NCBI RefSeq assembly: GCF_900292015.1
Contig: NZ_LR130759.1
Location: 2,542,001-2,606,000, forward strand
DNA: 64,000 nucleotides
Direction: 5' to 3'
Origin: Mycobacterium basiliense
GTDB taxonomy: Bacteria; Actinomycetota; Actinomycetes; Mycobacteriales; Mycobacteriaceae
This document shows, in pieces, positions 1-64,000 of the stretch. Position 1 is the first letter of the stretch. Each line of letters begins with the position of its first letter. The notes under the pieces were generated by a model. That model did not search any database. It was not told where the DNA came from and saw only the letters and a program-made list of their open reading frames with translations. The translations under genes were made by a program, and so were the position numbers.

Positions 1-46
1 CTTGATTGGTGACCTCTGGCACCGTGCCAGCCTACCCAGCGGTGCC

Positions 47-74
47 GCAAAACTGAAACGTGTTGCAGTTTTGC
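47..74. promoter_or_regulatory. KstR-type operator upstream of polA
   Basis: Nine-base arms GCAAAACTG (47-55) and CAGTTTTGC (66-74) form a perfect inverted repeat around a 10-nt centre. The core at 54-67, TGAAACGTGTTGCA, fits the published KstR consensus TnnAACnnGTTnnA exactly. KstR is the TetR-family repressor of cholesterol catabolism. I recall the gene divergent from polA in H37Rv (Rv1628c, a thiolase-like lipid gene) as a KstR target, so the box most likely controls the leftward gene just outside the window. It lies 66 nt from the chosen polA start, so an effect on polA cannot be excluded. Sequence match is direct; target assignment is inference. Confidence 0.75.
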
Positions 75-139
75 CCGAAGCTGTGGTGGGCCCGGTTCGG
101 GCGCACGGCCCGTCGCACCGGGTGCATAGAGTGTGTGCC

Positions 140-2854
140 GTGAGTGCCGTGACTACTGCCGCTAAGTCCAGCCAGGATCAAGCCCAGCCGACACTGATGT
201 TGCTGGACGGCAATTCGCTGGCGTTCCGTGCGTTCTACGCACTGCCTGCGGAGAACTTCAAGACCCGCGGCGGGTTGACCACCAACGCCGTTTACGGGTT
301 CACCGCGATGCTGATCAACCTGCTACGCGACGAAGCACCATCGCATATCGCCGCGGCGTTCGATGTATCCAGAAAGACTTTCCGCGCGGAGCGCTACCCG
401 GACTACAAGGCCAACCGGTCAGCGACGCCCGACGAATTTCACGGACAGATCGACATCACCAAGGAAGTCCTAGGCGCGCTGGGCATCACGGTGCTCGCTG
501 AACCGGGGTTCGAGGCCGACGACATCATCGCGACGTTGGCCACCCAGGCCGAACGCGAGGGCTATCGGGTGCTGGTCATTACCGGCGACCGGGACTCATT
601 GCAGCTGGTCAGCGATGACGTGACCGTGTTGTACCCGCGCAAGGGGGTCAGTGAACTCACCCGCTTCACCCCCGAGGCTGTCGTCGAGAAATACGGGCTC
701 ACGCCGAGTCAGTATCCGGATTTCGCCGCGCTGCGCGGTGACCCCAGCGACAACTTGCCCGGCATTCCGGGGGTGGGCGAGAAAACAGCGTCGAAGTGGA
801 TCATCGAGTACGGATCGCTGAAGTCGCTGGTCGACAACATCGACTCGGTGCGCGGCAAGGTTGGCGACGCGTTGCGGGCGCACGTGGCCAATGTCGTCCT
901 CAATCGTGACCTCACCGAGCTGGTGCGCGACGTCCCACTGGCACAAACGCCGGACGCGCTGCGGCTGCAGCCCTGGGACCGCGACCACATCCACCGGCTC
1001 TTCGACGACCTGGAGTTCCGGGTGTTGCGCGACCGGCTGTTCGACACGTTGGCGGCCGTAGAACCCGAGGTTGACCAGGGGTTCGACGTTCGCGGCGGGG
1101 CACTGGAGTCCGGCTCGGTGGCGCAGTGGCTCGCCGAGCACGCCAGCGACGGGCGCCGCTCCGGCCTTACGGTCATGGGCACTCATCAGCCCTACGGTGG
1201 GGATGCGACTGCCGTGGCTATTGCGGCCGCTGACGGGGAGGGCGGCTACGTCGATACCAGCACGGTGACTCCCGAGGACGACGCAGCGTTGGCGGATTGG
1301 TTGGCCGACCCGGCGAAACCCAAAGCCCTGCATGAGGCGAAGCTGGCTATGCACGACCTGGGGGGGCGGGGTTGGACGCTTGCGGGCGTGGCCTCCGATA
1401 CGGCGCTGGCGGCCTACCTGGTCCGGCCGGGTCAGCGCAGCTTTACCCTCGACGATCTTTCGCTGCGCTACCTGCGACGCGAGCTGCGGGCGGAAACGCC
1501 TGAACAACAACAGCTTTCACTTCTTGACGACGATACTGACGTGCAGGCAATCCAAACACTGATCCTGCGGGCCCGGGCGGTTACTGACCTGGCCGACGCG
1601 CTGGACGCCGAGCTGGTCCGCATCGCCTCCACCGCCTTGCTAGGTGAGATGGAATTGCCGGTTCAGCGGGTACTAGCAGGCATGGAAGCCGCCGGTATCG
1701 CTGTCGACTTACGGCTGCTGACGGAGCTGCAAAGCCAGTTCGGCGACCAGATTCGCGACGCGGCCGAGGCCGCGTATGCCGTAATCGGCAAGCAGATCAA
1801 TTTGGGATCACCCAAACAGCTGCAGGTGGTGTTGTTCGACGAGCTTGGGATGCCGAAGACCAAGCGGACGAAGACCGGCTACACCACCGACGCCGACGCG
1901 CTGCAGTCGTTGTTCGACAAGACCGGACACCCGTTTCTTCAGCATCTGCTGGCCCACCGCGACGTCACCCGGTTGAAAGTCACCGTTGACGGCTTGCTGA
2001 ACTCGGTGGCCGGCGACGGGCGAATCCACACCACGTTCAACCAGACGATCGCGGCCACCGGCCGGCTTTCCTCGACCGAACCCAACCTGCAGAACATTCC
2101 GATCCGCACCGACGCCGGTCGCCAGATTCGCGACGCGTTCGTCGTGGGGGACGGATACACCGAGTTGATGACCGCCGACTACAGCCAGATCGAGATGCGG
2201 ATCATGGCGCACTTGTCGCAAGACGAGGGTCTGATCGAAGCGTTCAATACCGGCGAGGACCTGCACTCGTTTGTGGCGTCGCGCGCATTCAATGTGCCGA
2301 TCGACGAGGTCACCGGTGAATTGCGGCGACGCGTTAAGGCGATGTCGTATGGGCTGGCCTATGGTCTGAGCGCCTACGGGCTGGCCGCTCAGCTCAAGAT
2401 CTCCACCGAGGAGGCCAAGGTCCAGATGGACCAATACTTCGCCCGATTCGGCGGGGTGCGCGACTACCTGAATTCCGTCGTGGAGCAGGCCCGCAAGGAC
2501 GGCTACACCTCGACCGTCCTGGGCCGCCGGCGATACCTGCCAGAGCTAGACAGCAGCAATCGCCAGGTGCGGGAGGCGGCCGAGCGCGCGGCACTGAACG
2601 CCCCGATCCAGGGCAGCGCGGCCGACATCATCAAGGTAGCGATGCTCGAAGTCGACAAGGCGCTAAAGGCATCTGGGTTGAAATCCCGGATGCTGTTACA
2701 GGTCCACGACGAACTGTTGTTTGAAATCGCGGCCGGCGAACGGGAGCAGGTCGAGGCCTTAGTGCGCGACAAGATGGGTGGCGCCTACCCGCTGGACGTC
2801 CCGCTGGACGTATCGGTTGGCTACGGCCGCAGCTGGGACTCGGCGGCACACTGA
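140..2854 (+). CDS. polA: DNA polymerase I
   Basis: Family A DNA polymerase that fills excision-repair gaps and removes Okazaki primers. The N-terminal 5' nuclease domain (about residues 15-300) starts at LMLLDGNSLAFRAFYALP. A degenerate 3'-5' exonuclease-like region follows (about 320-510), then the polymerase domain. Polymerase motif A is DYSQIEMR, with its Asp near residue 680; the O-helix carries RRRVKAMSYGLAYG; motif C is VHDELL near 857. The frame stays open to the window edge, but the GTG at 140 gives 904 residues, the length I recall for M. tuberculosis PolA, and leaves an intergenic segment holding the KstR-type box. A GTG at 149 is the alternative. As in other mycobacterial PolA, proofreading residues appear to be missing. 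Confidence 0.95.
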   Translation: MSAVTTAAKSSQDQAQPTLMLLDGNSLAFRAFYALPAENFKTRGGLTTNAVYGFTAMLINLLRDEAPSHIAAAFDVSRKTFRAERYPDYKANRSATPDEFHGQIDITKEVLGALGITVLAEPGFEADDIIATLATQAEREGYRVLVITGDRDSLQLVSDDVTVLYPRKGVSELTRFTPEAVVEKYGLTPSQYPDFAALRGDPSDNLPGIPGVGEKTASKWIIEYGSLKSLVDNIDSVRGKVGDALRAHVANVVLNRDLTELVRDVPLAQTPDALRLQPWDRDHIHRLFDDLEFRVLRDRLFDTLAAVEPEVDQGFDVRGGALESGSVAQWLAEHASDGRRSGLTVMGTHQPYGGDATAVAIAAADGEGGYVDTSTVTPEDDAALADWLADPAKPKALHEAKLAMHDLGGRGWTLAGVASDTALAAYLVRPGQRSFTLDDLSLRYLRRELRAETPEQQQLSLLDDDTDVQAIQTLILRARAVTDLADALDAELVRIASTALLGEMELPVQRVLAGMEAAGIAVDLRLLTELQSQFGDQIRDAAEAAYAVIGKQINLGSPKQLQVVLFDELGMPKTKRTKTGYTTDADALQSLFDKTGHPFLQHLLAHRDVTRLKVTVDGLLNSVAGDGRIHTTFNQTIAATGRLSSTEPNLQNIPIRTDAGRQIRDAFVVGDGYTELMTADYSQIEMRIMAHLSQDEGLIEAFNTGEDLHSFVASRAFNVPIDEVTGELRRRVKAMSYGLAYGLSAYGLAAQLKISTEEAKVQMDQYFARFGGVRDYLNSVVEQARKDGYTSTVLGRRRYLPELDSSNRQVREAAERAALNAPIQGSAADIIKVAMLEVDKALKASGLKSRMLLQVHDELLFEIAAGEREQVEALVRDKMGGAYPLDVPLDVSVGYGRSWDSAAH

Positions 2855-2966
2855 GAGCACGGGCCGGCGGTCTTGTCGCGAGGCGCCTTCGATCGTGATG
2901 TCCTAGTCTTGCCCGAGGAATTCGACGACTGTAGGCAGCCGAGTAGTGCAGCGAATAAGGAGAGAG

Positions 2967-3413
2967 ATGACCGCAGGCTGGATTATCCCATTCATTATCC
3001 TAGGCGGCGCACTTCAGACATGCGGGGCGGCAATGAATGGTCAACTTTACAAACATATGATCAACCCATGGCTGGCCTCGGCGATATCATTTGCGCTGAT
3101 TACGTTGTTCTTCATCGGCGCCTTCCTGATCATGCCGAATCCGTTGCCGACCACTAAAGACATCGCCACAATGCCCTGGTGGGCCGTTGTTGGTGGCCTC
3201 GTTGGTGCCGTTCAGGTATACGCCGGTCTGACATTGGTGAACAGGGTTGGCGCGGGAACGTTTATCGGGTTCACGGTGACGGCGGCCCTCATAATGTCGT
3301 TGCTGATTGATCATTTCGGTTGGCTTCGTGTCGATGCGCACCCGATTACCGTATGGCGGGCTCTCGGCGGTGCATTCCTGGTTCTCGGAGTGGTATTAGT
3401 TGCCAAATTCTGA
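2967..3413 (+). CDS. YdcZ/DUF606-type DMT membrane transporter
   Basis: Encodes 148 residues, almost all in four or five hydrophobic segments, beginning MTAGWIIPFIILGGALQ. The early ALQ...NGQL motif, small size and regular Gly/Ala-rich helices fit the DUF606 (YdcZ) branch of the drug/metabolite transporter superfamily; members act as small-molecule exporters, often as dimers or paired genes. ATG 2967 is chosen because AAGGAGAG lies a few bases upstream; an ATG at 2946 has no such site. It stands alone between polA and rpsA, where I recall no gene in H37Rv, so it is either a clade-specific insertion or lost in M. tuberculosis. Substrate unknown. Confidence 0.8.
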   Translation: MTAGWIIPFIILGGALQTCGAAMNGQLYKHMINPWLASAISFALITLFFIGAFLIMPNPLPTTKDIATMPWWAVVGGLVGAVQVYAGLTLVNRVGAGTFIGFTVTAALIMSLLIDHFGWLRVDAHPITVWRALGGAFLVLGVVLVAKF

Positions 3414-3663
3414 TCACTGAATTCGCAGAATTCATTGCAAGTATTGTTGCGGCCGAGGGGGCCGAGCGGGGCGGTGAACGTTGGGTGAATTCGCGGAAAA
3501 ACTATCGGTGGTTGATGGCCGTCGGGCGCCGGTGATCGGGGTGATCCGGCGACCGCACCCGTGTGCTGGCCCGCGCCTGCCCGGGTCCCCAGGTGGACTC
3601 CACCAGGACCCGTCCGTCGGCGGGAACACCCCGGCGTCTACACTCGGTCACCGACAACCGAGT

Positions 3664-3699
3664 TTGTCCAGCATGTCCACTGTCGAGTAGCCTCGACAG
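3664..3699 (+). promoter_or_regulatory. Likely rpsA promoter with an 8-bp palindrome over the -10
   Basis: TTGTCC (3664-3669), an 18-nt spacer and TAGCCT (3688-3693, TAnnnT) form a plausible SigA-type promoter 88 bp before rpsA. CTGTCGAG (3680-3687) and CTCGACAG (3692-3699) are a perfect inverted repeat with a 4-nt centre lying on the -10, a position suited to an operator. The rest of the 368-nt gap (3414-3781) has no convincing gene. It holds a second inverted repeat, TGAATTC/GAATTCA at 3418-3434, whose left half TGAATTCGC recurs at 3485-3493. Confidence 0.4.
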
Positions 3700-3781
3700 A
3701 TGCCCGTCGGTGCTTGATGGCGGGTCGCAACCAATACCAACTGTCCCTACGACCTAACCCTGTCCGGAGCAACCCAACAAT

Positions 3782-5224
3782 ATGCCGAGTCCCGCCGTCA
3801 CCTCGCCGCAAGTAGCCGTCAACGACATTGGCTCTGCCGAGGACTTTCTCGCAGCAATAGACAAAACGATCAAGTACTTCAACGATGGCGACATCGTCGA
3901 AGGCACGATCGTCAAAGTGGACCGGGACGAGGTGCTCCTCGATATCGGCTACAAGACCGAAGGGGTCATCCCCGCCCGAGAACTCTCCATCAAGCACGAC
4001 GTCGACCCCAATGAGGTCGTTTCCGTCGGCGATGAGGTTGAGGCCCTGGTTCTCACCAAGGAGGACAAAGAGGGCCGCCTGATCCTCTCCAAGAAGCGCG
4101 CCCAGTACGAGCGCGCCTGGGGCACCATCGAGGCGCTCAAGGAGAAGGATGAGGCCGTTAAGGGCACCGTCATCGAGGTGGTCAAGGGTGGTCTGATCCT
4201 CGACATCGGGCTGCGCGGCTTCCTGCCCGCCTCGCTGGTCGAGATGCGGCGAGTCCGCGACCTGCAGCCCTACATCGGCAAGGAGATCGAAGCCAAGATC
4301 ATCGAGCTGGACAAGAACCGCAACAATGTGGTGCTGAGCCGCCGCGCCTGGCTGGAGCAGACCCAGTCCGAGGTGCGCAGCGAATTCCTCAACCAGCTGC
4401 AGAAGGGCACCATCCGCAAGGGTGTGGTCTCCTCGATCGTCAACTTCGGCGCGTTCGTCGACCTAGGCGGTGTGGACGGTCTGGTGCATGTTTCGGAGCT
4501 GTCCTGGAAGCACATTGACCATCCGTCCGAGGTGGTCCAGGTTGGTGACGAGGTCACCGTCGAGGTTCTCGATGTCGACATGGACCGTGAGCGGGTTTCG
4601 CTGTCGCTGAAGGCAACGCAGGAAGACCCCTGGCGGCACTTCGCCCGCACCCATGCGATTGGCCAAATCGTGCCGGGCAAGGTCACCAAGCTGGTGCCGT
4701 TTGGCGCGTTCGTTCGCGTCGAGGAGGGCATCGAGGGCCTGGTGCACATCTCCGAGCTGGCCGAGCGTCACGTCGAGGTGCCCGACCAGGTGGTGGGTGT
4801 CGGCGACGACGCGATGGTCAAGGTGATCGACATCGACCTGGAACGGCGCCGCATCTCGTTGTCGCTCAAGCAGGCCAACGAGGACTACACCGAGGAGTTC
4901 GACCCGGCGAAGTACGGCATGGCTGACAGCTATGACGAGCAGGGCAACTACATCTTCCCCGAGGGCTTCGACCCCGACACCAACGAGTGGATGGAAGGTT
5001 TCGACACTCAGCGGGCCGAGTGGGAAGCGCGCTATGCCGAAGCCGAGCGTCGGCACAAGATGCACACCACGCAGATGGAGAAGTTCGCCGCGGCCGAGGC
5101 AGACGGGCACGGCGGTTCGGAGTCGGTGAGCAGCGGTGCGCCGCAGGAGAAGGCCGCGGGCGGGTCGCTGGCCAGCGACGCCCAATTGGCCGCGCTACGG
5201 GAAAAGCTCGCCGGCAACGCTTAG
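3782..5224 (+). CDS. rpsA: 30S ribosomal protein S1
   Basis: Binds mRNA on the 30S subunit and takes part in translation initiation and, in mycobacteria, trans-translation. Its 480 residues contain four S1 OB-fold repeats (roughly 35-105, 120-190, 205-275 and 290-362). Repeats 3 and 4 show the typical VNFGAFVDLGGVDGLVHVSE and VPFGAFVRVEEGIEGLVHIS cores. An acidic, low-complexity tail follows from about residue 365; in M. tuberculosis the C-terminal region has been proposed as a pyrazinoic-acid target. The protein is nearly identical to M. tuberculosis RpsA except in this tail. The ATG follows a 368-nt untranslated or promoter region. Confidence 0.98.
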   Translation: MPSPAVTSPQVAVNDIGSAEDFLAAIDKTIKYFNDGDIVEGTIVKVDRDEVLLDIGYKTEGVIPARELSIKHDVDPNEVVSVGDEVEALVLTKEDKEGRLILSKKRAQYERAWGTIEALKEKDEAVKGTVIEVVKGGLILDIGLRGFLPASLVEMRRVRDLQPYIGKEIEAKIIELDKNRNNVVLSRRAWLEQTQSEVRSEFLNQLQKGTIRKGVVSSIVNFGAFVDLGGVDGLVHVSELSWKHIDHPSEVVQVGDEVTVEVLDVDMDRERVSLSLKATQEDPWRHFARTHAIGQIVPGKVTKLVPFGAFVRVEEGIEGLVHISELAERHVEVPDQVVGVGDDAMVKVIDIDLERRRISLSLKQANEDYTEEFDPAKYGMADSYDEQGNYIFPEGFDPDTNEWMEGFDTQRAEWEARYAEAERRHKMHTTQMEKFAAAEADGHGGSESVSSGAPQEKAAGGSLASDAQLAALREKLAGNA

Positions 5225-5248
5225 TTTCTCCGGGGCGCTGTTCAGGCA

Positions 5249-6490
5249 ATGCTGCGAATCGGGCTGACCGGCGGTATCGGCGCTGGGAAGTCGGCGCTGT
5301 CGACAACTTTCGCCGAATGTGGCGGGGTTGTCGTCGATGGCGATGTGCTGGCCCGTGAGGTAGTCGAGCCCGGTACCGAGGGTTTGGCGTCCCTGGTTGG
5401 TGCCTTTGGCGCTGACATCTTGGGACCGGACGGGGCGCTGGATCGGCCGGCGTTGGCAGCCAAGGCGTTTCGGAACGACCAGGCAAGAGGCGTGCTGAAC
5501 GGGATCGTTCATCCGTTGGTGGCGCGTCGACGTTCGGAGATTCTCGCGGCGGTCCCAGACGACGCTGTTATCGTCGAGGACATTCCGTTGCTGGTGGAAT
5601 CGGGGTTGGCCCCGTTATTCCCGTTGGTGGTGGTGGTGCACGCCGATGTCGAGGTCCGTGTACGACGGCTAGTTGAGCAGCGGGGCATGCCGGAAGCCGA
5701 CGCCCGGGCCAGAATTGCCGCTCAGGCCACCGACGAGCAACGGCGGGCAGTTGCCGACGTTTGGCTGGACAATTCAAGCAGCCCAGAGGTTTTGGTCCAG
5801 CGGGCACGTGAGGTGTGGAATTGCCGGATTCTGCCGTTCGCACGCAACGTGAACGCGCGCGTGATCGCGCGGCCACCGGCGCGGCTGGTGCCGTCCGACC
5901 CGACGTGGCCGGACCAGGCGAAACGCATCATCGCCCGGTTGAAAACCGTGTGCGGTCACAGGGCGTTACGGGTTGACCACATCGGGTCGACCGCCGTGCC
6001 GCACTACCCCGATTTCCTGGCCAAGGACGTCATCGACATTCAGATCACCGTCGAATCACTAGAGGTAGCAGACGAACTCGTCGAGTCGCTGTTGTCCATC
6101 GGCTACCCGCGCCTCGACCAGATCACCATGGACCACGATAAGGCCGACGCGCGCAGCGTCATCGATCGTTATGACCACAGTGGCGGTCCTGCGCTGTGGC
6201 ACAAGAGGTTTCATGGATCAGCGGATCCTGGTCGGCCGACCAATGTGCACATCCGGGTGGATGGCTGGCCCAATCAGCAATTCGCCCTGCTCTTCGTCGA
6301 TTGGTTGACGGCCAACCCAGCTGTCCGCGCCGACTATCTCGCGGTCAAGCGTGAAGCCGAAAAGCACGCCGCGCTCGGTGACGGGGGCGTCGAGCGCTAT
6401 GTCGCAGTTAAGGAGCCCTGGTTTCTCGATGCCTATCGGCGGGCCTGGGATTGGGCAGATTCAATCGGATGGCGGCCCCGGCCCGTCTGA
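5249..6490 (+). CDS. coaE: Dephospho-CoA kinase fused to a GrpB/UPF0157 domain
   Basis: Catalyses the last step of coenzyme A synthesis, ATP-dependent phosphorylation of dephospho-CoA. The P-loop GLTGGIGAGKS is at residues 5-15. The kinase domain covers about residues 1-200 and includes VNGIVHPL-like and VVEDIPLLVESG segments. The second half (about 215-400) is a GrpB/UPF0157 nucleotidyltransferase-like domain marked by DHIGSTAVP and the KDVIDIQ stretch. This two-domain form is known in mycobacteria; M. tuberculosis CoaE is 407 residues against 413 here. The start is 24 nt after the rpsA stop, so the two are probably co-transcribed. The function of the extra domain in this fusion is uncertain. 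Confidence 0.95.
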   Translation: MLRIGLTGGIGAGKSALSTTFAECGGVVVDGDVLAREVVEPGTEGLASLVGAFGADILGPDGALDRPALAAKAFRNDQARGVLNGIVHPLVARRRSEILAAVPDDAVIVEDIPLLVESGLAPLFPLVVVVHADVEVRVRRLVEQRGMPEADARARIAAQATDEQRRAVADVWLDNSSSPEVLVQRAREVWNCRILPFARNVNARVIARPPARLVPSDPTWPDQAKRIIARLKTVCGHRALRVDHIGSTAVPHYPDFLAKDVIDIQITVESLEVADELVESLLSIGYPRLDQITMDHDKADARSVIDRYDHSGGPALWHKRFHGSADPGRPTNVHIRVDGWPNQQFALLFVDWLTANPAVRADYLAVKREAEKHAALGDGGVERYVAVKEPWFLDAYRRAWDWADSIGWRPRPV

Positions 6491-6661
6491 TATCGCGCGA
6501 CAGCGTGGGACGGCCGTGCCGGTCGCGTGGCCCGCGGGCCCGACGTGAACCCGAAGTAGCCCGAGCAGGTCCGGTGTTCTCACCACACTGCGGCTTGGCT
6601 GCCGGGCCTAACTGAGCGCCTTGTCCCGGTGGAGTTCGCTGAGGTCGGTTCCCCGGCCTGC

Positions 6662-7105
6662 TCAGCGAGGCCCGTGCCAGCTGATCGTCATGCCGTGGGC
6701 AGCCAGCCAACGTGGCAGGTCGTAGCCATTGCGGGCCAGGCCATCGACCGCGCTCAACGCTCGGCGTACCGCTTGCTCGGCGACATCCGAGGTCAGCAGG
6801 CCGTGTCGGACGGCGTCGAGCAGTTCGTCGACATCGGCCAGGTGCAGCCCATTGCCAGTGCGCACCTCGATGTCGAGGTAGTGATCTTCCGAACGCCACA
6901 CTGCTTGGCTCGGTAGGTATTCGCCGACATCGAGGTAGTAGTCGTGGTCTCGCTCATGGCCGGGGTTGAAGTGGAATATCGTGGCTCGCAGCCCCAAGGA
7001 CGGCAGTAGCCAGGACTCGAGGTAGTGAAACTGCCTCCGGCCGGGGGTGGGCCGGGCCATGTAGAGCCCCCACGGGTGCACCGTGTACTCATCGACGGCA
7101 CGCAC
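6662..7105 (-). CDS. DUF402-family conserved protein, 5' end in doubt
   Basis: Homologue of Rv1632c. The 147 readable residues contain the DUF402 core: [40 protein letters not shown] and [11 protein letters not shown]. The family includes nucleoside tri/diphosphate hydrolases, but I cannot assign a substrate. GTG at 7105 is the first in-frame ATG/GTG/TTG codon. Upstream, the same frame still reads family-like sequence ([20 protein letters not shown]) back to a TAG near 7180 without a normal start. A GTG at 7179, where the family start would be expected, is one base out of frame. Either a one-base deletion near the start has shortened the protein, or the sequence has an error here. It is divergent from uvrB. 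Confidence 0.8.
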
Positions 7106-7290
7106 AATGCCCTTCGGATCGGTGTTGGTGCCGGCGACCAGGTCGAACGTCTCGTGCTTGGGTGGATGGATGGCGTCACTCTACCGTCGTTCGGCGCGGG
7201 TGGCCGGGTAGCGGTCGGGACACGGTGCTAACCCACGCCGGGTGCATGCCCCGGCCGGGCCTGTCGGTGGCGGGTTCTACCCTGGTTGTC

Positions 7291-9471
7291 ATGGCCTTTG
7301 CCACCGAGCACCCCGCCGGAGATGTTCCGGTCGCCCATTCGGAATACCGCGCCGTTGATGACGTCGTGCGCTCCGGTGCCCGCTTCGAGGTGGTCAGCCC
7401 GCACGCTCCCGCCGGAGATCAGCCGACGGCGATCAACGAGCTAGAGCGGCGGATCCGGGCGGGTGAGCGCGACGTGGTGCTGCTGGGCGCAACCGGGACC
7501 GGTAAGTCGGCGACGACGGCGTGGCTGATCGAGCGTCTGCAGCGTCCCACGCTGGTCATGGCGCCGAACAAGACCCTGGCCGCGCAGTTGGCGAATGAAC
7601 TGCGAGAAATGTTGCCGCACAACGCGGTCGAGTACTTTGTGTCGTACTACGACTACTACCAGCCGGAGGCGTATATCGCGCAGACGGACACCTACATCGA
7701 GAAGGACAGCTCGATCAACGACGACGTGGAGCGGCTGCGGCACTCGGCCACGTCGGCCTTGCTTTCGCGGCGCGATGTGGTGGTGGTGGCTTCGGTGTCG
7801 TGCATTTATGGCCTGGGTACCCCCCAGTCCTATCTGGATCGCTCCGTCGAGTTGCGAGTCGGCACCGAGGTGCCGCGGGACGGACTGCTGCGACTTTTGG
7901 TCGACGTGCAGTACACCCGCAACGACCTTTCGTTCACCCGTGGCTCGTTTCGGGTCCGCGGGGACACCGTGGAGATCATTCCCTCCTACGAAGAGCTGGC
8001 GGTGCGTATCGAGTTCTTCGGCGACGAGATCGAAGCGCTGTATTACCTGCACCCGTTGACCGGGGAGGTCATTCGCCAGGTCGAGTCGCTGCGGATCTTC
8101 CCGGCCACCCACTATGTGGCCGGGCCGGAGCGGATGGCCCAGGCGATCTCCACGATCGAGGAGGAGCTTGCCGAGCGGCTCGCCGAACTCGAGAGGCAGG
8201 GCAAGTTGCTGGAGGCGCAGCGGTTGCGGATGCGCACCAACTACGACATCGAGATGATGCGCCAGGTGGGATTTTGCTCGGGGATCGAGAACTATTCTCG
8301 CCACATCGACGGACGGCCCGCTGGCTCAGCCCCTGCCACGCTGCTGGATTATTTTCCCGAGGACTTCTTGCTGGTCATCGACGAGTCTCACGTCACCGTC
8401 CCACAGATCGGCGGCATGTACGAAGGCGACATTTCACGGAAGCGCAACTTGGTGGAGTACGGGTTCCGGCTACCCTCGGCGGTGGACAACCGCCCGCTGC
8501 AATGGGAGGAGTTCGCCGACCGGATCGGGCAGACGGTATATCTGTCGGCAACCCCAGGGCCCTATGAACTCAGTCAGACCGGAGGCGAGTTCGTCGAGCA
8601 GGTGATTCGGCCTACCGGCCTGGTGGATCCCAAAGTCGTGGTCAAGCCGACCAAGGGGCAGATCGACGACCTGATCGGTGAGATCCGCAGGCGGGCCGAG
8701 GCCGACCAGCGGGTGCTGGTGACGACGCTGACCAAGAAGATGGCCGAAGACCTCACCGACTACCTGCTGGAACTGGGCATCCGGGTGCGCTATCTGCACT
8801 CCGAAGTCGACACATTGCGTCGGGTGGAGCTGCTGCGCCAGCTACGGCTCGGCGAGTACGACGTGCTGGTCGGCATCAATCTGCTCCGCGAGGGCCTGGA
8901 CCTGCCCGAGGTCTCGCTAGTGGCGATTCTCGACGCCGATAAGGAAGGGTTTTTGCGGTCCACCCGCAGCCTCATCCAGACCATCGGCCGCGCCGCTCGC
9001 AACGTGTCGGGGGAAGTACACATGTACGCCGACACCATCACCGACTCGATGAGGGAGGCCATCGACGAGACCGAACGGCGGCGGGCCAAGCAGATCGCCT
9101 ACAACGAGGCCAACGGGATCGACCCACAACCGCTGCGCAAAAAGATCGCCGACATCCTCGACCAGGTCTATCGCGAGGCCGCCGATACCGAAGCCGCCGA
9201 CGCCGTCCCGGTCGGCGGCTCGGCGCGCAATGCCTCCCGCGGCCGGAGAGCGCAGGGGGAGCCGGGTCGGGCGGTGAGCGCGGGCGTGTTCGAAGGCCGC
9301 GACACTTCGAGCATGCCGCGCGCGGAGCTGGCGGACCTGATCAAGGACCTCACCGCGCAGATGATGGCTGCGGCGCGGGAATTACAGTTCGAGCTGGCGG
9401 CCCGATTCCGTGACGAGATCGCCGATCTCAAGAAGGAACTGCGCGGGATGGATGCCGCCGGTCTGAAGTAA
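7291..9471 (+). CDS. uvrB: Excinuclease ABC subunit B
   Basis: DNA helicase-like core of nucleotide excision repair; it receives damaged DNA from UvrA and forms the pre-incision complex with UvrC. The 726-residue protein has the Walker A motif [11 protein letters not shown] at about residues 66-76, the beta-hairpin region with [11 protein letters not shown] at about 117-127, a DESH helicase motif near 363, and QTIGRAARN in motif VI. A C-terminal UVR motif for UvrA/UvrC contact lies within about residues 680-715. ATG 7291 matches the mycobacterial MAFATEH start; the open frame upstream is in the divergent promoter region. No mycobacterial LexA box (TCGAAC-N4-GTTCGA) is visible upstream. Confidence 0.98.
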
Positions 9472-9512
9472 CCTGCCAACCACAACCACGAGTTCCCCCC
9501 TACGGTGTAGCT

Positions 9513-10940
9513 GTGACCGACACGGTGAGCCCGGCCGGCAGCTGGCGTGAGCTGCTGACCACCCATCTGGGGACCTCCACCGTGCTGGCCGGTGGTGTCG
9601 CGATGTACGCGACCAACGAGTTTTTGACGATCAGTCTGCTGCCGAGCACGATCGCCGAGATCGGCGGCGGCCGACTGTATGCCTGGGTGACCACGTTGTA
9701 TCTGGTTGGCTCCGTGGTCGCGGCGACCATGGTCAACTCGATGCTGCGTGCCCTGGGCCCGCGCTGGTCATTTCTGTTGGGATTGGCCCTCTTCGGCGTG
9801 GCCAGTGTGGTCTGCGGGGCGGCGCCGACGATGGAGGTCCTGATAGCGGGGCGTGCCCTCCAAGGGATCGCCGGCGGATTGCTCGCCGGCTTGGGCTATG
9901 CGCTGATCAACGCCGCTCTGCCACGCTCGTTGTGGACTCGCGGATCCGCGCTCGTGTCGGCGATGTGGGGCGTCGCGACGATCGTCGGGCCGGCGACGGG
10001 TGGCCTCTTTGCACAACTAGGACTGTGGCGGTGGGCGTTTGGCGCCATGGCCATGCTGACGGCGGCGATGGCTCTGCTGGTAACGATGGTGCTAGCCGCG
10101 GGCCGGGTCGATCCGCGCGATGCAACCTCGATACCCCCGGCGCTCAAGGTGCCGGTGTGGTCGTTGCTGCTGGTGGGCAGCGCCGCGTTGGCGGTCAGCG
10201 TGGCCCAGCTCCCGCGTAACGGGATGGCAACCACCGGACTGCTCGTTCTCGGCGTGTTGTTGGTCGGGCTGGCCGTGGTCGTCGACTGGCGAAGCGACGC
10301 AGCGGTATTGCCGCACAGCGTATTTGGCAGCGGGCCGCTGAAATGGATTTATCTGACCATGGCGATGCAGATGATGGCGGTGATGGTCGACACGTATGTA
10401 CCGCTGTTCGGACAGCGGTTGGGGCACCTGACGCCGGTGGCTGCCGGCTTTTTGGGGGCATCATTGGCGATCGGCTGGACGGTCAGCGAGATCGCCAGCG
10501 CATCGCTGAACAACCCACGAACCATCGGGCGCGTGATCGCGATCGCGCCGCTGGTAATGGCGTCGGGTCTGGCGCTGGCCGCATTCACCCAGCGGGCCGA
10601 CGCCCCTATCGGGGTTGTCGCGCTGTGGGCAGGGGCGCTGATGATCGCCGGGTTCGGCATCGGGATGGCCTGGCCGCATCTGTCGGCCCGCGCCATGCAA
10701 TCCGTCGACGACCCCGCCGAGGGTGGCGCTGCCGCTGCCGCCATCAACACCGTGCAGCTGATCTCCGGAGCATTTGGCGCCGGACTGGCCGGTGTCGTCG
10801 TGAATACCGCCACCGGCGGCGAGGTGGCGGCCGCACGCTGGCTATTCGCGGTCTTCACGGTGCTGGCCGGGGTCGGACTCCTGTCCTCCTACCGGGTATC
10901 CCACCCAGCCACCCGGGGTGATCACGACTCAACGTGTTGA
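9513..10940 (+). CDS. MFS transporter (Rv1634-like drug exporter)
   Basis: A 475-residue multi-span membrane protein that aligns throughout with Rv1634 of M. tuberculosis, a major facilitator reported as a drug efflux candidate. Features include a first-half AGRALQGIAGGLLAGLGYALI segment, typical of the motif C region of 12-14-span antiporters, and repeated Gly/Ala-rich helices to about residue 460. GTG 9513 starts VTDTVSPAGSW, like the homologue. It follows uvrB by 41 nt and could be co-transcribed. Its 3' end overlaps the end of the convergent mannosyltransferase gene by 12 bp. Substrate is unknown here. Confidence 0.92.
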   Translation: MTDTVSPAGSWRELLTTHLGTSTVLAGGVAMYATNEFLTISLLPSTIAEIGGGRLYAWVTTLYLVGSVVAATMVNSMLRALGPRWSFLLGLALFGVASVVCGAAPTMEVLIAGRALQGIAGGLLAGLGYALINAALPRSLWTRGSALVSAMWGVATIVGPATGGLFAQLGLWRWAFGAMAMLTAAMALLVTMVLAAGRVDPRDATSIPPALKVPVWSLLLVGSAALAVSVAQLPRNGMATTGLLVLGVLLVGLAVVVDWRSDAAVLPHSVFGSGPLKWIYLTMAMQMMAVMVDTYVPLFGQRLGHLTPVAAGFLGASLAIGWTVSEIASASLNNPRTIGRVIAIAPLVMASGLALAAFTQRADAPIGVVALWAGALMIAGFGIGMAWPHLSARAMQSVDDPAEGGAAAAAINTVQLISGAFGAGLAGVVVNTATGGEVAAARWLFAVFTVLAGVGLLSSYRVSHPATRGDHDSTC

Positions 10941-12512
10941 CTTGACCACCTGCGAATAGTGGAACTGCCACCGCTCGACAATGTGGAAACCCAGGTAGCT
11001 CGGGAAGCGGTAGGCGGGCGTCCGTCCGAACGCCGTACCCGGTGACAGTGATTGCCCCACTTGATGATCGGGTAGCGACGCATCGTGATTGGAGATCGTC
11101 CAGACGGTGGTGCACTTGTTGATTTTGGCCGTCGTGAGCCACACCGCGACGTGCCCGTCCCACAGCGTGCCGACCGTGGGCCCATAGGCGCCGCGCTCGA
11201 CGTCGATCAGGGACTGGAAGGCGCCCGGCCGGGTCGCCAGCAGTGCGCGAACGGGACCGGGCCTCCAGGGCACCGTGTTGTCGACCAGGAGACAGTCTCC
11301 CGGGGCGGCATGAGCACTGATTAGGTCCGCCACCTGGCTGTAGTCCCAGCCCTCCTTGGCGTAGGGCCCCCGTTGTGTGAAGAAGTAGTTGGGGAACGCG
11401 GCGACGGCCAGCAGCGCCACAATTCCGGCGATGTACCAGGGCCTCCGGGCGATGGCGACGATGCAGACCGCTAGCACGACGGCCGCGCCGGGGGCGGTGA
11501 GGATCAGGTAGCGCGGGTAGTAAACGGGTTCGACGATCGCCGAGTAGATCAGCACGACGGCGGTGGGGATGACCACCCACGCCACGCTGGCCAGCAGGAG
11601 TGGGCCGGTACCGTCGCTGCGCCCTGACACGCCGGCCAAGCGCAGCGCACCAGCCGCGACAACGATCACGCCGGCGAGGATTGCGAACGGAACGCTGTGG
11701 TCGAAATACTGCCTATGCATCACGTCGAGCAACAGGTTTCTGTTCAGTCCCGAAATCCATCCGACCTGCCAGATCTGGCCGTGGGCGAACAGCACGAACG
11801 GTGTCATCGCCACGAGTGCGGCCACCGTAGCGATCGTCCACCGGATGACCGGGGACTTTCGTGTGTTTTCCGGGGCCAACAGCGGCAGCAGTGCGGCGTG
11901 GACCAGCACCAGCAGACCGAAGTTGAGATTGACCAGGATCGACAGCACCAACACCAGCGCGTAGCGCAGCCACCGCCAGCGGCTGTTCCGCCGCACGGCC
12001 GTAACCAGCACGACGGTGAGCCAGACGGCGGCGGCCACCGACAGCGCAGAGGAGCGAGCCTCGATCCCGGCCCACGTCACCCGCGGCAGGATGGCGAAGA
12101 CGACACCGGCGCACAACGCGTTAGTTCGCCCGGAAAATTGCTTGGTGAACACCACAACGCCCGCGGCCGCCGCCCCGATAGCCAGGCTGCTGGGAACTCG
12201 TGACCAGAATTCGGTGGGCGGAAAGATCATGAACCAGCCGTGCATCAACAGGTAGTAGAGGCCGTGCACGGCGTCGATGTGGCCCAGTAGTTTCCATAGC
12301 TCCGGCACTGTCCGGCTTGCCGACGCCGAGATGGTGGCGCCCTCGTCGAACCACAAAGACGGCCTCGCGGCCCAGGCGGCGCTGATAGCCGTGGCCAGCA
12401 ACGCAACGGCCCACGGGTCTAGCCATCGGCCACGTGCGGGCGGGTGCTCAGTGGGCTCAAGGACGGCCGCCGTGCCCTGCTCAAGCGTTGGTACGGACAT
12501 GATGCTTGTCAC
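10929..12512 (-). CDS. capA: Polyprenyl-phosphomannose-dependent mannosyltransferase, LAM capping
   Basis: GT-C membrane glycosyltransferase of the PMT/GT39 type, orthologous to Rv1635c. That enzyme (CapA) adds the first mannose cap residue to lipoarabinomannan, and the M. marinum orthologue is known to be needed for capping. The first extracytoplasmic loop carries SLWFDEGATI, with the Asp-Glu pair expected for GT-C catalysis, followed by about ten hydrophobic spans to residue 400 and a soluble C-terminal domain. GTG 12512 is chosen (527 residues) because GGGAG lies 7 nt upstream; ATG 12548 and ATG 12500 are alternatives. The donor would be decaprenyl-phosphomannose, acting on the outer face of the membrane. 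Confidence 0.88.
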   Translation of the reverse strand: MTSIMSVPTLEQGTAAVLEPTEHPPARGRWLDPWAVALLATAISAAWAARPSLWFDEGATISASASRTVPELWKLLGHIDAVHGLYYLLMHGWFMIFPPTEFWSRVPSSLAIGAAAAGVVVFTKQFSGRTNALCAGVVFAILPRVTWAGIEARSSALSVAAAVWLTVVLVTAVRRNSRWRWLRYALVLVLSILVNLNFGLLVLVHAALLPLLAPENTRKSPVIRWTIATVAALVAMTPFVLFAHGQIWQVGWISGLNRNLLLDVMHRQYFDHSVPFAILAGVIVVAAGALRLAGVSGRSDGTGPLLLASVAWVVIPTAVVLIYSAIVEPVYYPRYLILTAPGAAVVLAVCIVAIARRPWYIAGIVALLAVAAFPNYFFTQRGPYAKEGWDYSQVADLISAHAAPGDCLLVDNTVPWRPGPVRALLATRPGAFQSLIDVERGAYGPTVGTLWDGHVAVWLTTAKINKCTTVWTISNHDASLPDHQVGQSLSPGTAFGRTPAYRFPSYLGFHIVERWQFHYSQVVKSTR

Positions 12513-12822
12513 TGTAGGGCTCCCGCGATGATCCTGGTCACCAGCCATGTTGGGGTATGTGACCCGGCCAATCGGCGGGTGTTGGCATGCGCCGGCCCCG
12601 CGATGGGTCGATATCGCGTGAAAAGCACTGTGCTGCTGAGGATTTTCCGGTCACAGCAGTGCTCGAATTGCGTCGTCATTGGCAATAGTGTCCGTCGCTC
12701 GCCACTGGCTGGGCAAATGCAAGGTTGCGCCACGCCGTTCCGGTGTGGTTAATCTGATCCATCTAGATCTGGCAAAGCGATACTGTCTTGGGTTGGCGTA
12801 GCAACCGACACTGGGAGGGTTA
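12513..12822. other. Divergent intergenic region with an imperfect hairpin
   Basis: This 310-nt stretch separates capA and the universal stress gene and should contain both promoters. No supported gene is present. AGCACTG (12624-12630) and CAGTGCT (12657-12663) form a 7-bp inverted repeat with a 26-nt spacer. Near the downstream end, TACTGT at about 12780 is a possible -10 for the stress gene, without a clear -35. I see no known operator. Confidence 0.35.
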
Positions 12823-13263
12823 ATGGCCGCCTATCGGACCGTGGTGGTAGGAACCGACGGCTCGGACTCGTCGATGCGTGCGGTGGATCGCGCCGCGCAA
12901 ATCGCAGGTTCCGAAACCAAGTTGATCATCGCCTCGGCATACCTGCCCCAGCATGAGGATGGTCGCGCCGCCGATGTGCTGAGGGAAGAAAGCTACAAGG
13001 TGACGGGCACCGCTCCGATCTACGAGATCCTGCACGACGCCAAGGAACGGGCGCACAACGCCGGTGCCAAGAACGTCGAGGAGCGGGCGGTCGTCGGCGC
13101 TCCGGTGGATGCATTGGTGAATCTGGCCGAAGAGGAAAAGGCTGACCTGCTCGTTGTGGGCAACGTCGGTCTGAGCACCATCGCGGGCCGGTTGCTGGGA
13201 TCGGTGCCGGCCAATGTCTCGCGTCGGGCCAAGGTCGATGTGCTGATCGTGCACACCACCTAG
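12823..13263 (+). CDS. Universal stress protein, Rv1636/TB15.3 type
   Basis: Encodes 146 residues almost identical to Rv1636 (TB15.3), which has been characterised as a cAMP-binding universal stress protein. The UspA nucleotide loop GNVGLSTIAGRLLGS (pattern G-2X-G-9X-G-S/T) is near residue 111-125, and the N-terminal VVVGTDGSDSS supplies the Asp typical of the fold. It is cytosolic, probably dimeric, and likely buffers cAMP or ATP rather than acting as an enzyme. A strong site GGGAGGG lies just before the ATG. It is convergent with the metallo-hydrolase gene 11 nt downstream. An adenylate cyclase gene sits about 15 kb further on, but no link can be inferred from position. Confidence 0.95.
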   Translation: MAAYRTVVVGTDGSDSSMRAVDRAAQIAGSETKLIIASAYLPQHEDGRAADVLREESYKVTGTAPIYEILHDAKERAHNAGAKNVEERAVVGAPVDALVNLAEEEKADLLVVGNVGLSTIAGRLLGSVPANVSRRAKVDVLIVHTT

Positions 13264-13274
13264 AGTTTGTCGCG

Positions 13275-13979
13275 CTACCAGCCCCGTTCGCGCCATTCGC
13301 CCAGGTGAGGGCGTTCGGTGCCCAGTACGGTGTCGTCGCCGTGACCGGGGTAGATGATGGTGGAGTCGGGGTACACGTCAAACACCCGAGTGGTGACATC
13401 GTCGAGTAGTTGGGTGAAGTCACCGGGCTGCCAGGTCTTGCCGACGCCTCCCGGGAACAGACAATCACCGGTGAACATCTGCGTCACCTCGCCTGTGGCC
13501 GGCCCATCGAGCGCCAGCGCGATCGATCCAGGGGTGTGCCCGCGCAAGTGGATGACATCGAAGCTCAGCTCGCCGATCTGCACGCTGTCGCCGTTGGCCA
13601 GCAGGCGGTCCGGTTTGATCGGCAGCGCGTCGGCATCGATCTGATGGGCGGCGGTGGGCGCGCCGGTGGCGGCGGCCACCGCTTCCAGCGCCTGCCAGTG
13701 GTCGAAGTGCTGGTGGCTGGTCACGATTAGCGACAACTTGGGGGTATGGCTGCGTACCAGATCGATGAGCAGGTCGGGATCGTTGGCGGCGTCGATGAGC
13801 AGCGTATCCCCGGTGGCCGAACAGGTCACCAGGTAGGCGTTGTTGTCCATCGGGCCGACTGAGGCCTTCACAATGGTGGCGCCGGGCAGGGTGCGTCGGG
13901 CCGCGGTGCCCGGTTCGACGTGTCCGGTGTAGTTGTCGCTGGGCTCGAGGCGCTTCTCCGAGGCAGTCATAGCGGTCAC
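13275..13979 (-). CDS. Metallo-beta-lactamase-fold hydrolase (glyoxalase II-like)
   Basis: Homologue of Rv1637c. The 234 residues contain the zinc ligand motif SHQHFDH (HxHxDH), then HLRGHTPGS, FTGDCLFPGG with the bridging Asp, and the final YPGHGDD. This arrangement fits glyoxalase II or related thioester hydrolases of the MBL fold; the substrate is not known. GTG 13979 is preferred because GGGGA lies 8 nt upstream and the homologue begins similarly; ATG 13970 is possible, and ATG 14021 would add a low-complexity leader. It diverges from uvrA with 110 nt between them. Confidence 0.9.
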   Translation of the reverse strand: MTAMTASEKRLEPSDNYTGHVEPGTAARRTLPGATIVKASVGPMDNNAYLVTCSATGDTLLIDAANDPDLLIDLVRSHTPKLSLIVTSHQHFDHWQALEAVAAATGAPTAAHQIDADALPIKPDRLLANGDSVQIGELSFDVIHLRGHTPGSIALALDGPATGEVTQMFTGDCLFPGGVGKTWQPGDFTQLLDDVTTRVFDVYPDSTIIYPGHGDDTVLGTERPHLGEWRERGW

Positions 13980-14089
13980 GTTACTGGTCCCCGAATGCTT
14001 GTCGGTAAGGGCACATAGCATGGACTACGGCCTGCGCAATGGCAGGTTTGTTTCTGGGTGTGAGCTGAGTATTTCGGGGAAGGGACAGC

Positions 14090-17005
14090 GTGGCTGACCG
14101 CCTGATCGTCAAGGGTGCACGTGAGCACAATCTGTGTGGCGTCGACCTTGACCTGCCCCGCGACGCGATGATCGTCTTCACCGGGCTGTCCGGGTCGGGT
14201 AAGTCCTCGTTGGCGTTCGACACCATTTTCGCCGAAGGCCAGCGGCGCTATGTGGAATCGTTGTCGGCGTACGCGCGCCAGTTTCTTGGGCAGATGGACA
14301 AGCCGGACGTCGACTTCATCGAGGGGCTTTCCCCCGCGGTGTCGATCGATCAGAAGTCCACCAACCGCAATCCGCGGTCGACTGTCGGCACCATCACCGA
14401 GGTCTACGACTATCTGAGGCTGCTGTATGCGCGTGCCGGCACCCCGCACTGCCCGACCTGTGGCGAGCGCATCGCGCGCCAAACGCCCCAACAAATCGTG
14501 GACCAGGTGCTGGCCATGGAGGAGGGCACGCGGTTTCTGGTGCTGGCGCCAGTGGTGCGTACCCGCAAGGGGGAGTTCGCCGACCTGTTCGACAAGCTCA
14601 ATGCGCAGGGTTATAGCCGGGTGCGGGTTGACGGAGTGGTTCATCCGCTGACCGATCCGCCGAAGCTGAAGAAACAGGAGAAGCACGACATCGAGGTGGT
14701 GGTGGATCGTCTCACCGTCAAAGTGGCCGCTAAACAGCGGCTCACTGACTCGGTGGAGACGGCACTGAACCTGGCCGACGGCATCGTGGTGCTGGAATTC
14801 CCCGATGACCGCGACGAGCATGATCATCCTCGCGAGCAGCGGTTCTCCGAGAAGCTGGCTTGCCCCAATGGGCACCCGCTCGCGGTCGACGACCTAGAAC
14901 CGCGGTCGTTTTCGTTCAATTCGCCCTATGGGGCTTGCCCGGAATGCAGCGGGCTGGGGATCCGCAAGGAGGTTGACCCCGAGCTGGTGGTGCCCGACCC
15001 GGATCGCACGCTGGCCGACGGCGCGGTGGCACCGTGGTCCACGGGCCACACCGCTGAATACTTCACCCGCATGATGGCGGGTCTGGGTGAGGCGCTCGGG
15101 TTCGACGTTGACACACCTTGGCGCAAGCTACCGGCCAAGGCCCGCAAGGCGATTCTGGAGGGCTCCGACGAGCAGGTCCATGTGCGGTACCGAAACCGGT
15201 ACGGGCGCACCCGGTCCTACTACGCCGATTTCGAGGGCGTGCTGGCGTTTCTGCAGCGCAAGATGGCTCAGACCGAGTCCGAGCAGATGAAGGAACGCTA
15301 CGAAGGCTTCATGCGTGACGTGCCGTGTCCGGTCTGTGTGGGCACGCGGCTCAAGCCAGAGATCCTGGCGGTGACGCTGGCGGCAGGGGACCAGGGCGCC
15401 AAATCGATTGCCGAGGTCTGCGAACTGTCAATCTCGGACTGCGCAGACTTTCTGAACGCGCTCACGCTCGGTCATCGCGAGCAGGCGATTGCCGGGCAGG
15501 TGCTCAAAGAAATCCAGTCGCGACTCGGGTTCCTGCTCGATGTCGGTTTGGAGTACCTGTCGTTGTCGCGCGCAGCGGCCACGCTGTCCGGTGGTGAGGC
15601 ACAACGCATTCGGCTGGCCACTCAGATCGGCTCCGGTCTGGTGGGGGTGTTGTATGTGCTTGACGAGCCTTCCATTGGGCTGCACCAGCGTGACAACCGC
15701 CGGCTCATTGAAACCCTCACCCGGTTAAGGGATTTGGGTAACACGCTGATCGTGGTCGAGCATGACGAGGACACTATCGAGCACGCCGACTGGGTTGTTG
15801 ACATCGGTCCGGGGGCCGGCGAGCATGGTGGCCGCATCGTGCACAGTGGCCCATACCAGGAGCTGCTGCGCAACCAGACTTCGATTACCGGCGCCTACCT
15901 GTCGGGCCGGGAAAGCATCGGCATTCCGGCGATCCGTCGATCTGTCGACAAGCGGCGGCAAGTTACCGTCGTGGGTGCTCGGGAACACAACTTGCGCGGT
16001 ATCGATGTGTCGTTTCCCCTTGGTGTGCTCACCTCGGTGACCGGAGTGTCCGGATCGGGCAAATCCACACTGGTCAATGACATCCTGGCGGCCGTGCTGG
16101 CGAATCGGCTCAATGGCGCCCGCCAGGTCCCCGGTCGACATACCCGCGTCACGGGGCTTGACCACTTGGACAAGCTAGTGCGGGTCGACCAGTCGCCGAT
16201 CGGCCGTACGCCGCGATCCAACCCGGCCACCTATACCGGCGTATTCGACAAGATCCGAACCCTGTTCGCGGCCACCACCGAGGCCAAAGTTCGCGGTTAT
16301 CAGCCGGGTCGATTCTCGTTCAATGTCAAGGGCGGTCGCTGTGAGGCGTGCACCGGCGACGGCACTATCAAGATCGAGATGAACTTCCTGCCCGACGTGT
16401 ATGTGCCATGCGAAGTGTGCCAGGGCGCACGCTATAACCGGGAAACCCTTGAAGTGCACTACAAGGGTAAGACCATCTCCGAGGTGCTCGACATGTCGAT
16501 CGAGGAAGCCGCGGAGTTCTTCGAGCCGATCGCCGGCATTCATCGCTATCTGCGGACGTTGGTCGACGTCGGCCTGGGGTATGTCCGCCTCGGCCAGCCC
16601 GCACCGACGCTGTCGGGAGGCGAGGCGCAGCGGGTCAAGTTGGCGTCCGAGTTGCAGAAGCGCTCAACCGGCCGCACCATCTATATCCTCGACGAGCCCA
16701 CCACCGGGCTGCATTTCGACGACATACGAAAGTTGTTGAATGTCATCAGTGGGCTTGTGGACAAGGGCAACACGGTGATCGTCATCGAGCACAACTTGGA
16801 CGTGATCAAGACGTCGGACTGGATCATCGACATGGGCCCGGAGGGCGGTGCCGGCGGCGGAACCGTTGTCGCCCAAGGCGCGCCGGAGCATGTCGCCGCG
16901 GTGCCAGAAAGCTACACCGGCAAATTCCTGGCCGACGTCGTCGGCACCGGACGCGCGTCGGCCAGCACAACCCGGCCGACTCGGCGGCGAAAGGTAAGTG
17001 CCTGA
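14090..17005 (+). CDS. uvrA: Excinuclease ABC subunit A
   Basis: Damage-recognition ATPase of nucleotide excision repair, partner of UvrB encoded about 5 kb upstream. The 971-residue protein has two ABC modules. The first has Walker [13 protein letters not shown] near residue 30 and signature [12 protein letters not shown]. The second has [12 protein letters not shown] and [12 protein letters not shown], with DEPTTGLHF as Walker B. The C-terminal zinc module shows CEAC and CEVCQG pairs; the first zinc-like module reads CPNGH followed by CPEC, so one expected Cys is replaced by a Cys-X3-His arrangement. GTG 14090 follows GGGGAAGGGA at a good distance and fits the 972-residue M. tuberculosis protein. 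No LexA box is obvious upstream. Confidence 0.98.
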
Positions 17006-17035
17006 CTGTCCTCGCCTTGCCGGCGAATCACCACC

Positions 17036-17453
17036 TCATGCAGGTACTTTGGCTGCCATAGCGTCGGCAATTCGACTGGATTGGTCGGTCACCTGCGGTG
17101 CGCAGACGTTGACTTCGAGGACGACGTTGGACACCGCGCTGAGCACATGCTGGCAAATCACAACGCTGCCTTCCGGACCGCGGTGCAGTGAAATCTTGGG
17201 TGGGTCGTGGAGGGGCACGATCTGCGGTTCTTGAAGTTGCCCGGCGGTGTGGGCTTCGCGCTGCATGCGTCGCCGAAACACGTTCTCGGAGTTGAAATGG
17301 CTGGGCCATCAGTTTAAGTGCGACGGTGCGGTCTTTAACGGTGTCATGGGCCACTCGTAGACTTCGCCCATCCCACCGCGACCCAGTAGTCGCTGCCAGC
17401 CGGTAGGGCCCGAACCGGGTGCCCACCCGCAACGTCGGCACGGTGTCACTCAT
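17036..17453 (-). pseudogene. PknE/PknH-type Ser/Thr kinase remnant
   Basis: Reading all minus frames gives pieces of one kinase. MSDTVPTLRVGTRFGPYR lies in the first frame. The Gly-rich loop LLGRGGMGEVYE is in a second frame. HDTVKDRTVALKLMAQPF, with the ATP-binding Lys, returns to the first frame. NVFRRRMQREAHTAGQLQEP then follows in another frame and ends at PQIVPLHD. The open frame runs straight into VVICQHVLSAVSNVVLEV and TDQSSRIADAMAAKVPA, which resembles the extreme C-terminus of the PknH extracellular sensor domain. So the catalytic lobe, transmembrane helix and most of the sensor are deleted, and at least three frameshifts are present. Its ATG overlaps the stop of the upstream 84-residue gene. 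It cannot make a kinase. Confidence 0.8.
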
Positions 17454-17700
17454 CGGTTCGCATCGACTCGCGGATCTGGGCTAGGCGTTCGGCCGCGGCT
17501 CGCTGGCGCTGCTCGTACTCTTCCTCGACAGCCCGCCCTTCGGATGTTTCGGCGTCGAGTTCCGTGGCGCCCAGTGCCGTCGTGTAGCGCGATTCGATCT
17601 TTTCGCGGACGGAGTCGAAGGTCGGCACGCCCGACGCGTCGAACCCAGCATCGGGTTGCGCGGACGGCGTGGTGTCGGCAGTCTCTGGTTCGTCGGGCAT
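17446..17700 (-). CDS. Small charged conserved protein of unknown function
   Basis: Encodes 84 residues, MPDEPETADTTPSAQPDAG... at the start. The first third is disordered-looking and acidic. The remainder, from VPTFDSVREKIESRYTTA onward, is strongly charged and likely helical, ending in ERLAQIRESMRTDE. I do not recognise a domain; similar small proteins are found in mycobacteria. Its TGA overlaps the ATG of the kinase remnant (ATGAGTGA), so the two were once translationally coupled and this protein may have worked with the lost kinase. That link is inference. ATG at 17700 is clear. Confidence 0.7.
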   Translation of the reverse strand: MPDEPETADTTPSAQPDAGFDASGVPTFDSVREKIESRYTTALGATELDAETSEGRAVEEEYEQRQRAAAERLAQIRESMRTDE

Positions 17701-17792
17701 GCCGCAACGTTACTGCGGTCGCAGGACAACGGATTAGCGGCGCCGATGAAGATTGGCGACCGGTGTCGTCGCTGTAGGAGGCCGCGACCGAG

Positions 17793-19232
17793 TTATCTCT
17801 CCGCCGGGGCAACTTGTGCGGTCGGCGAGGAGCTACCCGGCAGCGGAATCCGGGGAGCCCGCGGAGTGCCCAGCTCGCCTGCCAGCCACGGCAGGGCGGC
17901 TGCGAACACCTGGTCGGCGAACGGCCAGTCGTGTTTGCCCGGCTGGGGTACTACCGCGCAGTCGATGCCATTGGTGCGGCCCAGCGCGCACAGCGCATAT
18001 GCTGCCGCGGTTTGGTTACTGGGGTTGGCGGCGGCATTACGCCCGGCTACCTGCATGGCAGCGGTGTCGACAGTCGGGATATCGCGGCGCCCGCTGGCTG
18101 GACCCGAAGAGGGGATCGCGAACCAGCCCGAGACTCCGGTGTAGGGGCCATGGCGGGTGATCACTGTCGTCGGGTCGAACGCCGACCAGGCCTCGGCGTC
18201 GCCGCCGAACAGCCTGGCGATGGTCTCCGCCTTGTTGCCGACGTTCGGATAGAGATCGCCGGCGACATCCACAAAACTGCTGAACATGTCGGGGTGCATG
18301 ACGGTTAGATCCACCGCACAGGTACCGCCCATCGACCAGCCGACAATGCCCCAGTTGTGCTGTTCGGCGCTGACGCCGAAGGTCGAGATCATGTAGGGCA
18401 CGACGTCTTTGGTGAGGTGATCGGCGGCATTGCCGCGTCGGCCATTGACGCATTCGGTGTCGTTGTTGAACGCGCCGCCGGAGTCCACAAAGACGAGAAC
18501 CGGCGCGTTGCCATCGTGCGAGCGCGCCAAAGCGTCGACCGTATGCACGGCCCTGCCTGCCCGCGCCCAGTCGGCGGGCGTGTTGAATTGGCCGCCGATC
18601 ATCATCACCGTCGGCAACTGGGGCGGGGGGTAGCTGGCGAACCAGGCGGGCGGCAGATAGACGAGTTCGCCGCGGTGCTTGAAGTGCGATGCATCGGACG
18701 GGATCGCCACCGGGACCACACTGCCGTGCGTTGGCAGCTCTCCCTTGCCTACCATCGCGGCAACGGTGGCCTGATCCGTCTGATCGGGTAGCGGCCCGGA
18801 GGTTAGTTGATTCCACGCGTCCTGGACGGTGGGGAAGTAGCCCACCCACACGTTGAGCGCCAACGCCGCGCTGAGCGCACACAGCGGTACGGCCAACACC
18901 GACGCGCCGCGGCGCCATCGGCGGGCCCGGCGCCAGCCGAGCACCAGCACCGCCATAGCCACACTCAGTAAACCGACCCAGACCCACAGCGAGCCCGGGG
19001 GAGCCTCATTGGCCAGTCCGCCGACGTACCAGCGGGTCCAACAGGCCGTCACGGCGCCGATGGTCACCACCGCCGGCAGCCGCCGCAGCCGCCACTGAGG
19101 GGAGCGCCACCCGACCGCGAGCAGCAGCACGGCCGCGGTCATGCCTTGCACCGTGACCGGCACCCAACCGTGCATGAGCGAGGTATGAGCATTCGCCAAC
19201 TGCCCCACGGTCGGCGGCACCGACGCTGTCAC
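17793..19232 (-). CDS. Membrane-anchored alpha/beta-hydrolase esterase
   Basis: Homologue of Rv1639c, 479 residues. The first 140 residues contain about four transmembrane helices (for example TVQGMTAAVLLLAVGW and VWVGLLSVAMAVLVLGW). The rest is an extracytoplasmic hydrolase domain of the esterase D/antigen-85-like type, with the nucleophile elbow GWSMGG, a VFVDSGG turn and the likely catalytic His in PGKHDWPF near residue 445. Such proteins are predicted surface esterases; no substrate can be assigned. Start is GTG 19232. It lies 60 nt upstream of the kinase-side genes and downstream of lysX on the same strand, possibly one transcript with lysX. Confidence 0.88.
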   Translation of the reverse strand: MTASVPPTVGQLANAHTSLMHGWVPVTVQGMTAAVLLLAVGWRSPQWRLRRLPAVVTIGAVTACWTRWYVGGLANEAPPGSLWVWVGLLSVAMAVLVLGWRRARRWRRGASVLAVPLCALSAALALNVWVGYFPTVQDAWNQLTSGPLPDQTDQATVAAMVGKGELPTHGSVVPVAIPSDASHFKHRGELVYLPPAWFASYPPPQLPTVMMIGGQFNTPADWARAGRAVHTVDALARSHDGNAPVLVFVDSGGAFNNDTECVNGRRGNAADHLTKDVVPYMISTFGVSAEQHNWGIVGWSMGGTCAVDLTVMHPDMFSSFVDVAGDLYPNVGNKAETIARLFGGDAEAWSAFDPTTVITRHGPYTGVSGWFAIPSSGPASGRRDIPTVDTAAMQVAGRNAAANPSNQTAAAYALCALGRTNGIDCAVVPQPGKHDWPFADQVFAAALPWLAGELGTPRAPRIPLPGSSSPTAQVAPAER

Positions 19233-19292
19233 GGATCAATTGTGCGGCATCGCCTACCGTGTTTTCTAGGAATTGTTTTGAGCTGCCTAGGA

Positions 19293-22200
19293 TTAGTGCG
19301 GCTTCGCCAAAGGGAAGGGCAGCGTCTCGCGAATGCTGCGCCCGGTGACCAACATGACTACCCGGTCGATGCCCATGCCCAACCCGCCGGTGGGTGGCAT
19401 TGCGTATTCCATGGCCTGCAAGAAGTCTTCATCAAGCTGCATTGCCTCGGGGTCGCCACCGGCGGCCAGCAGGGACTGTTCCTGCAGACGGCGCCGTTGC
19501 TCAATTGGGTCGGTGAGTTCGCTGTAGGCAGTACCGAGTTCGACGCCCCACGCCACCAGGTCCCAACGTTCGGCGACTCCGGGCTTGCTGCGGTGCGGCC
19601 GGGTCAGCGGCGACACCGAGGTTGGGAAGTCGGTGTAGAAGGTCGGTTGCTCGGTACGGCTTTCAACCAGGTGCTCATACAGCTCCAGGACCAACGCGCC
19701 GGCGTCCCATTGTGCCCGGTAGGGAACCCGGGCGGCGTCGGACAACCTGCGCAGCGTGGCCAGCTGTGTGTCGGCGTCAATCCGTTCACCCAGCGCTTCT
19801 GACACCGCATCGTGAACGGTCTTTACCGGCCAGATCCCGGAGATATCAACCGGCTCGAGGTAGCCGTCGCCGGTGGGCCGCATCGCAGTCAACGTTCCAT
19901 TTGCCGCTTGTGCGGCGTTCTGGACGAGTTCGCGGCAGCCGTCGATCCACACGGTGTAGTCGGCATGCGCTTGATAGGCCTCGAGCAGGGTGAACTCCGG
20001 ATTGTGGCTGAAGTCGACGCCCTCGTTTCGAAAGGCTCGGCCCAGTTCGAATACCCGTTCCACGCCGCCGACACAGAGCCGCTTCAAATACAGCTCCGGC
20101 GCAATGCGCAAGAACAAATCCATGGAATAGCTGTTGATGTGGGTGACGAAGGGCCGGGCCGCGGCTCCGCCGTGCACCTGCTGCAACATCGGGGTCTCGA
20201 CTTCGATAAAGCCCTTTGCAAACAATGTCTCTCGGACGGAACGCAATACGGAGCTGCGGGCGGTGATCAACTCACGGGCCTCGGCGTTGACCGCCAGATC
20301 GACATAACGGGTCCGCACTCGGGCCTCGGGATCGGTCAACCCCTTCCACTTATTCGGCAGGGGGCGCAGGCACTTACCAATCAGGCGCCAGTCGGTGACG
20401 ATCAGTGATCGAGTTCCGGTCTTGCTCGAGCCCATGTGCCCGGTCATCTCCACCAGGTCGCCGAGATCTATCGTCGCATTGAAATCAGCGGCGCGGCCCT
20501 GCAGCAAGCGTGAATTATCCAGAAGCACTTGCATTTCGCCTGTCCAGTCGCGCAGGTGAGCGAAAAGGACGCCACCGTAGTTGCGTATCCGCAATATTCG
20601 ACCGGAAACCGACAGGGTGTCCTGGTCGTCGGCATCCACGGCTTGTACGACGGTGTGACTGGGTGGCTTGCCCACCGGATAGGCTTCAATGCCGTTGTAC
20701 TGCAACTTCTTTAGCTTGTCGAGACGAACCCGTACCTGCTCGGGCAGGCGGCGTCGGCCTCCGTGGCCGTCGATGTGCGTCGCGTTTTGCAGCAAGTTCA
20801 CATCGGGTGCTGAACCGTCAGGGTGTAACAGGCCGCTGGCCGCGAGCCGTTCGGGAACGGCGGGATGGTGACCGGTGTGGTTTTTCTTGCGCCGGCTGAA
20901 CGGCAACACGAGAAACCCCTCGGCGATGACCGAGGCGACACCCACCTTGGGGATCACCCGCGCGTCGTCGTAGCACGCGTAGCGGGGAACCCATTGGGGG
21001 TGATACTTCTGGTTCGAGCGGTAGAGCGTTTCGATCTGCCACCACCGCGAGAAGAAGATCAGTAGCCACCGCCACAATCGGGCGACCGGCCCCGCGCCGA
21101 GTTGGGCGCCCTGCTCGAAGGCGGACCGAAACATTGCAAAGTTCAGCGAGATACGGCTGATACCCAGGTTTTCGGCGCGCAGCGTGAGTTCGCTGACCAT
21201 CAGTTCAATGGTGCCGTTCGGAGATTGCGGTGAGCGACGCATCAAGTCGAGGGAAACGCCGGTGGTGCCCCAGGGCACCAGCGATAGCATCGCGACCACC
21301 TCGTCGTCGGGATCCAGCGCCTCGACGAGCAGACAATCGGAGTCCATTGGGTCGCCAAGCCGGCCCAGGGCCATCGAGAAACCGCGCTCGGATTCGGTGT
21401 CGCGCCAGGCATCGGTGCGGGCGATGGTCTGTTCCATCTCGGCCGTGGGGATATCGCGGTGCCGTCTGATCCGCACCGTCAGACCGGCCCGACGCGCTCG
21501 GGTCACAGCCTGGCGCACCCCGCGCATGTCGGGGCCGGACAAGGTGAACTCGGCGGGCCGAAGGATCGCTTCGTCACCCAACTCGAGCGCGTTCAGACCC
21601 GCCTCTCGATATGTTTGAGCCCCTTGCGAACTGGCGCCCATCACACCTGGCGACCAGCCGTAGGTTTGGCAAAGCCCAAGCCACGCGTCGACGGCCTGCG
21701 GCCACGACCGTGGGTCGCCAATCGGGTCGCCGCTGGCGAGGCAGACCCCGATCTCGACACGGTAGGTTACGGCGGCGCGGCCACTCGGCGCGAAAACCAC
21801 CGACTTGTCGCGGCGGGTGGCGAAGTAGCCCAGCGAGTCATTGTTGCCGTACAACTCGAGCAATCCCCGGATGGCCGATTCGTCTTCGCCGGTCAGTGCG
21901 TTCTCGGCGCGCTGGGACTGGAACAGCACGATCGTCGCGGCGATCAAGGCTAGGGCACCGAACAACCCGAAGACGACTTTGAGCAAGACGTGCGGTCGGC
22001 CGGTGAACAGCTCCGGGTCGGCGAGGGCGAAACCGATCACCCGGTTGGCCACATAGGGCAAGCGGTCCTGCGGGGCGAGTGATCCCGGGAACAGTTCGAC
22101 CAGCCCCCAGGACACCAGGATCCCGATGGTGCCGCCGGCGAGCAGCACCGCGGCCGATTTGAACAACGCGCCCCGGCGGACCTTGGCCCAGAACTGCCGA

Positions 22201-22610
22201 TAGCCCAGCACCAGCACAACGATGGCGACCACGTGGAAGGCGAACCCGAGGTTCTCACCGAAGTTCTCGGCGGCGGTGTTGTCGCCCGCGGCGATGTCGG
22301 CGACATTCAGGAAAGCGGCAAGAACCACATTCCCCAGCAGCAGCAACCAGGCAATCCGTTTGCGCGCGGTCAACGCGGCTGCCAGCAACGCCAGCACGAA
22401 CGACCACGCGAAGCTGGTGTCGGGGAAATTGAACAGGTAGCTGTTGATGAACTCCCGGGGAACCTTGATGATCCACCGGATCAGCGGCGAAATACTGGCT
22501 AGCAGCGACAGCGTCGCGATGACGCCGACGGTCCAGCCGGCGGCCGCGGGAACCCAGTAATACCGCGAGGTAGACCTGCTCTCCATCGAGCGAGGCTTTG
22601 TGACGGTCAC
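19293..22610 (-). CDS. lysX: Bifunctional lysyl-tRNA synthetase / phosphatidylglycerol lysyltransferase
   Basis: LysX makes lysyl-phosphatidylglycerol and gives resistance to cationic peptides. The N-terminal 220 residues hold about six membrane helices. A DUF2156 MprF-type transferase domain follows to about residue 570, and the C-terminal half is a complete class II lysyl-tRNA synthetase: OB fold near 640-740, motif 2 [18 protein letters not shown], motif 3 [12 protein letters not shown]. Supplying its own Lys-tRNA is a mycobacterial feature. At 1105 residues it is shorter than the M. tuberculosis protein I recall (1172), mainly because this start, GTG 22610 (VTVTKPRS), is further in. It is divergent from infC. 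Confidence 0.95.
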
Positions 22611-22707
22611 AGACCGCGAGGATATTCCTTAATAGCGGGAAAATCCCGGTGAAGCGGTAGCCAGATTGTGCTCGCGCCGCGCGCTTGGGTCGCCGCTGAG
22701 GCCAGCT

Positions 22708-22730
22708 CATTACCAGTGTGACCGGTAATG
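22708..22730. promoter_or_regulatory. 23-bp palindromic operator between lysX and infC
   Basis: CATTACCAGT (22708-22717), GTG, then ACCGGTAATG (22721-22730) form ten-base arms with one mismatch and a 3-bp centre. This is the size and form of a TetR-family operator. TAGACT at 22736-22741 fits a TAnnnT -10 for rightward transcription into the infC leader, so a bound protein would cover that promoter. The site is also about 100 bp upstream of lysX and could control either gene. I cannot name the regulator. Confidence 0.55.
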
Positions 22731-22875
22731 GCTGTTAGACTGGCCGTCGCGACCATCCCGGCGAAGGCCAGGACAGTTAAGTGGAGTCCCACTCCCACCG
22801 CTAGCCACGAGAAGGCCACGAGAAGGTTTGAAGGCCTTTCCCAAGGTTATGCGGTCCGGTCACAGGCATCTTGGC

Positions 22876-22908
22876 ATGCCTGTTCTGCGCGTGGCGCGGG
22901 CGGCTTGA
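22876..22908 (+). CDS. Possible 10-codon leader peptide of the infC operon
   Basis: ATG CCT GTT CTG CGC GTG GCG CGG GCG GCT TGA reads MPVLRVARAA. It ends 30 nt before the leader terminator, the arrangement of peptide-controlled attenuators. Its ribosome binding site is poor and there is no run of one amino acid, so it may be chance. Listed because of its position. Confidence 0.2.
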   Translation: MPVLRVARAA

Positions 22909-22938
22909 AAGTTTTGAGCCGCGATCGGTCGGCATTGG

Positions 22939-22961
22939 GCCCTGCGGTGCAGGGCTTTTTT
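22939..22961 (+). terminator. Intrinsic terminator inside the infC leader
   Basis: GCCCTGC (22939-22945), loop GGT, GCAGGGC (22949-22955) and six T (22956-22961) make a textbook Rho-independent terminator, rare in mycobacteria. It is 84 nt before the infC start, so it would stop transcription of infC-rpmI-rplT unless disrupted. A second GCAGGGC at 22969-22975 can pair with the same left arm, offering an alternative hairpin without the T tract. The remainder of the 435-nt region from 22611 to 23045 has the operator noted above and no other clear gene. Confidence 0.75.
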
Positions 22962-23045
22962 GCTGATGGCAGGGCATTCCATCCGCTGATTCCGGCCCGT
23001 CCAGGCTCTGGCTGCGGCGGATAGAAAACCAACCAGGGAGGCCCC

Positions 23046-23639
23046 ATCAGCACTGAGACCCGCGTCAACGAGCGTATTCGCGTACCTGAAGTCCGACTAA
23101 TCGGCCCAGGGGGGGAGCAGGTAGGCATAGTGCGTATCGAAGACGCACTCCGCGTTGCCGCGGATGCCGATCTCGACCTTGTCGAAGTTGCCCCGAACGC
23201 CAGGCCACCGGTCTGCAAAATCATGGACTACGGCAAGTACAAATACGAGGCGGCGCAAAAGGCGCGCGAATCCCGCCGGAACCAGCAGCAGACCGTCGTC
23301 AAAGAACAGAAGCTGCGACCGAAGATCGATGATCACGACTACGAGACCAAGAAGGGGCACGTAATCCGCTTCTTGGAGGCCGGATCGAAGGTCAAGGTCA
23401 CCATCATGTTTCGCGGACGTGAGCAGTCGCGGCCCGAGTTGGGCTACCGGTTGCTACAGCGGCTAGGCGCCGACGTTGCCGAGTACGGATTCGTCGAGAC
23501 CTCTGCCAAGCAGGACGGACGCAACATGACGATGGTGCTGGCACCCCACCGCGGCGCAAAAACGCGAGCCAGAGCTCGGCATCCTGACGAACCACCTGCC
23601 GGACCGGCGGGCGGCGAAGTCACACCGTCATCGAACTAA
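23046..23639 (+). CDS. infC: Translation initiation factor IF-3, AUC start
   Basis: IF-3 binds the 30S subunit, blocks premature 50S joining and checks the start codon. Homology runs upstream of the first GTG (23130) through [19 protein letters not shown], so translation must begin earlier. The only well-placed start is ATC at 23046, preceded by AGGGAGG (23035-23041), giving 197 residues starting [11 protein letters not shown]. Non-canonical AUU/AUC starts are the known autoregulatory feature of infC in other bacteria: IF-3 rejects its own start codon when abundant. The N-domain spans about 1-80 and the C-domain 90-180 ([24 protein letters not shown]). First gene of the infC-rpmI-rplT operon. 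Confidence 0.95.
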
Positions 23640-23664
23640 CCCGCTAGCGAAGAACTGAGGAAAC

Positions 23665-23859
23665 ATGCCCAAGGCCAAGACCCACAGTGGGGCCTCGAAG
23701 CGGTTCCGGCGCACCGGTACCGGAAAGATCGTCCGGCAGCAGGCCAACCGTCGCCATCTGCTGGAGCACAAGCCGAGCAAGCGAACCCGACGACTGGACG
23801 GCCGAACGACGGTGGCGGCCAACGACACCAAGCGGGTCAATTCGCTGCTGAACGGCTAG
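23665..23859 (+). CDS. rpmI: 50S ribosomal protein L35
   Basis: Encodes 64 residues of the L35 family: [20 protein letters not shown] at the start, then [20 protein letters not shown]. It is rich in Lys and Arg for rRNA binding. It lies 25 nt after infC with GAGGAAAC before the ATG. A GC-rich inverted repeat (CCGGCG at 23860-23865 and CGCCGG at 23884-23889) lies between it and rplT, without a T tract, so readthrough is expected. Confidence 0.98.
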
Positions 23860-23930
23860 CCGGCGCCCGGCGCGTCCGGCTGACGCCGGTACCTGACCAT
23901 TACGTCCGATCGAGAGTAGGAAAAATTCTT

Positions 23931-24320
23931 ATGGCACGCGTAAAGCGGGCAGTCAACGCCCACAAGAAGCGGCGCTCCATCCTGAAGGCCTCGAAAGGCT
24001 ATCGCGGCCAGCGGTCTCGGCTTTACCGCAAAGCCAAGGAACAGCAGCTGCATTCGCTGAACTACGCCTACCGCGACCGCCGCGCGCGCAAGGGCGAGTT
24101 CCGGAAGTTGTGGATTTCGCGGATCAACGCGGCCGCGCGTGCTAACGACATCACCTACAACCGGCTGATCCAGGGTCTGAAAGCGGCCGGCGTCGAGGTG
24201 GACCGCAAGAACCTTGCCGATGTCGCGGTCACCGACCCGGCGGCGTTCACCGCGCTCGTCGAGGTCGCTCGGGCGGCGTTGCCCGAGGACGTCAACGCCC
24301 CGTCCGGAGAGGCTGCGTAG
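23931..24320 (+). CDS. rplT: 50S ribosomal protein L20
   Basis: The 129-residue protein is a standard L20, needed early in 50S assembly. It begins [20 protein letters not shown], followed by the basic extension [20 protein letters not shown] that threads into 23S rRNA. In several bacteria L20 also represses its own operon by binding the leader; whether it does so here is unknown. It is the third gene of infC-rpmI-rplT. The 71-nt gap before it contains a hairpin and a reasonable binding site (AGTAGGAAAAA). Confidence 0.98.
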
Positions 24321-24337
24321 CACCGACAAGGCTGGCT

Positions 24338-25156
24338 GTGCAGGGACCGAACGCGGACAGACCCAGCCAGGTGCTCACCGAGCGGTCCGCCAGAGTTGCC
24401 GCCGCGGTCAAACTGCACCGTCACGTCGGCCGGCGCCGAGCGAACCGTTTTCTCGCCGAGGGCCCCAATCTCGTCGAGGCCGCGTCAGCGCGGGGGCTGG
24501 TCCTGGACGTGTTTGCCACCGAGGTTGCGGCCCGACGCCATCAGTCCTTGCTGGCCGAGCAGAACGCACCGGTACACCTGGTTACCGAGCGCGCCGCAAA
24601 GGCCCTGTCGGACACGGTCACTCCGGCGGGCCTGGTCGCGGTCTGCGAAGTGCCGGCGACCCGGATGGCGGACGTGCTGGCCGGTTCGCCGCAGCTGGTT
24701 GCCACCGCCGTCGACATCAATGAGCCCGGCAACGCCGGCACGCTGATCCGCATCGCCGATGCCATGGGGGCGGCCGCTGTGATTCTCGCCGGGCACAGCG
24801 TCGACCCTTACAACGGCAAATGTGTGCGGGCATCGGCCGGCAGTATCTTCTCGGTCCCGGTCGTGGTCGCAGCCGACACCTCTGCCGTCGTCGCCGCCTT
24901 ACGCACGGCCGGGCTACGGGTGCTAGCCAGTGCGGTCGACGGCGAGATGTCCCTCGATGAGGCTCAGCGGCTTCTCGGTGCCCCCACGGCCTGGCTGTTC
25001 GGGCCCGAATCCCATGGGCTGTCGGCTGAAATTGCTATGCAGGCCGATCACCGGGTGCGTATCCCCATGATTGGGGGAGCGGAGAGTCTGAACGTTGCCG
25101 CGGCGGCGGCGATTTGTCTGTATCAAAGTGCCCGGGTGCAGGGGCGAACTTGCTAA
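24338..25156 (+). CDS. tsnR: TrmH/SpoU-family RNA 2'-O-methyltransferase
   Basis: SAM-dependent RNA ribose methyltransferase with the SPOUT trefoil-knot fold, orthologous to Rv1644 (tsnR). The three SpoU motifs are clear: EPGNAGTLIRIADAMGA, FGPESHGLS and IPMIGGAESLNVAAAAAI. The N-terminal 90 residues form a substrate-binding domain of the L30e-like type (LHRHVGRRRANRFLAEGPNL). Homology to the thiostrepton-resistance enzyme gives the name; the actual rRNA target is not established. GTG 24338 has AAGG upstream and gives 272 residues; GTG 24371, giving VLTERSARV, corresponds to the start I recall in H37Rv. It follows rplT by 17 nt and is probably co-transcribed. Confidence 0.92.
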   Translation: MQGPNADRPSQVLTERSARVAAAVKLHRHVGRRRANRFLAEGPNLVEAASARGLVLDVFATEVAARRHQSLLAEQNAPVHLVTERAAKALSDTVTPAGLVAVCEVPATRMADVLAGSPQLVATAVDINEPGNAGTLIRIADAMGAAAVILAGHSVDPYNGKCVRASAGSIFSVPVVVAADTSAVVAALRTAGLRVLASAVDGEMSLDEAQRLLGAPTAWLFGPESHGLSAEIAMQADHRVRIPMIGGAESLNVAAAAAICLYQSARVQGRTC

Positions 25157-25157
25157 G

Positions 25158-26198
25158 TCAGGCGACGTTTCGGGCCTTTTTTGGTCTCCACGCCGGTCGT
25201 CGGCCGGCGATCGACAGAGTGCTGTGCACCAGTGTTCCGGCCCGTTCGAGCAGCACCTTGGCTGGATGCGTGCGTGGCGGAAAGTAGTGCATGGGCAGCC
25301 CACGGCGGTCAGGCGGCGGCGCCATGAAGCTGGGTGCTTCGACCAACGGCGCATCGCTACGAGTTCGCCCCTCAGCCCGTCGGTAGGCGGCCAGCGCGCG
25401 CGGGTGCAACCGGATCTCCTCGGGCACTGCCAGGAATGCGAACTCCACCATCTTGCCGAACAATCGCAGCAGTATCTCGTCGCCGGGGGTCCAGCGCATT
25501 CCGGCTTTCTCCCGGACAGCCGGATCGAATAGACCGGCCGCGATCCAGCGCTGACTGGCCACCAACGGCTTGAACAACTGGTCCCATATCGGCGTGGGCA
25601 TCAGGACAAATTTCGGCTTGGGAATGCGCATCTGCAAGATGTCCAGGGTGGCTCGGTTGATCTCCAGCTCGTCGCGGCACACCCGATCCCAGTAGTCCTG
25701 AAATTCGTCCCACGATTTGGGCACCGGCCGCATGCTCATCCCGTACATCCGGTACCACTGCACGTGCTCGTCGAACAGCTTGCGCTTCTCCCGGTCGGTC
25801 AAACCGCCGCAGAAGTATTCGGCCACCTTGATGACGAGCATGAAGAAGGTGGCGTGGGCCCAGTAGAACGTGTCCGGGTTGAGCGCGTGATAACGACGCC
25901 CCTCAGCATCGACACCCTTGATGGTGCGGTGGTAGCCCTTGATCTGCTGTCCGGTCTGGGTGGCTCGCTCGCCGTCGTAGACCACGCCCATGATCGGGTA
26001 CACCGACCGGGCCACTCGCTGCAACGGTTCGCGCAGCAGGATCGAATGTTCCTCCACCCCGGCGCCCAGCTCCGGATACATGTTCTGGATTGCGCCGATC
26101 CACACACCCATCATTCCTGTGCGCAGGTCGCCAAAGTATTTCCAGGTCAGCGAGTCGGGCCCGAGCGGTTCAGCCGGTGTCCTCGATGTGGCAGTCAT
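25158..26198 (-). CDS. MpaB/DUF2236-family oxygenase-like protein
   Basis: Homologue of Rv1645c, 346 residues. The DUF2236 core is present: an Arg/His-rich segment GYHRTIKGVDAEGRRYHALN, then FYWAHATFFMLVIKVAEYF. Members include the latex-clearing protein Lcp and MpaB-like enzymes, which bind haem b through conserved His residues. Function in mycobacteria is unknown; a role as a lipid or polyprenoid oxidase is only a family-based guess. ATG 26198 has GGAGG at a good distance. Its stop is 1 nt from that of tsnR on the other strand. The promoter region carries a palindromic operator, so expression is probably inducible. Confidence 0.85.
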   Translation of the reverse strand: MTATSRTPAEPLGPDSLTWKYFGDLRTGMMGVWIGAIQNMYPELGAGVEEHSILLREPLQRVARSVYPIMGVVYDGERATQTGQQIKGYHRTIKGVDAEGRRYHALNPDTFYWAHATFFMLVIKVAEYFCGGLTDREKRKLFDEHVQWYRMYGMSMRPVPKSWDEFQDYWDRVCRDELEINRATLDILQMRIPKPKFVLMPTPIWDQLFKPLVASQRWIAAGLFDPAVREKAGMRWTPGDEILLRLFGKMVEFAFLAVPEEIRLHPRALAAYRRAEGRTRSDAPLVEAPSFMAPPPDRRGLPMHYFPPRTHPAKVLLERAGTLVHSTLSIAGRRPAWRPKKARNVA

Positions 26199-26226
26199 CG
26201 CGGCCTCCTACCCATGATTTGCGCCC

Positions 26227-26255
26227 ACGATAAACTTGACAACGCATGTTGTCTA
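26227..26255 (-). promoter_or_regulatory. Promoter and operator of the MpaB-like gene
   Basis: On the minus strand, TAGACA (26250-26255) and TATCGT (26227-26232) are separated by exactly 17 nt, giving a good -35/-10 pair about 30 bp before the ribosome binding site. The perfect inverted repeat GACAAC-GCAT-GTTGTC (26238-26253) fills the spacer and overlaps the -35. Steric repression by a TetR- or MarR-like protein is the simplest reading. The rest of the 342-nt gap to the PE gene contains only an imperfect hairpin (CACCC/GGGTG with flanking A4/T4) near 26400-26430. Confidence 0.55.
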
Positions 26256-26540
26256 CGTTTTGGGCGGGTGTCACCGCAGGTGTTACCGAGCGTCCACAGC
26301 GGCGTGGCGACTAAGTGATCACGCCGACCGTTGCAACCCGCGAAGCCAGACCGGACAGTCGATCGGCCCGGGTCGGCGGGGTCGACGGCAGACCCGCGCA
26401 AAACCGGGGCACCCATCTGGGGGTGTTTTGTCGGTAAGGCTGCCAAAAGCATGTCGAGCAAGTATGGTTTGCCCAGCAGCACACTGTTTCTCTCGGTAAT
26501 TGTCTGATGGTTGTATGCGGTCAGTCAAAGGAGACGGGCT

Positions 26541-27491
26541 ATGTCGTTTGTCAACGTGGTGCCGGACATGGTGGCGGCCGCGGCCGGGAACGTCGAGAGC
26601 ATCGGCTCGGCGCTCAACGCGGCCAACGCGGCGGCCGCCGTGCCCACGGTCGAGATCATGGCGCCGGCCCTGGATGACGTATCGGCTGCCATTACCGCAG
26701 TATTCGGCTCGCACGCTCAGGAATTTCAAGCCCTCAGCGTCCAAGCGTCGGCGTTCCATGAGCAGTTCGTGAATCTGATGAACGCCGGTGCCGCCGCATA
26801 CTCCAATGCCGAGTCCAGCATTCAACAGGGTTTGCTGAATGCCGTGAATGGGCCCGCGCAGGCGCTGCTGGGGCACCCACTGATCGATCCCGGGTCCGCC
26901 GGCCCGGCGGCCGCCTCGGTTGGGGGGTCGCTAGGTGGCGGCGTTCTCGAGCTGCCCGGCGACCCGCTGCCGGGTATTGGCATTCCGATCAGCTACCCGG
27001 TGAGTATGGACACCCCGTTGGGTCCGGTGGCGCTGACGCTGAACGGGACGTACTCGCCGGTGACTGGGCAAGCCACCTTCGACTCCGGATCCCTCACCGT
27101 GCCCGCCGCGCTCAAGTACGGGGTGGGTGCGCTGGGGCCGTTTATAACCACCTCGGCCGCGCTGCAAGCGAGCGGCGCGGCATTCGCCAACGCCGTGCAA
27201 ACCGGCGATATCCTGGGGGCCGCCGGCGCGGTCATCCAGGCTCCGGGCAGTGCGCTGTACGGCTTCCTGCTCGGTCAAACGGCGATATCGCAGGCGATGC
27301 CGGCACCCGACGGTTCGGGATACACCTCCGCGGAGATCAGCGTTCCGGTAGGGGGGCTGCTGGCGCCAACCCAGGTCGCAACGCTCACGCTGACGCCGAC
27401 GAGCGGGGCACCGACCGCCATCCAATTGGATGGAACGCAGTTCGGCGGCTTGCTCACTGGCCTGCTCGACGATTTCGTGCCCGGCTTCTAG
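26541..27491 (+). CDS. PE17: PE-family protein, PE17-like
   Basis: The position between the Rv1645c and Rv1647 homologues corresponds to PE17 (Rv1646). The 316 residues start [20 protein letters not shown], the standard PE domain to about residue 95. It carries the ESX secretion motif YxxxE as YSNAE near residue 90. After a Gly/Pro linker comes a module of about 160 residues with ANAVQTGDILGAAGAVIQAP, VPVGGLLAP and the closing GTQFGGLL; the same module ends the two PE proteins at 33 and 35 kb. ATG 26541 is set by AAAGGAGA upstream; the open frame extends to 26511. No PPE partner is adjacent. Likely secreted through an ESX system, probably ESX-5; exact role unknown. Confidence 0.9.
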   Translation: MSFVNVVPDMVAAAAGNVESIGSALNAANAAAAVPTVEIMAPALDDVSAAITAVFGSHAQEFQALSVQASAFHEQFVNLMNAGAAAYSNAESSIQQGLLNAVNGPAQALLGHPLIDPGSAGPAAASVGGSLGGGVLELPGDPLPGIGIPISYPVSMDTPLGPVALTLNGTYSPVTGQATFDSGSLTVPAALKYGVGALGPFITTSAALQASGAAFANAVQTGDILGAAGAVIQAPGSALYGFLLGQTAISQAMPAPDGSGYTSAEISVPVGGLLAPTQVATLTLTPTSGAPTAIQLDGTQFGGLLTGLLDDFVPGF

Positions 27492-27565
27492 GCGTGTCGA
27501 ATCACTCACGCCCCGCATGATCAGGGCGTTTGGCGCGGCTGTGAGCTAACCGGCCGCGGCGGTGA

Positions 27566-28516
27566 TTGCCTAGCTCCGCCGAAAGCACCTACCCTTGCGA
27601 GGTGGAGGAGGCCGGGGCTGTCGGTGGAGAGCCCGTCGCGCCCGACGAAGCGGAGACTGCGCTAGCGTCGTCCGAATCGCATCGACATTCCCCATTGCGG
27701 TGGCTGCGTTCGACCAACCACAGCCCGGGCGTGGTGGCGTTCGTTCGGCGGGCGCGACGGTTGTTACCGGGTGATCCCGAGTTCGGTGACCCCTTGTCGA
27801 CCGCCGGGGAAGGCGGGCCGCGTGCCGCGGCCCGCGCCGCCGATCGGCTGATGGGGGACCGCGAGGCGGCATCTCGTGAGCTCAGCCTGGGTGTCCTGCA
27901 GGTATGGCAGGCGTTGACCGAGGCGGTCTCGCGAAAGCCCGCGAACCCGGAAGTGACCCTGATCTTCACTGATCTCGTGGGCTTCTCGACGTGGTCATTG
28001 CATGCTGGCGACGATGCTGCCCTCACCTTGTTGCGCCAAGTGGCGCGCGCCGTCGAGTCCCCGCTGCTCGACGCCGGCGGCCACATCGTCAAGCGAATGG
28101 GTGACGGGATCATGGCCGTGTTCCGCAACCCGACAGTCGCGGTGCGGGCTGTTTTCGTCGCACAGGAGGCCATGAAAGCCGTCACCGTGGAGGGTTACAC
28201 GCCCCGAATGCGGGTGGGCATTCATACCGGCCGGCCGCAACGTTTGGCCGCCGACTGGCTGGGCGTCGACGTCAACATCGCCGCTCGCGTTATGGAACGC
28301 GCCACCAGAGGTGGCATCATGATATCGAGCCCCACCTTGGACTTGATCCCGCAAAGCGAGCTGGACGCCATGGGCGTCGTCGCCAAGCGGGCACGCCGGC
28401 CGATGTTTGCCAGCAAGCTCACCGGCATTCCCCCGGACTTGGCTATATATCGTCTCAGTGCTAGTAAGGAGCCGTCGACTTCCGGTGACGCGGCCGAAAC
28501 AGGTGTACAGGCATAG
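27566..28516 (+). CDS. Class III adenylate cyclase
   Basis: Homologue of Rv1647, shown to be an active adenylate cyclase in M. tuberculosis. The catalytic domain occupies about residues 125-290. Metal-binding Asp residues are in FTDLVGFS and MGDGIMAVF; DVNIAARVMER supplies the transition-state Asn and Arg; a Lys precedes the second Asp motif (IVKRMGDG). The 120-residue N-terminal region is of unknown fold and ends in an Ala/Arg-rich helix. There is no membrane segment. TTG 27566 gives 316 residues, the length of the M. tuberculosis protein; GTG 27602 is the alternative. The next gene begins 3 nt after its stop, so they form an operon. It would act as a homodimer making cAMP. Confidence 0.9.
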   Translation: MPSSAESTYPCEVEEAGAVGGEPVAPDEAETALASSESHRHSPLRWLRSTNHSPGVVAFVRRARRLLPGDPEFGDPLSTAGEGGPRAAARAADRLMGDREAASRELSLGVLQVWQALTEAVSRKPANPEVTLIFTDLVGFSTWSLHAGDDAALTLLRQVARAVESPLLDAGGHIVKRMGDGIMAVFRNPTVAVRAVFVAQEAMKAVTVEGYTPRMRVGIHTGRPQRLAADWLGVDVNIAARVMERATRGGIMISSPTLDLIPQSELDAMGVVAKRARRPMFASKLTGIPPDLAIYRLSASKEPSTSGDAAETGVQA

Positions 28517-28519
28517 TTG

Positions 28520-29332
28520 ATGTTGATGATGTACGGGATTGCGTTCCGACTCGCCCGGGTCCGGTTCACCCTCAGCTACTTGGCCGCTCTTGCTTCGGTG
28601 AGTATCGCGCTTTTGATGCTTGGCCCGCAGGCTCACGAGCGGGCCATTCGGCACGCGAGCACGAACCTGCACAACCTGGCGCACGGTCGCCTCGGAACGT
28701 TGTGGAACAGCGCCTTTGTCATCGATGAGGGGCCGCTCTACTTTTGGCTGCCGTGCCTGGCATGCCTGCTCGCACTTGCGGAGTTACATTTGCGCACCGG
28801 TCGGCTGGCCGCGGCGTTTATCGTCGGCCATCTCGGGGCGACATTGCTGGTAGCAAGCGCGCTAGCGGGAGCGGTCACGTTCGGCTGGCTGCCGTGGTCG
28901 ATGACGCGCGTCAGCGACGTGGGGATGAGCTATGGTGCCCTGGCGGTTCTTGGGGCGCTGACGGCGACAATCGCCCGCCGGTGGCGGCCGGCATGGGTCG
29001 GCTGGTGGGTGTCGCTGGGCATCGCCGCCGCGATCACCGGCGGTGGTTTCACCGACTGCGGCCACGCGATCGCGTTGGCACTGGGCATGTTGATGACGAT
29101 GCGGTTCAGCCACCCGATCCGATGGACGCCGCCGCGGTATGCGCTGTTGGTGGCGTCGTCGGGGTTCGGTTTCCTGTTGCTGGCTCATACGACCTGGACG
29201 TCGGCGAATGGACTGGTGCTGGGCATCGCCGGCGCCGTGGCCGCGCATTCGATCGCGCGGCGGATAACGCTGCGCGGTGTACAGGGGCGTCGAGATTCGG
29301 GGACCGCGCCCTGCCCGGTGCCCAGCGGCTGA
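28520..29332 (+). CDS. Rhomboid-like integral membrane protein
   Basis: Homologue of Rv1648, 270 residues with six or more hydrophobic spans. It has features of the actinobacterial rhomboid-like family: HNLAHGRLGTLWNSAF near the start, ELHLRTGRLAAAFIVGHLGA, then VGMSYGALA (a GxSxG-type serine motif) and FTDCGHAIAL with a later His. A Ser-His pair in membrane helices suggests an intramembrane serine protease, but activity in this family is not proven. The protein starts at ATG 28520, directly after the cyclase stop. The last 25 residues are a basic cytoplasmic tail. Linkage to the cyclase implies co-expression only. Confidence 0.8.
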   Translation: MLMMYGIAFRLARVRFTLSYLAALASVSIALLMLGPQAHERAIRHASTNLHNLAHGRLGTLWNSAFVIDEGPLYFWLPCLACLLALAELHLRTGRLAAAFIVGHLGATLLVASALAGAVTFGWLPWSMTRVSDVGMSYGALAVLGALTATIARRWRPAWVGWWVSLGIAAAITGGGFTDCGHAIALALGMLMTMRFSHPIRWTPPRYALLVASSGFGFLLLAHTTWTSANGLVLGIAGAVAAHSIARRITLRGVQGRRDSGTAPCPVPSG

Positions 29333-29351
29333 CAATCCCGTAGCCAAATAA

Positions 29352-30535
<1,184 letters not shown>

Positions 30536-30536
<1 letters not shown>

Positions 30537-33025
30537 TGCGCGTTCCGTACAGCTGGTTGCGTGAGGTTGTTTCGGCTGGAGCGCCGGACTGGGATGTACC
30601 CGCTGCCGAACTAGAGGCGACGCTGGTGCGTATCGGCCACGAGATCGAAGAGGTGATCACGCTCGGTCCGGTCGAGGGGCCGTTGACCGTGGGCCGAGTC
30701 GCCGACATCGAGGAGCTCGACGGCTTCAAGAAGCCGATCCGTGCCTGCCTGGTAGACGTCGGTGGCGACAGCCAGCAGGAAATCGTTTGCGGTGCAACAA
30801 ACTTTGTTGTGGACGACCTGGTCGTTGTGGCGCTTCCCGGGACCACACTGCCGGGTGGATTTTCCATCACGGCCCGCAAGACCTACGGCCGCACATCCGC
30901 AGGAATGATCTGTTCGGCGGCCGAACTCGGTTTGGGCGCAGACCATTCCGGGATCCTGGTGCTGCCCCCTGGCACCGCCGAGCCCGGCGCCGACGCCGCC
31001 GGTGTACTCGGATTGGCCGATGTCGTATTCCATCTGGCGATCACGCCCGATCGTGGCTACTGCATGTCGGTGCGCGGCTTGGCTCGCGAGATCGCCTGCG
31101 CCTACGACCTCGACTTCGTCGACCCCGCCGACGTATCGCCATTGCCGGTCGAGGGGCCCGCGTGGCCGTTGACCGTGCAGTCCGAAACCGAGGTCCGCCG
31201 ATTTGCGCTGCGTCCGGTCACCGGAATAGATCCGGCCGCCTTGTCACCCTGGTGGCTGCAACGCCGGCTGCTGCTGTGCGGCATCCGCGCCACCTCACCG
31301 GCTGTCGACGTGACCAACTACGTGATGCTCGAACTGGGCCACCCGATGCACGCGCACGACCGCAGCCGGATCGCAGGCGCGTTAGCGGTGCGCTTTGCCC
31401 GGCCCGGCGAGGCCGTCGTCACCCTCGACGACGTCGAACGCCGGCTCGACTCGGGAGACGTGCTCATCGTCGACGATGCCGCTACCGCGGCAATCGGCGG
31501 CGTGATGGGTGCGTCGAGCACCGAGGTGCGTGCCGACTCCACCGATGTTCTGCTCGAGGCGGCGATATGGGATCCCGCTGCGGTATCGCGCACCCAACGG
31601 CGGTTGCACCTGCCCAGTGAGGCCGCCCGCCGCTACGAACGCGGGGTCGACCCGGCCATTTCGGTGGCAGCCTTGGATCGGTGCGCGGCATTGCTGGCAG
31701 ATATCGCCGGGGGAACAGTGGCGCCCACCTTGACCGATTGGCGGGGAGAACCGCCACGAGACGACTGGTCACTGCCCCCGATCCGGATCGCTGCGGACTT
31801 ACCGGACCGTTTCTCCGGGGTGGACTACGCCCAAGGCACAACGGCCCGCCGACTCGCCCAAATCGGTGCCGGGGTGGCCGACGACGGCCAAGGGGTGCTG
31901 GTTGTGACGCCGCCGAGTTGGCGCCCGGATCTCCTGCAGCCGGCCGACCTGGTCGAGGAGGTGATGCGGCTCGAAGGACTCGAGGTCATTCCTTCGGTGC
32001 TGCCCGCCGCTCCCGCGGGCCGAGGTCTGACGGCCCGGCAGCGGCGGCGTCGCGCAATCGGCAAATCGTTGGCACTGTCCGGCTACGTCGAAATCCTGCC
32101 GACACCGTTTCTGCCCGCCGGTGTTTTCGACTTGTGGGGGTTGGCGTCCGATGACCCGCGACGCAGCACGACGAATGTGGTCAACCCCCTGGAATCTGAC
32201 CGTCCGCAGCTGGCCACGACCCTGGTCCCGGCGCTGCTGGAAGCATTGAGCCGCAACGTTTCCCGCGGTTTGATCGACGTTGCGTTGTTTGCCATTGCCC
32301 AGGTAGTCCAGCCGACCGAGCAGACCCGCGGCATCGAGCTGATCCCGGTGCACCGCCGGCCCACCGACGGGGAAATTGCGGCGTTGGACGCGTCCTTGCC
32401 TCGGCAACCGCAACATGTGGCCGCGGTGCTGGCGGGGTTGCGCGAGTCGCGCGGCCCGTGGGGTGCCGGTCGCGCCGTCGAAGCGGCCGATGCATTTGAG
32501 GCGGTACGGATCATCGCGCGTGCAAGCGGTGTCGACGTGACCCTGCGAGCGGCGCAACATCTGCCTTGGCACCCGGGGCGATGTGCAGAAGTTTTGGTTG
32601 GCGAGACTCCCGTTGGGCATGCGGGGCAACTGCACCCGGCCGTCATTGAGCGGGCCGGCCTCCCGAAGGGTACGTGCGCGATCGAACTGAACCTCGATGC
32701 AATACCCATTGCCGAAGCGCTGCCTGCACCCAGAGTGTCGCCATTTCCCGCCGTTTTCCAGGATGTCAGCCTTGTGGTAGCCGCAGATGTCGCCGCCCAG
32801 TCGGTGGCCGATGCCGTGCGGGAAGGAGCCGGCGACCTGCTGGAAGACATTCAGTTGTTCGACGTCTTCACCGGGCCGCAGATCGGTGCGGCTCGCAAGT
32901 CACTGACCTTCGCGCTGCGGTTTCGCGCGCCAGATCGCACGCTGACTGAAGACGATGCGAGTGCGGCTAGAGACGCTGCGGTGCAGTGCGCTGCCGAGCG
33001 GGTCGGCGCCGTCCTGCGTAGCTGA
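30536..33025 (+). CDS. pheT: Phenylalanyl-tRNA synthetase beta subunit
   Basis: The 829-residue beta subunit. It starts [15 protein letters not shown] and has an OB-fold tRNA-binding region with [20 protein letters not shown] (about residues 80-100), the B3/B4 editing domain that hydrolyses mischarged Tyr-tRNA-Phe, the B5 region near 400-470, a catalytically inactive synthetase-like fold, and the C-terminal FDX-ACB anticodon domain ([15 protein letters not shown] onward). The protein is collinear with M. tuberculosis PheT (831 residues). The TGATG overlap with pheS is typical. The next feature, 241 nt later, is a PE gene, so the pheST transcript probably ends in that gap. Confidence 0.97.
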
Positions 33026-33266
33026 ACGCGAGCGGCCAGCGGGCACCACATTGTGGTCATGCCTGTGGCCTGACCGCGGCACCCAGCCGTCAGGAAGCGG
33101 CACCGGCGAACGACTCTTGTTTGTCTTGGACCAGCCGCCAGGGCCTGGTCGGCTGTAGTCGATCAAAATAATGTGTTTTCCTGCGCCACCGAGATGGCCC
33201 GGCATATTCTCATTTTGCATTCATGACCACCGCGTGACCGTCACATTAAATTGATGGGAGAGGGCT

Positions 33267-34853
33267 ATGTCATTTGTGAGCACAGTTCCGGACATGGTCA
33301 CGGCGGCGGCCGGGGATTTGGCAGGAATTCGCTCGGCGTTGGGCGAAGCCACCGCGGCTGCCGCTATCCCTACCACTGAGGTGGCGGCTGCCGCCGCCGA
33401 TGAGATATCGCTTGCGGTTTCGCGATTGTTCGGTTCCTTCGCTCAGGATTTTCAACTCGTCAGCGCCCAGGCGGCAGCGTTTCATGCCGAGTTCGTTGCC
33501 CTGTTAAATACCGGTGCGGGCGCGTATGTCAGTGCCGAGTTGGTAAACGCCCAGCAGACCCTGATCAACCTGATAAATGCGCCGGCGCAGGCGCTGCTTG
33601 GGTACCCGTTGATCGATGTTGGCGCCGCCACACCCAGTCAGGTGGTCCCCGTAGTCCCTGCCGTGGGGGCGGCGGTAGGCGGAGCTGTCGGTGGTGTTAC
33701 GGCTACCGCCGGGGCGGGTGTCGCCACAGCGACCGGGGCGGTTACGGATGCGGGGGCCGCCGTTGCCGTGGCAGCACCGGCAACCCTGACCGCGGCCCAA
33801 GGCAGCGCGGCCTCGCTGCTGCGGATCCCCGCGAGTCTGGAGACCGCGGCTGGCTCCGCCCTTAGTGTGTCGGGCGTCTCTGGTGCCCTGCAGGCGCTTG
33901 GCGTGTCTACACCGGCGTTGCTACAGAGCAGCGCGGCGGCGGCGGCCCCGGCCGCCACGGTCGGCGGTGCCTATCAGGACCTCTTCACCAATACCTGGGC
34001 CAACCTGCAAAGCCTTGGCGCAACCTGGGATGCGGACCCCGCGCCCTTCCTGAGCCAGTTCCTGGACAATCAGCTGGTCTACGCCAACACCATCGGGACG
34101 TCGCTATCCAGCGCGGCCCAGGACTTTGGCGCCGGGCTGGTTGCCTTGCCTTCGGCCTACCAGGCGGCTTTCCAAGCGCTGGCCGCCGGCGACGTCACCG
34201 GCGCAGTCGAGACCCTGGGCAAGGGCTACCTCAACCTCGTGTTTACCGGCTTCGATTACAGCAACGTGCCGGTGGTCACCATCAATGGCGCGTTGGGAGA
34301 CCTCCTCCCGATCGTCGGCATACCGGGTCTGATATCGCAGAACATGACCAACGTGCTTGTGACGCTTACCGACACGTCGATACTGGCCAACATTTCCCTA
34401 CTAGATCCCTCGTTCACCACCGGGCTTCCGCTGACGCTGGCCCTTGACGCGATCGGCGCCCCGATTGTCACCGGCCAGGCGGCCCTGCAAAGCGCCACGA
34501 CCTTTATCAATGCCGTGCAGACCGGTGATATCGGAGGGGCAGTCGGTGCGCTTATTGATGCGCCGGCAGTTATCGCCAACGGTTTCCTCAATGGCGAAGC
34601 GACGATAACGCTGGACCTGCCCACAGACTTGTTCACCTTTCCGGGGTTCACAACTGAATCATTAACCTCGGACATTCCGGTCGGTGGCATCCTCACCCCG
34701 CTCCAGCCCGTGCAGGCAACTGCAGTGCTCAAGCCCATTGTTGGGCCTCCCATCCAGCAAACAGTCCAGCTTGGTGGTACGCAGTTCGGCGGCATCATTC
34801 CTGGCTTGCTGAATGGCTCGGCACAGCTAGCGAATGCCATTAAGCTCAGCTAG
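33267..34853 (+). CDS. PE-family protein with PE-linked C-terminal module
   Basis: Encodes 528 residues. MSFVSTVPDMVTAAAGDLAG starts a complete PE domain, with the YxxxE export motif as YVSAE near residue 90. An Ala/Val/Thr-rich linker follows (about 115-220). Next is a helical region containing NTWANLQSLGATWDADPAPF and LPSAYQAAFQALAAGD, shared with the following PE gene. The end module has INAVQTGDIGGAVGALIDAP, GFLNGEATITL and LGGTQFGGIIPGLL, shared with both neighbours. ATG 33267 has GGGAGAGG before it. No PPE gene is adjacent. H37Rv has no equivalent here as far as I recall. Probably ESX-secreted and surface-associated; function unknown. Confidence 0.88.
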   Translation: MSFVSTVPDMVTAAAGDLAGIRSALGEATAAAAIPTTEVAAAAADEISLAVSRLFGSFAQDFQLVSAQAAAFHAEFVALLNTGAGAYVSAELVNAQQTLINLINAPAQALLGYPLIDVGAATPSQVVPVVPAVGAAVGGAVGGVTATAGAGVATATGAVTDAGAAVAVAAPATLTAAQGSAASLLRIPASLETAAGSALSVSGVSGALQALGVSTPALLQSSAAAAAPAATVGGAYQDLFTNTWANLQSLGATWDADPAPFLSQFLDNQLVYANTIGTSLSSAAQDFGAGLVALPSAYQAAFQALAAGDVTGAVETLGKGYLNLVFTGFDYSNVPVVTINGALGDLLPIVGIPGLISQNMTNVLVTLTDTSILANISLLDPSFTTGLPLTLALDAIGAPIVTGQAALQSATTFINAVQTGDIGGAVGALIDAPAVIANGFLNGEATITLDLPTDLFTFPGFTTESLTSDIPVGGILTPLQPVQATAVLKPIVGPPIQQTVQLGGTQFGGIIPGLLNGSAQLANAIKLS

Positions 34854-35026
34854 CCGTATCGGGGCCGTTAGGCGCTCCTGGGCGTCTGCCCTGGCTAATC
34901 GCGCGCCGACAACTTTGCGTGAACCGGCGAGGTCGGCGGTGAAAACGCGACTTCGCGGGTTTGGGATCGACAACCATCGGGTACTCGCGCGAAGCGTTGC
35001 GCGTCGTGCCTCGAGGGGAGATGGCT

Positions 35027-36919
35027 ATGTCGTTTGTGGTTGCTGATCCGGAGTCGGTGAGTGCGGCGGCGGCAAGTTTGGCCGACATTCGTTCGGCCCT
35101 CGGCGCGGCAGCTGGGGCGGCTGCCGGCCCCACGACCGGAGTGGCAGCTGCGGCCGCCGATGAGGTATCGAGCGCCATCGCCACACTTTTCGACACCTAC
35201 GGGCGGGAATTTCAGGCCGTCAACGCCCAAGCGGCAGCCTTTCATGCCGAGTTTGTGCGGTTGTTGAATGGCGGTGCTGCCGCATATCTCGGCACCGAAC
35301 TGGCCAACGCGGAAAAGAACCTCCTGAGTGCTGTGAATGCGCCTGTCCAGATGATGCAAGGCTCACTGGGCGACGCCGCACTGGCCACCGTTACGGGTGG
35401 TGGCACAGCGGCCGCCGCGGAAACCAGCGGCGGGCTGTTGGGAGCGCTGTTTGGCGCCGGCACCGGAGGCGTAGGAGGGATCCTCGGTGGCAGTGGTGGG
35501 TTATTGGACCCGATTGTCTTTGGGGGCACCGGCGGGCTTTTTGGTCCGCTCATCGGCGGCAATGGGGCTCTCACCGCGCTGATCGGCAACGGGCCGCTTG
35601 CCCCGTTCTTCGACGGCGCAGGCCAACAGGTCGGAACCGCATTGTCGGCCCTGATCAGTGGCAACGGAGCCGCGCTGCTGTCTGAGCAGATCGGAGCGAT
35701 CACCGGGGACCTCGCTGGCCTGCCCGGCCTGGGTGGGCTGCAGGCATTGTTGCCGGGTCTGTTCCCACCCAGCGGCGGCACTCCCACCGCACCTGCGCCC
35801 GGCGGTGCATGGCAGCAACTTGCCGTGAACACCAACACCAACTTGATGGCCCTCACCGATGCTTGGGCGGCCGACCCATTTCCGCTTTTGCGTCAGGTCA
35901 TCGCCAACCAGCAGGGCTACGCGTACTTGCTTGGGCAGGATCTGAGCCTGGCTATCCAGAATTTCCCCGCCGAGGTAGTGCTCCTTCCGGAGACCATCGA
36001 AGCCGGCATCCAGAACCTGCTCGCCTTCAACCCGGGCTTGTACGCTCAGCAGTTCGCCGACGGCACGTTTGACGACTTCCAGACGATCGGTACATCTTTA
36101 GGTGAAGCGGGCCGCGACCTGCAGATCGGGCTGGCCGGTTTCCCGTCCGACATGCAAACCGCTGTACAGGCATTTGCGGCCGGGGACTACCACCTGGCAG
36201 TCAATGACGCTACGAAGGCCTTGCTCAATGTCTTTATCACTGGATTTGATACCAGCGACTTGAACGATATTCGGTTGCTGGGACCGGTAGCCGATCTGTT
36301 CCCGATCCTGGCCATCCCTGGTCAAGACATTCAAGGTTTGAGCAACCTCTTGCCTGCCGGTTCGATTCCGGCCCAGATGACACACAACTTGGCCAACGTC
36401 GTCAATGTGCTCACAGATACCAGCATCTCGACCACGATCTCGGGAACCCTAGATCCTCCGGCGCTGGTTCTCGGAGCAAACTTTGGATTGCCGCTATCCG
36501 TCTTGTTCGGGGTAGCCGGAGCGCCGGTTGCCGGACTTGACGGGCTCGCAACCGCAGGGACGACGATTGGAAATGGAGTCGCGACCGGAAATCCACTTAT
36601 GGTGGCAAGCGGTCTCATTGACGCTCCAGCGCTCTTCCTGGATGGCTTCCTCAATGGCGAAACCATCGTCGATATGGCGTTGCCGGTGACGTTCGACGTG
36701 CCGATCATTGGGCCCCTCAACATACCGGTCGTCATTCATTTGCCCTTCCAGGGGCTTCTCGTTCCACCGCACCCCATTACGGCGACGGTGCCGCTCGAAA
36801 TTCTTGGTATCGATATCCCGATCGACTTGACCCTTGGCGGTACCCAATTCGGCGGATTGGTCCCCACCCTGGTCAACAACGTGCCCCACCAACTTGCTGA
36901 GGCAATCAAACCAGCGTAG
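35027..36919 (+). CDS. PE-family protein, Gly-rich linker plus C-terminal module
   Basis: Encodes 630 residues. MSFVVADPESVSAAAASLAD opens the PE domain; the YxxxE motif is YLGTE. The linker (about 120-260) is rich in GG pairs (GAGTGGVGGILGGSGG and similar), a short PGRS-like stretch though without true GGA-GGN tandem arrays. A helical region resembling that of the previous PE gene follows (LMALTDAWAADPFPLLRQV, then LPETIEAGI). The end module shows GLIDAPALFLDGFLNGETIV and LGGTQFGGLVPTLV. Start ATG 35027 is preferred over 35021 because MSF is the family start; GAGGGGAG is upstream. It lies 173 nt after the previous PE gene. Probably a diverged duplicate of it. Confidence 0.87.
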   Translation: MSFVVADPESVSAAAASLADIRSALGAAAGAAAGPTTGVAAAAADEVSSAIATLFDTYGREFQAVNAQAAAFHAEFVRLLNGGAAAYLGTELANAEKNLLSAVNAPVQMMQGSLGDAALATVTGGGTAAAAETSGGLLGALFGAGTGGVGGILGGSGGLLDPIVFGGTGGLFGPLIGGNGALTALIGNGPLAPFFDGAGQQVGTALSALISGNGAALLSEQIGAITGDLAGLPGLGGLQALLPGLFPPSGGTPTAPAPGGAWQQLAVNTNTNLMALTDAWAADPFPLLRQVIANQQGYAYLLGQDLSLAIQNFPAEVVLLPETIEAGIQNLLAFNPGLYAQQFADGTFDDFQTIGTSLGEAGRDLQIGLAGFPSDMQTAVQAFAAGDYHLAVNDATKALLNVFITGFDTSDLNDIRLLGPVADLFPILAIPGQDIQGLSNLLPAGSIPAQMTHNLANVVNVLTDTSISTTISGTLDPPALVLGANFGLPLSVLFGVAGAPVAGLDGLATAGTTIGNGVATGNPLMVASGLIDAPALFLDGFLNGETIVDMALPVTFDVPIIGPLNIPVVIHLPFQGLLVPPHPITATVPLEILGIDIPIDLTLGGTQFGGLVPTLVNNVPHQLAEAIKPA

Positions 36920-37674
36920 TACCCGTGCGCCGGAACGCCGATCCGCAGTGCACATCGTATGGGCCATCGGCATTTCGTCGTTGATCCATGCGACGCTCGC
37001 CGGAACCGTCTCAATGTGTCAACGGGATAACTGCGCGAAGACGCCTCGAAAAGCATCTTCGCGATTCTCACGAACCTAAATTATTGGTATACAGCGTGAT
37101 TGCTATCGGTGCCGTAACCCGGAATTGAAGAGGAGTCCAAACCCGGTGCGTTCTTAGGCAACCACTCCCGACGTTGGTTGTGATGGTGGTGCCTAGCACT
37201 GTGGTGGAAAGGGCGCTCAGCGTTCGCCTTTCGGCTTTCAAGGTATCCGGGTGTCGCGGTGGTCTCCGCTTCGCTATTTGTCGTGTGTTCATCTAGACGC
37301 TCACAATATGTCTAACATGTTGCGCGGCACGATAAGACAGCTGATGATCGACGTGATGCCAAGCCGGAGTCCAGCGCCGGAACGGCGGAGTCGAGCATGA
37401 TGTGAAATTTACTATGCGGCAATTTGTTAGCCGGTGGCGCCCACTCCACATGGGGCAACGCGGCCTCTTCGCTGACAGGCTGCCGCACCGAGCAGTGGGA
37501 CCCGCCACCCCGAGTTGAGTTCGTCCTTCAGGCCACAGTGTGCGGCGATGGGTTCAATCACGTGAAAATGATGATTTTCCGCAATTGCTGTGCCACAGCG
37601 GATTACGTTGAGTTCGCTGATGGGATCGGGCCTCATCGCGTTACAGACCGTTCATTTGCGTGGGGACGATGAAC
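36920..37674. other. Long intergenic region before the repeat PE gene
   Basis: 755 nt without a convincing gene; open frames present have no ribosome site or recognisable protein. It is more AT-rich than its surroundings. GCGAAGACGC (37035-37044) and GCATCTTCGC (37053-37062) form a stem of ten pairs with one mismatch and an 8-nt loop. CAACCA/TGGTTG (37159-37180) makes a second stem. The segment AATTATTGGTATACAG near 37079-37096 looks promoter-like. The size suggests a long 5' leader, a regulatory region for the large PE gene, or a decayed gene. Confidence 0.4.
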
Positions 37675-40600
37675 ATGTCTTTTGTTAACGTGGTGCCCGA
37701 GGTACTCGAAGCGGCAGCCCAAGACTTGGCAGGTATTCAATCAGCGCTGCAAGAGGTGAGTGCTGCGGTCGCAGCGCCCACCACCGCATTGGCGGCTGCG
37801 GGGGAGGACGAGGTATCAGCCGCAATCGCAGCGCTATTCGGCACGTTCGGCAAGGAATATCAAGCCGTCAGCGCACAAGCGTCGGCCTTCCATGATGCGT
37901 TCGTCAAGGCGATGGGCGGGTCCGCCGCTTCGTATCTGGAAGCGGAGGTAGCGAATGGTGTTGCCCTCTTAACGGGTCAAAGCGCCGCCGCCGCAGTGGG
38001 CGCGGAGCTCAGTGGTGGGCTAATGGCCGGTTTGACGGGTGAGCTTGCGCTTCAAACCGCCAGCTCGCTGGCGACGGCTTTCGGCTCGGGCGTCTCGGGT
38101 CTAGCGTTGCAGACCGGTGGCGCCATCGTGTCCGGCATCGGCACGGGGCTGGTTCAAACCGGTGAGGCCATCGTCGCGATGGGCAACTCGCTGCAGAACT
38201 TCGGTGCGTTGATATCGGGCTTCGGCGTTGGACTAAGTGCCCAGGCAAACGCCGCTCTCACCCAGGCCCTGACCTTGGGTGGTTCGTTAGGCGCCCAGCT
38301 GAGCGCGTCACTGTCAGGCAGCTTCGATCTCGGTCTTCCTGAGCTGATTGCGGCGTTCAATAGCGGATTTAGCGGGCTGCTTCAGACCGGCCAAACCGTG
38401 ACGGCAAACCTGATTGGAAACGTCAGTGGGGGGATTAGCGGACTAATCCAAACCGGCGGAAGCATTTTGGCTAACTTCGGTGGCAGTCTGCCCGACCTGG
38501 CGGCGCAGTTTAATGCGGCGTTGCAGGCCAGTTTTGGTGGGGCGTTTCCGGAGTTGGTGGGGGCGTTTAGTGGTGGGTTGAGTGGGTTGGTGCAGGCCGG
38601 TCAGGAGTTGTTGGCCAATGTGGCGGCTGGTTTTGGTGGTGGGTTGAGTGGTTTGGTGCAGGCCGGGCAAACACTGCTGGTGAATTTGGCTGGTGGGTTG
38701 AGTTTGCCGGCGTTGGCGGCGCAGTTTAATGCGGCGTTGCAGGCCAGTTTTGGTGGGGCGTTTCCGGAGTTGGTGGGGGCGTTTAGTGGTGGGTTGAGTG
38801 GGTTGGTGCAGGCCGGTCAGGAGTTGTTGGCCAATGTGGCGGCTGGTTTTGGTGGTGGGTTGAGTGGGTTGGTGCAGGCCGGGCAAACACTGCTGGCGGC
38901 GTTAAGTGGTGGGTTGAGTTTGCCGGCGTTGGCGGCGCAGTTTAATGCGGCGTTGCAGGCCAGTTTTGGTGGGGCGTTTCCGGAGTTGGTGGGGGCGTTT
39001 AGTGGTGGGTTGAGTGGGTTGGTGCAGGCCGGTCAGGAGTTGTTGGCCAATGTGGCGGCTGGTTTTGGTGGTGGGTTGAGTGGGTTGGTGCAGGCCGGGC
39101 AAACACTGCTGGCGGCGTTAAGTGGTGGGTTGAGTTTGCCGGCGTTGGCGGCGCAGTTTAATGCGGCGTTGCAGGCCAGTTTTGGTGGGGCGTTTCCGGA
39201 GTTGGTGGGGGCGTTTAGTGGTGGGTTGAGTGGGTTGGTGCAGGCCGGTCAGGAGTTGTTGGCCAATGTGGCGGCTGGTTTTGGTGGTGGGTTGAGTGGG
39301 TTGGTGCAGGCCGGGCAAACACTGCTGGTGAATTTGGCTGGTGGGTTGAGTTTGCCGGCGTTGGCGGCGCAGTTTAATGCGGCGTTGCAGGCCAGTTTTG
39401 GTGGGGCGTTTCCGGAGTTGGTGGGGGCGTTTAGTGGTGGGTTGAGTGGGTTGGTGCAGGCCGGTCAGGAGTTGTTGGCCAATGTGGCGGCTGGTTTTGG
39501 TGGTGGGTTGAGTGGGTTGGTGCAGGCCGGGCAAACACTGCTGGCGGCGTTAAGTGGTGGGTTGAGTTTGCCGGCGTTGGCGGCGCAGTTTAATGCGGCG
39601 TTGCAGGCCAGTTTTGGTGGGGCGTTTCCGGAGTTGGTGGGGGCGTTTAGTGGTGGGTTGAGTGGGTTGGTGCAGGCCGGTCAGGAGTTGTTGGCCAATG
39701 TGGCGGCTGGTTTTGGTGGTGGGTTGAGTGGGTTGGTGCAGGCCGGGCAAACACTGCTGGCGGCGTTAAGTGGTGGGTTGAGTTTGCCGGCGTTGGCGGC
39801 GCAGTTTAATGCGGCGTTGCAGGCCAGTTTTGGTGGGGCGTTTCCGGAGTTGGTGGGGGCGTTTAGTGGTGGGTTGAGTGGGTTGGTGCAGGCCGGTCAG
39901 GAGTTGTTGGCCAATGTGGCGGCTGGTTTTGGTGGTGGGTTGAGTGGGTTGGTGCAGGCCGGGCAAACACTGCTGGCGGCGTTAAGTGGTGGGTTGAGTT
40001 TGCCGGCGTTGGCGGCGCAGTTTAATGCGGCGTTGCAGGCCAGTTTTGGTGGGGCGTTTCCGGAGTTGGTGGGGGCGTTTAGTGGTGGGTTGAGTGGGTT
40101 GGTGCAGGCCGGTCAGGAGTTGTTGGCCAATGTGGCGGCTGGTTTTGGTGGTGGGTTGAGTGGGTTGGTGCAGGCCGGGCAAACACTGCTGGTGAATTTG
40201 GCTGGTGGGTTGAGTTTGCCGGCGTTGGCGGCGCAGTTTAATGCGGCGTTGCAGGCCAGTTTTGGTGGGGCGTTTCCGGAGTTGGTGGGGGCGTTTAGTG
40301 GTGGGTTGAGTGGGTTGGTGCAGGCCGGTCAGGAGTTGTTGGCCAATGTGGCGGCTGGTTTTGGTGGTGGGTTGAGTGGGTTGGTGCAGGCCGGGCAAAC
40401 ACTGCTGGTGAATTTGGCTGGTGGGTTGAGTTTGCCGGCGTTGGCGGCGCAGTTTAATGCGGCGTTGCAGGCCAGTTTTGGTGGGGCGTTTCCGGAGTTG
40501 GTGGGGGCGTTTAGTGGTGGGTTGAGTGGGTTGGTGCAGGCCGGTCAGGAGTTGTTGGCCAATGTGGCGGCTGGTTTTGGTGGTGGGTTGAGTGGGTTGG

Positions 40601-42255
40601 TGCAGGCCGGGCAAACACTGCTGGTGAATTTGGCTGGTGGGTTGAGTTTGCCGGCGTTGGCGGCGCAGTTTAATGCGGCGTTGCAGGCCAGTTTTGGTGG
40701 GGCGTTTCCGGAGTTGGTGGGGGCGTTTAGTGGTGGGTTGAGTGGGTTGGTGCAGGCCGGTCAGGAGTTGTTGGCCAATGTGGCGGCTGGTTTTGGTGGT
40801 GGGTTGAGTGGGTTGGTGCAGGCCGGGCAAACACTGCTGGCGGCGTTAAGTGGTGGGTTGAGTTTGCCGGCGTTGGCGGCGCAGTTTAATGCGGCGTTGC
40901 AGGCCAGTTTTGGTGGGGCGTTTCCGGAGTTGGTGGGGGCGTTTAGTGGTGGGTTGAGTGGGTTGGTGCAGGCCGGTCAGGAGTTGTTGGCCAATGTGGC
41001 GGCTGGTTTTGGTGGTGGGTTGAGTGGGTTGGTGCAGGCCGGGCAAACACTGCTGGTGAATTTGGCTGGTGGGTTGAGTTTGCCGGCGTTGGCGGCGCAG
41101 TTTAATGCGGCGTTGCAGGCCAGTTTTGGTGCGGCGTTTCCGGAGTTGGTGGGGGCGTTTAGTGGTGGGTTGAATGGCCTGGTTCAGATCGGGCAGACGT
41201 TCGCCGCAGGTTTGGCCGGGAGTTTCAACGCCCCGGCGTTGGTCGCCGCATTCAACGCAGGGCTTAATGGGCTGATCGACACAACGCAAGCTGTGGCAGT
41301 CAATTTGGCGGCGGGGTTTAACGCGCCGGCGTTCGTGGCTGCTCTCAACGGCGGGCTCAACGGTTTGATCCAGACCGGACAGGCGCTGGCAATCAACCTC
41401 GCGGGTAGCTTTAATGCGCCGGCTTTGGCGGCCCAGCTGAGCGCGGCGCTACAGGCCGGCCTGGGCGGTTCGGTTCCGGCGCTGGTGGGCGCCTTTAATG
41501 GGGGCCTTAGCGGGTTGATCCAGACCGGACAGTCGTTGGCGACCAGCCTTATGGGTGGCTTCAACGTGCCGGCGTTGGCGGCCCAGCTAAGTGCGGCATT
41601 GCAGGCTGGACTGGGCGGCTCGATTCCGGCGATGGTTGGCGCGTTTAGCGGCGGGCTCAACGGGTTGGTCCAAACCGGCGAAGCCCTGGCCGGCACCCTG
41701 GCAGGCGCCTTTGGCGGAAGCTTGCCGGAGTTGGCCGCCAACTTATCAACGGCCTTGTCGGCCAGCTTAAGTGGGAACCTGTCGGCGGAGCTGAGCACCG
41801 CCCTAACGGCGGGTATTAGCAACACGCTATCGGGGTTGGCGCAGACCGGTGCAACGCTGGCGGGCAGCTTTGGCGGTGCGCTTTCGGGTCTCATCGGTAC
41901 CGGTGAAGCGTTGGTGGGCACCTTCGGTGCGGGTGCTTCCGGGCTCTTGCAAACGGGAGAAGCACTCGCCATGATCTGGCAGAACACCGCCGCGCAGATT
42001 GGCGGAACATTAACTAGTGCGCTGGGGGCGACCCTGGGTGTCGCGTTCCCGGGGCTGTCGCAGGCAGGTACGACGCTCGTGACTGGGATTGTGAATGCCA
42101 CTGCTGGACTTGGCCAGACCGGCGGCGTCATTTTGACCGCTTTGGACCAGGGTGCTCTCGGTCTAGCGGCCGATATCCGCGCAGCTTTGGCCAACCTTGA
42201 ACTGGCGATCCAGGCGGCCTTAAGCGCTAGCTTCGGCGTTCAGGTCGGTACGTAG
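37675..42255 (+). CDS. Giant PE-family repeat protein
   Basis: Encodes 1526 residues. [20 protein letters not shown] begins a normal PE domain with the YxxxE motif as YLEAE near residue 91. The rest is built from related helical-looking units of the pattern [13 protein letters not shown] and [13 protein letters not shown]. Residues about 276-1139 are twelve 72-residue copies nearly identical in DNA; less regular copies flank them on both sides (for example [20 protein letters not shown]). It lacks the PGRS GGA-GGN pattern and the end module of the neighbouring PE genes. The array uses TTG and GGT codons heavily, unlike its neighbours. ATG 37675 is the family start (GGGGA upstream); ATG 37669 and GTG 37660 are alternatives. 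Probably a secreted or cell-surface protein; function unknown. Confidence 0.88.
38500..41170 (+). repeat. Tandem array, 216-bp unit, 12 full copies plus a partial
   Basis: Units begin (GCGGCGCAGTTTAATGCGGC) at 38500, 38716, 38932, 39148, 39364, 39580, 39796, 40012, 40228, 40444, 40660, 40876 and, partial, 41092. The period is exactly 216 bp (72 codons). Copies are nearly identical at the DNA level except for a block near the unit end that is either GTGAATTTGGCT (VNLA) or GCGGCGTTAAGT (AALS). Each unit also holds two internal copies of the [10 protein letters not shown] motif. The coding strand is G/T-rich. This argues for recent amplification or gene conversion. Confidence 0.97.
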
Positions 42256-42314
42256 CCTGGTGGCCTGAGACGAGTGGCACACCGCATTACTGGCTGCAAG
42301 CCAAGGTAGTGGCC

Positions 42315-42330
42315 TGACGCGCAGGCGTCA
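42315..42330 (+). terminator. Possible hairpin terminator after the giant PE gene
   Basis: TGACGC-GCAG-GCGTCA is a perfect 6-bp stem with a 4-nt loop 60 nt after the PE stop. There is no T tract, as is common for mycobacterial candidates. It may equally be chance. Confidence 0.3.
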
Positions 42331-42456
42331 AAGCAGCGCGAGCGCGACGGTGACCAGGCCGTGGTCAAGGACGCTGGTGGGACCGGCTGGCGCGGTCGCT
42401 TGCGCCGATGCCCGAAAGGCGTGCGGCATAGAGGCATAGGGCAATACAGGGACAAT

Positions 42457-42498
42457 TTGGCAGCGACGAGATACGACCTCTGTAATACTGTTCGAACA
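42457..42498 (+). promoter_or_regulatory. Promoter and palindrome of the first AfsR-type gene
   Basis: TTGGCA (42457-42462), an 18-nt spacer and TGTAAT (42481-42486) match five of six bases of each SigA hexamer, a strong promoter for this genome. The perfect 10-bp palindrome TGTTCGAACA (42489-42498) lies at the expected start point, about 85 nt before the coding start. It could be an operator, possibly for the regulator itself. It shares GTTCGA with the mycobacterial LexA box but lacks its spacing. Confidence 0.5.
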
Positions 42499-42579
42499 AC
42501 GACTGCCATTCGCGTCGTATGTTACGCATTGCCTATACGCTGCGATTGCCGCGCGCCTCCGCAGAAGGGTTGCACTCGG

Positions 42580-45513
42580 ATGATGGTCGAGTTCTGCCTT
42601 CTCGGAGAAGTGGAAGTTCTCGTCGACGGGCGGCGACTAGAACTTGGCCATGCGCGTCAACGGTGCGTGCTCGCCGCGTTGATGGTCGAGGCGAACCGTA
42701 CGATTTCCGTGGCGCAGTTAATTGACCGCGTTTGGGGGGATGCGCCGCCTTTTTCGGCTCGCAATTCCTTGACAAGCTACGTGTCTCGATTGCGGAATCT
42801 GGTTGCTGGTACCCAAAGTGCGTCGATTTCGCGTAGGTCGAGCGGTTATGTGCTTACCACTGACGCAGCGTCGGTGGATTTGCATCGCTTTCGGCACTTG
42901 GTTGCCCAGGCACGCGCGATGCTGGACCCGGGCGAGTCCGCAGATGTACTTGACCGTGCACTGGACATGTGGAAAGGGCAGCCCCTCGCATTCCTTGACA
43001 CACCTTGGGTGAACAACCTTCGCGGTTCCCTTGTTCACGAGCGACTTGCGGTACAACTGGACCGCAACGACATCGCTTTGAAAGCGGGACGCCACGCCGA
43101 GCTGCTAGCGGGGCTTGCTACGACGTTGGGCGCCCACCCATTGGACGAACGTGTTGCGGGCCAATTGATGCTGGCCCAGTACCGCAGTGGTCGGCGCGCG
43201 GAAGCGCTGCGCACCTATTGGGAGATGCGCAAGCGGCTCGCCGAGGAGCTAGGGGTGGATCCCGGCCCGGAGCTACACCAGGTGCATCAGCGCATTCTTG
43301 CCGAAGAACCGGGTATGCAGGCATCGGAGGGTGCATCGCGGGGTGGCTCGGGTCCGTGGATAGCGCCGGTCGGTGCTGAATCGGCATCGAGTCTCTTGCG
43401 GCGCGTGACCGGCTTCGTGGGTCGCGCACAAGAATTGGCGCAGGCTGCAGACGCATTGCGACAGGCTCCTCTGCTGACATTGGCTGGGGTCGGTGGGGTG
43501 GGCAAGACGCGGTTGGCATTCGAGGTAGCTCGGCGCCAGCAGCAGCAGCGCGTCGCGGACAATGTGTGGATCTGCGAGCTGGGACCGTTGGACAGCGCTG
43601 ATGCGGTGGGGCACACCGTTGCTTTGGCGCTGAGGTTGCGCCAACAGCCGGGCCTTGACATCGAGGAATCGGTAATCGGGTACCTGCGGGCGCGAGAAGG
43701 TCTGTTGGTGGTCGATAACTGCGAACACGTGCTTGAGACTGCCGCGAACTTGGTTCAGCGGATCGTACGGCACTGCCCCGGCGTCTGCGTATTGGCGACT
43801 AGCCGGCAACCGTTGGGCATTGAGGGTGAGCGGATCATTGTGGTGCCACCCATGGCGGTGGAGGATGCGGCCCGGTTGTTCGCCGACCGGGCTCGTGCGA
43901 GCCGGCCAGACTTCACATTGGACGACCAGCCGGTGGGGGTGGTAGCCGAGATTTGTTGGCGGGTGGATTGTCTGCCGTTGGGCATAGAGCTGGCCGCGGC
44001 ACGCACGCGGGCGATGAGTGCAGCCGATATGCTTCGGCGCCTAAATGATTCGCGTCTACTGCGTGGCGGTGCGCGGGGAGCGCTCGTTCGACATCAGAGT
44101 CTGAACGCGACAATCGATTGGTCGTATCACTTGCTTACCGAATCCGAACAAGCGTTTTTTGCCAGGCTTTCGGTGTTCGCGGGGTCTTTCGATTTGGATG
44201 CCGCTCACGAGGTGTGCGGTGCAGACGGCGTCGGTGACGACGAAACCTTGGAGTTGATAGCCAGTCTGGTCGACAAATCGATGGTGACCGTGCTGAGTGT
44301 TGCTGGCCGGACCCGGTACGGGATCCTCGAAACGCTGCGCGCCTACGCACGAGAACGACTGCAGGAGAAGGGAAGTGATTCCCGTTATGCCTCACGCCAT
44401 GCGATGTACTTCACCGAACTCGCCGAGTTGGCCGGCGTGGGTGTGCACGGCCCCGACGAGCGTGACTGGATTGAGCGGATTCTGCCCGACAATGACAATC
44501 TGCGCGCGGCGTTCGAGTGGGCAATGCTCAGCGGCGCAATCGATGTTGCGATGCGACTGATCGCATCGTTGCCTGAACTTATCGGGGTGCGTGTCGGTTA
44601 CGAAGTAGCCGGCTGGGCCGAGCGACTGGTTGCGGTTGCCGATCCGGGGCATCGGCTGTTCGCCGAGGTCGTGGGCGTGGCGGCGCGGGGTGCCTGGAAT
44701 CTCGGTGATTCCTCGCGGGCGCGCCACCTGGTGGCCCTGGCCGAGGATCGTCTTCCAAGGCGAGATTGCGCACGCATCTCATATCCGGCCGACGTGCTGG
44801 CCGATGCGGCCCTCGCTGTTGGCGACGCGAGCAAAGCGTCAACGTACTGGGCAGCCGAGGTAGATCGCGCTCGGCGTGAGGACAACCCGCTTCGGTTGGT
44901 GCAAGCGATCTCCGCACTCGCGGGCTGTCAGGGCGTGCTGGGTAACACAGAAGCAGCTTCGCCGGCCGCCCTGGAGGCGGTGGCCGTCGCCGATCGCATG
45001 GCCAACCCGACGGCGCAGTCGATGGCCTACTTCGGGTTGGGCTTTTTGCTCAAAAAATCCGAGCCCGAGCGTGCGCTGGAATTGTTCGACGAGGCGGCTC
45101 GGCTCGCCTGGGATGTGCAGAATTTCTGGTGGTATGGCATCGCGTTGATGGAGGCCGCGGGAACACGTGCGGTGCAAGGAGATCCGGCAACCGCGGCACG
45201 AATGTTCATCGAGGTGCTCGACCATTGGGATCGCGTCGGAGACTGGGCTGAGCAGTGGGTGTGCCTTCGCTACGTCGCGCGTCTGTTGGCCCGGCTCGGC
45301 GCCGACGAGGATGCCCTGTTTGTCCACAGCGCCGTTGTCGCCGCGGGCAAGCCCCCGCCGCTACGTGCAGAACTGCTGCAGGGGCTCACCGCACGGGTGG
45401 GCGCGGACGGCTTGGCTGCCAGCCCAAGCGGGGAGGTCAGCGGGGCGAACGCAGTCGCTCGGGCGGCGTCGCGCCTGCGACGCTATGCCGGACCATGCCA
45501 CCTCGACGTATAG
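42580..45513 (+). CDS. AfsR/SARP-type regulator: wHTH-BTAD-NB-ARC-TPR (copy 1)
   Basis: Encodes 977 residues. It has an OmpR-like winged helix (about 1-95: VEFCLLGEVEVLVDGRRLEL, LIDRVWGDAPP), a BTAD helical repeat domain (about 96-245, ending ELGVDPGPEL), and a STAND/NB-ARC ATPase with P-loop GVGGVGKTRLAF near residue 302, Walker B LLVVDNCEHV near 375 and ATSRQPLGIEGE. A TPR-like C-terminal half follows. This is the layout of AfsR-class activators, which use ATP-dependent assembly to switch on target operons. ATG 42580 (or 42583) follows AGAAGGG; the open frame further upstream lies in the promoter. The next gene is its paralogue on the same strand. Targets are unknown; the PE genes upstream are candidates by position only. 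Confidence 0.9.
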   Translation: MMVEFCLLGEVEVLVDGRRLELGHARQRCVLAALMVEANRTISVAQLIDRVWGDAPPFSARNSLTSYVSRLRNLVAGTQSASISRRSSGYVLTTDAASVDLHRFRHLVAQARAMLDPGESADVLDRALDMWKGQPLAFLDTPWVNNLRGSLVHERLAVQLDRNDIALKAGRHAELLAGLATTLGAHPLDERVAGQLMLAQYRSGRRAEALRTYWEMRKRLAEELGVDPGPELHQVHQRILAEEPGMQASEGASRGGSGPWIAPVGAESASSLLRRVTGFVGRAQELAQAADALRQAPLLTLAGVGGVGKTRLAFEVARRQQQQRVADNVWICELGPLDSADAVGHTVALALRLRQQPGLDIEESVIGYLRAREGLLVVDNCEHVLETAANLVQRIVRHCPGVCVLATSRQPLGIEGERIIVVPPMAVEDAARLFADRARASRPDFTLDDQPVGVVAEICWRVDCLPLGIELAAARTRAMSAADMLRRLNDSRLLRGGARGALVRHQSLNATIDWSYHLLTESEQAFFARLSVFAGSFDLDAAHEVCGADGVGDDETLELIASLVDKSMVTVLSVAGRTRYGILETLRAYARERLQEKGSDSRYASRHAMYFTELAELAGVGVHGPDERDWIERILPDNDNLRAAFEWAMLSGAIDVAMRLIASLPELIGVRVGYEVAGWAERLVAVADPGHRLFAEVVGVAARGAWNLGDSSRARHLVALAEDRLPRRDCARISYPADVLADAALAVGDASKASTYWAAEVDRARREDNPLRLVQAISALAGCQGVLGNTEAASPAALEAVAVADRMANPTAQSMAYFGLGFLLKKSEPERALELFDEAARLAWDVQNFWWYGIALMEAAGTRAVQGDPATAARMFIEVLDHWDRVGDWAEQWVCLRYVARLLARLGADEDALFVHSAVVAAGKPPPLRAELLQGLTARVGADGLAASPSGEVSGANAVARAASRLRRYAGPCHLDV

Positions 45514-45631
45514 CGTGTCGATCTGACGGTGCGAATGCTGCGGCATATTCATTGCGCGACTAATTGCCGCGTATGCTCGCAGTACCCGCCACACCGTTTG
45601 CTGTGCGCCTTTGCAGAGAGGGTGTACCTCA

Positions 45632-48562
45632 ATGACCGTCGAGTTCCGCCTGCTCGGCGATGTCGAGGTCTTGGTCGACGGGCAACGGCTCGACCTAGGA
45701 CATGCGCGTCAGCGGTGTGTGCTGGCCGCGCTGCTGGTCGATGTGAACCATCCTGTCTCGGTGGATCATCTAGTTGATCGGGTTTGGTCGGACCGGCCGC
45801 CGTACTCGGCCCGTGGTTCGTTGACAAGCTACGTGTCTCGGCTGCGAACGTTGCTCGCCGAAGTTCGTGGCGTGGTGATTTCGCGTGGCTCGGGTGGCTA
45901 TGTGCTGGAAGCGGATTCGTTGTCGATCGACCTGTTCCGCTTCCGAGCAATGGCATCTCAAGCGCGGTCGACCCCGGACCCGATTGAGGCGGCGGCGCTG
46001 TTTGATCGTTCGCTCGCCCTGTGGGGTGGCGAACCCTTTGCATCTCTGGACACGCCATGGGCAAACGAAATGCGGCGCGCTTTGCAGTCCGAGCGGCGTT
46101 CGGTGGAACTGGACCGCAACGACGCCAAATTGCGCACTGGACGCCACAGTGAGCTGCTGGCGGGGCTGACCGCTGAACTAGCGGTCCACCCGCTGGATGA
46201 ACGGTTGGCCGGTCAATTGATGCTGGCCCAATACCGCAGCGGCCGCCAAGCCGACGCGCTGGCCACCTACCGGCATATGCGCCAGCGGCTGGTTGACGAA
46301 CTCGGCGTTGATCCCGGTTCGACCTTAAAGCAGATGCATCAACACATCCTTGCCGGCGAGACCGACGGCGCGATGCCACAGCCGGATCGGACCGGGCCAG
46401 GCCACCCGGCAACGGTGCCGGCGCAGGTCGCACATCCGGGCCTGGCGCGGCGGGTGACTAGCTTCGTGGGACACCAGCAGGAGCAGGCCAGCGTCATCGG
46501 CGCCCTGCGGGAGAGCCCGCTGGTGACGCTAACCGGAGTGGGCGGTGTCGGTAAGACTCGGTTGGCGCTGGAGGTCGCGCGCGACGCCCAGGCGGAGTCT
46601 GCTGACCGGGTATGGATCTGCGAACTGGCACCGCTAGATCACCCCGACGCGGTGGGACACACTGTTGCGGCCGCGCTGGGATTGCGGCAACAACCGGGCT
46701 TGGACATAGAAGAATCCGTAATCGAATACCTAAGGGCGCGTGCGGCATTGGTAGTCGTCGACAACTGTGAGCACGTCGTGGAGGCGGCCGCAAGACTGGT
46801 AGAGCGAATCGTGCAACAGTGCCCGCGGGTGTCAGTATTGGCCACCAGCAGGCAACCCCTGGGCATCGAGGGTGAGCGAATCGTGGTGACGCCACCGCTA
46901 GCCGTGACCGATGCCACCCAGTTGTTCGCCGATCGGGCCAGGGCGGGCCGGCCGGACTTCAAGCTGGAGGATCAGCCGGACGGCGTGGTGGCCGAGATCT
47001 GTCGGCGGGTTGACTGCCTGCCGCTAGGAGTGGAACTCGCGGCGGCGCGGATGCGGGTGATGAGTGCCCCCGACGTGGTTCGCCGCCTGGACCGCCTGGA
47101 ATTCCTGCGCGGCGGCTCGCGCGGGGCGCTTCCTCGCCAGCAGAGCCTGGCCGCGACCATCGACTGGTCGTATAGATTGCTCAGCGAATCCGAGCAAGCC
47201 CTTTTTTCCCGCCTGTCCGTGTTTGCTGGCTCGTTCGACCTGGACGCCGCACACGGAGTGTGTGGGTTGGACGGTGCTACCGAGGACGACACGCTCGAGC
47301 TACTAGCTGGGCTAGTGGACAAATCGATGGTGGTCGTGCGCAGCGTGAGCGATCGGACTCGCTACGGCTTGCTAGAAACCTTGCGCGCGTGCGCGCGAGA
47401 TCGGTTGCAGGAGTGTGGGACCGCCGAGCAATATGCGAGGCGGCATGCGACGTATTACACCGAGCTTGTTGAGCGTGCCGGCGTTGGTGTACAGGGTCCC
47501 GATGAACGGGATTGGGTCAAGCGGATGTTGCCGGACTACGACAACCTGCGGGCCGCGTTCGAGTGCGCAATGGCCGATGAAGACGCCGATCTTGGGTTAC
47601 GGCTGGTCGCGTCGGCATCGGAGCTCTGCGCGCTCAGGATCGGCTATGAGGTGGCCGGTTGGGCCGAGCGCGTCATCGACATCGCCGATGCGGACCACCC
47701 GTTGTATGCCGCCGTTGTGGGTACCGCCGCGCGGGCCGCCTGGGCCCAGGGCGACTTTGGTCGGGTACGTCGTCTGGCGCCGCTCGCCGCCGGGCGCATT
47801 CCCGGCCCTGGTACCGCGCGCTTTGCCTACCCGGCGGACGCGCTGACCGACGTCGCGCTGTTCGAGGGTGACGTGCACGGTGTCCTCGCGTACTGGCGGG
47901 GCGCGGCAGATCATGCGCGGCGCGTTGGCGATCCGATCCGGCTGTCGCAGACGCTTAGCACGGTGGCGGTGTGTCAGCGCGTGTTGTTCAATTCCGAGGA
48001 CGCGTTGCTGGCGGGCCGGGAGGCGGTGGAGGTCGCCGAAAGCACCGCCAACCCCACGACCCGGTCGGGCGCCTATTTTTCCCTGGGCTTCTTGCTCAAG
48101 AAGTCTGAGCCCGCACGTGCGCTGGCCCTGTTTGACGAGGCCGCGAGGTTGGCCGGGCAGGCGCAAAATTTCTGGTGGTATGGCATCGCATTAATGGAGG
48201 CCGCGGCTACGCGAGGCGTGCACGGCGATCCCAGAGAAGCGGCCCGGCTCTTCGTTGAAGTGCTTGACCACTGGGACAGAGTCGGAGACTGGTCAGAGAT
48301 GTGGATCAGCCTGCGCTACGTCACTCGGTTGCTGGTTCGGCTCGGCGCTGACGAGGATGCGTTGTTTTTGCACTTCGCACTGCTGACGGCGGGCAAGCCG
48401 TCGCCGTTGCGTGCAACTCAGCTGACGGCCCTGGAGGACCGCCTGGGTGCAGGGCGGCTGGACGTTGAATGGGCGGCGGGCGCCGATGGTCCCGCGGCGG
48501 TCACCCGGGCGCGAGGGTCGCTGCAGCGCTACACCCAACCCGCGGCGGCTGCCATCATCTAG
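45632..48562 (+). CDS. AfsR/SARP-type regulator: wHTH-BTAD-NB-ARC-TPR (copy 2)
   Basis: A 976-residue paralogue aligning with copy 1 from end to end without large gaps: VEFRLLGDVEVLVDGQRLDL at the start, P-loop GVGGVGKTRLAL near residue 301, LVVVDNCEHVVEAA, ATSRQPLGIEGERIVV, and the same TPR-like tail (SLGFLLKKSEPARALALFDE). The 118-nt gap ends in GCGCCT-TTGCAGA before the start, similar to the leader of copy 1 (GCGCCT-CCGCAGA), so the duplicated unit included part of the leader. ATG 45632 has AGAGAGGG upstream. A weak -10 (TATGCT) lies near 45570. The two could form a tandem regulator cascade or respond to different ligands; neither is testable from sequence alone. Confidence 0.9.
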   Translation: MTVEFRLLGDVEVLVDGQRLDLGHARQRCVLAALLVDVNHPVSVDHLVDRVWSDRPPYSARGSLTSYVSRLRTLLAEVRGVVISRGSGGYVLEADSLSIDLFRFRAMASQARSTPDPIEAAALFDRSLALWGGEPFASLDTPWANEMRRALQSERRSVELDRNDAKLRTGRHSELLAGLTAELAVHPLDERLAGQLMLAQYRSGRQADALATYRHMRQRLVDELGVDPGSTLKQMHQHILAGETDGAMPQPDRTGPGHPATVPAQVAHPGLARRVTSFVGHQQEQASVIGALRESPLVTLTGVGGVGKTRLALEVARDAQAESADRVWICELAPLDHPDAVGHTVAAALGLRQQPGLDIEESVIEYLRARAALVVVDNCEHVVEAAARLVERIVQQCPRVSVLATSRQPLGIEGERIVVTPPLAVTDATQLFADRARAGRPDFKLEDQPDGVVAEICRRVDCLPLGVELAAARMRVMSAPDVVRRLDRLEFLRGGSRGALPRQQSLAATIDWSYRLLSESEQALFSRLSVFAGSFDLDAAHGVCGLDGATEDDTLELLAGLVDKSMVVVRSVSDRTRYGLLETLRACARDRLQECGTAEQYARRHATYYTELVERAGVGVQGPDERDWVKRMLPDYDNLRAAFECAMADEDADLGLRLVASASELCALRIGYEVAGWAERVIDIADADHPLYAAVVGTAARAAWAQGDFGRVRRLAPLAAGRIPGPGTARFAYPADALTDVALFEGDVHGVLAYWRGAADHARRVGDPIRLSQTLSTVAVCQRVLFNSEDALLAGREAVEVAESTANPTTRSGAYFSLGFLLKKSEPARALALFDEAARLAGQAQNFWWYGIALMEAAATRGVHGDPREAARLFVEVLDHWDRVGDWSEMWISLRYVTRLLVRLGADEDALFLHFALLTAGKPSPLRATQLTALEDRLGAGRLDVEWAAGADGPAAVTRARGSLQRYTQPAAAAII

Positions 48563-48679
48563 GCCGCGATCCGACATCGGCCAGCCCAATCTAGGATCGG
48601 CAAGAACGGTGGGCCGAAGCCGACGGCTTGACGGCGACGACACCGCCCGGGCAATGCACAGAATGGATTTGCAAAGAAC

Positions 48680-50955
<2,276 letters not shown>

Positions 50956-50959
<4 letters not shown>

Positions 50960-51839
50960 CCGTGAATACCGACGCATTGCCTACCCGCGTCAAAGCTCAG
51001 GTGCTTGCCGAGGCGCTGCCCTGGCTTAAGCAGCTGCACGACAAAATCGTCGTGGTCAAATACGGCGGCAACGCGATGATCGACGACACACTGCGCCAAG
51101 CGTTCGCGGCGGACATGGCGTTCTTGCGCAACTGCGGGGTGCATCCCGTTGTTGTGCACGGCGGTGGACCACAGATCACCGCAATGCTGCGGCGACTTGG
51201 CATCGAAGGTGACTTCAAGGGTGGATTCCGGGTCACCACACCGGCAGTGCTCGATGTGGCACGCATGGTGTTATTCGGCCAGGTTGGGCGCGAACTGGTC
51301 AACATGATCAACGCCCATGGACCCTACGCGGTGGGTATCACCGGCGAGGATGCGCAGCTGTTCACCGCTGTGCGCCGCAGCGTCACCGTTGACGGCGTAG
51401 CCACCGACATCGGCCTGGTGGGCGACGTGGACCAGGTCAACACGGTGGCATTGCTCGATCTCATTGGTGCGGGGCGCATCCCGGTGGTGTCGACGCTGGC
51501 TCCCGATGCCGACGGCGTGGTGCACAACATCAACTCCGACACTGCGGCGGCCGCGCTGGCCGAAGCGCTGGGCGCTGAAAAGCTTTTGATGCTCACCGAT
51601 GTTGAGGGGCTCTACACCAGCTGGCCGGACCGGGATTCGTTGGTCAGTGAAATCGACACCGCCACATTGGCGCAACTCCTGCCCACGTTGGAAACGGGCA
51701 TGATCCCAAAGATCGAAGCGTGTCTGCGTGCTGTCAACGGCGGTGTGCCCAGCGCGCACGTGATTGATGGTCGGGTCGAACACTGTGTGTTGGTTGAGCT
51801 ATTCACCGACGCGGGCACCGGCACCAAGGTGGTGAGCAC

Positions 51840-51843
<4 letters not shown>
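50956..51843 (+). CDS. argB: Acetylglutamate kinase
   Basis: Phosphorylates N-acetylglutamate, usually the arginine-inhibited step. The amino-acid-kinase fold is shown by [12 protein letters not shown] (residues about 32-43), VVHGGGPQI and [20 protein letters not shown]. The N-terminal helix of about 25 residues is that of arginine-sensitive hexameric enzymes. ATG 50956 overlaps the argJ stop and gives 295 residues; the longer open frame from 50797 would overlap argJ deeply and is rejected. Its TGA overlaps the argD GTG. Confidence 0.97.
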
Positions 51844-54468
<2,625 letters not shown>

Positions 54469-54515
54469 GCCTGAAATAGACTGCTGCCGGTTTGCCGAAG
54501 TTAAGGAGTTGGTTG

Positions 54516-55712
54516 ATGTCAGAACGCGTCATCCTGGCGTATTCCGGCGGTTTGGACACCTCGGTGGCCATTAGCTGGATCGGCAAGGAGACCGGCCGTG
54601 AGGTCGTGGCGGTTGCGATCGACCTCGGTCAGGGTGGCGAGGACATGGAGGTCATCCGTCAGCGAGCGCTGGACTGCGGCGCTGTGGAGGCCGTCGTCGT
54701 GGACGCCCGCGACGAGTTCGCCGAGGGTTACTGCCTGCCGACCATCCTGAACAACGCCCTCTACATGGATCGTTACCCGTTGGTGTCCGCGATCAGCCGC
54801 CCGCTGATCGCCAAGCACCTGGTTACGGCCGCACGCGAGCATGGCGGTGGCATTGTCGCCCACGGCTGTACTGGCAAGGGCAACGACCAAGTTCGCTTTG
54901 AAGTCGGATTTGCTTCGTTGGCGCCGGATCTGGAAGTGATGGCACCGGTGCGCGACTATGCGTGGACGCGGGAGAAGGCGATCGCGTTCGCCGAAGAGAA
55001 CGCCATCCCGATCAACGTCTCTAAGCGCTCGCCGTTCTCGATCGATCAGAACGTCTGGGGTCGAGCGGTGGAAACCGGGTTCCTCGAGCATTTGTGGAAC
55101 GCGCCGACGAAGGACATCTACGACTACACCGAAGACCCCACCGTCAACTGGAACACTCCCGACGAGGTGATCGTCGGGTTCGAACGCGGTGTACCGGTGT
55201 CCATCGACGGCAAGCGGAGGTCGATGCTGCAGGCCATCGAGGAGCTCAATCGGCGCGCTGGAGCGCAGGGGGTCGGGCGTCTCGATGTCGTCGAAGATCG
55301 GTTGGTTGGCATCAAGAGCCGCGAGATTTACGAGGCGCCGGGGGCGATGGTGCTCATCACCGCCCATACCGAACTCGAACACGTCACCCTGGAGCGTGAG
55401 TTGGGCCGGTTCAAGCGGCACACCGATCAACGCTGGGCCGAGCTAGTCTATGACGGTCTGTGGTACTCGCCGCTGAAGATCGCGTTGGAGAGTTTCGTCG
55501 CCAAGACGCAGGAGCACGTATCCGGTGAGGTTCGACTGGTGTTGCACGGCGGGCACATCGCCGTCAACGGTCGGCGCAGTGCTGAATCGTTGTACGACTT
55601 CAACCTCGCGACCTATGACGAGGGTGACACCTTCGATCAATCGGCTGCGAAGGGATTTGTCTACGTGCACGGCCTGTCCTCCAAACTCTCCGCTCGCCGG
55701 GACCTACAGTGA
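54516..55712 (+). CDS. argG: Argininosuccinate synthase
   Basis: ATP-dependent joining of citrulline and aspartate. The N-type ATP pyrophosphatase loop [11 protein letters not shown] is at residues 8-18, then [13 protein letters not shown] and the [10 protein letters not shown] segment. The 398 residues match the M. tuberculosis protein in length. ATG 54516 has AAGGAG at the right distance; it follows argR after 47 nt, the first gap in the operon, so a separate start of transcription is possible but no clear promoter is visible. Confidence 0.98.
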
Positions 55713-55764
55713 CCGCCCTCTCTCCGCGAGCAGACACACAATCGCACGCACAGCCGGATATTGA

Positions 55765-57207
<1,443 letters not shown>

Positions 57208-57351
57208 GCCGGATCACCGCCAGGCCGTCAAGATTGTTGACTGTGCGGCGTCGATGGTCAGTAATACCGCCGACGTGAAATTTGTCCGGCCACGGTGAAT
57301 TTCGACGACATCGCCGGATGTGAATGCGACGTATGTTGAATAGCGGCGATT

Positions 57352-57380
57352 TTGCGGGACCCGACAAAGACGGATAAAAT
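57352..57380 (+). promoter_or_regulatory. Likely promoter of the pks11-type gene
   Basis: TTGCGG (57352-57357), a 17-nt spacer and TAAAAT (57375-57380) form a good SigA-type promoter 55 nt before the coding start. The 228-nt gap after argH holds no gene. It is AT-richer than its surroundings, which supports a promoter. Confidence 0.55.
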
Positions 57381-57435
57381 TTGAAGTCTTCTTTGGGTGG
57401 GCTGGCTGACAAATTCGCTAACTGAGGACAGGGTC

Positions 57436-58497
57436 ATGAGCGTCATCGCAGGTGTGTTCGGTGCATTGCCACCGCACCGCTATAGCCAAAGTGAGATCAC
57501 CGATTCGTTTGTCCAGTTCCCCGGTCTGAAGGAACACGAAGAGATCGTTCGGCGCCTGCACGGTGCCGTCAAGGTGAACAGCCGCCAATTGGTTCTGCCG
57601 TTGGAGCAGTACCCGTCGCTGACTGATTTTGGTGATGCCAACGAGATCTTTATCGAAAAGGCGGTGGACCTCGGCGTCGAGGCCTTGACCGGTGCGCTCG
57701 ATGAGGCCGAGCTGGAGCCGCAAGACGTTGACATGATCGCCACTACCACGGTCACCGGCATCGCGGTGCCCTCGCTAGATGCCCGCATCGCCGGGCGGCT
57801 CGGCCTGCGACCCGATGTGCGCAGGATGCCATTGTTCGGCCTGGGCTGCGTAGCTGGTGCAGCGGGTGTGGCCCGCCTCAACGACTACCTGCGGGGAGAC
57901 CCCGACGGCGTCGCGGTCGTGATTGCCGTCGAGCTGTGCTCGCTGACCTACCCTGCGATCAAACCCACCGTGTCGGGGCTGATCGGAACCGCGCTGTTCG
58001 GTGATGGTGCGGCCGCGGTGGTCGCCGTTGGTGACCGGCGGGCCGAACAGATCGGAGCCAGCGGTCCCGACATCGTCGATTCGCGCAGCAGTCTGTATCC
58101 CGAGTCGCTGCACATAATGGGCTGGGACGTCGGTTCCCAAGGCCTTCAACTGCGACTTTCGCCCGACCTCACTGACCTCATTGAGCAGTACCTGGCCAAC
58201 GACGTGGACGGTTTCCTCGCCGCCCACCAGTTGACCAAAGACGACATTGGCTCCTGGGTGAGCCATCCCGGCGGCCCCAAGGTCATCGACGCGATCACCG
58301 ACAGCCTCGGCCTGCCAGCGGACGCCCTTGAGCTGTCCTGGCGTTCGCTGGGTGAGATCGGCAACCTCTCGTCGGCTTCGGTGCTGCACATCTTGCGCGA
58401 CGCCATGGCCAAACCGCCGGCCAGCGGAAGCCCGGGGCTGATGATGGCGATGGGTCCCGGATTCTGCTCCGAATTGGTGTTACTTCGCTGGCACTAA
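57436..58497 (+). CDS. pks11: Type III polyketide synthase (chalcone synthase-like)
   Basis: Homodimeric ketosynthase that extends a long acyl-CoA starter with malonyl or methylmalonyl units without an acyl carrier protein. The catalytic triad is visible: Cys138 in [11 protein letters not shown], His277 in [10 protein letters not shown] and Asn310 in [13 protein letters not shown] 57436 ([20 protein letters not shown]) gives 353 residues. [11 protein letters not shown] and the convergent cyp139 neighbour favour pks11 (Rv1665) over its paralogue pks10. Related M. tuberculosis enzymes make long-chain alkylpyrones. In H37Rv the modular pks7-pks9 genes separate pks10 from pks11; here only one type III gene follows argH. 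Its 3' end overlaps cyp139 by 18 bp. Confidence 0.93.
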
Positions 58498-59781
58498 AGC
58501 AGCGACTTCGACGGTCAATCCGGGCCGTGGTGACAACGCAGCAAAATTGGCCGCGCGAACCCGCTGAGCTGGCAGTCGAAGGGTGGTTCTGGCGACCAGC
58601 CGCGCAAGCATGACCGTCATCTCGGTGGTAGCCATGCTCGCTCCGATGCATCGGTGCAGTCCGCCGCTGAAGGGGATGAATTCGTGCGGCGCGGGTTTGC
58701 GGTACCCGGCGGCGTCGGGGTCCCACCGCTGCGGGCGGAATTGTGTTGGTGCGGGCCATAACTCGGGAAGTCGATGGGTGACGTACGCGCTGAAGATCAG
58801 CAGCCGCCCGGACGGGATCTTGCGTCCGTCGAACCAGAGGTCGCGCAGTACCCGCCGCGCCGAGATCACTCCCGGCGAGTACAGCCGCAGGGTTTCGTGG
58901 ACAACGCCATTGAGGTAGGGGAGCGCGGGAAGGTCGTCGGCGGTCGGCGCTGCGCCACCGAGCGCTCGCTGTACTTCTTGTGCCGCGGTATCCCACGCGC
59001 CGGGGAGGGTGAGCAGCGTGTAGGCCGCCCATGCCAACGCGCCGCTGGTGGTCTCGTAGCCGGCGGTAATGAGCGAGACGACTTCATCGCGAATCTCGTT
59101 GTCGCTCAACAGCTGGCCCTCTTCGGAGCGGCCGCTGATCAGGGTCTGCAACATGTGGTCATCGGGTCTGGGATGGGTGCGCGCCTTGGCGATTTGCGCG
59201 TTGATGAGCGCATCGATGCGTTTGCGCGCGGCCATCGCCCGTCGCCAGCCCGGCGTACTGAACCGTTGCTGAAGCCGCATCACCTGCGGCGGACGGTGGG
59301 TCAAGTCCAGCAAGGGCTGCAGTTGTTCGCCCAGAAAGTCTGAGTGCACGGCGATCCGCGAGCCGAACAGGCTCTCCGCGATGCTGCGCCGCACCGCGGT
59401 CCGGAATTGTTGGTAGATGTCCAGCCGCTGTCCCGGTCGCCAGCTGTTGATCATGGCGTCAGCCGTCGCCACCATGGTTTGCACATAGTCCTGGACCTGA
59501 CGGTGACGTAGGCCGGGTGCCACAACGCTGCGTCGACGACGGTGCTCGGGGCCGTCACTGACGATCAAGGCGGTCGGTCCGTCGACGGGGACCAGACTCT
59601 CGAACGTCTCGCGCCAGCTGAATGCGTCGGAATTGGCGAACACGAACTTGTTCGCCTCCCCGCCCAGCAGATAGACGAAGCCATGCCGGCCGACTCCGGC
59701 GTTAATCACCGGGCCGCGGCGCCGATGCAGCGCCAGCAACACTTCTCCGGGAGGGTAGGGCACCGTTCGGTAGGCGGTCAT
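58480..59781 (-). CDS. cyp139A1: Cytochrome P450, CYP139 family
   Basis: Haem monooxygenase, homologue of Rv1666c. The 433 residues include the I-helix oxygen motif [10 protein letters not shown], the K-helix ExxR as ETLR, and the haem loop [12 protein letters not shown] with the Cys ligand. Long association with a pks11-type gene suggests it oxidises the polyketide product; that link is inference from conserved neighbourhood. ATG 59781 overlaps the stop of the upstream ABC-F gene (ATGA), giving translational coupling. Redox partners are not encoded nearby. Confidence 0.93.
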
Positions 59782-61556
59782 TCGAGCACCTCGGACAGTT
59801 CCAGCCAGCGCTCCTCGGTCGCGGAAACCTCTTGTTCCAGGATGCGCAGCTCCTCGGTCAGCCGGGCCACGCCGAGGTGGTCGGAGTGGTCATGCTCGGC
59901 CAGTTCGGTGTGCTTGGTGGCGATACGCTCGGCCAGGCGCGCAAGTTGCCGGTCGATTGTGGCCAATTCCTTCTCGGTGGCGCGGCGCTGTGCGCCCGAC
60001 ATCGTGCGGGGCGGCGTCGGTGCTGACTCGGCAGGCCTGGCGGTCGTACGAGCCGCCAACCGCAGGTATTCGTCGACGCCGCCGGGTAGATGGCGCAACC
60101 GGCCGTCCAGAATCGCGTACTGCTGATCGGTGACACGTTCGAGCAGATAGCGGTCGTGCGACACGACGATCAAGGTGCCCGCCCACGAGTCGAGCAGATC
60201 CTCGGTGGCGGTCAGCATGTCGGTATCGACGTCGTTGGTGGGCTCGTCGAGGAGCAGCACATTCGGCTCCGACAGCAACGTGAGCATCAGCTGCAACCGC
60301 CGCCGTTGACCGCCGGAAAGCTCGCTGACTCGCGCCGAGAGCTGACCGCGGCCAAAGCCGAGCCGTTCCAGCAGTTGGGTTGGGGTGACCTCGCGGCCGT
60401 CGACCTCATAGCCGCCGCGCAGTCTGCCCAACACGTCGGCGATCCGCTCCTCGGTGACCGCCGCTAGCGCGTCGCCTTGCTGATCGAGCACCGCCAACCG
60501 AACGGTCTTGCCGCGTTTCACGCGCCCCGAGTCCGGTTGGACGGCGCCGGCGATCAGGCCCAGCAGGGTGGACTTGCCGGCGCCATTGGCTCCGACGATG
60601 CCCGTGCGTTCACCCGGGCCGATCCGCCACTCGAGATCGCGCAGCACCGGCCGGTCCCCACCCGGTTCGAACGAGACCGACACGTCGAGCAGATCGATGA
60701 CGTCCTTGCCCAGCCGGGCCGTCGCCAGCTTGGCCAGTTCGACCGTGTTCCGCAGCGGGGGTACGTCGGCGATCAGCTGGTTGGCCGCCTCGATGCGGAA
60801 TTTGGGTTTCGAGGTACGCGCCGGTGGGCCCCGACGCAGCCAGGCCAATTCTTTGCGCATCAGGTTCTGCCGCTTGGCCTCGGCCGCGGCGGCCAGTCGG
60901 TCGCGCTCCACGCGCTGCAGGACGTACGCCGCGTATCCGCCCTCAAATGGCTCGACAATTCCGTCGTGCACTTCCCAGGTGGCCGTCGCGACTTCGTCGA
61001 GAAACCAGCGATCGTGGGTGACCACCAAGAGTCCGCCGGCGGTGCGGGCCCAACGTTGTTGTAGGTGGTCGGCCAGCCAGGTGATGCCCTCGATATCGAG
61101 GTGGTTGGTGGGTTCGTCGAGAGCGATCACATCCCAGTCGCCGATCAGCAGGCTGGCCAGCTGGACACGGCGGCGCTGGCCGCCACTGAGTGTGGCGACC
61201 TTTGCGTCCCAGGCGATGTCGGCCACCAGGCCGGCCACCACGTCACGGATGCGTGCCTTGCCTGCCCACTGGTGTTCCGGTTGGTCGCCGACGAGGGTCC
61301 AGCCAACGGTGCGGCTGGGGTCCAAGGTGTCCTGCTGGCTCACCGCGCCGACCCGTAAGTCGCTGCGCCGTGTCACCCGACCGGAGTCCGGGCGCACCTG
61401 CCCGGTGAGCAGGCCCAGCAGGCTGGATTTGCCGTCCCCGTTTCGTCCGACGATGCCGATGCGTGCGCCATCGTTGACGCCGAGCGTCAGCGAGTCGAAT
61501 ACCACCTGAGTCGGATATGCCAGGTGTACCGCTTCGGCCCCGATTAGGTGTGCCAC
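59778..61556 (-). CDS. ABC-F family ATPase (Uup/antibiotic-resistance type), intact
   Basis: Soluble twin-ATPase acting on ribosomes, without membrane spans. Both nucleotide sites are complete: Walker A GRNGDGKSS and GANGAGKST, signatures LSGGQRRRVQLA and LSGGQRRRLQLM, Walker B ALDEPTNHLD and LLDEPTNDVD. A Lys/Arg-rich interdomain linker (VLQRVERDRLAAAAEAKRQN) and a C-terminal coiled coil (about 520-592) recall Uup. GTG 61556 gives 592 residues starting VAHLIGAEAVHLAYP. In H37Rv the same locus is annotated as two pieces, Rv1667c and Rv1668c, which I take to be a broken form of this gene. It is the first gene of an operon with cyp139 and may protect the ribosome from a compound, possibly self-made. 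Confidence 0.9.
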   Translation of the reverse strand: MAHLIGAEAVHLAYPTQVVFDSLTLGVNDGARIGIVGRNGDGKSSLLGLLTGQVRPDSGRVTRRSDLRVGAVSQQDTLDPSRTVGWTLVGDQPEHQWAGKARIRDVVAGLVADIAWDAKVATLSGGQRRRVQLASLLIGDWDVIALDEPTNHLDIEGITWLADHLQQRWARTAGGLLVVTHDRWFLDEVATATWEVHDGIVEPFEGGYAAYVLQRVERDRLAAAAEAKRQNLMRKELAWLRRGPPARTSKPKFRIEAANQLIADVPPLRNTVELAKLATARLGKDVIDLLDVSVSFEPGGDRPVLRDLEWRIGPGERTGIVGANGAGKSTLLGLIAGAVQPDSGRVKRGKTVRLAVLDQQGDALAAVTEERIADVLGRLRGGYEVDGREVTPTQLLERLGFGRGQLSARVSELSGGQRRRLQLMLTLLSEPNVLLLDEPTNDVDTDMLTATEDLLDSWAGTLIVVSHDRYLLERVTDQQYAILDGRLRHLPGGVDEYLRLAARTTARPAESAPTPPRTMSGAQRRATEKELATIDRQLARLAERIATKHTELAEHDHSDHLGVARLTEELRILEQEVSATEERWLELSEVLE

Positions 61557-61727
61557 CGGCTCAAAACTACCGGCGCGATGTGTCGCGGGTTGTCGAGGAC
61601 CCGGGTGGGGCCGTCGCCCGGTAGCAGTTCTGCGGGCGGGACGGGGAGGTCGGCAGACCGGGTGACCCCGCTGCTGACACCGGCGGCCCGAGCCATCGCC
61701 GGTTGTGCGCCGCCCCACAAGATCCAC

Positions 61728-61875
61728 TACCTGGTAGGGGTATCTGAAGAAGACGCATTTTCGGGCGATGATTTTCCTGGCGCAAGCTGCGCCGGAATGC
61801 GTTGGTGTACTGCGGATATACCTCGACAGGCGCGCCGTGTGCTGGGGTGGTGGAGTCTTGTCTCTGGGATATACC
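61728..61875 (+). promoter_or_regulatory. Copper-type operator candidates upstream of the LpqS-like gene
   Basis: TACCTGGTAGGGGTAT (61728-61743) has the TACC...GGTA ends and G/C-rich centre of CsoR/RicR-type operators. Further on, GGATATACC occurs twice, at 61814-61822 and 61867-61875; the second continues CCCC. The repeats are 53 bp apart, about five helical turns. RicR in M. tuberculosis controls lpqS and other copper genes in answer to Cu(I). The 348-nt gap between the ABC-F gene and the LpqS-like gene holds no other supported feature. Confidence 0.45.
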
Positions 61876-61904
61876 CCCCACGGAGTGTTACCGTTGTCGC
61901 TGCC

Positions 61905-62324
61905 ATGCAGTTTGGAGCGCCCCGCCCACGACGGTGGCTGCGGTACTTGATTGCCGTAGCCGCTGTCGGCTGGCTGCTCGGTATCGCCGCGGCTTGCCAG
62001 GCTCCCGTTCGTGACATCGCGGCCAGGCCAGCATCGCCCACCCTCGTTACCGTTGCTGGCAATCTGTTTGCGAAGGCTCCGGCCGTGAGCCGTCCCGACG
62101 CGGATTGCTGCTTACCGGGTACGCATTCGTGTGCCGCTGCGGTTCAGACCGGAGTGGCGGTCCACTTGGTTGTGCTCGCCGTCGTAGTTACGGTGCTGGC
62201 TTTGGTTGTTCGACTGGCCGGAACGGCGCTGGTGACAGCGCGCGCACCACCGCGGCTCGGTCAGGTGGCCTTCGCGGGTACAGGGCGAAACGTTCTGACC
62301 CGTCTCTGCATCTCTCGTTGCTGA
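61905..62324 (+). CDS. LpqS-like small lipoprotein or membrane protein
   Basis: 139 residues. A basic start (MQFGAPRPRRWLRYL) leads into a signal-like helix and IAAACQA, a plausible lipobox with the acylated Cys near residue 30. A Cys-rich patch DCCLPGTHSC follows, then a second hydrophobic helix (VHLVVLAVVVTVLALVV), and a tail GTGRNVLTRLCISRC. The tail resembles the end of M. tuberculosis LpqS (Rv0847), TGQDLLTRFCLARR from memory, a member of the copper-responsive RicR regulon. Cys and His would allow Cu(I) binding. The open frame extends to 61548, but this part runs through the regulatory region; ATG 61905 is the best start, though it lacks a good ribosome site. Function in copper resistance is inference. 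Confidence 0.6.
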   Translation: MQFGAPRPRRWLRYLIAVAAVGWLLGIAAACQAPVRDIAARPASPTLVTVAGNLFAKAPAVSRPDADCCLPGTHSCAAAVQTGVAVHLVVLAVVVTVLALVVRLAGTALVTARAPPRLGQVAFAGTGRNVLTRLCISRC

Positions 62325-62383
62325 CCCGCCAGCGGTGTGCCGTGTGCCCACCGCCATGGCAACGCGCTGCCGGGTAGGTCCGC

Positions 62384-62401
62384 TGCCGCGTACTCGCGGC
62401 A
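62384..62401 (+). terminator. GC-rich hairpin after the LpqS-like gene
   Basis: TGCCGCG-TACT-CGCGGCA is a perfect 7-bp stem with a 4-nt loop 60 nt after the stop, without an immediate T tract; six T lie 35 nt further on. A plausible mycobacterial terminator. Confidence 0.4.
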
Positions 62402-62482
62402 TCTAATGCAGAAGAGAGACAGTCTCGTGAATCGTGTTTTTTCCCCAGGATGTGCTGACAACAACGCAGGGCGGGTGTGGTC

Positions 62483-63595
62483 ATGACGCCCACCGATCGG
62501 CCCACGGCAGTGGTGATCGGGGCCGGTGTCAGCGGATGGACCACGGCGCTGGTGCTAGCGAAGCGGGGGTGGCGGGTCATTGTCGCCGCCGACCGGTTCG
62601 GCCTCGACACGGTGTCGACGATGGCCGGTGCATTGTGGGAATGGCCGTCGGCGGGGCGCGGTGCGCTCGACGACCACGCCGCACCGGCCCGATCCGCCGT
62701 CTGGGCGATTCGCTCGTACCTGCGCTTCGCTCAATTCGCCGCCGACACCCGCACCGGCGTGAGCCTGCGCCCGGCCGTGTTCTCCTTCCCCCACCGCATC
62801 GAAGAGGATCCGGTCGAGTTGGCGAAGATGACCATGATCGAACAGTTCGTGCCCGCATTTGTGCACGACTCCGCCCTTATCGACACCCACGGCATCAACC
62901 GTGCGACCGGCGTGATCGACTCCTATTGCTACCTGGCACCCACCATTGACACCGACTGGTACCTGGTATGGCTGGCGCGCGAGGCTAAGGCTGCAGGCGT
63001 GGTCGCGGACCGCCGACGCATCCGTGGGCCTTTGATCGAGCAGGAGCAGCGTTTGTGTGCCGAGTACGGCGCGCAGCTCATCGTCAATTGCGCCGGGCTG
63101 GGCGCCCGCGAGCTGGCCCAGGATGAGACCGTGGATCCGCATCGGGGCGCGTTCTTGTGGGTGGTCAACGACGGGACCAGGCAGTCGCGGGTGACGGCGG
63201 CTCATGTGTTGGAAAGCGATGCGGGATCCGATGGCCAGAATGTCCTTTCCATCGTGCCGCGCGGGGCGGATCGGCTCCTGCTGGGTGGTCTCGTTGAACC
63301 AGGTCAGCACGACACCGAACTCGACCTGACCGGCTACCCGCCGCTGCAAGAGATCTTCGATCGCTGCATCGAGTTCTTACCCGCGCTACGCGGCTCTCAA
63401 CCGGACGCACTCTGTCCAGTGCAGGTCGGGCTGCGACCTTTCCGCCGCGATGGGGCGCGGGTGGAAGCTCAGCCCGGTAGCCGAATCGTGCACAACTACG
63501 GTCACGGTGGCGATGGGGTCACCCTGTCATGGGGCTGCGCTCAAGAAGTTGCCGATTTGGCGTACGGCATGCTCGCCACGCGCGGTGCTGCCTGA
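62483..63595 (+). CDS. FAD-dependent D-amino-acid oxidase-like protein
   Basis: 370 residues. The N-terminal Rossmann motif VVIGAGVSGWTTALVLAKRG binds FAD ADP; STMAGALWEWPSA and LIVNCAGLGARELA are typical of the DAO family; the C-terminal YGHGGDGVTLSWGCA is the DAO signature region that closes the flavin site. Such enzymes oxidise D-amino acids to keto acids with release of H2O2. At this length it is longer than M. tuberculosis Aao (Rv1905c, about 320 residues), which lies elsewhere in that genome. ATG 62483 is chosen; GTG 62477 would add two residues. It lies alone between the LpqS-like gene and the PhaC-type gene. Substrate unknown. Confidence 0.85.
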   Translation: MTPTDRPTAVVIGAGVSGWTTALVLAKRGWRVIVAADRFGLDTVSTMAGALWEWPSAGRGALDDHAAPARSAVWAIRSYLRFAQFAADTRTGVSLRPAVFSFPHRIEEDPVELAKMTMIEQFVPAFVHDSALIDTHGINRATGVIDSYCYLAPTIDTDWYLVWLAREAKAAGVVADRRRIRGPLIEQEQRLCAEYGAQLIVNCAGLGARELAQDETVDPHRGAFLWVVNDGTRQSRVTAAHVLESDAGSDGQNVLSIVPRGADRLLLGGLVEPGQHDTELDLTGYPPLQEIFDRCIEFLPALRGSQPDALCPVQVGLRPFRRDGARVEAQPGSRIVHNYGHGGDGVTLSWGCAQEVADLAYGMLATRGAA

Positions 63596-63786
63596 AGCGA
63601 TCGGGGTAGTGCTCAATCGGCGCTCGGCCGGTTCCCGATCGCCGGCTGGTGAAGCGGCCGAAGACGGCTCGCTCGCGGGCCGGTTAGCGCAGCCCCGCAA
63701 ACGACGTGACCAAAACCGCGCGGCGCGCAGATGTGCCATGATGACCACGCTGTCAAGGCCTACCAAGGGAGCACCCAGGAGCAGTC

Positions 63787-64000
63787 GTGGATCTCAATTT
63801 GTCGATGGTCACACGCCCGGTCGAGCGACTAGTGGCCACAGCCCAGAATGGCTTGGAAGTACTCCGTCTCGGAGGCCTGGAAACGGGCAGCGTTCCCTCG
63901 CCTTCGCAGATCGTCGAGAGCGTTCCCATGTACAAGCTCAGACGATACTTCCCGCCGGACAATCGGCCCGGTCAGCCACCCGTCGGTATGCCGGTGCTGA
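63787..64000 (+). CDS. PhaC-like / acyl-CoA synthetase fusion (Rv1683 type), 5' part
   Basis: The first 71 codons, VDLNLSMVTRPVERLVATAQ and on through YFPPDNRPGQPPVG, match the start of Rv1683 as I recall it. That protein joins an N-terminal PhaC-like alpha/beta-hydrolase to a C-terminal long-chain acyl-CoA synthetase and has been linked to triacylglycerol turnover. The gene runs off the window, so the catalytic parts are not seen. GTG 63787 has AGGAG 6 nt upstream. The 191-nt gap before it shows nothing further. Confidence 0.8.
   Translation, partial: MDLNLSMVTRPVERLVATAQNGLEVLRLGGLETGSVPSPSQIVESVPMYKLRRYFPPDNRPGQPPVGMPVL

Follow-up and report, generated by a model that had tools for sequence, protein, structure and literature searches.

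Here we describe a PE gene of Mycobacterium basiliense, a lung-associated mycobacterium, that is a member of a PE group residing in the pheT–argC interval of slow-growing mycobacteria; its repeat belongs to a widespread and seemingly undescribed gene family. In the account that we consider likely, the two ends of these proteins are kept while an in-frame tandem array between them turns over and is rebuilt lineage by lineage. Through recombination or slippage among its copies, the middle would expand, contract and become uniform (the pattern is observed and the mechanism is what we infer from it). Different lineages would rebuild it with modules of 22, 28 and 9 residues or with quite other repeats, homology of the arrays across lineages being proposed for types other than the Pro-rich ones.

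Within the window (the whole 64-kb stretch of DNA analysed), the gene occupies positions 37675–42255 of the forward strand, stop codon included. It opens with an ATG at 37675 (MSFV; an alternative ATG lies at 37669) and closes with TAG at 42253–42255, encoding a protein of 1526 residues, as the preliminary description had estimated. The PE domain (PF00934; 37684–37956; E = 5.4e-30) contains the motif YLEAE, read in the protein at residues 87–91 (37933–37947), a YxxxE motif that we take to be the type VII secretion signal. A linker (37957–38502) in which degenerate relatives of the repeat modules can be read leads into the array proper (38503–41094), composed of 12 units of exactly 216 bp (72 aa). 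Only the start of a 13th unit, truncated and decaying, is present (41095–41177, in the span given by Tandem Repeats Finder (TRF)), and it is followed by further degenerate relatives of the array modules (41178–41778; 150-bp period with 78% matches within 41347–41678). The last 158 residues (41779–42252) form the conserved C-terminal domain that defines the group. No Pfam family matches this domain in the M. basiliense protein, and weak, composition-type matches to two families occur in at most 4 of 18 members.

The borders of the interval are formed by pheT (30443–33025, the first base being that of the open frame and not of the start codon) and argC (48687–49748, first base likewise that of the open frame), both named from their sequence. 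Two PE genes precede the PE-repeat gene: one at 33267–34853, with a different C-terminal domain, a GYPLI linker and LGGTQFGG near its end, and one at 35021–36919, with a C-terminal domain related to that of the first. Two BTAD regulators follow: a SARP-like protein at 42361–45513, whose matches to STAND/AAA and TPR stay under the Pfam cut-offs and whose start codon is uncertain, and a second at 45611–48562 that resembles it. All of these genes lie on the forward strand, and none of the four scanned neighbours (two PE, two regulators) is a PPE protein.

The array is close to perfect. TRF gave a period of 216, 12.4 copies and 98% matches over 38498–41177 with a score of 5045, whereas none of 50 dinucleotide-shuffled versions of the coding sequence scored above 74. 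Thirteen seeds stand at an exact spacing of 216 bp; twelve belong to full units, and the 13th unit decays after about 80 bp. The periodicity and the twelve nearly identical units of the preliminary description are thus borne out. The units fall into two haplotypes, V and A, with six units each, which differ at seven positions within a 10-bp cassette (unit positions 179–188) encoding VNLAG or AALSG, respectively. Outside this cassette a single substitution, in unit 1, was found in the 2592 bp of the array. Along the array the haplotypes are ordered V A A V A A A V V V A V, in which inspection by eye for higher-order block duplication revealed no clear pattern. Each 72-residue unit comprises two 22-residue modules (16 of 22 positions identical) and 28 further residues. 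The coding strand of the array has a GC skew of +0.52 and no run of three C, and no G-quadruplex pattern occurs within the array. Of the 15 occurrences of the E. coli Chi octamer on the forward strand of the window, six fall in the array, one per V-type unit's worth. Antisense open frames within the array were read as by-products of a stop-poor repeat.

The protein is a PE protein but of neither of the two classes of repetitive PE/PPE proteins considered here. PF00934 scores 104 bits against a cut-off of 22, YLEAE at residue 87 conforms to the YxxxD/E secretion motif that follows the PE helices in this family, and PE8 (5xfs) is both the best match to the PE domain in a PDB sequence search (E = 2.1e-18) and its nearest solved structure; the repeat profile gave no match to PDB sequences at E ≤ 0.01. 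MPTR proteins are characterized by NxGxGNxG repeats; none are present in the PE-repeat protein, and an MPTR identity was rejected on that ground. GRPLI and GGX are described as features of PE_PGRS proteins (PMC7550000). No G.PL[IV] was found in the first 200 residues of the PE-repeat protein, a PE_PGRS protein of the same genome having GRPLV, and GGX pairs number 0.0 per 100 aa versus 15.1 in that PE_PGRS protein. A PE_PGRS identity was rejected because both features are missing. Pfam/NCBIfam matches to HemN_C, CrcB, TenA, Baculo_PEP_C and MS_channel_TM1 were put down to composition, and matches to LipY in the two PE neighbours and two relatives covered the PE region only, below the cut-off.

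What the preliminary description had said of the character of the protein, namely that it is a PE protein unlike PGRS with Gly/Ala/Leu-rich, amphipathic repeats, holds, with the amphipathicity being moderate: the best 18-residue moment of the unit is 0.515 versus 0.338 ± 0.058 in shuffles, 4 of 1000 of which reach it. An A-type unit contains 15 Gly, 15 Ala and 14 Leu among its 72 residues, and its two charged residues are both Glu; the whole protein has 3 K+R and 51 D+E in 1527 residues counted and a GRAVY of 0.80. The extended solenoid proposed there was not supported. AlphaFold2 rendered four units entirely as helix at a pLDDT of 35.7 and a pTM of 0.25, values at which a fold is neither shown nor excluded, and the C-terminal domain was predicted at a pLDDT of 42.

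ESX-5 is the usual export route for such PE proteins. The PE domain, the YxxxE motif at residue 87 and the match to PE8 suggest type VII export, and the PE-repeat protein is probably exported by such a system, most likely ESX-5. The scarcity of charges, the GRAVY of the protein and the moderate helical moment of its unit suggest helices on a lipid surface. On this footing we tentatively propose that the low-charge amphipathic helices might lie on or in the outer mycomembrane, where copy number would set the length of the envelope-associated part.

The C-terminal domain allowed the group to be traced. A profile built from six members, the M. basiliense sequence included, matched 50 of 396 Mycobacterium genomes at E ≤ 1e-3 and 43 of 396 at 100 bits or more; the M. 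basiliense domain, itself among the builders, scores 218 bits. A scan of named genomes yielded 20 loci, among them those of M. persicum, M. innocens, M. gastri, M. attenuatum, M. simulans, M. szulgai, M. angelicum, M. intermedium, M. paraense, M. gordonae and M. asiaticum. We examined 25 loci, our own included, hand-picked for strong matches and long contigs, while G017 and G007, in which the gene is split between contigs, were left aside. In the available stretch argC is present at 23 of the 25, and at every one of these 23 the PE gene lies upstream of it, in one orientation or the other; at the other two the stretch stops at a contig end. Where pheT and argC are both present (10 loci), the PE gene lies between them every time, and in M. 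basiliense and G069 other genes separate it from argC. Because the loci were picked by their C-terminal domain, the shared chromosomal place is independent evidence for the group. YxxxE stands at residue 87 in 16 of the 17 relatives listed and was not found for G405, in which the start was not identified. Among 20 genomes without a profile match (hand-chosen, mainly near relatives on few contigs, and so not random), the pheT–argC gap is below 300 bp in 12, 1.27–2.18 kb in 7 and 4.6 kb in one, with PE genes inside it in two (G380 and G026). No description of a pheT–argC PE group was found in the literature, as judged by titles and abstract openings with few subscription papers covered.

Between the conserved ends the arrays are very different. 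A TRF score of at least 1000 was obtained in 20 of the 25 genes, some of which are pieces, with main periods from 120 to 1113 bp, every one listed being a multiple of 3. The 216-bp period recurs in G260 (22.3 copies at 86%) and, degenerate, in G010 and G391. Other relatives have periods of 120 bp (G121), 150 bp (G115), 162 bp with longer multiples (G251, with 162/999 bp, and G405), 243 bp (G245, G242 and G098), 264 bp (G088, and G023 as a C-terminal piece), about 447/894/1341 bp (G253 and G284), about 519 bp (G218, G158 and G272) and 1113 bp (G006, 6.8 copies; G226, 4.8 copies). The 243-bp and 150-bp units occur in the M. kansasii complex. Outside the 25, G017 carries 144-bp Pro-rich repeats on two contigs. 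Five loci are without a strong array: G182; G029, with a protein of 535 residues; G132 and G144, both truncated where their contigs stop; and G069, whose open frame is short and has no PE start. Composition also changes by lineage: some middles are of the Gly/Ala/Leu kind, some are rich in Ala (32% in G006) and others in Pro (16% in G251), and charged residues make up 0–4.5% of the middle across the 25 genes or pieces.

Unit trees indicate how these arrays change. The 12 M. basiliense units group as a single clade (SH-aLRT 100), with a mean difference of 1.8% among them versus 28% from the units of G260, the nearest of three relatives compared. G260 units require two changes on the tree, and the units of G010 and G391, whose proteins are 2366 and 2367 aa long, interleave. 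Some lineages thus appear to have young, homogenised arrays and others old, stable ones, G010/G391 being a slow-turnover counterexample to rapid change. The 1113-bp units of G006 and G226 (6 and 4 copies compared; edge copies, which run past the array, were omitted) are 99.6–100% alike within a genome, except for one G006 copy at 96%, and 86% alike between genomes, where the C-terminal ends are 87.5% alike. Judged from its units, this pair is a case of concerted evolution and copy-number change between related species. A tree of argC from 32 genomes places G251 (162/999 bp) in a clade with G006 and G226 (1113 bp), with support of 98/95 and 100/100; one array type has thus given way to another inside a firmly supported group.

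The ends behave otherwise. dN/dS of the C-terminal domain is 0.13–0.29 between M. basiliense and eight relatives, rough values given nearly saturated synonymous sites, and 0.05–0.50 over all 36 pairs. At the level of sequence, the comparisons show the PE domain with its YxxxE motif and the C-terminal domain to be inherited and under purifying selection. For the unit consensus, pN/pS or dN/dS is 0.21–0.30 between M. basiliense and three relatives, and 0.44 between G010 and G391.

Copy-number change was demonstrated between species only. Six published M. basiliense isolates are reported to lie at most two SNPs apart, with SNPs of repetitive NRPS genes excluded and nothing further reliably callable from that report (PMC6331445). 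Three protein searches for strain variants returned 6 distant proteins, 10 distant proteins and none, and never the protein itself; they scored only candidates sharing most words, so that a miss means little. A plasmid search gave 13 records with 16 places, the best of each within residues 1–100 and none above 80% of the query.

Third-position GC skew is negative in all six genes that run against argC (G023 partly out of frame) and positive or zero in 15 of the 17 that run with it (G017, a piece shown to run with argC, is counted; G010 and G391 are the exceptions), a lead and not a test since these genes fall in few clades. Because skew follows gene direction relative to argC, amplification might be tied to replication. 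The wider picture of a dedicated repeat-rebuilding PE gene, in which fixed ends would receive a new helical or Pro-rich module in each lineage and a species-specific envelope protein would change its length in one recombination step, is one that we hold to be doubtful.

The strongest alternative, which we rate as a serious contender somewhat short of even, is that the middle is a permissive spacer whose length has no function and in which recombination lets arrays grow and become uniform. Relatives differ freely in the type, length and composition of their units with the ends preserved, the G029 protein does without an array, and in-frame pe/ppe variants of M. tuberculosis have been argued to reflect mechanism over selection (PMC12817950). 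However, all listed periods keep the frame, the middle stays low in charge, and unit pN/pS or dN/dS between M. basiliense and its three relatives is low, though less so for G010/G391. A second alternative, which takes up the antigenic or length variation suggested in the preliminary description, is a length-switching, strain-variable surface antigen selected for immune evasion. It would accord with the copy-number difference between related species and with the in-gene VNTRs of ppe10, ppe24 and ppe34 listed as in-frame variants between M. tuberculosis H37Rv and Erdman, but the authors of that list put the in-frame tendency down to mechanism, not selection (PMC12817950). Moreover, the 12 units are the same in protein save for one short cassette, so that a change in copy number alters length and hardly epitopes; we think this reading unlikely.

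That the gene is a PE_PGRS30 orthologue with altered repeats is very improbable. If Rv1651c (PE_PGRS30) lies between pheT and argC, a position for which no support was found in literature titles and abstract openings, it would share the interval. The PE-repeat protein has neither the GRPLI motif nor GGX repeats, and the PE_PGRS30/Rv3812-type C-terminal domain may instead be linked to the neighbours at 33267 and 35021. The C-terminal domain of PE_PGRS30 is reported to be 40% identical to that of Rv3812 (PMC4229189). Least probable of all is a wrong or collapsed copy number: the draft relatives G017, G007 and G132 do break inside the gene, but the short-read artefact named in the preliminary description is unlikely because the genome (one contig of 5,607,630 bp) corresponds to a PacBio RSII/HGAP assembly of type strain 901379 with a mean coverage of 140-fold and Illumina polishing (PMC6331445), and the single-contig genomes G006, G260, G405, G218 and G284 also bear such arrays.

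We return to a PE group with kept ends and a rebuilt array. Conserved ends, a fixed place and lineage-specific arrays provide a natural series in which to ask whether array length or chemistry matters, and this is a locus that will come out broken or collapsed in short-read surveys of nontuberculous mycobacteria. Where the literature covered takes up variation of PE/PPE repeats, it does so for the PE_PGRS and PPE genes of M. tuberculosis; the array described here is of a second, non-PGRS type. The repeats of ppe10, ppe24 and ppe34 are of the MPTR type. These VNTRs resemble the present array in being in-frame tandem repeats of a PE/PPE gene that change in copy number, so that the superfamily is already known to contain arrays of this mutable in-frame kind (PMC12817950); they differ in that those are PPE genes, whereas here a PE gene combines 216-bp units with a conserved orphan C-terminal domain. 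As far as literature titles and abstract openings show, what is new is this orphan domain, the constant position on the chromosome and the replacement of whole arrays. PE8 (5xfs) shares the PE domain but is a 104-aa chain without array or C-terminal domain. PE_PGRS30 and PE_PGRS33 share the plan of a PE N terminus, a long, repetitive and polymorphic middle and a unique C-terminal end (PMC7550000, PMC4229189), whereas the M. basiliense protein, without GRPLI and without a three-residue glycine period, has Gly/Ala/Leu modules with an amphipathic pattern of the helical kind in their place.

Third-position GC skew tracks the argC-sense strand, both in the gene carrying the array (38503-41094) and in the genes of its relatives. 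The skew is positive or zero in 15 of the 17 genes that are co-directional with argC and negative in all 6 that are opposed to it, although the genes counted come from few independent clades. The array of M. basiliense itself is the extreme, with an overall GC skew of +0.52. In the M. simulans relative (L027:8166-11046), the open frame is interrupted inside the array, which reflects either an assembly error or a broken gene.

The whole M. basiliense genome (G000:C1) contains 134 matches to the PE domain, some of which form adjacent sets with equal scores (5461348, 5464246 and 5467230). Two further open frames, 3198 and 5409 aa long, are rich in Gly, the shorter being a PE_PGRS with 621/1863-bp periods. 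A PE paralogue of 786 residues, located elsewhere in the same genome (L031:2961-5318), contains GLxGLxQTGxxL modules of weak similarity and scores 46 bits against the profile built from the conserved C-terminal domain of six group members. Unexpectedly, E. coli was listed above the cut-off among the control genomes of the PE family search.

The segment 42361-48562 encodes a pair of mutually similar BTAD regulators. BTAD-like proteins or pieces of them were found in at least 6 of the 22 holder stretches searched (that is, the sequences around group members, our own included), a lower bound given that several stretches contain only part of the pheT-argC interval. The adjoining PE genes (33267-36919) carry a different C-terminal domain, which was matched in 21 of the 22 holder stretches searched; the G405 stretch yielded no match to it, and the sole match in G098 (both Mycobacterium relatives) lies outside the interval. 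This domain is presumably related to that of PE_PGRS30/Rv3812.
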